34,740 bases of DNA from Bacillota bacterium (GTDB taxonomy: Bacteria; Bacillota; Clostridia; Caldicoprobacterales; Caldicoprobacteraceae). Where the stretch lies: assembly GCA_023622385.1 (NCBI GenBank), contig JAMNZI010000007.1:1-34740 (forward strand), read 5' to 3'. The translations under genes were made by a program, and so were the position numbers. The notes beneath the pieces were generated by a model that did not search any database, was not told the DNA's origin, and was given only the letters and a program-made list of their open reading frames with translations. Every line of letters starts with the position of its first letter. The first letter of the stretch is position 1. This document shows positions 1 through 34,740 of the stretch, piece by piece.

Positions 1-534
1 GGCGAGATTTCCTATGCGCTGGGGATCGGGCTTAAGGATATAACAGTACCCTATCTTGTTGAAAACAGGCGGAACAGCAAGGAAGCGTGGATAGCCGTTG
101 CAAGACAGTTGCAGGACATGGGCAAGAGAATTAAAGAGGCTGGCCTCAACCTGCACTACCACAACCACGCCTTTGAGTTCGAAAAGTTTGATGGCAAGTA
201 TGGGCTGGACATCCTAATTGATAACACCGATGCCGATGTGGTCAAGCTTGAGGTGGACACGTTCTGGGTTCAATATGCGGGCGTCGACCCTGTTGATTAT
301 TTGAAGGGCTTATCGGGCCGCGTTACCATGGTGCATCTCAAAGATATGATCAAGGGCCAGGAACCGCCCTTTGCTGAGGTGGGAGAGGGCTGCATCGACA
401 TCTCCGGCATCATAAGGGTCTCCAGGGAAATAGGGGTTCAATGGGGAATAGTTGAGCAGGATGTGTGCCAAAGGCCGCCGTTGGAGAGCGTTAAGCTGAG
501 CATAGATAATCTTAAGAATATGGGTGTAATTTAA
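1..534 (+). CDS. Sugar phosphate isomerase/epimerase, TIM-barrel family (5' truncated)
   Basis: The reading frame is open from base 1, so the window cuts off the N-terminal part and the last 177 residues are visible. The motifs HYHNHAFEF, KLEVDTFW and VHLKDM are typical of the AP-endonuclease-2/xylose-isomerase-like TIM barrel (IolE/YcjR-type proteins). In that family the His, Glu and Asp residues bind a divalent metal and the enzymes isomerise or epimerise sugars or inositol derivatives. The C-terminal part has the usual E-V-G-x-G-x-I-D segment and a late conserved Glu (GIVEQD). The substrate cannot be told from sequence. AraD and an alpha-xylosidase downstream suggest a carbohydrate role, which is inference. 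A 250-base gap with a strong hairpin separates it from the next gene. Confidence 0.88.
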   Translation, partial: GEISYALGIGLKDITVPYLVENRRNSKEAWIAVARQLQDMGKRIKEAGLNLHYHNHAFEFEKFDGKYGLDILIDNTDADVVKLEVDTFWVQYAGVDPVDYLKGLSGRVTMVHLKDMIKGQEPPFAEVGEGCIDISGIIRVSREIGVQWGIVEQDVCQRPPLESVKLSIDNLKNMGVI

Positions 535-580
535 AAGGGATGCAGCCGGTGGCGGTAGATGTAATACTGGGGATTCAAAG

Positions 581-718
581 ATGAGAGGCATCTGGCGTTA
601 TGCAAAATGCGATGTGCAAGAGAAAGAGATATTTTCCGGTGTAAGGGGCGGTTACTTTGTTGTAAGAAGCCTTTCGGCGGATAAGGTATACAGCGGGTTA
701 AAACTTGCAGAGGGGTAA
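581..718 (+). CDS. Possible small protein of 45 residues, unrecognised
   Basis: An ATG frame encodes 45 residues of mixed, protein-like composition containing GVRGGYFVVRS. The frame is open further upstream to base 530, just after the previous gene. No good Shine-Dalgarno site precedes the ATG; only a weak GGGG lies about 8 bases upstream. It could be a small gene, the remnant of a longer one, or chance. I do not recognise it. Confidence 0.2.
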   Translation: MRGIWRYAKCDVQEKEIFSGVRGGYFVVRSLSADKVYSGLKLAEG

Positions 719-748
719 AAAACTCTGGTGTCAGAAAGGGAGGAAAGG

Positions 749-788
749 CGCAAGAGACTCCCTCTTGAAGAAGAGAGGGTCTCTTGCG
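749..788 (+). promoter_or_regulatory. Strong hairpin just upstream of yigZ
   Basis: Two 18-base arms (749-766 and 771-788) around a GAAG loop pair at 16 of 18 positions, and one of the two exceptions is a G-U wobble in RNA. No U-tract follows, so it is not a standard terminator. The right arm holds the AGAGAGGG purine run and a TTG at 784, the only ribosome-binding-like element before yigZ. The hairpin might attenuate or mask translation, or stabilise an mRNA end. Confidence 0.5.
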
Positions 789-795
789 TTCGTAC

Positions 796-1425
796 ATGAT
801 GAATAGGGAATACTGCACCATCAAGCAAAGAGCTCGGCATGAAATCGTGATACAGAAATCCAGATTCATAGGGGATGCGTTCTATGTAAGTTCAGAGGAT
901 GAGGCCCTTGAAAGGCTTCAAGATGTAAAGGCCGAGTTTCCTGATGCCACTCATCACTGTTATGCCTATATAGTAGGACAGGAAGCTTTGGTTCAACGGT
1001 TTAACGATGATGGCGAGCCCGGCGGCACTGCCGGGATGCCTATACTGCAGGTGATACAAAACAGGGAACTCAAAAATGTATTGGTGGTGGTAACGCGCTA
1101 TTTTGGCGGTATAAAGCTTGGTGCCAATGGCCTGGTCAGAGCTTATTCTAGAGCGGCTGCTGAGGTCTTGGATAGGGCCGAAACAAGGCGCATGGTATTG
1201 AGTCCTAAGGGCATTATATATTTAGATTATGCTTACATAGGCCAAGTGGAGTATTTTTTGCGCCAGAAAGGCGTATACGTTGTTGGAGTGGAATACAGCG
1301 ACAAAGTCACCATGGAGGTTATCGCTCCTATGGACTGGGGCGAGTTTTGCGGAATGCTGAGGGAGATGTGTGGAGGAAATGTTGAATTTAGTGAAAAGCC
1401 GCCTGTCTTCCATTCATGGGAATAA
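796..1425 (+). CDS. yigZ: YigZ/IMPACT family protein (UPF0029)
   Basis: About 209 residues, the usual length for YigZ/YvyE. It has the IMPACT N-terminal signature: KSRFI near the start, then NDDGEPGGTAGMPIL and VTRYFGGIKLGANGLVRAY. The C-terminal 70 residues form the usual ferredoxin-like DUF1949 domain. The family is widespread; eukaryotic IMPACT proteins act on Gcn2 signalling, and the bacterial role is not settled. I chose ATG 796 because relatives begin about 16 residues before the H-E-I motif (799 is equally possible). An in-frame TTG at 784 is better spaced from the AGAGAGGG purine run, so the start is uncertain. It appears to be a single gene behind a strong hairpin. Confidence 0.9.
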   Translation: MMNREYCTIKQRARHEIVIQKSRFIGDAFYVSSEDEALERLQDVKAEFPDATHHCYAYIVGQEALVQRFNDDGEPGGTAGMPILQVIQNRELKNVLVVVTRYFGGIKLGANGLVRAYSRAAAEVLDRAETRRMVLSPKGIIYLDYAYIGQVEYFLRQKGVYVVGVEYSDKVTMEVIAPMDWGEFCGMLREMCGGNVEFSEKPPVFHSWE

Positions 1426-1550
1426 GTGAGGGTGAAAAGGTTAAGGCGAAGCATTAGCGATTGAAGAAAAAAGGAATTTATTGTCTGAACAATGGGCTGT
1501 CGATTGTACCCATTATACTAGATGATAGACAAAAGGGGTGACATTTTCAT

Positions 1551-2246
1551 ATGCTTAAATGGCTTAAAGAGGCTGTGCTCGAGGCCAATTTGGAGCTGCC
1601 CCGGCGAGGCCTGGTTATATATACCTGGGGCAATGTCAGCGGGATATCCAGGGAAGAGGGCTTGGTGGTCATAAAGCCAAGCGGTGTCCCTTATGAGGAG
1701 TTAAAGCTGGAAGACCTGGTTGTGGTGGACCTCGATGGCAATCAAGTGGAGGGAAAGCTCAGGCCTTCATCTGATACCCCGACCCATCTGGTGCTGTATC
1801 GGGCCTTCCCCGAAATTGGAGGTGTGGTACATACCCACTCGTCGTGGGCTACCAGCTGGGCACAGGCGGGAAGAGGCATTCCTGCGCTGGGCACCACCCA
1901 TGCCGACTATTTTTACGGAGAGATACCCTGTACCCGTGACATGACGGCTGAAGAGATACAGGGGGACTATGAGGCCGAAACCGGAAATGTCATAGTCGAA
2001 ACGTTTAGGGCAAGGGGGATAAACCCCATGCATGTGCCGGGCGTACTGGTTAAAAGCCACGGGCCTTTCAGCTGGGGAAAAGACCCTCATGAGGCGGTTT
2101 ACAATGCCGTGGTGATGGAAGAGGTGGCAAAGATTGCTTTCCACACGTTTGCTCTATCGCCCAACGTCAAGGCCATTGATCAGGTGCTACTCGATAAACA
2201 TTTTTTGCGCAAACATGGTCCCAATGCCTATTATGGGCAGAAGTAG
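1551..2246 (+). CDS. araD: L-ribulose-5-phosphate 4-epimerase
   Basis: A 231-residue class II aldolase/epimerase of the same length as E. coli AraD. The key residues sit one position before the E. coli numbering: zinc ligands His94, His96 (HTHSSW) and His170 (KSHGPF), catalytic Asp119 (THADYF) and Tyr228. The GNVS, KPSG and SSDTPTH phosphate-binding segments are present. It converts L-ribulose 5-phosphate to D-xylulose 5-phosphate, feeding arabinose into the pentose phosphate pathway. The late Tyr and the THAD motif favour epimerase over fuculose-phosphate aldolase. ATG 1551 follows AAAGGGGTG at good spacing. No araA or araB is present in the window. The alpha-xylosidase follows after 150 bases on the same strand. 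Confidence 0.92.
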
Positions 2247-2396
2247 GCCTAATGTTTTAAAGTCAAGGATATGTGGTTTACTTAATGCTGCCGACGGTAT
2301 TTTGGGAAGAAGAGCTTTGCATTTGTAAGATGTCTTTACTTTTAAAGCATGCAAAAAATAATACAACAAAACTTTTTGAGGAGGAAGGATGGTTGT

Positions 2397-4721
2397 ATGA
2401 AGTTTACAAACGGTTACTGGCTGATGAGAGAAGGACTTAAGGCTTTTTTCCCTGCAGAGGTAAACGATGTGGAAATAAAGGACAATTCCCTTATAGTATA
2501 TGCTCCATGCAGGCATATAAGGCATAGGGGCGATACCCTGAATTGCCTGCTATTTACAGTGGAATTCAGCTCGCCTATGGAGGATGTCATTAGGGTAAGA
2601 ATATGCCATCACAAGGGAAAGATTGAAAAGCCGCCGTTTTTCAACATCAACGAAAAGCGCGATGTAAAGGTCGAGATCGTGGATAGTGACGAATACGCCT
2701 CGCTCATTTCGGGACAGCTTAAGGTACGGGTGAGAAAGCAGGGCGACTGGCGGGTGGAGTTTCTGGGGCGAGACGATGAGCTGCTCACCGAGAGCAGTTT
2801 CAGGAATATGGGCTATATAGTCATGGACAGCGGTGAGACATACGTACACGAGCAGCTGCTGCTCAAAGTCGGGGAATGCGTGTATGGGCTGGGTGAGCGG
2901 TTTACTCCTTTTGTAAAGAATGGACAGACGGTGGATATGTGGAACGAGGACGGGGGTACCAGCAGCGAGATAGCCTACAAAAACGTTCCATTTTATATGA
3001 CCAATCAGGGGTACGGGGTGTTTGTCAACCATCCCGAGAAGGTGTCGTTTGAAATAGCTTCCGAGAAGGTAAGCCGTGTGCAGTTCAGCGTGCCGGGCGA
3101 ATACCTTGAATATTTCATAATCTATGGACCAGATCCTAAAAAGGTGCTTGAGAAGTATACCGATCTTACCGGGAAACCGGCTCTTCCTCCGGCCTGGTCT
3201 TTTGGGCTATGGCTTACTACCTCCTTTACTACCAGTTATGATGAAAAGACGGTCAACAGCTTTATTGACGGTATGGCTGAAAGGGATATCCCCCTCCATG
3301 TATTTCACTTTGACTGCTTCTGGATGAAGGAATTTCATTGGTGCAATTTTGAATGGGATGAGAGGGTATTCCCCGATCCGGAGGGTATGCTACGAAGGTT
3401 GAAAGAGAAGGGACTTAAGATATGCGTGTGGATCAACCCATATATTGCCCAGCGTTCCAAGCTGTTTGAAGAAGGCATGAAGCACGGCTATTTAGTTAAG
3501 AAGCCCAATGGAGATGTGTGGCAGTGGGATATGTGGCAAGCCGGCATGGCGTTGGTGGATTTTACCAATCCTGAGGCACGGGAATGGTTTAAGTCTAAAT
3601 TAAGACGGTTGCTGGATATTGGCGTGGATGCGTTTAAGACCGATTTTGGTGAGAGGATACCTACCGATGTGGTGTACTACGATGGCTCAGATCCAGTAAA
3701 GATGCACAACTATTATACTTATTTATACAACAAGACGGTGTTTGAGGTGCTGGAGGAGAAGTACGGCAAAGGCGGAGCGTGCCTGTTTGCGAGGTCGGCT
3801 ACGGCAGGGAGCCAGCAGTTCCCGGTTCATTGGGGAGGCGATTGTACGGCCAGCTATGAGTCAATGGCCGAGACTTTAAGGGGAGGCCTGTCCCTTGGGA
3901 TGTCGGGTTTTGGTTTTTGGAGCCATGACATAAGCGGTTTTGAACACACCGCTACGCCTGACCTGTACAAGAGGTGGGCTGCTTTCGGCCTTCTATCCTC
4001 TCACAGCCGCTTGCACGGCAGCGGCTCTTATAGAGTGCCCTGGCTGTTTGATGAAGAAGCGGTAGATGTAGTCAGGCACTTTACAAAGCTGAAATGCAGG
4101 CTCATGCCTTACCTTTACGCTGCAGCCTGCGAGGCTTCCCAGAAGGGGATACCCATGTTGAGAAGCATGCTGCTTGAGTTCCCGGATGACCCCACGTGCA
4201 GCTATCTTGACCTGCAATACATGCTTGGTGAAGCTTTGCTGGTGGCTCCCATATTCAACGATAAGGGCATAGCCAAGTATTACCTCCCGGAGGGGCGGTG
4301 GACTCACTTCCTAGACGGGCGGGTAATGGATGGAGGACGATGGATAAAGGAAAAATACGATTACATGAGCTTACCTCTATGGGTAAGGCCCAATTCCATA
4401 GTAGCGGTTGGCGCTGTTGATACAAAGCCCGATTATGATTATGCCCGCGATGTAACCTTCCATATATTCCAGCTGGATGATGGCAGCGTTGTGGAGGCAC
4501 AGGTTCCCAACATTCACGGTCAAATCGAAATGCGCGTGCGGGCCGAAAGAAAAGGAGATATCATTACCGTTATGGTAGATAATCCTGCTAAGCAGTGGAA
4601 CGTAATGTTGCGCAACGTCACGCCAGTGGAGGTTATAAAGGGGATGAAACTATCTCAAGATTCATTGGGGACCTGCATTAAAGCTGAGGAAGGAAGTGCC
4701 CAAATAAAAGTGCGGGTATGA
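2397..4721 (+). CDS. yicI: Alpha-xylosidase, glycoside hydrolase family 31
   Basis: A 774-residue enzyme very close in length to E. coli YicI (772). From ATG 2397 the catalytic nucleophile is Asp416 (in KTDFGERIPTD) and the acid/base is Asp482 (in HWGGDCTASYESM), matching YicI numbering. It has the GH31 N-terminal beta-sandwich, a (beta/alpha)8 barrel with GLWLTTSF and HFDCFWM, and C-terminal beta domains. YicI-type enzymes release alpha-linked xylose, for example from isoprimeverose derived from xyloglucan. No signal peptide is seen, so it should be cytoplasmic and act on imported oligosaccharides. An upstream in-frame ATG at 2349 exists, but the strong GAGGAGGAAGG at 2378-2388 selects 2397. 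A terminator follows. Confidence 0.95.
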   Translation: MKFTNGYWLMREGLKAFFPAEVNDVEIKDNSLIVYAPCRHIRHRGDTLNCLLFTVEFSSPMEDVIRVRICHHKGKIEKPPFFNINEKRDVKVEIVDSDEYASLISGQLKVRVRKQGDWRVEFLGRDDELLTESSFRNMGYIVMDSGETYVHEQLLLKVGECVYGLGERFTPFVKNGQTVDMWNEDGGTSSEIAYKNVPFYMTNQGYGVFVNHPEKVSFEIASEKVSRVQFSVPGEYLEYFIIYGPDPKKVLEKYTDLTGKPALPPAWSFGLWLTTSFTTSYDEKTVNSFIDGMAERDIPLHVFHFDCFWMKEFHWCNFEWDERVFPDPEGMLRRLKEKGLKICVWINPYIAQRSKLFEEGMKHGYLVKKPNGDVWQWDMWQAGMALVDFTNPEAREWFKSKLRRLLDIGVDAFKTDFGERIPTDVVYYDGSDPVKMHNYYTYLYNKTVFEVLEEKYGKGGACLFARSATAGSQQFPVHWGGDCTASYESMAETLRGGLSLGMSGFGFWSHDISGFEHTATPDLYKRWAAFGLLSSHSRLHGSGSYRVPWLFDEEAVDVVRHFTKLKCRLMPYLYAAACEASQKGIPMLRSMLLEFPDDPTCSYLDLQYMLGEALLVAPIFNDKGIAKYYLPEGRWTHFLDGRVMDGGRWIKEKYDYMSLPLWVRPNSIVAVGAVDTKPDYDYARDVTFHIFQLDDGSVVEAQVPNIHGQIEMRVRAERKGDIITVMVDNPAKQWNVMLRNVTPVEVIKGMKLSQDSLGTCIKAEEGSAQIKVRV

Positions 4722-4757
4722 TATAGGTTTTGTCATACCTGAATCGCATAGATGTAT

Positions 4758-4799
4758 AAAAGATAAGGGGCGTTTATCAGCTCCTTATCTTTTTATTTT
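4758..4799 (+). terminator. Rho-independent terminator after yicI
   Basis: An 11-base stem, AAAAGATAAGG paired with CCTTATCTTTT, closes a 14-base loop and is followed by TTTTATTTT. The A-rich left side means it could also stop transcription coming from the opposite strand. Confidence 0.88.
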
Positions 4800-5044
4800 G
4801 TATTTGTCCTGGATCCTTACTCCCAATACCAGGGTTGGCGATTAAGCGGTGTTCAATTTTTCATGTTATGGCAAGATTGTGGTGACGGCATTCCATATTA
4901 AAAATGGAGTAGAAAAGCTGTACGGGGGATGAGAGGATTGTTGGAGAGGTGAAAAGGCGAAAGGCAATCAGCAGCCATAAGCCGAAAGCGCCTTGTATTC
5001 CGGACATGGATATCCTGCAGCCGGGGAACAGTAGCTTACTGTAT
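4800..5044. other. Intergenic stretch between two converging genes
   Basis: I see no convincing gene between the yicI terminator and the end of the ANTAR regulator gene. A minus-strand open frame runs across it, but it overlaps the regulator in another frame and has no family features. A weak hairpin (4954-4994) is listed separately. A small perfect inverted repeat, ACAGTA-3 bases-TACTGT, lies near 5029-5043. Confidence 0.6.
4954..4994 (-). terminator. Possible terminator of the ANTAR regulator gene
   Basis: On the minus strand AAGGCG pairs with CGCCTT across a long loop that can form an inner GGC/GCC pairing, and TTTTC follows. The U-tract is short, so this is a weak candidate. The bidirectional hairpin at 4758-4799 is a backup. 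Confidence 0.35.
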
Positions 5045-5620
5045 TTAATCCTCCAATTGATGGGCCAATATGATGGCTTTTGCCAGATCGTATAAGGGGG
5101 TACCGGTGTCCATGCTCCGTTTTTGCAGCAGCCTGTAAGCCTGGCTTTCTGCCAGGCCGTATTTTTCCATGATGATGCCTTTGGCTTTTTCAATAAGCTT
5201 TCGCTCTTCCAGCTGAGCTTTGAGCTTTTTTATTTCTTCTTTGAGGTTCGTTATTTTGCGGTAGCTCAAAAGCGAGAGCTGGATAGTCTGCATAAGCCCC
5301 GATTTGGTCAAGGGGCGCTGGAGAAATATAATCCCGCTGTTTGAATCGTTCCAGAGATCCATTGTATTGGAGTTAGTTATTACGATGACGGGGGCGATAT
5401 TCTCCTGCTCTGCAATCTCTGCAATCTGTATGCCATTGATGGCAGGTAGGTCGGCATCTGCAATAATTAGGTCAGGATGCAAGGTTTTTATGCGCCGTAA
5501 GGCCGATGCCCCGTCGGTTGATTCGTCTATAACGGTGAAGCCTTGCCGGGTTAAGAATGCTTTGATTCTTTTCATCTCCTCTATTTGGTTTAGAGCAAGG
5601 CATATTCTAATCCCATTCAT
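5045..5620 (-). CDS. ANTAR-domain response regulator (NitR/AmiR-like antiterminator)
   Basis: 191 residues. An N-terminal CheY-like receiver (about 1-120) is joined by a coiled-coil linker (LKEEIKKLKAQLEERK) to a C-terminal ANTAR RNA-binding domain (about 130-190). The ANTAR core is visible: R-x-L-I-E-x-A-K-G-I-I-M, then Y-G-L-A-E-S-x-A-Y-x-L-L-Q-x-x-S-M. The receiver keeps an Asp55 (ADADLP), but the usual acidic pair after strand 1 is replaced by ALNQ and the KP lysine by RP. It is therefore probably a pseudo-receiver working without phosphorylation, as known for AmiR. The start at ATG 5620 follows GAGGGGAAGG; an upstream TTG at 5638 is less likely. Proteins of this class bind paired hexaloop hairpins and prevent termination. 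Such a target lies upstream of the divergent glnA. Confidence 0.92.
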   Translation of the reverse strand: MNGIRICLALNQIEEMKRIKAFLTRQGFTVIDESTDGASALRRIKTLHPDLIIADADLPAINGIQIAEIAEQENIAPVIVITNSNTMDLWNDSNSGIIFLQRPLTKSGLMQTIQLSLLSYRKITNLKEEIKKLKAQLEERKLIEKAKGIIMEKYGLAESQAYRLLQKRSMDTGTPLYDLAKAIILAHQLED

Positions 5621-5657
5621 GTGTCCTTCCCCTCGCAAAAGCTATTTTTTCTCATCT

Positions 5658-5686
5658 ATTATACAGTTACTGCACAAAATTTGCAA
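5658..5686 (-). promoter_or_regulatory. Sigma-A-type promoter of the ANTAR regulator gene
   Basis: Read on the minus strand, TTGCAA (-35) and a perfect TATAAT (-10) are separated by 17 bases. Transcription would start near 5651, leaving about 30 bases of leader before ATG 5620. TTGCAA recurs at 5703-5708. Confidence 0.72.
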
Positions 5687-5854
5687 TAAATAGACGGGTG
5701 TTTTGCAATATAAATCAAAATATATGGATATTAAAAATATTTATGGGGTTTTTAACGAATGCTAATTACACATGGATGCAAGATTGTGTTATAGATATTG
5801 CAAAAGCGGTGCTGCATTGTTATATTTTAGCGATTGTAATGTAACGGAATACAG

Positions 5855-6204
5855 CTTGTACCGAGAATAGCTCCATTTATAAGCGACAGACACTTCGGAG
5901 TGGGGGCAGATGGGATAGTGCTCATCATGATCTCGGAAGTTGCTGATTTCAAGATGATGATATTCAATTCCGAGGGTTCAGAAGCCGAAATGTGCGGTAA
6001 TGCCATTAGGTGCGTTGGCAAATACGTGTATGACAGCGGATTGATGTCAAAGGCTGATGTAAGCATAGAGGCTTTGGCCGGCATTAAATTGCTCTACATA
6101 AAAGTGAGAGATGGCGTAGTTGAACTGGTAAAGGTGGATATGGGCTGCCCTATACTTGGCCCTAAAAGGATACCGGTAATAACCGGTCAAACTGCTTTTA
6201 TTTC
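5855..6204 (+). pseudogene. dapF: Remnant of diaminopimelate epimerase (dapF), both ends missing
   Basis: An open frame encodes a clear DapF segment: ISDRHFGVGADG, IFNSEGSEAEMCGN, RCVGKYVYDSG, SIEALAGIK and VDMGCPIL. Diaminopimelate epimerase makes meso-DAP for lysine and peptidoglycan. The visible part covers roughly residues 35 to 145 of a protein normally about 275 long. The N-terminal start region (M-x-G-x-G-N-D-F) and the whole C-terminal half with the second catalytic Cys are absent. The usual GNG after the first catalytic Cys is GNA. The frame runs on to 6310 but loses similarity near 6200, where the glnA promoter and leader begin. Internal GTG 5900 has no ribosome-binding site. I infer a dead fragment; a full dapF should exist elsewhere. 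Confidence 0.82.
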
Positions 6205-6239
6205 TCAACCGGTGCATTTACAGGCTAAAAAAATTTTTG

Positions 6240-6268
6240 TTGACATTTTTAGCATTTTATTATATATT
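6240..6268 (+). promoter_or_regulatory. glnA promoter
   Basis: A perfect TTGACA (6240-6245) and TATATT (6263-6268) are 17 bases apart in an A+T-rich stretch. The predicted start near 6274-6276 coincides with the beginning of the first ANTAR hairpin at 6273, so the leader RNA would begin with the regulatory structure. Confidence 0.82.
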
Positions 6269-6272
6269 ACCT

Positions 6273-6332
6273 ACGTTGTGCAATGGCGCGCAGCGTTAAT
6301 GTGTTTATGAAGGCGTACTCAACGGCGAGTAC
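6273..6332 (+). ncRNA. ANTAR-binding tandem hexaloop leader of glnA
   Basis: Hairpin P1 (6273-6296) has 9-base arms ACGTTGTGC and GCGCAGCGT, paired fully with two G-U wobbles, and the 6-base loop AATGGC. Hairpin P2 (6315-6332) has perfect 6-base arms GTACTC and GAGTAC and the 6-base loop AACGGC. Both loops have A at position 1 and G at position 4, the known ANTAR recognition signature, and differ by one base. The linker is 18 bases. The P2 left arm is also part of the left arm of the terminator at 6310-6362, so the two structures exclude each other. Binding of the ANTAR protein to P1-P2 should let transcription pass into glnA. Confidence 0.87.
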
Positions 6333-6362
6333 AACCGTCTGTTGGGTGCGCCTTTTTGTTTT
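6310..6362 (+). terminator. Regulated leader terminator upstream of glnA
   Basis: A 14-base stem pairs AAGGCGTACTCAAC (6310-6323) with GTTGGGTGCGCCTT (6341-6354) using two G-U wobbles, followed by TTTTTGTTTT. It shares bases 6315-6323 with the P2 hairpin and lies about 33 bases before the glnA start. That placement is expected for an antitermination switch. Confidence 0.88.
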
Positions 6363-6394
6363 GGCAGAATTTAACTTTAAAGGAGAGTGATTGT

Positions 6395-7729
6395 ATGGCA
6401 AGATACAGCAAAGAGGATATTTTAAGGTTGGTCAAGGAACTGGATGTAAAATTCATACGCCTCCAGTTTACCGACATTTTGGGGACTTTAAAGAATGTGG
6501 CAATTACATCCGAACAGATTGAGAAAGCGCTGAACAACAAGTGTATGTTTGACGGCTCATCCATTGAGGGTTTTGTCAGGATTGAAGAGTCGGACATGTA
6601 CCTGGCACCCGATCCAAATAGTTTTACGATATTTCCGTGGCGTCCGCAGCCCGGTAGGGTGGCAAGGCTGATATGCGATGTGCTCAATCCCGATGGTACT
6701 CCTTTTAGCGGAGATCCTAGATATGTATTAAAGCGAGCTTTAAAAAAAGCCGCTGATATGGGATATGATAAATTCAACGTAGGTCCTGAGTGCGAGTTTT
6801 TCCTGTTTTTGACAGATAGCGAGGGAAAGCCTACCATTAAAACTCACGACAACGCCAGCTATTTCGACCTTGGCCCTGTGGATCTAGGTGAGGATGCACG
6901 GAGGAATATATGCCTTGCCCTTGAGGAGATGGGCTTTGAGATAGAGGCCTCACATCACGAGGTGGCGCCCGGCCAGCACGAGATTGATTTTAAATACCAG
7001 GATGCCCTTACCACCGCAGATAACGTGATGACCTTTAAGATGGTTGTAAAGACCATGGCTCAAAGGAATGGCCTGCATGCCACTTTCATGCCCAAGCCTA
7101 TATTCGGCGTCAACGGTTCTGGCATGCATACCAATGTTTCGTTGTATAGAGATGGAAAGAATGCCTTTTACGACGAAAACGATCCCCTTCAGTTGAGCCA
7201 GGAGGCTTACTGGTTCATAGGCGGTATAATGAAACACATAAAGGCAATCACTGCCATCACCAATCCCCTGGTAAATTCGTATAAGCGTTTGGTACCCGAT
7301 TATGAAGCGCCTGTGTACATCGCATGGTCTGCTAGAAACAGAAGCCCGCTTATAAGAATTCCTGCAGTCAGGGGTGAAGCCACGCGCATGGAGCTCAGAT
7401 CTCCCGATCCGTCCTGTAATCCGTATTTGGCGTTTGCTGTTATATTATCTGCCGGGCTTGACGGTATAAAGAATAGGATTCAACCTCCACCGCCGATGGA
7501 TAAAAACATATTCAGGATGAGCTGTGAGGAAAGGATGAAGGAAGGTATCGATTCATTGCCGGCTAGTTTGGAAGAGGCCATCGATGAGATGGAAAAAAGC
7601 GAACTGATAAGGGAAACCCTTGGGGAACATGTCTTTACTAAGTACATCGAAGCCAAGCGCAAGGAATGGGAAGACTATAGGACGAAAATCACCCCATGGG
7701 AGATTGAGCATTATTTGACCAAATATTAA
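6395..7729 (+). CDS. glnA: Glutamine synthetase type I (alpha subtype)
   Basis: 444 residues, the same length as B. subtilis GlnA. It makes glutamine from glutamate, ammonia and ATP as a dodecamer in the cytoplasm. Family segments are intact: [90 protein letters not shown] and [10 protein letters not shown]. The arginine in GFVRIEESD matches the residue used for glutamine feedback in the Bacillus enzyme. The adenylylation loop of the beta subtype is not evident. ATG 6395 follows AAGGAG at 9 bases. Expression is probably set by the leader switch upstream and the ANTAR regulator. A LysR gene follows after 52 bases with no terminator between. Confidence 0.97.
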
Positions 7730-7781
7730 GGGATGGATTAAAATTAATTTAAAGGTATAACCTTATAAAGGTGGGCTTGCG

Positions 7782-8669
7782 ATGGATATAAATCTGGAGC
7801 TCTACAGGATTTTTTATCACGTTGTGAAAGCGGGTAGCATATCCAAAGCTTCTCAAGAGCTGTTTATATCCCAGCCTGCTGTCAGCCAAGCCATAAAAAA
7901 GCTGGAGAGCAGGCTAGGGGGTCAGCTCTTTGTGCGTGCCCCCAAAGGCATTACGTTGACTCCAGAGGGCGAGGTGCTGTTTAAGTATATCGAACAGGGC
8001 TACAACATGATCATGCTGGCAGAGAGCAAGTTCATGGAGGCCATAAATCTGGACATTGGTAGCATACGCATCGGCGCCAACGACATGACGCTGAAATATT
8101 TCCTGCTACCATATCTTGAGGAATTTCACAAACTGTATCCCAAGGTGAAGATGATGGTGACCAACAGGCCTTCGCCTGAGACGGTGGAATTTTTGAAGAA
8201 GGGTGCTATCGATTTCGGTGTGGTGAGCCTTCCGCTATCGGATGATGATTCGCTAGAGGTGTTTGAAGCTATGGAGATACAGGATTGCTTCGTAGCCAAT
8301 GAGCGCTTTGGACATCTTGCCGGGCGGGAGGTCTCGATTAGTGAGCTTGTAGAGTATCCCATCATTATGTTAGAGAAAAACACCAGCACAAGGCGATATA
8401 TTGATGAATATCTTTTGCGACATTCGGTGAAGCTCACTCCCGAGTTTGAGCTTGCTACCAGCGATTTGATAGTAGAGTTTGCTTGCAGAGGTCTGGGTAT
8501 ATCCTGCGTGGTGAGGAACTTTGCGGAGGAATATATAAAAACGGGTAGGTTATTTGAAATTAACCTAAAGGAAAAGATTCCACCGAGACATTTTGGCATA
8601 ATAAAGCTTCGCAATGTTCCACTCACTGCCGCCGCTAAAAAGTTTATGGAGCTTATACACGGCAAATAA
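7782..8669 (+). CDS. LysR-family transcriptional regulator
   Basis: 295 residues. The N-terminal winged helix-turn-helix (about 3-62) has the LysR pattern: YRIFYHVVKAGSISKASQ, ISQPAVSQAIKKLE and T-L-T-P-E-G. A periplasmic-binding-protein-like effector domain follows from about residue 90 (IRIGANDMTLKYFLLPYL, GAIDFGVVSLPL and so on). ATG 7782 follows AAAGGTGGG. It lies 52 bases after glnA and probably shares its transcript, so it may be nitrogen-controlled. Its effector and targets cannot be read from sequence. A strong terminator follows at 8737. Confidence 0.93.
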   Translation: MDINLELYRIFYHVVKAGSISKASQELFISQPAVSQAIKKLESRLGGQLFVRAPKGITLTPEGEVLFKYIEQGYNMIMLAESKFMEAINLDIGSIRIGANDMTLKYFLLPYLEEFHKLYPKVKMMVTNRPSPETVEFLKKGAIDFGVVSLPLSDDDSLEVFEAMEIQDCFVANERFGHLAGREVSISELVEYPIIMLEKNTSTRRYIDEYLLRHSVKLTPEFELATSDLIVEFACRGLGISCVVRNFAEEYIKTGRLFEINLKEKIPPRHFGIIKLRNVPLTAAAKKFMELIHGK

Positions 8670-8736
8670 ACAAAACGCTGTGTTGATAATGATAACGAAA
8701 AGGCAGTGTTGCTATCAATAGAGAGACATGCTGATA

Positions 8737-8784
8737 AAAGGCTGTACAGTTATGATTGCTTTACGGTACAGCCTTTATTTCTGT
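8737..8784 (+). terminator. Terminator of the glnA-lysR unit
   Basis: A perfect 11-base stem, AAAGGCTGTAC (8737-8747) with GTACAGCCTTT (8766-8776), closes an 18-base loop and is followed by TATTTCTG. The U-tract is moderate. Confidence 0.8.
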
Positions 8785-9149
8785 TTGTTAGCTTAAATTC
8801 AAGTCAACCTTGACGGAATATGAGATATTGAAATTTGGATTTCAAGAAAGTTAGAAAAGGCAAACCTGGTGTAGGGACCACACTTTGTTGAGCAGTCGAG
8901 CTGCAAGGGGGACAAAAGCCTGTCCCAGATATCTTTACCAGATAATCATGCTACAGGTTATCCCAAATGTAAAGAGTTTTTATGCCGCCTATGGGAGACG
9001 GCGCCATATACCACCGTTTGTGATAGGTGAGTATATGGGTAAGGTTTGAAGTGCCATTCAAAAGCTTGCAGCGAGCTTTGAATGGAGGGTAAGATATGGT
9101 GAGTTAATTACCAGTAAATAACTGGCAAAATTAATGAGCTAAAGGCTAA
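8785..9149. other. Gene-free stretch
   Basis: No start codon with a plausible ribosome-binding site begins a recognisable gene here. Two hairpins are visible. One has arms GGGACA and TGTCCC with a 6-base loop (8909-8926). The other has about 12 paired bases with one bulged A (9054-9085). Neither is followed by a U-tract. A 51-codon open frame without a start codon (about 8876-9032) may be gene debris. Confidence 0.5.
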
Positions 9150-9177
9150 TTGATTTGTTGTTTACAAACACTATTAT
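9150..9177 (+). promoter_or_regulatory. Possible promoter ahead of small ORFs
   Basis: TTGATT (9150-9155) and TATTAT (9172-9177) are spaced by 16 bases. A start near 9184 would leave almost no leader before the small ORF at 9190. Confidence 0.35.
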
Positions 9178-9189
9178 ACGAGGGGGTTG

Positions 9190-9294
9190 ATGCTAAAAAT
9201 TTATAAAGAAAATAGCGATGCCGGTGAGCCAGATATTTTCAATAATATTAACATGCGCTCGCTTCTGCTTGAGGCAAAATGTATTAAAGAATAA
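9190..9294 (+). CDS. Possible 34-residue small protein, unrecognised
   Basis: ATG 9190 is preceded by GAGGGGG, unusually close at about 3 bases, and encodes 34 residues with many Lys, Asn and Glu. No family is recognised. It may be a genuine small ORF or the start of a decayed gene, since more fragments follow directly. Confidence 0.25.
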   Translation: MLKIYKENSDAGEPDIFNNINMRSLLLEAKCIKE

Positions 9295-9326
9295 ATAAAG
9301 AAGAAGGGGATCATATAAAAAGTCTT

Positions 9327-9446
9327 GTGCATATAGCGATTATTTGAATTGTAGCGCTGTTTCTCTTCATAATAATTTTTTATTTGCTCATTTATTCACA
9401 CATAACTGATGAAGGCTTTAGCGTTTTGAGATATTATTTGAAGTAA
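9327..9446 (+). pseudogene. Possible small membrane protein split by an in-frame TGA
   Basis: From GTG 9327 the frame encodes VHIAII, then TGA (9345-9347). It then continues as a strongly hydrophobic helix (IVALFLFIIIFYLLIYS), a short polar tail and a TAA at 9444. An AAGAAGGGGATC purine run precedes it. The hydrophobic helix split by a stop suggests a one-helix membrane peptide that has decayed, but A+T-rich DNA can imitate this by chance. Confidence 0.25.
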
Positions 9447-9465
9447 AGATCCCTGGAGGCACGGT

Positions 9466-9489
9466 ATGGAAAAAATTGTGCAATATTTC
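9466..9489 (+). other. Seven-to-eight-codon mini-ORF with a good ribosome-binding site
   Basis: CTGGAGG precedes ATG 9466 at about 6 bases, but the frame ends after MEKIVQYF. The stop lies in the perfect inverted repeat TGACGG-T-CCGTCA (9488-9500), which touches the 3' end of the convergent membrane-protein gene. It looks like the surviving 5' end of a lost gene. Confidence 0.3.
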
Positions 9490-9499
9490 TGACGGTCCG

Positions 9500-10219
9500 T
9501 CAAATTGGTAATATTGTAATCATATAACCTCCTGCTATTAAGCTCATCAAATTAGCCGTGATAACATACAGGACAGTACGCAAGCGATGCTCTTTTATAA
9601 TGAATAAAAAAGCATATATTTCGGCTATAAATACCAATACTTCGGCGAATACAAGGCTAAATATCAAATAGCTTTCTATAGGAACAAGTCCGTTAATCCA
9701 AATATTCAATATTCCTTGAGTTATTACGTTTATTATAAGAAAGGCAGCCCAATGGCTTTTACTCCTAAACCCAAACAAATAGAAAATGATGGCTTCTATT
9801 ATCAACGTCAAAGCCAAGCGCGTTGAAATTAGCAAGATTGACCTTGACAGCAGCTTACCACGCGTTAATGTTCTGTTTTTCAAGTTCAATGTATAAATGT
9901 TATTGTATGATCTGAGAGGCTTTTCTATAGCGATTTCGTAGCTGTCCTTCCCCGTAGTAATTTTAAAGACGTAGTCGCCAACACCTCTTAAGTGGCGGGA
10001 GTAGAAAGTATAATATCTCTCCATAGCCTTATCGACCTTATTAGCTTTTACATATGTATCGACTGTTTTGATGCTGATCTCTAAATCAGGTGGCGGATTT
10101 GAGACGATGATCAAAATGGATGGGGGTTCGGCAGCGTTGGCATAACATATAGACCTAAAAGGTACGAACAGTGATATTAACAGCATTATAATCAGTGCCC
10201 TCTTTTTTGCTTTGGTCAT
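9500..10219 (-). CDS. Uncharacterised membrane protein with signal peptide
   Basis: 239 residues; I do not recognise a named family. A basic N-terminus and hydrophobic segment (about 8-28) with an Ala-x-Ala-like end (ANAAE) looks like a Sec signal peptide. An exported segment follows (about 30-125), beginning EPPSILIIVSNPPPDLEISI and rich in beta-type residues. Four hydrophobic helices are then predicted at about 127-148, 157-176, 183-207 and 213-238, the last ending at the C-terminus. This gives an extracytoplasmic domain tethered to a four-helix bundle. No catalytic motif stands out. ATG 10219 follows GAAGGAG at 5 bases, so translation should be efficient. It stands alone among gene debris and could be an acquired or lineage-specific gene. 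Confidence 0.78.
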   Translation of the reverse strand: MTKAKKRALIIMLLISLFVPFRSICYANAAEPPSILIIVSNPPPDLEISIKTVDTYVKANKVDKAMERYYTFYSRHLRGVGDYVFKITTGKDSYEIAIEKPLRSYNNIYTLNLKNRTLTRGKLLSRSILLISTRLALTLIIEAIIFYLFGFRSKSHWAAFLIINVITQGILNIWINGLVPIESYLIFSLVFAEVLVFIAEIYAFLFIIKEHRLRTVLYVITANLMSLIAGGYMITILPI

Positions 10220-10249
10220 AAAAACTCCTTCTTTCTGTATTATTTCCTT

Positions 10250-10277
10250 AAGATAAAAGAATTTGACTTTGCTGCAA
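10250..10277 (-). promoter_or_regulatory. Possible promoter of the membrane-protein gene
   Basis: On the minus strand TTGCAG and TATCTT are separated by 16 bases, with a predicted start about 25 bases before ATG 10219. The match to consensus is moderate. Confidence 0.35.
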
Positions 10278-10428
10278 GCTAAACTTTCATAAATGCAATT
10301 TGATACGGTGAAATTCAGCCGTTTATCTTTACTCGGAAATTTGGGGTTCGGTTTTTGGTATGAAAAGCCGGATGGAATCTGCTCAAATCCATAAGCCGAT
10401 TATATCACAAAACTCCGTGTTACTCTAG

Positions 10429-10569
10429 GGCTTTCTGCTTTTATTTCTACGAAATAGGAATTATTTTGATAATGGGTGCATCGTCGACCTCCATTTTAGC
10501 AAAGGCAAGAAAGATTTAAGTATCTTTACGAATGCTTTGGAGAAAGAAGATCTTGGAAGGATTTTTTGA
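10429..10569 (+). pseudogene. Possible C-terminal gene remnant, unrecognised
   Basis: A 46-codon open frame without a credible start encodes a protein-like stretch (YFDNGCIVDLHF, then KKDLSIFTNALEKEDLGRIF) and ends at TGA 10567. The charge pattern suggests real coding ancestry, but I cannot name the family. The rest of the 10,278-10,638 interval shows no gene. Confidence 0.25.
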
Positions 10570-10638
10570 AATAATATAGAAATTATTATATGTATTACTA
10601 TATTTTTTATTTTTTAAAAGGATCGGAGGATGAATAAA

Positions 10639-11424
10639 GTGAATATCTATATAATGGTGGATGCTGAGGGGATTAGTGGCATTTTTGATTCCCAACAGGT
10701 GATGGCATCGGGCAACCGGTATAGCGAAGGGCAGGAACTGATGGTGCAGGACATAAATGCGTGCGTTGAGGCCTGCAAGGAGGCAGGGGTACAAAAAATC
10801 TATGTAAGAGATTGCCATGGAAGTGGGGCAAATGTCATATGGAGCAAGCTTTCAAGCCTTGCGGACTATTATATAATCGGTTACACCGGTCAAGATCGCT
10901 TTCCAGGGCTGGATGAATGCGACGGCGTAATCCTGCTGGGGTATCACTCAATGGCTGGGACCACCGGTGGCATACTTGAACACACTATGAGCTCGGCGGC
11001 TATACAAAATTACTGGGTTAACGGTCAAAAGGTAGGAGAGATTGCCATTGATGCTGCTATCGTGGGAGAACGCGGCAAACCCGTCATAATGGTTTCAGGA
11101 GATGATAAAGCTTGTTGAGAAGCCGAAGCGTTTTTACCAGGAGTGGTAACTGCCGAAGTTAAAAAGGGTATCACGTGGAAAGGTGGAATGTTGCTGCCGC
11201 CACAAAAAGCCTATGCCCTTATCAAACAAAAAACAAAAGAGGCAATTTTGAAATTGCCTCTTTTAAAGCCATTTACATTTGAAAGGCCAGTAAGGTTACG
11301 AGTAGAGCTCGTAGAGAGAGGTATCTTACCGCTTCAGTACTCCAAACCATATATGAAAATCATTGATGGCAGGACTTATGAGGTTGAGGGTTCCAGCATG
11401 GAAGAGGCGCTGTTTAGGCTTTAA
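10639..11424 (+). pseudogene. dppA: M55 family D-aminopeptidase (DppA-like) interrupted by in-frame TGA
   Basis: The frame matches DppA, a zinc D-aminopeptidase, along its length. From GTG 10639 (after GGAGG) the metal and catalytic residues fall where expected: Asp8, Glu10, His60, His103, His115, Glu134. After GDDKAC a TGA (11116-11118) interrupts the gene. The same frame then resumes with the family C-terminal half (EAEAFLPGVVTAEVKKGI, then LKPFTFERPVRL) to TAA at 11422. Nothing is lost or gained around the TGA, so it is a point nonsense change (for instance CGA to TGA), a sequencing error, or recoding. The C-terminus is also slightly short for the family and overlaps the end of gatB by 4 bases. 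ATG 10630 is an alternative start. Translation stopping at residue 159 would keep all catalytic residues but lose about 100 C-terminal residues. Confidence 0.85.
11221..11264 (-). terminator. gatCAB operon terminator inside the M55 reading frame
   Basis: The 30-base sequence 11235-11264 is a perfect palindrome of 14-base arms (AAAAGAGGCAATTT) around TG. On the minus strand it is followed by GTTTTTTGTTTG, a good U-tract. It lies about 160 bases beyond the gatB stop, within codons of the opposing M55 gene. Confidence 0.85.
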
Positions 11425-12851
11425 CCCTCTAATTTTTTTATCAAAAGCTCGTTTAAGAGCTGCGGATTGGCTTTGCCTTTGGTGGCTTTCATGGCCTGGC
11501 CTACCAGGAAGCCAATGGCTTTTTTCTTGCCCTTTTTGTAGTCGGCTACCGAATTGGGATTTTCCTGGATTACCTTTTCGACCACTTGGAGGAGGAGCGA
11601 TTCATCGTTTAAAACCTCCAGGCCATGCTCTTTGACTATAGCCTCGGGGTCTTTGCCGGTGTTAAACATCTCTTCAAATACCTTTTTGGCTGTGGGGCCG
11701 TTTATCACTCCCTTGTCCAATAAGGCTACCAGCTTTGCCAGATAGGTAGGCGGGAATGGAACCTGGGATACCTCGAGATTTCTCTCGTTTAGTATTCGCA
11801 GCATATCTCCCATTACCCAGTTGCTGACCGCTTTGATGTTCTCGCTCGCCCTTGCTGCTTCTTCGAAGAAATCGGATAGCTCCTTCGAAGAAGTCAATAC
11901 CCCCGCGTCATATTCCGGCAATCCGTATTCCGATATATATCTCTGCTTTCTGGCGTCTGGCAGTTCGGGCAGCTCATTTTTGAGCCTCTGGATGAGCTCT
12001 TCTTTAATGATCAAAGGAGGTAGGTCGGGTTCGGGGAAATACCTGTAGTCCTGGGCGTTCTCCTTGCTTCTCATCGGATAGCTTTCTCCCTTAGCATCAT
12101 CCCAGCGCCTGGTTTCCCTCTGTATTGTCCCGCCCGACTTTACCACTTGTATCTGACGGGCGACTTCGGCTTCTATGGCTCTATAGACTGCGCGGAAGGA
12201 GTTTAGATTTTTCATCTCTGTCCTTTCCCATAGTTCGTTGGAACCTTTAGGACGGATAGAGACATTCACGTCTGCCCGCAGCGACCCTTCCTCCATCTTG
12301 CAGTCGGAAACCCCGATGAATTGCAGTATGGCCTTGAGCTTCTCAAGGTAGGCTCTGGCTTCGGCGGCTGAGGATATGTCGGGTTCGCTCACTATCTCGA
12401 TGAGCGGTACTCCCGTACGGTTGTAATCTACATAGGAGTTGTGGCCGTATTCGCTGTGCACCAACTTGCCAGCGTCTTCTTCCAGGTGGATCCTATTTAT
12501 GCGTATTTTCTTCTTTCCGTTTTCGGTTTCGATTTCTACATACCCATTTTTGCATAGCGGCAGGTCGTACTGGGATATCTGATACCCCTTTGGCAGGTCG
12601 GGATAGAAATAGTTTTTGCGGTCCTGCTTAGTAAAATTGGATATGGTGCAGTTTGTAGCTAGCCCGGCCTTTATGGTATATTCCACTGCTTTACGGTTCA
12701 ATGCCGGCAGGGTTCCCGGCATGCCGATGCATACCGGGCAGCAGTGGGTATTGGGCTGGCCTCCAAACTCTGTGGTGCAGGAGCAAAATATCTTCGATTT
12801 GGTGGATAGTTCGGCATGTACTTCCAGGCCTATGACTGCTTCGTATTCCAT
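11421..12851 (-). CDS. gatB: Aspartyl/glutamyl-tRNA amidotransferase subunit B
   Basis: 476 residues, the usual GatB length. With GatA and GatC it converts misacylated Glu-tRNA(Gln) (and Asp-tRNA(Asn)) to the amidated form using ammonia from GatA. GatB carries the kinase/transamidase site and the tRNA-binding tail. Signatures are present: IGLEVHAELSTKSKIFC near the start, the zinc-type Cys pattern CSC and CCPVCIGMPG, YFYPDLPKGYQISQYD, IRINRIHLEEDAGK, and the C-terminal YqeY-like domain ending GFLVGQAMKATKGKANP. ATG 12851 follows AGAGGTG. It is the last gene of gatC-gatA-gatB, about 100 bases after gatA. Its stop codon overlaps the M55 gene end. Confidence 0.97.
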   Translation of the reverse strand: MEYEAVIGLEVHAELSTKSKIFCSCTTEFGGQPNTHCCPVCIGMPGTLPALNRKAVEYTIKAGLATNCTISNFTKQDRKNYFYPDLPKGYQISQYDLPLCKNGYVEIETENGKKKIRINRIHLEEDAGKLVHSEYGHNSYVDYNRTGVPLIEIVSEPDISSAAEARAYLEKLKAILQFIGVSDCKMEEGSLRADVNVSIRPKGSNELWERTEMKNLNSFRAVYRAIEAEVARQIQVVKSGGTIQRETRRWDDAKGESYPMRSKENAQDYRYFPEPDLPPLIIKEELIQRLKNELPELPDARKQRYISEYGLPEYDAGVLTSSKELSDFFEEAARASENIKAVSNWVMGDMLRILNERNLEVSQVPFPPTYLAKLVALLDKGVINGPTAKKVFEEMFNTGKDPEAIVKEHGLEVLNDESLLLQVVEKVIQENPNSVADYKKGKKKAIGFLVGQAMKATKGKANPQLLNELLIKKLEG

Positions 12852-12952
12852 TCGCTTTCACCTCTATCACAGGTAATTTTGAGCATATACAAAATGCGCG
12901 ATTAGGAAGTTCAAGACTAAATTGTCTGCTTTAAGGCTGAATGTGTGCAGTT

Positions 12953-14419
12953 TTATTCATCTAAGCTGGGCTTGGCTTTATGAAAGTCGGTATTCTGTTC
13001 AAAGGTATACGCAGCCCTTATGAGGGTGGGCTCGTCAAATCGGTTTGCGATGATTTGAAGCCCTATGGGCAGGAAGCTGCTGTCAAATCCGCACGAGATT
13101 GATATGGCAGGAAGCCCAGCGATATTGACGGGAACGGTGAATATATCCTCCATATACATTTGAACGGGGTCGTTTATCTTCTCGCCTATCTTGTAAGCCG
13201 TTGTGGGAGCTACAGGGCCTATGATGATGTCATATTTCTCGAAGATTTTGTTAAACTGGCGGATTATGAGGGCTCTGGCTTTGAGGGCCTTTTTGTAGTA
13301 GGCGTCATAATATCCCGAACTCAATACATAGGTGCCCAGCAGTATCCTGCGCTTTACTTCGGTACCGAATCCCTCGCTCCTCGACCGCATGCAAAAGTCC
13401 AGCATGTCCTTGGGGTTGGCAGCCCTGTATCCGAATTTTACGCCGTCATATCTGGCCAGGTTGGAGCTGGCTTCCGCAAGGGCTATTATGTAATATGTAG
13501 GTACCACATACTCCATGCTGGGGATTGATATCTCCTCGCACTCTGCTCCCAGGTTGGAAAACACTTTGGCGGCGTTGAGCACAGCGTCCCTTACGTCCTT
13601 TTGCACGTTATCAGCGATGAATTCGCGGGGTATGCCGATCTTCATACCCTTAACGTCGTTGATCAACGCTTTTGTATAGTCGGGATGTTGCCTCCTTGAA
13701 GAGGTCAAATCCATTGGGTCATGGCCCGCTATGGCGTTTAAAACCAGCGCGCAGTCGGTTACCGTTTTGGTTAGGGGCCCGATTTGGTCAAATGAAGATG
13801 CATATGCTACCAGGCCGAACCTCGAGACCAGGCCGTAGGTCGGTTTTAAACCGACGCAGCCGCAAAACGAGGCTGGCTGTCTTATGGAACCGCCGGTGTC
13901 CGAACCAAGAGCGTATATGGCTTCCCCTGCGGCTACTGCTGCCGCTGAACCACCGCTTGATCCGCCCGGCACCCTTTGGGTATCCCAGGGATTTTTTGTC
14001 TTTTTAAAGTAAGAGCTTTCTGTGGAGCTCCCCATGGCAAACTCGTCCATGTTGAGCTTGCCGAGCACCACTGCCCCGTTGTCGTAAAGCTTTTTAACCA
14101 CATGGGCATCGTAAGGCGGTACGAAATTGCCCAGCATTTTGGAAGCGCAGGTAGTGGGTATTCCCTTGGTACATATGTTATCCTTAATAGCCATGGGTAT
14201 GCCCGCCAGGGGGGAGTTTAAAACGCCCTCATCAATCATCTTTTGGACGCTTTCAGCTCGTTCCATGGCGTGCTTTTGGGTGACGGTTATATAGCATTCC
14301 AGATTTGAATCTAGCCTGTCAATCCTGTCCAGCATGTATCTGGTGAGTTCCGGCACGCTAACCTCTTTTTTGCTTATCAATTCATGAAGCTGAGTTATGG
14401 TGTATTCATGAAGTTTCAC
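12953..14419 (-). CDS. gatA: Aspartyl/glutamyl-tRNA amidotransferase subunit A
   Basis: 488 residues, an amidase-signature enzyme that frees ammonia from glutamine for the GatCAB complex. The Ser-cis-Ser-Lys triad is intact: Lys79 (MAIKDN), Ser154 (in [12 protein letters not shown]) and Ser178 ([16 protein letters not shown]), matching the numbering in S. aureus GatA. The start is a GTG at 14419 after CGGAGGG. A gap of about 139 bases separates it from gatC, longer than usual. The gap has no clear terminator, so co-transcription is likely. Confidence 0.97.
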
Positions 14420-14558
14420 GAATTTCCCTCCGTTCTGTCAAGTGTTAAATGATTGTAGTTTTCCATAATCTTTTAGATCTCGCTTTTAGGCCTTGTCCGG
14501 CTTCCGGGCTTAAAAAATACTGAAAAAGTCTAAAGGTGATTTTTCTAAATTCTAGAGA

Positions 14559-14858
14559 TCATTCGACCACCCGTGGCACGGTGAAATATTCCGAGTCCTT
14601 TTCCTCTTCGGGGTGCAAGAGTTCTCTCCTGTCATAGGACTTGCCTATCACATCATCACGCAAGGCCTTGTCGAATACGTCTTCATCCACGCTTAAAAAT
14701 TCCATAGCATCTATATTGGATGTATCAAGTTCTTTTAACTTGTCGAAATAGGAGATGATTCTACTTATGTCCGAAACCATGTTGTTTTCCTCGTCTTCGT
14801 CAAGCTGCAGCCTTGCTAGCATTGCGATGTATTCGATTACCTCTTTTGTTATTGCCAT
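14559..14858 (-). CDS. gatC: Aspartyl/glutamyl-tRNA amidotransferase subunit C
   Basis: 99 residues, normal for GatC, the small belt subunit that stabilises the GatA-GatB pair. It has the family pattern VIEYIAMLARLQLDEDEE, ISYFDKLKELDTSNI, and LRDDVIGKSYDRRELL with the C-terminal FTVPRVVE. ATG 14858 follows GGAGGTAAG. It is the first gene of the operon and is divergent from the ABC ATPase pair. Confidence 0.95.
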   Translation of the reverse strand: MAITKEVIEYIAMLARLQLDEDEENNMVSDISRIISYFDKLKELDTSNIDAMEFLSVDEDVFDKALRDDVIGKSYDRRELLHPEEEKDSEYFTVPRVVE

Positions 14859-14916
14859 AGCGTCTTACCTCCAATACAAAATCGACATCATTAAATTAAT
14901 ATATGCTACATATAGG

Positions 14917-14945
14917 AGGATAAACTTTTTAGCTTAAGGTTTCAA
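14917..14945 (-). promoter_or_regulatory. Possible gatCAB promoter
   Basis: On the minus strand TTGAAA and TATCCT are separated by 17 bases, about 60 bases before ATG 14858. The -10 match is only partial. Confidence 0.38.
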
Positions 14946-15178
14946 GAGCTATTTATAAAATTTATGTAAATATTAAGTGCTTACGCTTCCAATCCCTGCC
15001 TTCTATGATTTTTAAATAAAATAAAAAAAATTAAATAAAAAAAAGGAATTACAGGTGTCAATGTCGTATATAAAAATAGGAGCAAGTGTAATCGTGCTAC
15101 TGCCGTTATAATAAAAGCAACCGTATGACGATGTAGTTGTCATTTAAAGATTAAATGTACATTTGATTTAAAAAGGTC
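14946..15178. other. A+T-rich divergent intergenic region with small palindromes
   Basis: No gene is seen. The region holds an A-rich run (15015-15043) and a TATAAT at 15107-15112 without a good -35. It also has ATGAC/GTCAT inverted halves near 15125-15142 and a perfect 12-base palindrome AAATGTACATTT (15153-15164) just before the ABC ATPase start. The palindrome could be an operator. Confidence 0.4.
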
Positions 15179-15871
15179 GTGATTAAGGTGAAACCTGTTA
15201 TAATCAGGACGGAAGGCGTAAGCCGCTGTTTTCCTTCGGGTAGGGAAATGGTGTATGCCTTGAAAAATGTCAGCATTTCCATACAAGCAGGCATGTTGAC
15301 CGTATTAAGGGGCCGTTCAGGATCTGGAAAAACCACTCTTATAAATCTACTAGGAGCTTTGGACAAACCAAGTAGCGGCAAGATTTACTTTAACGGCAAT
15401 GAGATAACATCTATGTCCGAATCCAGGAGGGACTTGGTACGGCGAAAGGAGATAGGGTTTGTCTTTCAGTCCATAGCCCTTATTTCCATGATGTCGGCTT
15501 ATGAAAATGTGGAGTTTGCTTTGAGGGTAGCGGGGTATGACCCCAGGGAGAGAAAGAAAAGGGCTGAGGAGTGTCTCACATTTGTGGGACTTCAGAAGAG
15601 AATGCATCACAGGCCCCATGAGTTGTCCGGTGGCGAGCAGCAGCGGGTGGCCATCGCCAGGGCTATTGCGCATCGCCCACGGGTGGTGTTTGCTGACGAG
15701 CCTACCGCTGAACTGGATACCCATACTGGCCTGCAGGTGGTAAAACTTTTCAAGGACCTAGTTGAGAAGGAGGGGTTGACGGTGGTTATGACCACTCATG
15801 ACCCCAGCATGGTGGAAATAGCTGATAGGGTATTTACGTTAGAGGATGGGGAGATTGTAGATGAGCGATGA
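15179..15871 (+). CDS. ABC transporter ATP-binding protein (LolD/MacB type)
   Basis: 230 residues, a complete stand-alone nucleotide-binding subunit. Walker A is GRSGSGKTT, the Q-loop GFVFQS, the signature LSGGEQQRVAIARA, Walker B VVFADEPTAELDT with the catalytic Glu, and the H-loop TTHD. The type matches ATPases that serve FtsX-like permeases for lipoproteins, antimicrobial peptides or export of small molecules. The start is GTG 15179 behind AAAAAGG; GTG 15188 is possible. It overlaps the next ATPase gene by 11 bases. No permease gene is present on either side. Confidence 0.93.
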   Translation: MIKVKPVIIRTEGVSRCFPSGREMVYALKNVSISIQAGMLTVLRGRSGSGKTTLINLLGALDKPSSGKIYFNGNEITSMSESRRDLVRRKEIGFVFQSIALISMMSAYENVEFALRVAGYDPRERKKRAEECLTFVGLQKRMHHRPHELSGGEQQRVAIARAIAHRPRVVFADEPTAELDTHTGLQVVKLFKDLVEKEGLTVVMTTHDPSMVEIADRVFTLEDGEIVDER

Positions 15872-16781
15872 AGATGTAAAGTACATGGTGGTGTGCGATA
15901 ATTTAGTCAAGATCTACAAGGTGGCCGACATCGAGGTGGTGGCGTTACAGGGCTTGGACCTGGTGGTGGAAAAGGGCGAGTTTATGGCCATCATTGGGAA
16001 TAGCGGCAGCGGCAAGTCCACCCTCCTTAACATACTGGGGGGATTGGATCGCCCTTCGGCAGGCAAGGTTTTTGTTAACGGTGAGGACTTGCTGAAGCTT
16101 ACCGATAAGCAGTTGGTCAAGTATAAGAGGGAGACGGTGGGGTTTGTATGGCAAAACAATGCCAGGAACTTGATACCATATTTAACCGCGCTGGAAAACG
16201 TGGAGCTCCCAATGCTCCTGACCGGCAGGGCTAGAAGACAGCGGGCGTTAGAGCTGCTTGAGATGGTAGGATTATCCCACAGGAAAAAGAATAAGTTGGA
16301 GCAGTTGTCTGGTGGTGAGCAGCAACGGGTGGCCATCGCCATTGCTCTGGCCAACAACCCTAAGCTGCTTCTGGCTGATGAGCCAACTGGAGCGGTGGAT
16401 ACCAAGACAGCATCCCAGATACTGGACGTGTTTAGGGAGATAAACAGTGCCCTTGGCGTTACCATAATCATAGTCACCCATGACAGGCAGGTAGCCAGAA
16501 AGGTGGACAGGGTGGTGGCTATACGGGATGGCAGAACCAGCAGCGAGTTTATTCGGAGGAAGTCCTATGCTGAGGAGCTGGCTGAGCTGAGCAACGATAT
16601 AGGAACTGTGGGTAGGGATACGCATGAAGAGCTGGCGGTTCTCGATAAGGTCGGACGGTTGCAGATTCCTAGAGAGTACCTTGAAGCCTTAGGATTAACG
16701 GGAAAAAATAGGGTAAAGGTTGAGCTGGAAGGAGACAGGATCGTCATCATGAAACCGGATGGTTCTATAAGTACGAGTTAA
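15861..16781 (+). CDS. ABC ATPase with C-terminal AbrB-like domain
   Basis: 306 residues. Residues 1-230 form a full ATPase: Walker A GNSGSGKSTLLN, Q-loop GFVWQN, signature LSGGEQQRVAIAIAL, Walker B LLLADEPTGAVDT, H-loop VTHD. An extension of about 75 residues follows. Its end (LDKVGRLQIPREYLEALGL, then RVKVELEGDRIVIMKPDG) matches the swapped-hairpin AbrB/SpoVT-type fold, usually a DNA-binding or dimerisation unit. The extension may assemble or regulate the transporter, or contact DNA; both are inference. ATG 15861 follows GGGGAG, and the overlap with the preceding ATPase suggests translational coupling. A strong terminator ends the unit, so the two ATPases are an orphan pair in this window. 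Confidence 0.92.
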   Translation: MSDEDVKYMVVCDNLVKIYKVADIEVVALQGLDLVVEKGEFMAIIGNSGSGKSTLLNILGGLDRPSAGKVFVNGEDLLKLTDKQLVKYKRETVGFVWQNNARNLIPYLTALENVELPMLLTGRARRQRALELLEMVGLSHRKKNKLEQLSGGEQQRVAIAIALANNPKLLLADEPTGAVDTKTASQILDVFREINSALGVTIIIVTHDRQVARKVDRVVAIRDGRTSSEFIRRKSYAEELAELSNDIGTVGRDTHEELAVLDKVGRLQIPREYLEALGLTGKNRVKVELEGDRIVIMKPDGSISTS

Positions 16782-16795
16782 TCTATGAGGATGTA

Positions 16796-16840
16796 AATGC
16801 CCTGGATAATGCATTTTTGCAAAATCCAGGGCATTTTACT
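16796..16840 (+). terminator. Terminator between the ABC pair and the convergent MCP gene
   Basis: A perfect 12-base stem, AATGCCCTGGAT (16796-16807) with ATCCAGGGCATT (16824-16835), is followed by TTTTACTTTG. The loop can add an inner TGCA/TGCA pairing. It may serve both strands, though the U-tract is better on the plus strand. Confidence 0.87.
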
Positions 16841-16916
16841 TTGTACGAAGAATTCTTTGGCTATTGTAAATGCCGTTGTGGGTATCATGCCGTATATCAA
16901 TTCGTGGTGCAATTTT

Positions 16917-18188
16917 TCATATTTTATACATATCAACGTATTTTCGCAGCTCCAGAGACAACTCGCTTAAGGTTTTTGAGTACGACGCGATTTGCTCTAT
17001 TACGCCTCTCTGTTCAGTGGTGCTGGCCGCTACTTCCTGGCTGGCAGCGGCAGCTTGCTGGGAGACTGCTGAGATGTTCTGGATGGCATCTATTACTTTA
17101 TTCTTATCCTCTTCTATGGCAGTCATGGACTTACTTATATTGTTTATGCGGCTTATTATGTTTTCGATGCCTTTGGCAATGGTGTGAAATGCTTCATAGG
17201 TGTTGTCCACCGCTTTTACTTGGTTCTCCATAACAGTGCTTACAGAATCTACTATAATCGATGCTTTATCGGCTTCCTCTATGATGCTTGACATTATCTC
17301 TTCCACCTGTTCGGTGGCTTTTTTGGTGGCATCGGCCAGTTTTCTGACCTCATCGGCCACGACCGCAAAACCTCGGCCGGCTTCTCCCGCTCTGGCAGCT
17401 TCTATGGCTGCATTGAGGGCCAACAGATTGGTCTGCTCTGCTATGTTGTTGATGGTGCTGACGAATTCGCCTATGTTCTTGGACTTTTCGACAAACGAAC
17501 TGATGAACTCCATCACTTTGGCAGCAGCTGTCTGGCTTTGTTCGTTGGATTGGCGCAGGGTTTTAACGGCTTCAAGGCCCTGCTCATTCAATGTGCGCAT
17601 ATTATTGGAGTCTTCCACCACTTTATTGGTATTTTCATATACCAATTGGATTTGCTCTGATAGGCTGGTTATCAAGCTTACCCCTTTTTCAGCTTCCGCG
17701 GCCTGTTCGGAAGCTCCGTGGGCAATTTCGTTCATGGATGCCGATATGTCATCAATAGCTTGGTTAACCCTAATGGTGTTGTTGTTTAAAAGCTCGGATG
17801 CCTCCACCAATTGCTTGGTGATGTTTTTCAGCGAAGACATTATGGATTTGAGGTCGGATATCATGTTATTGAAGTTGGCCGATACTGCTTGCAGGTCTTC
17901 AAACTCCGAAAACTCTACAGTATAGGACAGGTCTTTGTTTTTTATGCGTTCCATTATATAGGCTATGGAGTTTATCTTTGACTGTACCGCTTTCATCAAT
18001 ATGTAAGCTATGAGCTCCAAGATGGCCAATTTGAATAATAATAGAATGATGATGGCTATTGGTCCAATGCCCGGTATGATAAGCTTTTCTATTATGGTGG
18101 TTATTACTGCAAGTATGGCTGCAAATGCGAACGGTTGTTTCACAGAGAATTCCGTAATTCTTTGTTTTAACCGTTTCAGCATTTCCAT
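16917..18188 (-). CDS. Methyl-accepting chemotaxis-like signalling protein without a sensor domain
   Basis: About 423 residues. Two hydrophobic segments near the N-terminus (about 16-40 and 43-67) have almost no loop between them, so there is no extracellular ligand domain. A HAMP-like linker follows, then a long coiled coil. The conserved cytoplasmic tip is present ([20 protein letters not shown], then [15 protein letters not shown]). The family relays signals to CheA/CheW and flagella, or to other outputs. Here the input must come from the membrane, the cytoplasm or a partner. I chose ATG 18188 because AAAAAGGGGG ends right before an earlier ATG at 18194. No chemotaxis genes are nearby. Confidence 0.93.
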
Positions 18189-18223
18189 ATGCATCCCCCT
18201 TTTTATTGTATTTTTCGACTCCT

Positions 18224-18252
18224 ATTATATCATAATATGTAAATTGGCAAAA
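18224..18252 (-). promoter_or_regulatory. Possible promoter of the MCP gene
   Basis: A perfect TATAAT (-10) is seen on the minus strand at 18229-18224. The -35 is poor, with TTTGCC or TTGCCA at 15-16 bases. The predicted start is about 30 bases before the gene. Confidence 0.45.
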
Positions 18253-18329
18253 TAAAACTTTTTTCCTCTTTTTAGTCTGCCGGACTAATTTGTCGGCCGT
18301 TGAGTAATAACTTATCCACAATAAATGCG

Positions 18330-18358
18330 TTGACACGGCCTGTATAATTGTATACAAT
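18330..18358 (+). promoter_or_regulatory. Promoter of the aconitase-gntR unit
   Basis: A perfect TTGACA (18330-18335) is followed after 17 bases by TACAAT (18353-18358). The start would be near 18365, about 40 bases before the aconitase ATG. Confidence 0.8.
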
Positions 18359-18360
18359 TA
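18345..18360 (+). promoter_or_regulatory. Probable GntR-family operator over the -10 box
   Basis: TAATTGTATACAATTA is a perfect 16-base palindrome that covers the -10 box and part of the spacer. Its TTGTATACAA core fits the GT-n-AC style of GntR-family operators. A second ATTGTATA copy lies at 18369-18376 in the partial palindrome CCAT-TGTAT-ATGG. The GntR/FCD gene is downstream in the same unit, so autorepression is the simplest reading. Confidence 0.7.
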
Positions 18361-18407
18361 ATGTGACCATTGTATATGGCTTTAAATTTGGCAAAGGGGG
18401 ATTGATG

Positions 18408-20339
18408 ATGGGCAAAAATATAGTACAGAAGGTCATAGAGAGCCATCTCGTATCCGGCAGGATGATACCTGGAGAGGAGATCGCTATTTCTATTGATCAA
18501 ACTTTGACGCAGGATTCGACTGGAACCATGGCTTATCTTCAGTTTGAGGCCATGGGCGTGCCGCGCGTGAGAACCAAAAAATCGGTGGCTTATATAGACC
18601 ACAATACCCTTCAGACGGGTTTTGAAAATGCCGATGACCACAAGTACATTCAAACGGTGGCAGCTAAGTACGGCATATACTTTTCCAGGCCGGGCAATGG
18701 AATCTGTCATCAGGTGCACTTGGAGCGATTTGGGAGGCCGGGATGGACGTTGCTGGGTTCTGACAGCCATACGCCTACGGCCGGTGGAATTGGCATGCTA
18801 GCCATCGGAGCTGGTGGGTTGGATGTGGCAGTGGCCATGGGTGGAGGACCTTATTATCTCACCATGCCTAAGGTATGCAGGGTTTGGCTTAAGGGGAAGC
18901 TTCAGCCGTGGGTAAGCGCCAAAGACATCATCCTAGAGCTTTTAAGAAGGCTTACCGTTAAAGGTGGCGTGGGCAAGGTTATGGAATATGCCGGCGAAGG
19001 CGTTGCCACATTGACGGTACCCGAGAGAGCCACCATAGCCAATATGGGCGCAGAGCTAGGTGCCACCACCTCCATCTTCCCTAGCGATGAGGTGACCAGA
19101 GCTTTTATGAAAGCCCAAGGGCGTGAGCACGAGTGGGTTCCTCTAGAGGCTGATCCCGATGCTCAATACGATGAGGAGATCGAGATTGATTTGAGCAAGC
19201 TGGAGCCCTTGGTAGCGCAGCCGCACAGCCCTGATAACGTGGATACAGTAAGAAATGTCGGGCCTATCAAGGTTGATCAGGTGGCCATTGGAAGCTGTAC
19301 CAATTCCTCCTATCTGGATTTGATGCGCGTGGCGAAGATATTGAAGGGCAAGACGGTACACCCCAACGTCAGCCTGGTAATTTCCCCGGGTTCCAAGCAG
19401 GTCTATACCATGCTGGCGCGCAACGGAGCTTTGGCGGATCTAATAGCGGCCGGCGCGCGCATTTTGGAATGTGCCTGCGGGCCGTGTATTGGTATGGGGC
19501 AGGCGCCGGCTACCAATGCGGTATCGGTGCGAACCTTCAACCGCAACTTCTATGGGCGAAGCGGGACTCCAAGTGCAAAGGTTTATCTGACTAGCCCCGA
19601 AGTGGCGGCTGCTACGGCCTTGACCGGCGTGTTGACCGATCCTCGCACCCTGGGCGAGTATCCAGAGGTCGAGATGCCTGAGGCCTTCGAGATAAACGAC
19701 AATTGTATCATTCCGCCTGCACCCGAAGGGAAACATGTAGAGGTAGTACGGGGGCCGAACATCAAGCCTTTCCCTGTCAACAAGGAGCTTCCCGATAGAG
19801 TAGAGGGGATAGTGTTGCTTAAAATGGAGGATAATATTACTACTGACCACATTATGCCATCTAATGCCAAGCTATTGCCTTACCGGTCTAATATACCTTA
19901 TCTTGCCGATTATTGCCTCACTTTGGTGGATAAGGATTTTCCGGAGCGAGCCAAAAGAGCAGGTGGTGGGTTCTTGGTGGCTGGGCACAATTACGGACAG
20001 GGTTCCAGTAGGGAGCATGCAGCTTTGGTGCCGTTGTATTTAGGCATAAAAGGCGTAATAGCGAAATCGTTTGCCAGGATTCACATGTCAAATCTTATAA
20101 ATTCGGGGATATTGCCTTTGACATTTGTGGATGAAAAGGATTATGATGATATTGACCAGGATGACCGCCTTGTTATCGAAAATGCCATTGAGCAGATAAG
20201 GCAGGGTAATGTGATCGTTGTCAAGAACCTTACAAAGAATAAGGAGATAAAGGCGGGGTTGAATCTGTCGCCCAGGTTAAAAGAAGTCATACTGGCGGGA
20301 GGTTTACTCAATTATACTCGAAACAACTCTGGACGATAA
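18408..20339 (+). CDS. acn: Aconitate hydratase (aconitase family)
   Basis: 643 residues, the length of the short aconitases common in anaerobic bacteria. It should interconvert citrate and isocitrate with a [4Fe-4S] cluster. The cluster cysteines are in GSCTNSS and CACGPCIGMG. Other family motifs are DHNTLQTG, LGSDSHTPTAGGIGMLAIGAGG, the swivel-domain GQGSSREHAALVPLYLGIKGVIAKSFARIH, and NLINSGILPL. A related hydro-lyase (homoaconitase, isopropylmalate isomerase) is less likely because this is one full-length chain. ATG 18408 follows AAAGGGGG; ATG 18405 directly precedes it. A GntR regulator follows after 23 bases. No citrate synthase or isocitrate dehydrogenase gene is in the window. Confidence 0.92.
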   Translation: MGKNIVQKVIESHLVSGRMIPGEEIAISIDQTLTQDSTGTMAYLQFEAMGVPRVRTKKSVAYIDHNTLQTGFENADDHKYIQTVAAKYGIYFSRPGNGICHQVHLERFGRPGWTLLGSDSHTPTAGGIGMLAIGAGGLDVAVAMGGGPYYLTMPKVCRVWLKGKLQPWVSAKDIILELLRRLTVKGGVGKVMEYAGEGVATLTVPERATIANMGAELGATTSIFPSDEVTRAFMKAQGREHEWVPLEADPDAQYDEEIEIDLSKLEPLVAQPHSPDNVDTVRNVGPIKVDQVAIGSCTNSSYLDLMRVAKILKGKTVHPNVSLVISPGSKQVYTMLARNGALADLIAAGARILECACGPCIGMGQAPATNAVSVRTFNRNFYGRSGTPSAKVYLTSPEVAAATALTGVLTDPRTLGEYPEVEMPEAFEINDNCIIPPAPEGKHVEVVRGPNIKPFPVNKELPDRVEGIVLLKMEDNITTDHIMPSNAKLLPYRSNIPYLADYCLTLVDKDFPERAKRAGGGFLVAGHNYGQGSSREHAALVPLYLGIKGVIAKSFARIHMSNLINSGILPLTFVDEKDYDDIDQDDRLVIENAIEQIRQGNVIVVKNLTKNKEIKAGLNLSPRLKEVILAGGLLNYTRNNSGR

Positions 20340-20362
20340 AAAGGCATAGAGAGTGAGGTATT

Positions 20363-21079
20363 ATGGAAAACTTTGAAGAGAATAGGGTGGCAAAATCGAG
20401 GAGCCTTGCTAAGATGCAATCCCTTGAGAGGTATTCTCTGCATTCATATGTGTTCAATTATATTCGCGATGCCATACTGAATGGACGCTACAAGCCCGGC
20501 GATGCGCTGGTTGAGACCAGGCTGGCCGATGAGCTGGGAGTGAGTAGGACTCCCATACGCGAAGCCATACGGCAGCTGGAGCTGGAAGGGCTGGTCATTT
20601 CCATACCCAATAAGGGAGTGGTGGTAAGCGGCGTATCGCAGCAGGATATAGATGACATATATACCATACGTTCCATGCTTGAAGGCTTGGCGGCTCGATG
20701 GGCTGCACAACGCATAGACGAGCCAAACCTTAAAGAGCTGGAGGAGATCGTGGAACTCATGGAATATTACACCAAGAAAAACGATTTTGAACAGCTCACG
20801 CAGCTGGATACGCGCTTTCATGGAGTGATATACGAAGCCTGTGCCAGCAAGGTATTGAAACACCTGCTAGACAACCTGCTTAGGTATGTGGAACGGGCAC
20901 GGCGTGGTTCCTTAAAGGTACCCATGCGGGCTAATCAGTCATTTAATGAGCATAAGAGCATTTTTGAGGCAATTATGAAAAGAAATGCGGCAGAGGCTGA
21001 AAGGCTTATGGCCGAACATATTGCCCGTGCCATTTTAAACCTCCACTCTCTTATGGAACAGAGTGAAGAAAGGGATTGA
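20363..21079 (+). CDS. GntR-family regulator, FadR/FCD subfamily
   Basis: 238 residues. An N-terminal winged helix (about 25-95) has the GntR pattern: YIRDAILNGRYKPGDALVETRLADELGVSRTPIREAIRQLELEGLV. A helical FCD domain (about 100-235) follows. It has the residues expected to bind a metal or carboxylate ligand: the Asp/His segment TRFHGVIYEA, HKSIFEAI and MAEHIARA. FCD regulators often sense organic acids. Being co-transcribed with aconitase, this one probably senses a citrate-pathway acid, which is inference. The palindrome at 18345-18360 is its likely operator. Confidence 0.93.
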   Translation: MENFEENRVAKSRSLAKMQSLERYSLHSYVFNYIRDAILNGRYKPGDALVETRLADELGVSRTPIREAIRQLELEGLVISIPNKGVVVSGVSQQDIDDIYTIRSMLEGLAARWAAQRIDEPNLKELEEIVELMEYYTKKNDFEQLTQLDTRFHGVIYEACASKVLKHLLDNLLRYVERARRGSLKVPMRANQSFNEHKSIFEAIMKRNAAEAERLMAEHIARAILNLHSLMEQSEERD

Positions 21080-21083
21080 AGGA

Positions 21084-21128
21084 AAAGCATTTCCGGTTTT
21101 GGAGTAAGCCGGGAATGCTTTATTTTTA
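21084..21128 (+). terminator. Terminator of the aconitase-gntR unit
   Basis: AAGCATTTCCGG (21085-21096) pairs with CCGGGAATGCTT (21109-21120) with one G-U wobble and a 12-base loop. TATTTTTA follows. Confidence 0.85.
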
Positions 21129-21138
21129 TACTTTTATA

Positions 21139-21167
21139 TTGAACTTGGCTGTATTATTTGTTACACT
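21139..21167 (+). promoter_or_regulatory. Possible rex promoter
   Basis: TTGAAC and TACACT are separated by 17 bases, about 75 bases before the rex start. Each box matches consensus at four of six positions. Confidence 0.4.
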
Positions 21168-21242
21168 GATATCGATGGTAATAATTTAAATAAGGGGATT
21201 GGTATGCCTTAAACGGCCTTCAACCCTTGGGGAGGTGTTTTT

Positions 21243-21884
21243 ATGATAGAAAGAGGCAAGCGCAGAGTTTCTGAGGCAGTCATAAGGAGGTTGCCCAAAT
21301 ATTACAGGTATCTTATGGAGCTTAAGAAAAATGGCGTGCAAAGGGTATCATCCAGCGAGTTGGGGCAGAAGATGGGGCTTACGGCATCTCAGATTAGGCA
21401 GGATTTCAACTGCTTTGGGGGATTTGGGCAACAGGGATACGGTTATAATGTGGCAGAGCTGTGCGAGGAGTTTAAGAAAATATTGGGGTTGGATAGGCAG
21501 TACAACATGGTAGTGGTAGGAGCAGGGAATTTAGGCCAGGCTCTAGCAAATTACAGCGGTTTTGAAAAAGAGGGCTTTTTTATAAGGGCCATGTTTGATG
21601 TCAATCCCCGCTTGATAGGTATGTCCATACGCGGTATCGAGATCTACGATGTGGATAATTTGAAAACTTATGCGGCAAGCCATAATATAGACATAGGGGT
21701 GATCTGTACCCCCAAGGAGAAAGCACAGGAAGTGGCCGAGCTTTTGGTAAACTGTGGAGTAAAGTATATATGGAATTTTGCTCCCATCGACGTGGTCCTA
21801 TCCGATGATGTCGTAGTTGAAAACGTTCATTTGAGTGACAGCCTTTACATCTTGTGTTACAGAATCAATGCCACAAAATCGTAA
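21243..21884 (+). CDS. rex: Redox-sensing transcriptional repressor Rex
   Basis: 213 residues, normal for Rex. The N-terminal winged helix (about 7-80) contains VSEAVIRRLPKYYRYL and the strongly conserved SSELGQKMGLTASQIRQDFNCFGGFGQQGYGY. A Rossmann domain follows with the NAD(H) motif VVGAGNLGQAL. Rex senses the NADH/NAD+ ratio and represses fermentation, hydrogenase and respiration genes when NADH is low. ATG 21243 follows GGGGAGGTG. No clear TTGTGA/TCACAA-type Rex operator is seen next to it. Confidence 0.97.
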   Translation: MIERGKRRVSEAVIRRLPKYYRYLMELKKNGVQRVSSSELGQKMGLTASQIRQDFNCFGGFGQQGYGYNVAELCEEFKKILGLDRQYNMVVVGAGNLGQALANYSGFEKEGFFIRAMFDVNPRLIGMSIRGIEIYDVDNLKTYAASHNIDIGVICTPKEKAQEVAELLVNCGVKYIWNFAPIDVVLSDDVVVENVHLSDSLYILCYRINATKS

Positions 21885-21929
21885 ACGGTGGGCTAAAAAG
21901 TCAATTGCGGTGTAATCGGGGTTGATGAT

Positions 21930-22670
21930 ATGAAGGCCATGCATGATGTTAAAGGGTTGCCGGTGATATGCGTAAGAGAAGGGATTGAATGTGGCAAGGT
22001 TAGAGAGCTACTGATTAATTGCTGCGAGGGGAGGATACAATACCTCATCATCGAAGATGAGGAATGGTATTTGGGCGCCAAGCTATTGCCTTTTGACAAG
22101 GTGGTGGGAATAGGGCGCCATGCAGTTATCACAGAGAGCCATGAAAATATATTGCCTTTTTCGCAGGTTGAGGAAGCCCACGAGTTGATAAAGCATGGTA
22201 TGGGCCTTACAGGTGTCAAGGTTTATACTCAAAAGGGCGAATACATGGGAAATGTGGAAGAATATTACTTTGACGAGAAAGATGGAAGGATTATAAAATG
22301 TGAGCTATATGTGGAAAAACAGAAAGGCTTTGAACTAAACGCCTCCCAAATCGTTACCTATGGTAAGGGCATACTGATCGTTGGCAATGGTGCTAGTGAG
22401 GTAGCTGCTGATGTAAGCGATGGATTGCCTCAACGAGTTTACAAACCTGTAGAAAATGCGGATAATGGGCAATACAAATATAAGGGTTCTTCTTTATTCG
22501 AACAAAAGCAAAGGCGATTTCTTCTCGGGAAGAGGGTGACTAAGAGGATAGTGAGCGAGGAGGGAGAATTGCTGGCTTCCGAGGGGGATATAGTGACCGA
22601 TGAGCTTATCGATAAAGTAAAAGCGGGGGGAAAGCTTGTCGAGCTTACCATGAATATTGAGGCCGTGTGA
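21930..22670 (+). CDS. PRC-barrel domain protein
   Basis: 246 residues. An N-terminal PRC-barrel (about 1-75) begins VKGLPVICVREGIECGKVRELLI; a second (about 85-160) has LTGVKVYTQKGEYMGNVEEYYFD. The C-terminal part has a charged, conserved-looking end with GKRVTKRIVSEEGELLASEGDIVTDELIDKVK. PRC-barrels bind RNA or proteins in ribosome maturation, sporulation and photosynthetic contexts. The role of this clostridial type is not known to me. The start has only a weak GGGG upstream. It lies 45 bases after rex and may be co-transcribed. Confidence 0.85.
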   Translation: MKAMHDVKGLPVICVREGIECGKVRELLINCCEGRIQYLIIEDEEWYLGAKLLPFDKVVGIGRHAVITESHENILPFSQVEEAHELIKHGMGLTGVKVYTQKGEYMGNVEEYYFDEKDGRIIKCELYVEKQKGFELNASQIVTYGKGILIVGNGASEVAADVSDGLPQRVYKPVENADNGQYKYKGSSLFEQKQRRFLLGKRVTKRIVSEEGELLASEGDIVTDELIDKVKAGGKLVELTMNIEAV

Positions 22671-22688
22671 AAAGGCTCATATAAACAA

Positions 22689-22778
22689 TTAAGCTTGACA
22701 GGCCTGAAGTAAAACTGTTACGAAAATTTTAAAAAATTTTACGGTTTTGCTTCAGACTGTTAAGCTTTTATTATTTTA
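22689..22778 (+). terminator. Very long hairpin terminator after the PRC-barrel gene
   Basis: Two arms of about 35-40 bases (roughly 22689-22730 and 22733-22768) pair nearly throughout, allowing G-U wobbles and two small bulges. The outer AAGCTT pairs with AAGCTT and the inner AAAATTTT is self-complementary. TTTATTATTTTAT follows. The stem is unusually long for a terminator and could also come from a small mobile inverted-repeat element. Confidence 0.8.
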
Positions 22779-22903
22779 TCTCATAATATATTTACTTCTG
22801 TCCGAGGTTATCCTACTATATAAATTGATTATGGGAAAGACGAAGCGGCAAATGTAAATATTAAAAATAAGTGTGATCCCTGTAATGAGCGGAGGTAGGA
22901 TAG

Positions 22904-24472
22904 ATGCAGTCTACAACTCAATCTAGTCGAGAAGCAGTCAGGAGAAAAGCTGTACGGCGCAGGAGAAAGAATGCAATGAATGCAATGTATAAAGCTGTAG
23001 TGATGATGATTTTTACCGTAGTCTTTTTAGCGGTTTTGGGAGCAGGTGCTTATGCCTATCACGTTTTAAACAGCGATGAATTCTATCCTGGAGTGACGGT
23101 TGACGGCCTATCATTGCAAGGTTTGAAGTTTGAGGAAGGGTTGAAGGCTGTCAGTGATCTCCGTCAACCTGAATTGGATGCGATGAAATTAATACTACGC
23201 CATGAAGGCCACGAGTGGGAATACAGCTACACGGATATTGGTGCCAGTTTCAATATAGAGGATGTTGTGGAAGAAGCTTATCAGGTGGGACGGCGCGGTA
23301 ACATCTTTGAGCGGCTTAGGGATATATATGAAGCTAGCAGGAATGGACGGCATTTTACTACCACCTTGACCTATGATATTTCCTTACTTGAGGACGAACT
23401 GCAGGCAATCGCTGAGCGGATAAACATTGAACCTGTTGATGCCCAGATAGAGTTTCATCCTGATAGCAATCCAAAGTTTACTTTTACAAAAGAGGTCATA
23501 GGAAAAGGAATGCTGGTTGAACAGGCCATGGCCGATATAAAAGCTAAGGTCGATGCGAAGGATTTTACTCCTTATGAGATCCCTGTTCAGCCCCTTTATC
23601 CTAAATATACTCTGGAGGAGGTCAAAACCTGGACCAGCAGGATTGCCGTTTATTCCACCAAGCTAAGTGGTACCTCTCAGAGGATTCACAATATAACCCT
23701 TTCTTCCAAGAGCTTTGATGGACTTCGCCTTGATCCAGGAGAAGTGTTCTCATTAAACGAAGCAACGGGTCCCAGGGACAAGGCACACGGGTATCTCGAT
23801 GCCCCGGTTATCAAAGAGGGTAAAAAGCTGGTAGACGAGCCAGGAGGAGGCAATTGCCAGACCTCTACCACTTTATATGGCGCTGCTATACGCGCCGACC
23901 TGGAGATAGTGGAGCGGTGGCATCATTCATGGCCTTCTTCTTATACGGAAGTAGGTCAGGATGCTACGGTGGACTATCCTAATCTTGACCTAAAGATCAG
24001 AAACAACAAGGATACGCCGGTATTTTTCAACAGGTATATAAGCAACGGTAGGCTTTACGTCGAAGTATACGGCAAGGCGCCCACCGATTACGATAAGATA
24101 GAGGTAGTTTCGGTAATATTGCAGCGGACCGAAAAACCAGCTGAAAAAGTGGTGCAGGACAATACTTTGAAGCCAGGCGAAGAGATTATAGAATACGAAT
24201 CCAGGCCGGGGATCAAAGTTCAGACCTATCGCGTATATTACAAGGATGGAAAGGAAATCAAGAGAGTCAAGGAAGCATACAGCAACTATCCCAAGATTGT
24301 GGGCAAGAAAAGGGTAGGACCGCCAAAACCTCCTGAAGAGGCGGTTCCAGAGGCTCAAACTCCTTTGGGGGCGCAAAAACCAGATGGGCAGCCTGCCAAC
24401 GATGTGGGCAATGGCAGTGCGCCGTCAACTGAAAACAGCACCGATGCGCCGTCGGACGAAATGTCAGAGTGA
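22904..24472 (+). CDS. VanW-family protein with G5 domain, membrane-anchored
   Basis: 522 residues. A basic N-terminus is followed by one membrane helix (about 26-50), then an extracytoplasmic peptidoglycan-binding-like region (about 55-230). The VanW domain (about 255-380) has RIHNITLSSKSFDG, LDPGEVFSLNEATGPR and the GGGNCQTSTTLYGAA motif. A G5 domain (about 398-470) has VQDNTLKPGEEIIEYESRPGIK and YRVYYKDGK. The tail is Pro/Ala-rich and disordered. VanW proteins occur in some vancomycin-resistance clusters but are common in Clostridia outside them, with unknown function. No van genes are near. G5 suggests cell-wall contact. ATG 22904 follows GGAGGTAGG. Confidence 0.93.
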   Translation: MQSTTQSSREAVRRKAVRRRRKNAMNAMYKAVVMMIFTVVFLAVLGAGAYAYHVLNSDEFYPGVTVDGLSLQGLKFEEGLKAVSDLRQPELDAMKLILRHEGHEWEYSYTDIGASFNIEDVVEEAYQVGRRGNIFERLRDIYEASRNGRHFTTTLTYDISLLEDELQAIAERINIEPVDAQIEFHPDSNPKFTFTKEVIGKGMLVEQAMADIKAKVDAKDFTPYEIPVQPLYPKYTLEEVKTWTSRIAVYSTKLSGTSQRIHNITLSSKSFDGLRLDPGEVFSLNEATGPRDKAHGYLDAPVIKEGKKLVDEPGGGNCQTSTTLYGAAIRADLEIVERWHHSWPSSYTEVGQDATVDYPNLDLKIRNNKDTPVFFNRYISNGRLYVEVYGKAPTDYDKIEVVSVILQRTEKPAEKVVQDNTLKPGEEIIEYESRPGIKVQTYRVYYKDGKEIKRVKEAYSNYPKIVGKKRVGPPKPPEEAVPEAQTPLGAQKPDGQPANDVGNGSAPSTENSTDAPSDEMSE

Positions 24473-24521
24473 GAACAAGGCCAGGAAAACTAAACATCTG
24501 CATCTTGAATTGGCTTTCACG

Positions 24522-24547
24522 CTTCCGGGGTCAACCGGAAGTTTTTT
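24522..24547 (+). terminator. Terminator after the VanW gene
   Basis: A perfect 7-base stem, CTTCCGG with CCGGAAG, closes a 6-base loop and is followed by TTTTTT. It lies about 50 bases after the stop codon. Confidence 0.9.
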
Positions 24548-24563
24548 GTTTGAAACATTGTCC

Positions 24564-24592
24564 TTCATTTTTTGGCCTTGAATCGTTATAAT
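24564..24592 (+). promoter_or_regulatory. Possible manA promoter
   Basis: A perfect TATAAT (24587-24592) has TTCATT 17 bases upstream, which is a weak -35. It lies between the VanW terminator and manA. Confidence 0.45.
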
Positions 24593-24662
24593 AAAAGGGT
24601 AACTGATCGGCAAAATTTTTGCGATGGAATGAATGAGGAGTAACGGTCGGGAGGAGTCCATT

Positions 24663-25742
24663 ATGCTATATCCTTTGCTATTTGATCCTATATTAAAAGA
24701 AAAAATATGGGGTGGTAACACCCTTCAAAAAAAATATGGCAGAAAGCTTTCATCCGATAGGATAGGGGAAAGCTGGGATGTGGCCTGCCATCAGAATGGT
24801 ACCAGCGTGGTTGCTAATGGTTCTCTAAAGGGGATGACGTTGAGACAGCTCATTGATCTCTACGGAAGCCAGCTGCTAGGCCGAGAGGTGCAAAAAAGGT
24901 TTGGGAATGAGTTCCCTTTGCTCATAAAGCTTCTTGATGCCACCGAGTTCCTGTCCGTGCAGGTGCACCCTGATGATGAGTATGCGGCATTGCACGAGGG
25001 AGGACAACCGGGTAAGACGGAGATGTGGTATATTATTCACGCGCAGCCTGATGCCGGCTTGATTTACGGCCTTGTGCCTGGAACCAGTAGGGAAGAATTT
25101 GAGGAGGCCATAAAGGCTGGCCGATTGGAGAAGTATTTGAGAAGCGTTAAAGTACAGGCCGGAGATGTGCTGTATATACCGGCAGGGGTGGTACATGCCA
25201 TAGGGCCGGGAATTCTGATATGCGAGATTCAGCAGAATTCCGATACCACATATAGGGTATATGACTGGAACCGTATAGGAGATGATGGTAAACCCAGAAC
25301 GCTCCATGTGGATAAAGCGCTGGATGTAATAGATTTCAGCGGAAAGCTTGCAAAGGGTAAACTATCCGGGCTGCAGGTTGAAGAAGAAGGTGGCAGGCGT
25401 ACATACTATGTGGCTTGCAGCTATTTTGCGGTTGAAAAGCTAGAGTGCCATAGCTGTATGAATGAGACAGTTGATGGCTCTAAATTCTTTACGTTAACGG
25501 TAGTGGAGGGGCAGGGCGAGATAGCTTATAGCCAGGGAAGTCAACCTTTTAAGGCTGGGGATTCGGTGCTTATACCGGCCTGTCTGGGAGATTATATGAT
25601 TAAAGGAGAGTGTACCATAATAAAGGCATATGTTCCCAATGCGGAGAGGGACATAGTTGAACCCCTCGAAGCCAAAGGGTTAACTAAAGACCAGCTTAAG
25701 GCCATCGCGGGCTTATTTGAAGGAGATGATACGGAAAGGTGA
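24663..25742 (+). CDS. manA: Mannose-6-phosphate isomerase, class I
   Basis: 359 residues. It interconverts mannose 6-phosphate and fructose 6-phosphate. Cupin zinc ligands are visible: His102 in SVQVHPDD, Glu120 in GKTEMWYI, and His178 in PAGVVHAIGPG. The family EIQQNSDTTYRVYDWNR segment carries the active-site Arg. It is slightly longer than B. subtilis ManA (about 315) because of a C-terminal extension (DIVEPLEAKGLTKDQLKAIA). ATG 24663 follows GGGAGGAGT; an upstream in-frame start at 24633 is less likely. Its stop overlaps the start of the methyltransferase gene by 4 bases (GTGA). Confidence 0.93.
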   Translation: MLYPLLFDPILKEKIWGGNTLQKKYGRKLSSDRIGESWDVACHQNGTSVVANGSLKGMTLRQLIDLYGSQLLGREVQKRFGNEFPLLIKLLDATEFLSVQVHPDDEYAALHEGGQPGKTEMWYIIHAQPDAGLIYGLVPGTSREEFEEAIKAGRLEKYLRSVKVQAGDVLYIPAGVVHAIGPGILICEIQQNSDTTYRVYDWNRIGDDGKPRTLHVDKALDVIDFSGKLAKGKLSGLQVEEEGGRRTYYVACSYFAVEKLECHSCMNETVDGSKFFTLTVVEGQGEIAYSQGSQPFKAGDSVLIPACLGDYMIKGECTIIKAYVPNAERDIVEPLEAKGLTKDQLKAIAGLFEGDDTER

Positions 25743-27112
25743 GCAATCTGCCTGAAGCTTTTGTAGATAAAATGAAGGGCCTTTTAGGTCCAGAATATCC
25801 TGAGTTTATAAGCTGCTTTAAAGGTACACCCTACCAAGGTTTGAGGGTAAATACCCTGAAGGTTGATATAGAGGATTTTTTATCTATTGCCCCTTTTGAG
25901 CTGAAGCCTGTCCCATGGGCAGAAGGCGGCTTTTACTACGGCGATGAGGATCGACCGGGAAAGCACCCTTACTACTACGCCGGCTTGTATTACATCCAGG
26001 AGCCCAGCGCAATGGCGCCGGCTGAGCTTTTAGGGGTAAGGCCGGGGCACAAGGTGCTGGATTTGTGTGCCGCACCTGGAGGGAAGTCATTCCAGATAGC
26101 TGCACGGCTAAGGGGTGAGGGCTTTCTGCTGTCCAACGAGATCGATGCCTCGCGCGTTATAGTGTTGGGCGAAAATTTGGAGAGGCTGGGCGTCAGGAAT
26201 GTAGCCATTACCCAGGAGACGCCGGGTAGGCTAGCGGCTGTGTTCAAGAACTACTTTGATCGCATACTGGTGGATGCTCCATGTTCGGGTGAGGGCATGT
26301 TTCGAAAGAGGCCGGATATGTGCTCGGTGTGGTCCTATACCCTTCCCGATAGGCTGAGCGTAAGGCAAAAGAGCATATTAAAGCATGCAGCCCAAATGCT
26401 GGCACCGGGTGGGAGAATGGTGTATTCTACCTGTACTTTCTCTCCTGAGGAAAACGAAGGGGTGGTGGACTGGTTTTTGAAGGAGCATCCCGATTTTTCG
26501 CTGGTGGACGATGTTCAATTTAAGTGGTTTGACAGGGGAGTTCCCGAGTGGGTAAGCGGAAACCCGGAGCTTGCAAAAGCTTATCGGCTTTGGCCGCATA
26601 AGATAAAGGGCGAAGGCCATTTTATGGCGCTGTTTGAAAAAAAGGCAGATGGAGGAGCCAATAGCCTACCCCTTTTCTATAAGCGTAGAGGAATAAGCAA
26701 GGTGCCTGTTGAGTATGAGTGTTTTATGAAGGAACATATGAAGGAGTCCATAGAAGGCCATTTCTACATACACAAGGAACAGCTGTACTGGATACCGCCT
26801 TCCCTTCCTGATTTAAGCGGGCTCAAGGTATTGCGACCGGGCTTAAGGCTGGGAACCATCAAGAAAGGGCGCTTTATACCCGGCCACGCCCTGGCCATGT
26901 CCTCCAAGAAAGGATCTGTAGCACAAACCGTTGATTTTTCGAGCCATTCAAAAGAGGTGATGCTATATCTGGAAGGGTATACCCTTACAGGATTTGATGG
27001 GAAGGGATGGGTATTGGTAACCGTGGATGGCTATTCTTTAGGATGGGGTAAGCTATCGGATGGAATGCTGAAGAATTATTATCCGAAGGGCTTAAGGCGC
27101 GTATTGACGTAA
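25739..27112 (+). CDS. rsmF: RsmF-like 16S rRNA m5C methyltransferase (NOL1/NOP2/Sun family)
   Basis: 457 residues. The SAM-binding motif is LDLCAAPGGKS (from about 108). The two family cysteines are Cys182 in VDAPCSGEGMF and Cys232 in STCTF. The N-terminal LRVNTLK and the late GHFMALFEK segments are also family features. The C-terminal 150 residues match the extra RNA-binding region of RsmF/YebU rather than RsmB, which has an N-terminal NusB domain. It should methylate C5 of a cytosine in 16S rRNA. The start is GTG 25739, overlapping manA, so translation is probably coupled. Confidence 0.92.
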   Translation: MSNLPEAFVDKMKGLLGPEYPEFISCFKGTPYQGLRVNTLKVDIEDFLSIAPFELKPVPWAEGGFYYGDEDRPGKHPYYYAGLYYIQEPSAMAPAELLGVRPGHKVLDLCAAPGGKSFQIAARLRGEGFLLSNEIDASRVIVLGENLERLGVRNVAITQETPGRLAAVFKNYFDRILVDAPCSGEGMFRKRPDMCSVWSYTLPDRLSVRQKSILKHAAQMLAPGGRMVYSTCTFSPEENEGVVDWFLKEHPDFSLVDDVQFKWFDRGVPEWVSGNPELAKAYRLWPHKIKGEGHFMALFEKKADGGANSLPLFYKRRGISKVPVEYECFMKEHMKESIEGHFYIHKEQLYWIPPSLPDLSGLKVLRPGLRLGTIKKGRFIPGHALAMSSKKGSVAQTVDFSSHSKEVMLYLEGYTLTGFDGKGWVLVTVDGYSLGWGKLSDGMLKNYYPKGLRRVLT

Positions 27113-27133
27113 AGGATGAATAGGTGATACAAT
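27104..27133 (+). promoter_or_regulatory. Promoter of the lrp-aminotransferase pair
   Basis: TTGACG (27104-27109) and TACAAT (27128-27133) are 18 bases apart, each five of six to consensus. The -35 lies within the last codons of the methyltransferase gene, so the pair may be transcribed independently. Confidence 0.55.
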
Positions 27134-27172
27134 TATCCAAATATACCTTCATAGTGAAGGGGAGGTTGGCTT

Positions 27173-27655
27173 ATGGTCAATGAGATTCTTGAGATATTGA
27201 ACGAGGATAGCAGGAGGACTCCCGAGGAGATAGCCGTGATGTTGGGGACCGACGTGGAGACCGTAAGGCAAAAAATAGAGGAGCTAGAGAAAAACAAGGT
27301 CATAGTTAAATACAACACGCTAATCAACTGGGATAAGACCGATCGGGAGTACGTGACAGCCCTCATAGAGGTAAAGGTGACTCCCCAGAGGGACCTGGGT
27401 TTTGATGCCATTGCGGAGCGGATTTACAAGTTCCCCGAGGTTAAATCGGTGTTCCTTATGTCGGGAGACTATGACCTGGCCGTGATGATCGAAGGACGAA
27501 CCATGAAGGAGGTGGCCTTTTTCGTAGCTGAAAAGCTGTCGGTGCTGGATTCAGTACTTAGCACGGCCACCCATTTTGTCTTGAAGAAGTATAAAGTAGA
27601 TGGAGTAGTATTGGAAGATGAAGAAAGAGATTACAGGCAGGTGATCGTACCATGA
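27173..27655 (+). CDS. Lrp/AsnC-family transcriptional regulator
   Basis: 160 residues, normal for Lrp/AsnC. The N-terminal winged helix (about 3-55) has ILEILNEDSRRTPEEIAVMLGTDVETVRQKIEELEKNKVIVKYNTLINW. A RAM ligand-binding domain follows (about 65-145) with VKVTPQRDLGFDAIAERI and VKSVFLMSGDYDLAVMIEG. These proteins usually form dimers to octamers and respond to amino acids. ATG 27173 follows GGGGAGG. The stop overlaps the aminotransferase start (ATGA), so it probably controls that gene. Confidence 0.95.
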   Translation: MVNEILEILNEDSRRTPEEIAVMLGTDVETVRQKIEELEKNKVIVKYNTLINWDKTDREYVTALIEVKVTPQRDLGFDAIAERIYKFPEVKSVFLMSGDYDLAVMIEGRTMKEVAFFVAEKLSVLDSVLSTATHFVLKKYKVDGVVLEDEERDYRQVIVP

Positions 27656-28830
27656 ACATGGAGAGCATGATAGCCGAACGGGTGAAGGAGGTGCCACCGT
27701 CAGGCATACGGAAGTTCTTTGATATAGCCAGCGAGATGGAAGGCGTTATTTCTCTGGGAGTGGGGGAACCCGATTTTGTTACTCCGTGGAATGTGCGCGA
27801 GGCATGTATCTATTCCCTGGAAAAGGGCATGACGTGTTATACCTCCAATTGGGGAATGCCTGAGCTGAGAAAGGCCATAAGCTGCTATTTGAGCAGGCGA
27901 TTTGGTCTTCAGTACAATCCAAAGAACGAAATAGTGGTAACCGTTGGCGCCAGCGAAGCCATAGATCTGGCGTTGCGTGCAATCCTCAATCCAGGAGATG
28001 AGGTGTTGATACCCGATCCCTCATATGTAGCTTATATGCCCTGCGTCCATTTTACGGGGGCAAAGGCCGTGGCAGTGGAGTGCAGGCCGGAAAATGAGTT
28101 CCGCTTGACCCCTGACAAGCTGGAGCAGAAGATCACTTCCAAGACCAAAGCGCTGATTTTGCCATATCCCAACAATCCTACTGGAGCCATTATGACGCAG
28201 GAAGATCTGGAAGCAATTGCGCAGGTATTGCGCCGCACTAATATTATAGTCATATCCGATGAGATTTATGCTGAGCTGACATATGGTAAGAAGCATGTCA
28301 GCATAGCAAGCCTGCCAGATATGAAAGAGCGCACTGTAGTCATAAACGGCTTTTCCAAGGCTTTTGCCATGACGGGGTGGCGGCTGGGGTATGCTGCAGG
28401 GCATCCCGCATTGATCAGCGCTATGGTGAAAATTCATCAATATACCACTTTGTGTGCTCCAATAATGGCCCAGGTGGCGGCCATCGAGGCCCTTAAAAAG
28501 GGTTTTGAAGATGGTTTTGCTTCGGTGGAATATATGGTTAGGCAGTATAATATGCGCAGAAAAGTAATGGTAAACGGCTTCAGGGAAATAGGGCTGGAAT
28601 GCTATGAACCTAAAGGGGCGTTCTATGTCTTTCCATCGATAAAGAAGACCGGCATGACGTCCGATGAGTTTTGTGAAAAGCTGCTGATGGATCAAAAGGT
28701 TGCTGTGGTTCCAGGCTCAGCTTTTGGAGCCAGTGGTGAAGGCTTCATAAGATGTTCCTATGCTTATTCAATCGACAATATCAATGAAGCCATAAAGCGC
28801 ATAGGCAACTTTTTGAAAAAGATATTGTGA
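27652..28830 (+). CDS. PLP-dependent aminotransferase, class I/II
   Basis: 392 residues of the fold-type I aspartate-aminotransferase-like group. The PLP lysine is Lys236 in INGFSKAFAMTGWRLGY. The PNNPTG motif (about 174-178), SDEIYAEL with Asp203 and Tyr206, and the GVGEPDF N-terminal segment are present. The Arg in the late GFIRCSYA binds the substrate carboxylate. Substrate range cannot be read; aromatic, branched or aspartate-type substrates are all possible (PatA-like). It is coupled to the Lrp/AsnC gene by a 4-base overlap. Its last bases overlap no real start because the rhomboid gene begins at 28845. Confidence 0.94.
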   Translation: MNMESMIAERVKEVPPSGIRKFFDIASEMEGVISLGVGEPDFVTPWNVREACIYSLEKGMTCYTSNWGMPELRKAISCYLSRRFGLQYNPKNEIVVTVGASEAIDLALRAILNPGDEVLIPDPSYVAYMPCVHFTGAKAVAVECRPENEFRLTPDKLEQKITSKTKALILPYPNNPTGAIMTQEDLEAIAQVLRRTNIIVISDEIYAELTYGKKHVSIASLPDMKERTVVINGFSKAFAMTGWRLGYAAGHPALISAMVKIHQYTTLCAPIMAQVAAIEALKKGFEDGFASVEYMVRQYNMRRKVMVNGFREIGLECYEPKGAFYVFPSIKKTGMTSDEFCEKLLMDQKVAVVPGSAFGASGEGFIRCSYAYSIDNINEAIKRIGNFLKKIL

Positions 28831-28844
28831 TCAAGGAGGTCATC

Positions 28845-29690
28845 ATGAAGCATGAATGGGACCGCGACCCGGACATCATAGAGGGGGAGTATGAGGTAAT
28901 TGATGAAGAATGGGAGGCCGATGGAGCGCATGATAGCTGGGGAAACGGAAGTGTACGGCTAAACGCCAGGCCGCCCTACATTACATATACCATCCTCGGT
29001 TTGAATGTTGCCGTATGGCTGGTTATGAGCTTTATAGGCACAGTGTTTGACATCAATTTAAATTATCAGCTGATGTACTTTGGCGCCAAGGTGAATGAGT
29101 TGATTGCCGCAGGGCAGTATTGGCGCCTTTTTACCGCCATGTTTTTGCATGTGGGAGTTATGCACTTGTTGTTCAATTCATATGCCCTCTATGTATACGG
29201 TCCGATAGTGGAGAAACTGTATGGTAAAATCAGGTTTGCTGTAATATATATATTGTCTGGAATGGTAGGTAGCCTCTTTAGCTACCTCTTTAGCCCTAAT
29301 CCGGCAGCTGGTGCTTCTGGCGCCATATTTGGGCTTATGGGCTCTTTGCTTTATTTTCGCAAAAGGAAGCGCTACTTGTTCCAGCGCACGTTTGGACCAG
29401 GCCTATTTATCGTCATTAGCATGAACCTACTGCTCGGGTTTATTCAGCCGGGAATTGACAATTGGGGGCATATAGGAGGTCTGATAGGGGGATTTTTAGC
29501 TGCAAATGCTGTAGGGCTGTACCGAGAACGCAAGCTGACGGATAAGGTAGTTGTGTGGGCGCTTATCGTTGTGATTTTTGTGTTAGGCCTATGGATTGGG
29601 CAGAGGAAATACAGTAGAAGGATTATATATATGTGGAATTCCCATTGTGCTCCAGCGCATGTAGCGCTCTTTTATGGTGAATTACTATGA
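28845..29690 (+). CDS. Rhomboid-family intramembrane serine protease
   Basis: 281 residues. An acidic cytoplasmic N-terminus (about 1-43) precedes about seven hydrophobic helices. The catalytic pair is Ser158 in GASGAIFG and His209 in NWGHIGGLIGG. The WRLFTAMFLH, GVMHLLFNSYALY and YGKIRFAVIY segments are typical. It should cleave substrates within the membrane. The start ATG 28845 is chosen because AAGGAGG is 6 bases upstream; GTG 28827 would place that site inside the coding region. The C-terminal tail after the last helix is basic and then ordinary. It follows the aminotransferase after 14 bases, suggesting co-transcription. Confidence 0.94.
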   Translation: MKHEWDRDPDIIEGEYEVIDEEWEADGAHDSWGNGSVRLNARPPYITYTILGLNVAVWLVMSFIGTVFDINLNYQLMYFGAKVNELIAAGQYWRLFTAMFLHVGVMHLLFNSYALYVYGPIVEKLYGKIRFAVIYILSGMVGSLFSYLFSPNPAAGASGAIFGLMGSLLYFRKRKRYLFQRTFGPGLFIVISMNLLLGFIQPGIDNWGHIGGLIGGFLAANAVGLYRERKLTDKVVVWALIVVIFVLGLWIGQRKYSRRIIYMWNSHCAPAHVALFYGELL

Positions 29691-29757
29691 TACCTGCCAT
29701 GCTGTAAACCCTTTGGTGCGGATTGATGAAAATACGAGTGGTGATGGGGGAATGGGG

Positions 29758-30912
29758 ATGAAGTATGGGCCGGTAGCACTGATAAGGTGCGGGAGCTATG
29801 ACCGCCAGGAAGTTGAAAAGGCTGTGAGGTGGGCCTTAGAGCTGCTGGGTGGCATTGAAAGATATATAAAGCCCGGTATGAAGGTTTTGCTGAAGTGTAA
29901 CCTGCTGTCAAGGAGGAGGCCAGAGGAAGCCGTAACTGTGCATCCTGCTGTGGTGGAGGCCGTGGTCAGAGCTGTGCAGTCGGTAGGGGCTATACCCATA
30001 ATTGCCGACAGCCCCGGTGGACTATACACCGAAAGGGTTTTAAGAGGTATATATAGGGCCTGTGGCATGGAAGAGGTACATGAGAGGACGGGTGCCCTGC
30101 TCAATTACGATACCGATATAGTTGAGGTCAGTCACCCTGAGGGCAAGGTAGCTAAGCGCATAACGGTGATAAAGGTGCTGCAGGATGTGGATGCCGTCAT
30201 ATCTCTGGCAAAGCTAAAGACCCATGAGCTAACTCTGTTTACCGGTGCAGTCAAGAACCTCTTTGGCGTCATCCCGGGCATGACCAAGGCGGAATATCAC
30301 CTTCGCATGAAGAGAATTGAAGAGTTTTCAGATTTGCTCGTCGATATATGTACTTACGTAAAGCCCGTCCTTTCAGTGATGGATGGAATAGAGGGAATGG
30401 AGGGCAACGGCCCGTCGGCCGGCAGGCCGCGCCATATAGGGGCATTGCTCATGAGCCCAAACCCTTATGCCCTGGATGTGGTTTCGGCCGCACTGGTAGG
30501 GCTGCCGGTTGAAAGGATATGCACTGTGCAACGGGCTGAGGAACGGGGGCTGTGCAGCAGCAAGCTGGAGGATATAGAACTTGTTGGGGATTCGTTTGAT
30601 GAGCTCTACGTGTCTGACTTTAAGCTGCCCGATTCTAAAAAACTGGGCTTTTTGGTGAGAGCCCTTGAAAGCAACAACAGAATTGCGGAATTTTTGAGGT
30701 TCTGTTTGGGCCCTCATCCTATGATAAACTATGGGGCGTGTGCCGGATGTAGCGATTGTGCCAGGTATTGTCCACCTAAGGCCATAAAGATGGTGGAAGG
30801 GAAGCCATGCATTGATTTGAGCATCTGTATTCGCTGTTATTGCTGTCAAGAGCTATGTCCTCACAAAGCTGTTGTCATAAGGCGAAACTGGTTTTTTAGG
30901 CTGTTTAAATGA
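29758..30912 (+). CDS. DUF362 protein with C-terminal 2x[4Fe-4S] ferredoxin domain
   Basis: 384 residues. A DUF362 domain (about 1-300) has the segments VLLKCNLL, HPAVVEAVVRAVQ, IADSPGG, KLKTHELTLFTGAVKNLFGVIPG and MDGIEGMEGNGPSAG. Two [4Fe-4S] motifs follow (about 324-370): CAGCSDCARYCP and CIRCYCCQELCP, both with four Cys spaced 2-2-3. Function is unknown; an oxidoreductase or electron-carrier role is inferred. The frame is open from 29674 and would overlap the rhomboid gene, but ATG 29758 after GGGGGA gives the usual start (MKYGPVALIRC). ATG 29752 is possible. Confidence 0.92.
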   Translation: MKYGPVALIRCGSYDRQEVEKAVRWALELLGGIERYIKPGMKVLLKCNLLSRRRPEEAVTVHPAVVEAVVRAVQSVGAIPIIADSPGGLYTERVLRGIYRACGMEEVHERTGALLNYDTDIVEVSHPEGKVAKRITVIKVLQDVDAVISLAKLKTHELTLFTGAVKNLFGVIPGMTKAEYHLRMKRIEEFSDLLVDICTYVKPVLSVMDGIEGMEGNGPSAGRPRHIGALLMSPNPYALDVVSAALVGLPVERICTVQRAEERGLCSSKLEDIELVGDSFDELYVSDFKLPDSKKLGFLVRALESNNRIAEFLRFCLGPHPMINYGACAGCSDCARYCPPKAIKMVEGKPCIDLSICIRCYCCQELCPHKAVVIRRNWFFRLFK

Positions 30913-30999
30913 AACCTCGGGTTTTATGGCTGTTTGAACTTGTACGGCTTTTTAACTTATAAAAGTACAAATGGCACTGAAAATCAGAGGAGTGGGATG

Positions 31000-32841
31000 A
31001 TGCTTACCAAATGGCAGTTGTTATGGGATGTTATGAAGGGAAGCAGGATGCGATATGTGGGCGCCATAATTGTTACTGCTTTTTCTGCTTCGTTTTCCCT
31101 TATACCGACGTTGGTGATAAGGACGACTGTGGATTCGATTATCGGAGATAAGCCGATGGCTGTACCCGACTGGGTTAAAGAGTTGGTTTATCTCTTGGGA
31201 GGTAGAGAAGTTCTATCCCACAATTTGTGGATATGCGGCTTGGTTTTGCTGTTTATAAGCATAATAAATGGGGCCCTTTCGTATATAAGGGGGAAATGGA
31301 CGGCGCAGGCCTCAGAGTCTATGGCCAAAAAGTTGCGGGATCTGCTTTATGACCACCTTCAAAATCTGCCCTATGATGAACATGTAAAGGCCGAAACGGG
31401 GGATTGGGTACAGCGCTGTACTTCGGATGTGGAAACCATAAGGCGTTTTTTAGCCGTTCAGTTAGTAGAAATTGGGAGAACGACTTTCTTGCTGGCTATG
31501 GCGCTTATCATAATGTTCAGTCTGGATGTAACCATGACATTTATCTCCATGGCGGTAGTACCCATAATATTTGTCTTTTCCTATGTATTTTTTTCTAAGG
31601 TGAAAGAAGCTTTCCGTTTGGCCGATGAGGCTGAAGGAAGGTTGACCGTCGTTTTGCAGGAAAACTTGACGGGAATAAGAGTGGTAAGGGCATTTGGCCG
31701 ACAGGCTTATGAGGTTGAGAAGTTTGATGGTAGGAATAGAGAATATAGAGATTTATCATATCGTCTGATACGGTTGTTGGCTAATTACTGGGCGCTTTCG
31801 GATTTCCTTATAATGTTTCAGATGGGGGTAGTGCTGGTTATAGGAGTGTACTGGGCATCTCGAGGTATCATGACGCTCGGAACCTTGATTACCTTCATGA
31901 GCTATGAGGGTATGCTGTTGTGGCCAGTCCGGCAGATGGGTAGAATACTGACCGACATGGGGCGAACCCATATTTCTTTGGGGAGGGTTAAAGAGCTCCT
32001 CGACAAGCCAAGGGAGAATATGGATGAGGACGGGCTTAAACCCGATCTAAATGCCGATATTGAGTTTAAAGACGTCTATTTTGAGTATGAAAAAGGGCAT
32101 CCGGTGCTTCAAGGCATATCCTTTAAGGTAAAGAAGGGGCAGACTGTTGCCATCCTTGGACCTACTGGTTCTGGAAAGTCGTCTTTGGTTCATCTGCTTT
32201 TGAGGTTATATGACTACCAAGGAGGTTCCATTACCATTGGCGGAGTTGAGCTTAAAAAGATAAACAAAAAATGGCTGCGACAGCATATCGGCATTGTGCT
32301 TCAGGAGCCTTTCCTATTCTCCAGGACTATAAAGGAAAATATAGCGTTGGGCAACAGCAATGCCGATGAAGCAGAAATTTTAGAGGCAACGCGTGTAGCT
32401 GCTCTCGATGACGTTATACAGCAATTTGAAAAAGGATACGATACGCTGGTGGGCGAGAGGGGTTTGACCCTTTCCGGAGGACAGAAGCAGAGGGTTGCCA
32501 TTGCCAGGGCCCTCGTTAGGAACAGTTCCATACTGATATTTGACGATTCCCTCAGCGCTGTGGATACCGAGACCGATGCACAGATACGAAAGGCTTTGAG
32601 GGAAAGGCGAAAAGGAGTCACCACGTTTATCATATCCCATCGTATCACTACGCTGGCCGAAGCGGATTTAATACTGGTGCTGGATCAGGGCCGATTGGTT
32701 CAGTCGGGTACCCATGAAGAGCTTATCAGGCAGCCTGGCCTGTACCAGAGGGTATGGGCATTGCAGAACCAGTTAGAAGAGGAGCTGGCACATGAGGGTA
32801 ATGTATTGGAGTACTCGGCGCAAGAAGGGGGGATGAGGTGA
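31000..32841 (+). CDS. ABC exporter half-transporter with degenerate ATP site
   Basis: About 613 residues. A six-helix exporter membrane domain (about 20-330) is fused to an ATPase domain (about 355-600). Walker A is GPTGSGKSS, the signature LSGGQKQR is canonical, and Walker B ends IFDDSLSAVD. The residue that normally hydrolyses ATP (Glu after the Walker B Asp) is Asp here. This is the hallmark of the degenerate subunit in heterodimeric exporters such as BmrC/BmrD and TM287/288. ATG 31000 follows GAGGAG at 7 bases (30997 is the alternative). The partner gene begins right after its stop. The substrate could be drugs, lipids or peptides. Confidence 0.94.
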   Translation: MLTKWQLLWDVMKGSRMRYVGAIIVTAFSASFSLIPTLVIRTTVDSIIGDKPMAVPDWVKELVYLLGGREVLSHNLWICGLVLLFISIINGALSYIRGKWTAQASESMAKKLRDLLYDHLQNLPYDEHVKAETGDWVQRCTSDVETIRRFLAVQLVEIGRTTFLLAMALIIMFSLDVTMTFISMAVVPIIFVFSYVFFSKVKEAFRLADEAEGRLTVVLQENLTGIRVVRAFGRQAYEVEKFDGRNREYRDLSYRLIRLLANYWALSDFLIMFQMGVVLVIGVYWASRGIMTLGTLITFMSYEGMLLWPVRQMGRILTDMGRTHISLGRVKELLDKPRENMDEDGLKPDLNADIEFKDVYFEYEKGHPVLQGISFKVKKGQTVAILGPTGSGKSSLVHLLLRLYDYQGGSITIGGVELKKINKKWLRQHIGIVLQEPFLFSRTIKENIALGNSNADEAEILEATRVAALDDVIQQFEKGYDTLVGERGLTLSGGQKQRVAIARALVRNSSILIFDDSLSAVDTETDAQIRKALRERRKGVTTFIISHRITTLAEADLILVLDQGRLVQSGTHEELIRQPGLYQRVWALQNQLEEELAHEGNVLEYSAQEGGMR

Positions 32842-34677
32842 ATGATCTCTTACGAGGAACAGGAATATACCCAGTCGTTTAATATAGACCTGTGGAAGAA
32901 GTTGATTCATTATGCCCGGTCCTATAGAAGGGATTTACTGCTACTGGCGTTGGTTATGGCGGTATCGGGTGGCATTGATGCCATCTTCCCGCTTATGAAT
33001 AGCTATGCCGTGGATAACTTCATTGTGCCGGGTAAACTGGAAGGGCTGTGGATTTTTGCCATAGTTTACGGCCTTCTCATCGCGGTTCAGGCTCTTAACG
33101 TATGGATGCTGATATCCATCGCCGGCAAGATTGAAATAGGCTTGTGTTATGACATAAGAAATATGGGCTTTAAAAAGTTGCAGGAACTATCATTTTCGTA
33201 TTTTGATAGAACTCCGGTTGGGTGGATTATGGCCAGGATGACCTCCGACGTTCAGCGTTTGAGCGAAACGATTGCCTGGGGCCTTGTAGATTTAACTTGG
33301 TCAAGTACTATGATGGTAGGTACAATAGGGATTATGCTTTTTTGGAATTGGAAACTTGCGCTCATTACACTATCGGTGGTTCCAATTTTGGTAGTGGTAA
33401 GCGTGTATTTTCAAAGGATGATTTTAAAAGCCTATCGAAGGGTGCGCAAGATCAATTCCCAGATTACCGGTGCCTTCAACGAGGGAATAATGGGGGCTAA
33501 GACCACAAAGTCCCTTGTGAGGGAAGAGGAAAACCTGAAGGATTTTGAGAAGCTTACTGAAGAGATGCGGCATTCATCCGTTAGGGCAGTTGTGGTTTCA
33601 TCTATTTATATGCCGGTTGTAATGGCATTGGGCAGCATTGGAACCGGATTGGCGCTATGGTTGGGGGGAGAAGGCGTCATCAATAGCACCATCAGCTATG
33701 GCACCCTGGTAGCGTTTGTTTCATATACAATACAGTTTTTTGAGCCCATTCGCCAGATTGCTCACATATTTTCCGAATTACAAAATTCTCAGGCTTCGGC
33801 CGAACGGGTTTTTTCCATGATTGAAACTGAGCCGGATGTAAAGGATTCCCCCGAAATTATAGAGAAATATGGCGATTTATTTACGCCCAAAAAGAAAAAC
33901 TGGCCGCCCATAATAGGAAATGTGACTTTTCACAACGTATCTTTTTCCTATAAAGACGGCGAGGAGGTGCTCAAGAATTTCAATCTTGAGGTCAAGGCTG
34001 GTCAGACCATTGCGCTGGTAGGCGAGACGGGTGCCGGCAAAAGCACCATTGTAAACCTCTTGTGTCGCTTTTATGAACCCACCGAAGGTGAAATCCGGAT
34101 TGATGGGGTGGATTACCGTAAGCGTTCTCAGCTGTGGCTGCAGTCCAATATAGGGTATGTGCTGCAGACGCCCCATCTGTTTAGCGGAACTGTTAAGGAA
34201 AATATAAGGTATGGCAGGCTGGATGCCAGCGATGAAGAGGTGGTGGAAGCGGCCAAGCTGGTCAATGCTCACGATTTTATCATGAAACTGGAAAAGGGGT
34301 ATGATACCGAGGTGGGCGAAGGGGGGAACAGGCTATCTACTGGTCAAAAGCAGCTCATCTCGTTTGCACGTGCCGTTCTGGCCAACCCCAGGATATTTGT
34401 ATTGGACGAAGCTACCTCTTCGGTGGATACCGAGACCGAGCAAATCATCCAGAATGCCATACAAAAGGTGCTCCATGGCAGGACCAGCTTTGTGATAGCC
34501 CACCGTTTGTCAACCATAAGGTCGGCCGATTGCATACTGGTAATTCGAAATGGACGGATAGTTGAACGGGGTACCCATGCCGAATTATTAAGGCGAAAAG
34601 GGTATTATTACAGGCTGTATACAAACCAGTTTATGGAGGAAAAAGAGCGGGAGATCATGTCGCAGATGAGAGGATAA
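32842..34677 (+). CDS. ABC exporter half-transporter with catalytic Glu (partner subunit)
   Basis: 611 residues. A six-helix membrane domain is fused to an ATPase with Walker A GETGAGKST, Walker B FVLDEATSSVD with the catalytic Glu, and a non-standard signature LSTGQKQL instead of LSGGQ. The pair fits the heterodimer rule. One good ATP site is made from this subunit's Walker motifs and the partner's LSGGQ; one poor site is made from the partner's Asp and this LSTGQ. A loop of about 20 residues before the ATPase (SPEIIEKYGDLFTPKKKNWP) links the domains. ATG 32842 follows the upstream stop with no gap, and AGGTGA serves as ribosome-binding site. Confidence 0.95.
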   Translation: MISYEEQEYTQSFNIDLWKKLIHYARSYRRDLLLLALVMAVSGGIDAIFPLMNSYAVDNFIVPGKLEGLWIFAIVYGLLIAVQALNVWMLISIAGKIEIGLCYDIRNMGFKKLQELSFSYFDRTPVGWIMARMTSDVQRLSETIAWGLVDLTWSSTMMVGTIGIMLFWNWKLALITLSVVPILVVVSVYFQRMILKAYRRVRKINSQITGAFNEGIMGAKTTKSLVREEENLKDFEKLTEEMRHSSVRAVVVSSIYMPVVMALGSIGTGLALWLGGEGVINSTISYGTLVAFVSYTIQFFEPIRQIAHIFSELQNSQASAERVFSMIETEPDVKDSPEIIEKYGDLFTPKKKNWPPIIGNVTFHNVSFSYKDGEEVLKNFNLEVKAGQTIALVGETGAGKSTIVNLLCRFYEPTEGEIRIDGVDYRKRSQLWLQSNIGYVLQTPHLFSGTVKENIRYGRLDASDEEVVEAAKLVNAHDFIMKLEKGYDTEVGEGGNRLSTGQKQLISFARAVLANPRIFVLDEATSSVDTETEQIIQNAIQKVLHGRTSFVIAHRLSTIRSADCILVIRNGRIVERGTHAELLRRKGYYYRLYTNQFMEEKEREIMSQMRG

Positions 34678-34740
34678 GTATGAACGATTAGTACCATATT
34701 TTTCAACTAGAACGGCCCTCCTTTCCCCGGTTATAATAAA
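34678..34740. other. Tail of the window
   Basis: 63 bases with no gene. It ends in GTTATAATAAA, a -10-like sequence that may belong to a promoter beyond the window. Confidence 0.3.

Follow-up and report, generated by a model that had tools for sequence, protein, structure and literature searches.

A putative glnA antiterminator of the ANTAR family with a degenerate receiver domain in a Bacillota bacterium

Introduction

What signal an ANTAR regulator responds to when its receiver domain is degenerate is the question raised by a gene in the 34,740-nucleotide stretch of Bacillota DNA analysed here, referred to throughout as the window. The gene adjoins glnA, encoding glutamine synthetase (GS), the two being divergent with only a remnant of dapF between them. 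The initial annotation had held that the input of this regulator is probably not a kinase, and had ventured GS or a PII protein as a source of nitrogen information.

The literature cited here describes several systems with which the locus can be compared. NitR of C. saccharobutylicum, likewise an ANTAR protein that acts on glutamine synthetase genes, is characterised in a review as an antiterminator of GS/GOGAT genes, which it induces on nitrogen limitation (PMC6316151), and the same role has been proposed for an ANTAR gene of C. thermocellum (PMC4676874). The published ANTAR target is a dual hexaloop with A1 and G4 in the loops, a design common to the EutV-EutW system of Enterococcus faecalis and the locus studied here (PMC3369931, PMC8934654), and predictions made in 2012 already placed ANTAR leaders upstream of glutamine synthetase genes (PMC3369931, PMC3369936). 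In AmiR-AmiC (PMC3369931) and NasT-NasS (PMC3795266), the ANTAR protein is held by a ligand-binding partner protein, providing precedents for control through such a partner.

Receivers lacking the phosphoacceptor Asp were reported in 2015 to be enriched on ANTAR proteins (PMC4395418). Given NitR, the 2012 leader predictions and this enrichment, the kind of regulator described below is already known. In the literature searched, mostly excluding subscription papers, we found nothing connecting a receiver's lost pocket with linkage to glnA. A 2025 review calls the mechanisms by which pseudo-receivers are turned on and off 'a mystery', and neither ANTAR nor AmiR appears in its main text (PMC12632262).

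Results

Architecture of the regulator and its receiver pocket

The gene, its domains and the residues discussed below are as follows.

5045..5620, minus strand: ANTAR regulator gene, encoding a NitR-like receiver-ANTAR protein of 191 aa (ORF and domain matches)
5261..5620, minus strand: degenerate pseudo-receiver, residues 1-120 (PF00072 match, modelled receiver fold, superposition on EutV and receivers)
5069..5227, minus strand: RNA-binding ANTAR domain (PF03861; M170 and Y162 at the places of EutV Met172 and Tyr164)
5658..5686, minus strand: promoter-like site of the ANTAR gene, TTGCAA-17-TATAAT (consensus scan only)
5588..5593, minus strand: L10-N11 codons, at the place of the metal-binding acidic pair of receivers (alignments)
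5495..5497, minus strand: R42 codon, in helix 2, residues 37-47 (sequence counts and model)
5456..5458, minus strand: D55 codon, Asp retained (alignments)
5375..5377, minus strand: T82 codon, Thr retained (alignment)
5315..5317, minus strand: R102 codon, replacing the conserved Lys (alignment)

The reading frame runs on the minus strand from an ATG at 5620 to its end at 5045, and its product matches Response_reg (PF00072, E 1.5e-12) at the N-terminus and ANTAR (PF03861, E 3.9e-22, 78.2 bits against a cut-off of 27.3) at the C-terminus; in a profile search this gene was the single ANTAR match of the genome. An AlphaFold model built on a 12-sequence alignment has a mean pLDDT of 88.8, the weaker parts being the C-terminal residue and residues 81-100 near the short helix 4, where the blocks average 68 and 67, and in it a long helix (106-154) joins the receiver fold to the ANTAR domain. 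The best structural match is EutV (6ww6), over the full length from residue 1 (Z 20.1, rmsd 3.3, 188 residues), followed by Rv1626 (Z 18.9 over 125-135 residues) and then many lone receivers, while the match to AmiR is weaker (TM 0.66).

Alignment with intact ANTAR receivers placed L10-N11 where the metal-binding acidic pair would be, Q12 opposite a Glu and R102 in place of the conserved Lys; the phosphoacceptor Asp, D55, is present as the first Asp in ADADLP, as is the conserved Thr/Ser, T82. With three of the five residues gone, the domain is a pseudo-receiver under the published definition, which asks for at least one of the five to be missing (PMC12632262). The initial annotation had already described a degenerate receiver over 5270-5620, a span that is indeed the receiver, with ALNQ for the acidic pair, Arg for the conserved Lys and a retained Asp in ADADLP, and each of these readings agrees with the alignments, which add the kept T82 that had gone unmentioned. 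The comparison with EutV that it had proposed gives the same picture: in a profile alignment the D-D-E of EutV (6wsh) falls on L10-N11-Q12, and the model superposes from residue 1.

The check it had proposed, whether orthologues share the missing residues, was positive. The combination L-N-D-T-R occupies the five pocket places in the window protein and in L061, L062, L063 and L166 (the five closest full-receiver homologues), and since all of them carry it the loss is not due to chance. Both D55 and T82 are invariant within the window's own family, and these kept residues may have a function.

A candidate RNA target in the glnA leader

The region upstream of glnA contains the following features.

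6240..6268, plus strand: promoter-like site of glnA, TTGACA-17-TATATT, 11/12, sigma-70-like (consensus scan only)
6273..6296, plus strand: P1 hairpin, hexaloop AATGGC (A1, G4), 9 bp (hairpin scan and RNA fold)
6315..6332, plus strand: P2 hairpin, hexaloop AACGGC (A1, G4), 6 bp, the putative antiterminator (hairpin scan and RNA fold)
6309..6355, plus strand: intrinsic terminator whose formation precludes P2, with a T run behind it (leader RNA fold, z -5.55, and hairpin scan)
6395..7729, plus strand: glnA, type I glutamine synthetase, 444 aa (TIGR00653 above cut-off; sole Gln-synt_C match of the genome)

A dual A1/G4 hexaloop overlapping a terminator is thus present over 83 bases (6273-6355). 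The 91-nt leader folds into P1 plus the terminator at -42.6 kcal/mol (z -5.55, with none of 200 shuffles as low), and when ended before the 3' arm of the terminator it folds into P1 plus P2, a structure whose stability by itself is unremarkable (z -1.38; equalled or bettered by 15 of 200 shuffles). Scanning 2.26 Mb, both strands summed, for dual hexaloops with an overlapping terminator returned seven matches, against none in the same scan of the reversed sequence: five are the glnA leaders of the window's family, one (at L072) lies 266 bases before a glnA gene, and one (in L103) resembles a plain terminator. Most other linked glnA genes have no such element within 330 upstream bases, so the ANTAR target, or its form, may differ in these relatives.

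A covariance model built from the five glnA leaders, with which 150 of 300 first-look candidates were scored, recovered the window leader from the genome at E 1.7e-21, the next matches being at 0.69 (the same place on the other strand) and 3.7. This model, from which unlike targets may escape, found no other convincing target in the genome and, within the same limits, no leader before the ANTAR gene itself. Covariation among the five leaders lends no independent support, one pair having changed on both sides and the observed value being reached in 246 of 500 shuffles, and a search of the window against Rfam gave nothing at gathering thresholds. Judged from these sequence features, the window ANTAR protein very probably governs glnA by antitermination.

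Co-occurrence within the family

Among the seven genomes of the family, glnA, the leader and the ANTAR gene occur together in five, one of the glnA genes being cut by a contig end. The ANTAR gene of one draft genome (L064, G005:C264) has a frame change near residue 115, between the receiver and ANTAR domains, which is possibly an error. In G003, a genome of the same genus, the leader and lysR are kept and glnA is in fragments (L255 5487-5846); this genome has no GS-family match, and what comes closest to the ANTAR protein there is an ordinary receiver (E 1.4e-7). Its P1 loop reads GATTGC, the changed bases being A1 and G4, those needed for ANTAR recognition, and P2 is unchanged. No match to the leader, GS or the ANTAR protein was found in G006 (82% complete). 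The shared absence in these two draft genomes, few as they are, is the pattern predicted for a regulator with one target.

The surroundings of the two genes vary in other respects. A LysR-type regulator gene (window 7782-8669, plus strand) begins 52 bases 3' of glnA and adjoins glnA in relatives too, including the broken glnA of G003, and one genome holds a second leader-glnA-lysR copy on the same contig as the main one (L256, G001:C15:1-4000), through duplication or an assembly effect. The dapF remnant (window 5852-6235, plus strand) lies between the ANTAR gene and the glnA promoter-like site and corresponds to residues 29-156, at 66% identity to the protein of a relative; in L061 the gene order is ANTAR, dapF, LL-diaminopimelate aminotransferase, glnA. 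As the window's genome has no other dapF match and only distant (~26%) aminotransferase matches, a diaminopimelate/lysine step may have been lost or be supplied by other genes.

Pocket loss and glnA linkage across the class

ANTAR matches at E 1e-8 occur in 193 of 391 genomes of the class. A non-random set of 100 loci, picked by us among the matches listed, was combined with the window to give 101, each contributing one ANTAR ORF identified with the analysis's own profile. These loci include glnA in 71 cases: directly upstream on the same strand in 64 (touching or overlapping the ANTAR ORF in at least three), divergent in five, all of the window's family, and farther away on the same strand in two. 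Whereas most linked relatives in this NitR-like group, so likened on description and locus, lie directly downstream of glnA, the window gene is divergent from it.

Pocket residues were counted in the 98 complete receivers, three truncated proteins (L064, L090 and L160) being left out. All five residues are intact in 11, none of which has glnA in its locus; the other 87 are degenerate, and 69 of these are glnA-linked. The acidic pair (both residues) is absent from all 69, and the Asp is lost in 52, its place being taken by Asn in 36, Gly in 14 and Glu in two (Asp in 17), which indicates that selection does not maintain kinase chemistry in the glnA-linked group. Fisher's test of pocket loss against glnA linkage gives p 3e-7, a value that ignores kinship and for which the tree is the better guide. 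A separate scan of 80 named loci yielded 11 glnA-linked proteins, none of them intact, two of which (L165 and L171) are on contigs already sampled.

The tree comprises 132 proteins and was computed, unrooted, by a short search with the pocket columns excluded; 46 Actinobacteria rows, the duplicate loci L165 and L171 and the three truncated proteins were omitted from it. Intact receivers form one side of a single branch (SH-aLRT 99), in a tree where several long branches were flagged, as was one place at which long branches meet. The state at the Asp place changed at least nine times, a pattern that, with the single-branch split, makes the pocket division old and shared and the Asp a repeatedly changing residue. 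The glnA-linkage label changes nine times on the same tree, which does not show a single origin of linkage.

Outside the pocket, glnA-linked pseudo-receivers mostly share the Arg that the window protein has at R42 in helix 2 (64 of 78), as do 18 of 20 degenerate rows without glnA linkage, a probable fragment among them; intact receivers, the majority of them from closely related Actinobacteria, have it in 9 of 78. It may be regarded as a group signature outside the pocket and a candidate contact.

Distribution of PdtaS-type kinases

The Pfam family PF12282 (GAF_PdtaS), which marks PdtaS-type kinases, EutW presumably being of the same type, has matches in 19 of the 391 class genomes. It occurs in the genomes of 10 of the 11 intact-receiver loci against 4 of the 69 glnA-linked degenerate loci and none of the 18 other degenerate loci; each of the four exceptional genomes (G082, G135, G396 and G246) has two ANTAR matches. 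The window's genome (G000), in an assembly ~94% complete, has no match to PF12282, the one kinase family counted. This absence, together with the tracking of intact receivers by PF12282, is the most direct sequence evidence against feeding by the usual kinase. EutV has an intact pocket and a kinase, whereas the window protein has lost the pocket and no PdtaS-type kinase was found in its genome.

A Pfam scan of 20 of the larger window proteins detected no histidine kinase, in line with the initial annotation, which had noted that the window holds no such gene, and no AmiC- or NasS-like protein was present among the 20 window proteins scanned. The earlier view that the input is probably not a kinase gains from pocket loss in glnA-linked proteins, from the distribution of PF12282 and from the one-branch split in the tree, and we consider it highly likely that the window ANTAR protein is not fed by one.

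Glutamine synthetase and PII as candidate inputs

The window GS can be aligned over its full length with the full chain of 4s0r in the PDB (672.7 bits), which we take to be the Bacillus GS-TnrA complex, and is presumably of the type that binds regulators in Bacillus. It retains R62 and E304, which we assume to be the glutamine feedback residues of Bacillus GS. R62 is present in 35 and missing in 32 of the 67 linked GS proteins that have a residue at that place, and R62 as a universal, Bacillus-like feedback link between GS and ANTAR proteins was rejected on the strength of the 32.

Some linked GS proteins may have lost catalysis. Of positions 53, 132, 245 and 333, at least two are substituted in each of the proteins of L131, L142 and L154, and 132 alone in that of L128; positions 132, 245 and 333 are presumably metal-site places. 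The first three proteins fall below the GlnA family cut-off and are candidate pseudo-enzymes, in genomes that hold other GS-family genes (the match in the L131 genome crosses one stop codon). For a GS retained beside an ANTAR gene after the loss of catalysis, a sensor role would be the easiest explanation, and these cases are no more than suggestive of one. A glnA that is simply the target would lead one to expect linkage and shared loss just as much, and we put GS itself as the input at somewhat short of an even chance.

The proposal that a PII protein might bind the pseudo-receiver and carry the nitrogen signal has lost ground. A PII match at E <=1e-15 exists in 53 of 66 class-draw genomes with a glnA-linked pseudo-receiver (G008, G012 and G014, searched differently, being left out of this count), but the remaining 13 have no match at that threshold and the window's genome, in its ~94% complete assembly, is among them. 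Its sole weak match (PF00543, E 1.5e-10, with no NCBIfam match) is a tandem PII-like protein, a 222-aa ORF that is neither GlnB nor GlnK (L161 1126-1794, G000:C81). PII was accordingly judged an unlikely input in this genome, and we regard this reading as very improbable. The ORF neighbouring the PII-like gene has, by eye, the look of a multi-span membrane protein.

Discussion

We judge there to be about an even chance that the window protein is an antiterminator of the NitR kind that works independently of phosphorylation, is dedicated to glnA and has GS as its most likely sensor. In the scheme that we infer, from RNA binding and activity through to the nitrogen signal and the GS contact, an active ANTAR dimer would bind the glnA leader as it is being transcribed, at the hexaloops of P1 and P2, hold P2 and so block the terminator, allowing transcription to enter glnA. 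The receiver would now be a protein-docking or regulatory domain and no longer a phosphorylation switch: with ample nitrogen, glutamine-bound GS would bind it and turn the antiterminator off, and at low glutamine the antiterminator would be released from GS. More tentatively, the arrangement may extend across the Clostridia, the pseudo-receiver docking GS as a sensor subunit and some linked GS proteins, their metal-site residues lost, serving only as sensors. Such docking would parallel that of Bacillus GS with TnrA and GlnR, but with RNA as what is acted on.

One alternative, with no need of a partner protein, is that the pseudo-receiver directly binds glutamine, 2-oxoglutarate or some other small molecule at or close to the emptied pocket. 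In its favour are the retention of a domain whose chemistry is lost and the helix-2 signature at R42 (64/78 versus 9/78); however, the pocket residues vary widely among glnA-linked relatives, unlike a conserved ligand site, and the mean entropy of the receiver is 2.6 bits as against 1.2 in the intact set, a comparison biased by the latter consisting mostly of related Actinobacteria. We think this unlikely. The same degree of doubt attaches to a ready dimer with no direct switch, in which the amount of protein, or competition, would set read-through into glnA. Several pseudo-receiver regulators are dimeric without phosphorylation (PMC12632262), and the model of the window protein, with its helix 106-154, best matches EutV, which was solved as a dimer (PMC8934654). 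Yet the conserved terminator would be pointless if its antiterminator were unregulated, unless the level of the protein were itself regulated, and the RNA model, with its limits, gives the ANTAR gene no leader of its own.

Weak phosphorylation through D55, with acetyl phosphate or a kinase encoded elsewhere as the donor, has in its favour that the five closest full-receiver homologues retain D55 and T82. Phosphorylation can survive substitution of the acidic pair, Thr or Lys, and pseudo-receivers that keep the Asp may still take phosphate inefficiently (PMC12632262). Against this, the receiver has lost the Lys as well as both acidic residues, the Asp is missing in 52 of 69 glnA-linked relatives, and the genome has no PF12282 kinase. 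A kept Asp can also serve dimerisation while unphosphorylated, as in actinobacterial GlnR, which, going by a paper title among the references of the same review, is an OmpR-type DNA-binding regulator and so unlike the window protein (PMC12632262). A residual role for phosphate is in our estimation improbable, and sensing through GS by a phosphorylation-independent antiterminator is the explanation we prefer.

The interest of the locus lies in a large group of pseudo-receivers, split from intact ones at one branch, with a candidate partner encoded next door and a single 83-base RNA target defined in this genome. The question of input thereby becomes testable with two proteins and one RNA. For the organism, the arrangement suggests how the only GS might be controlled in a bacterium whose assembly holds no ordinary PII gene.
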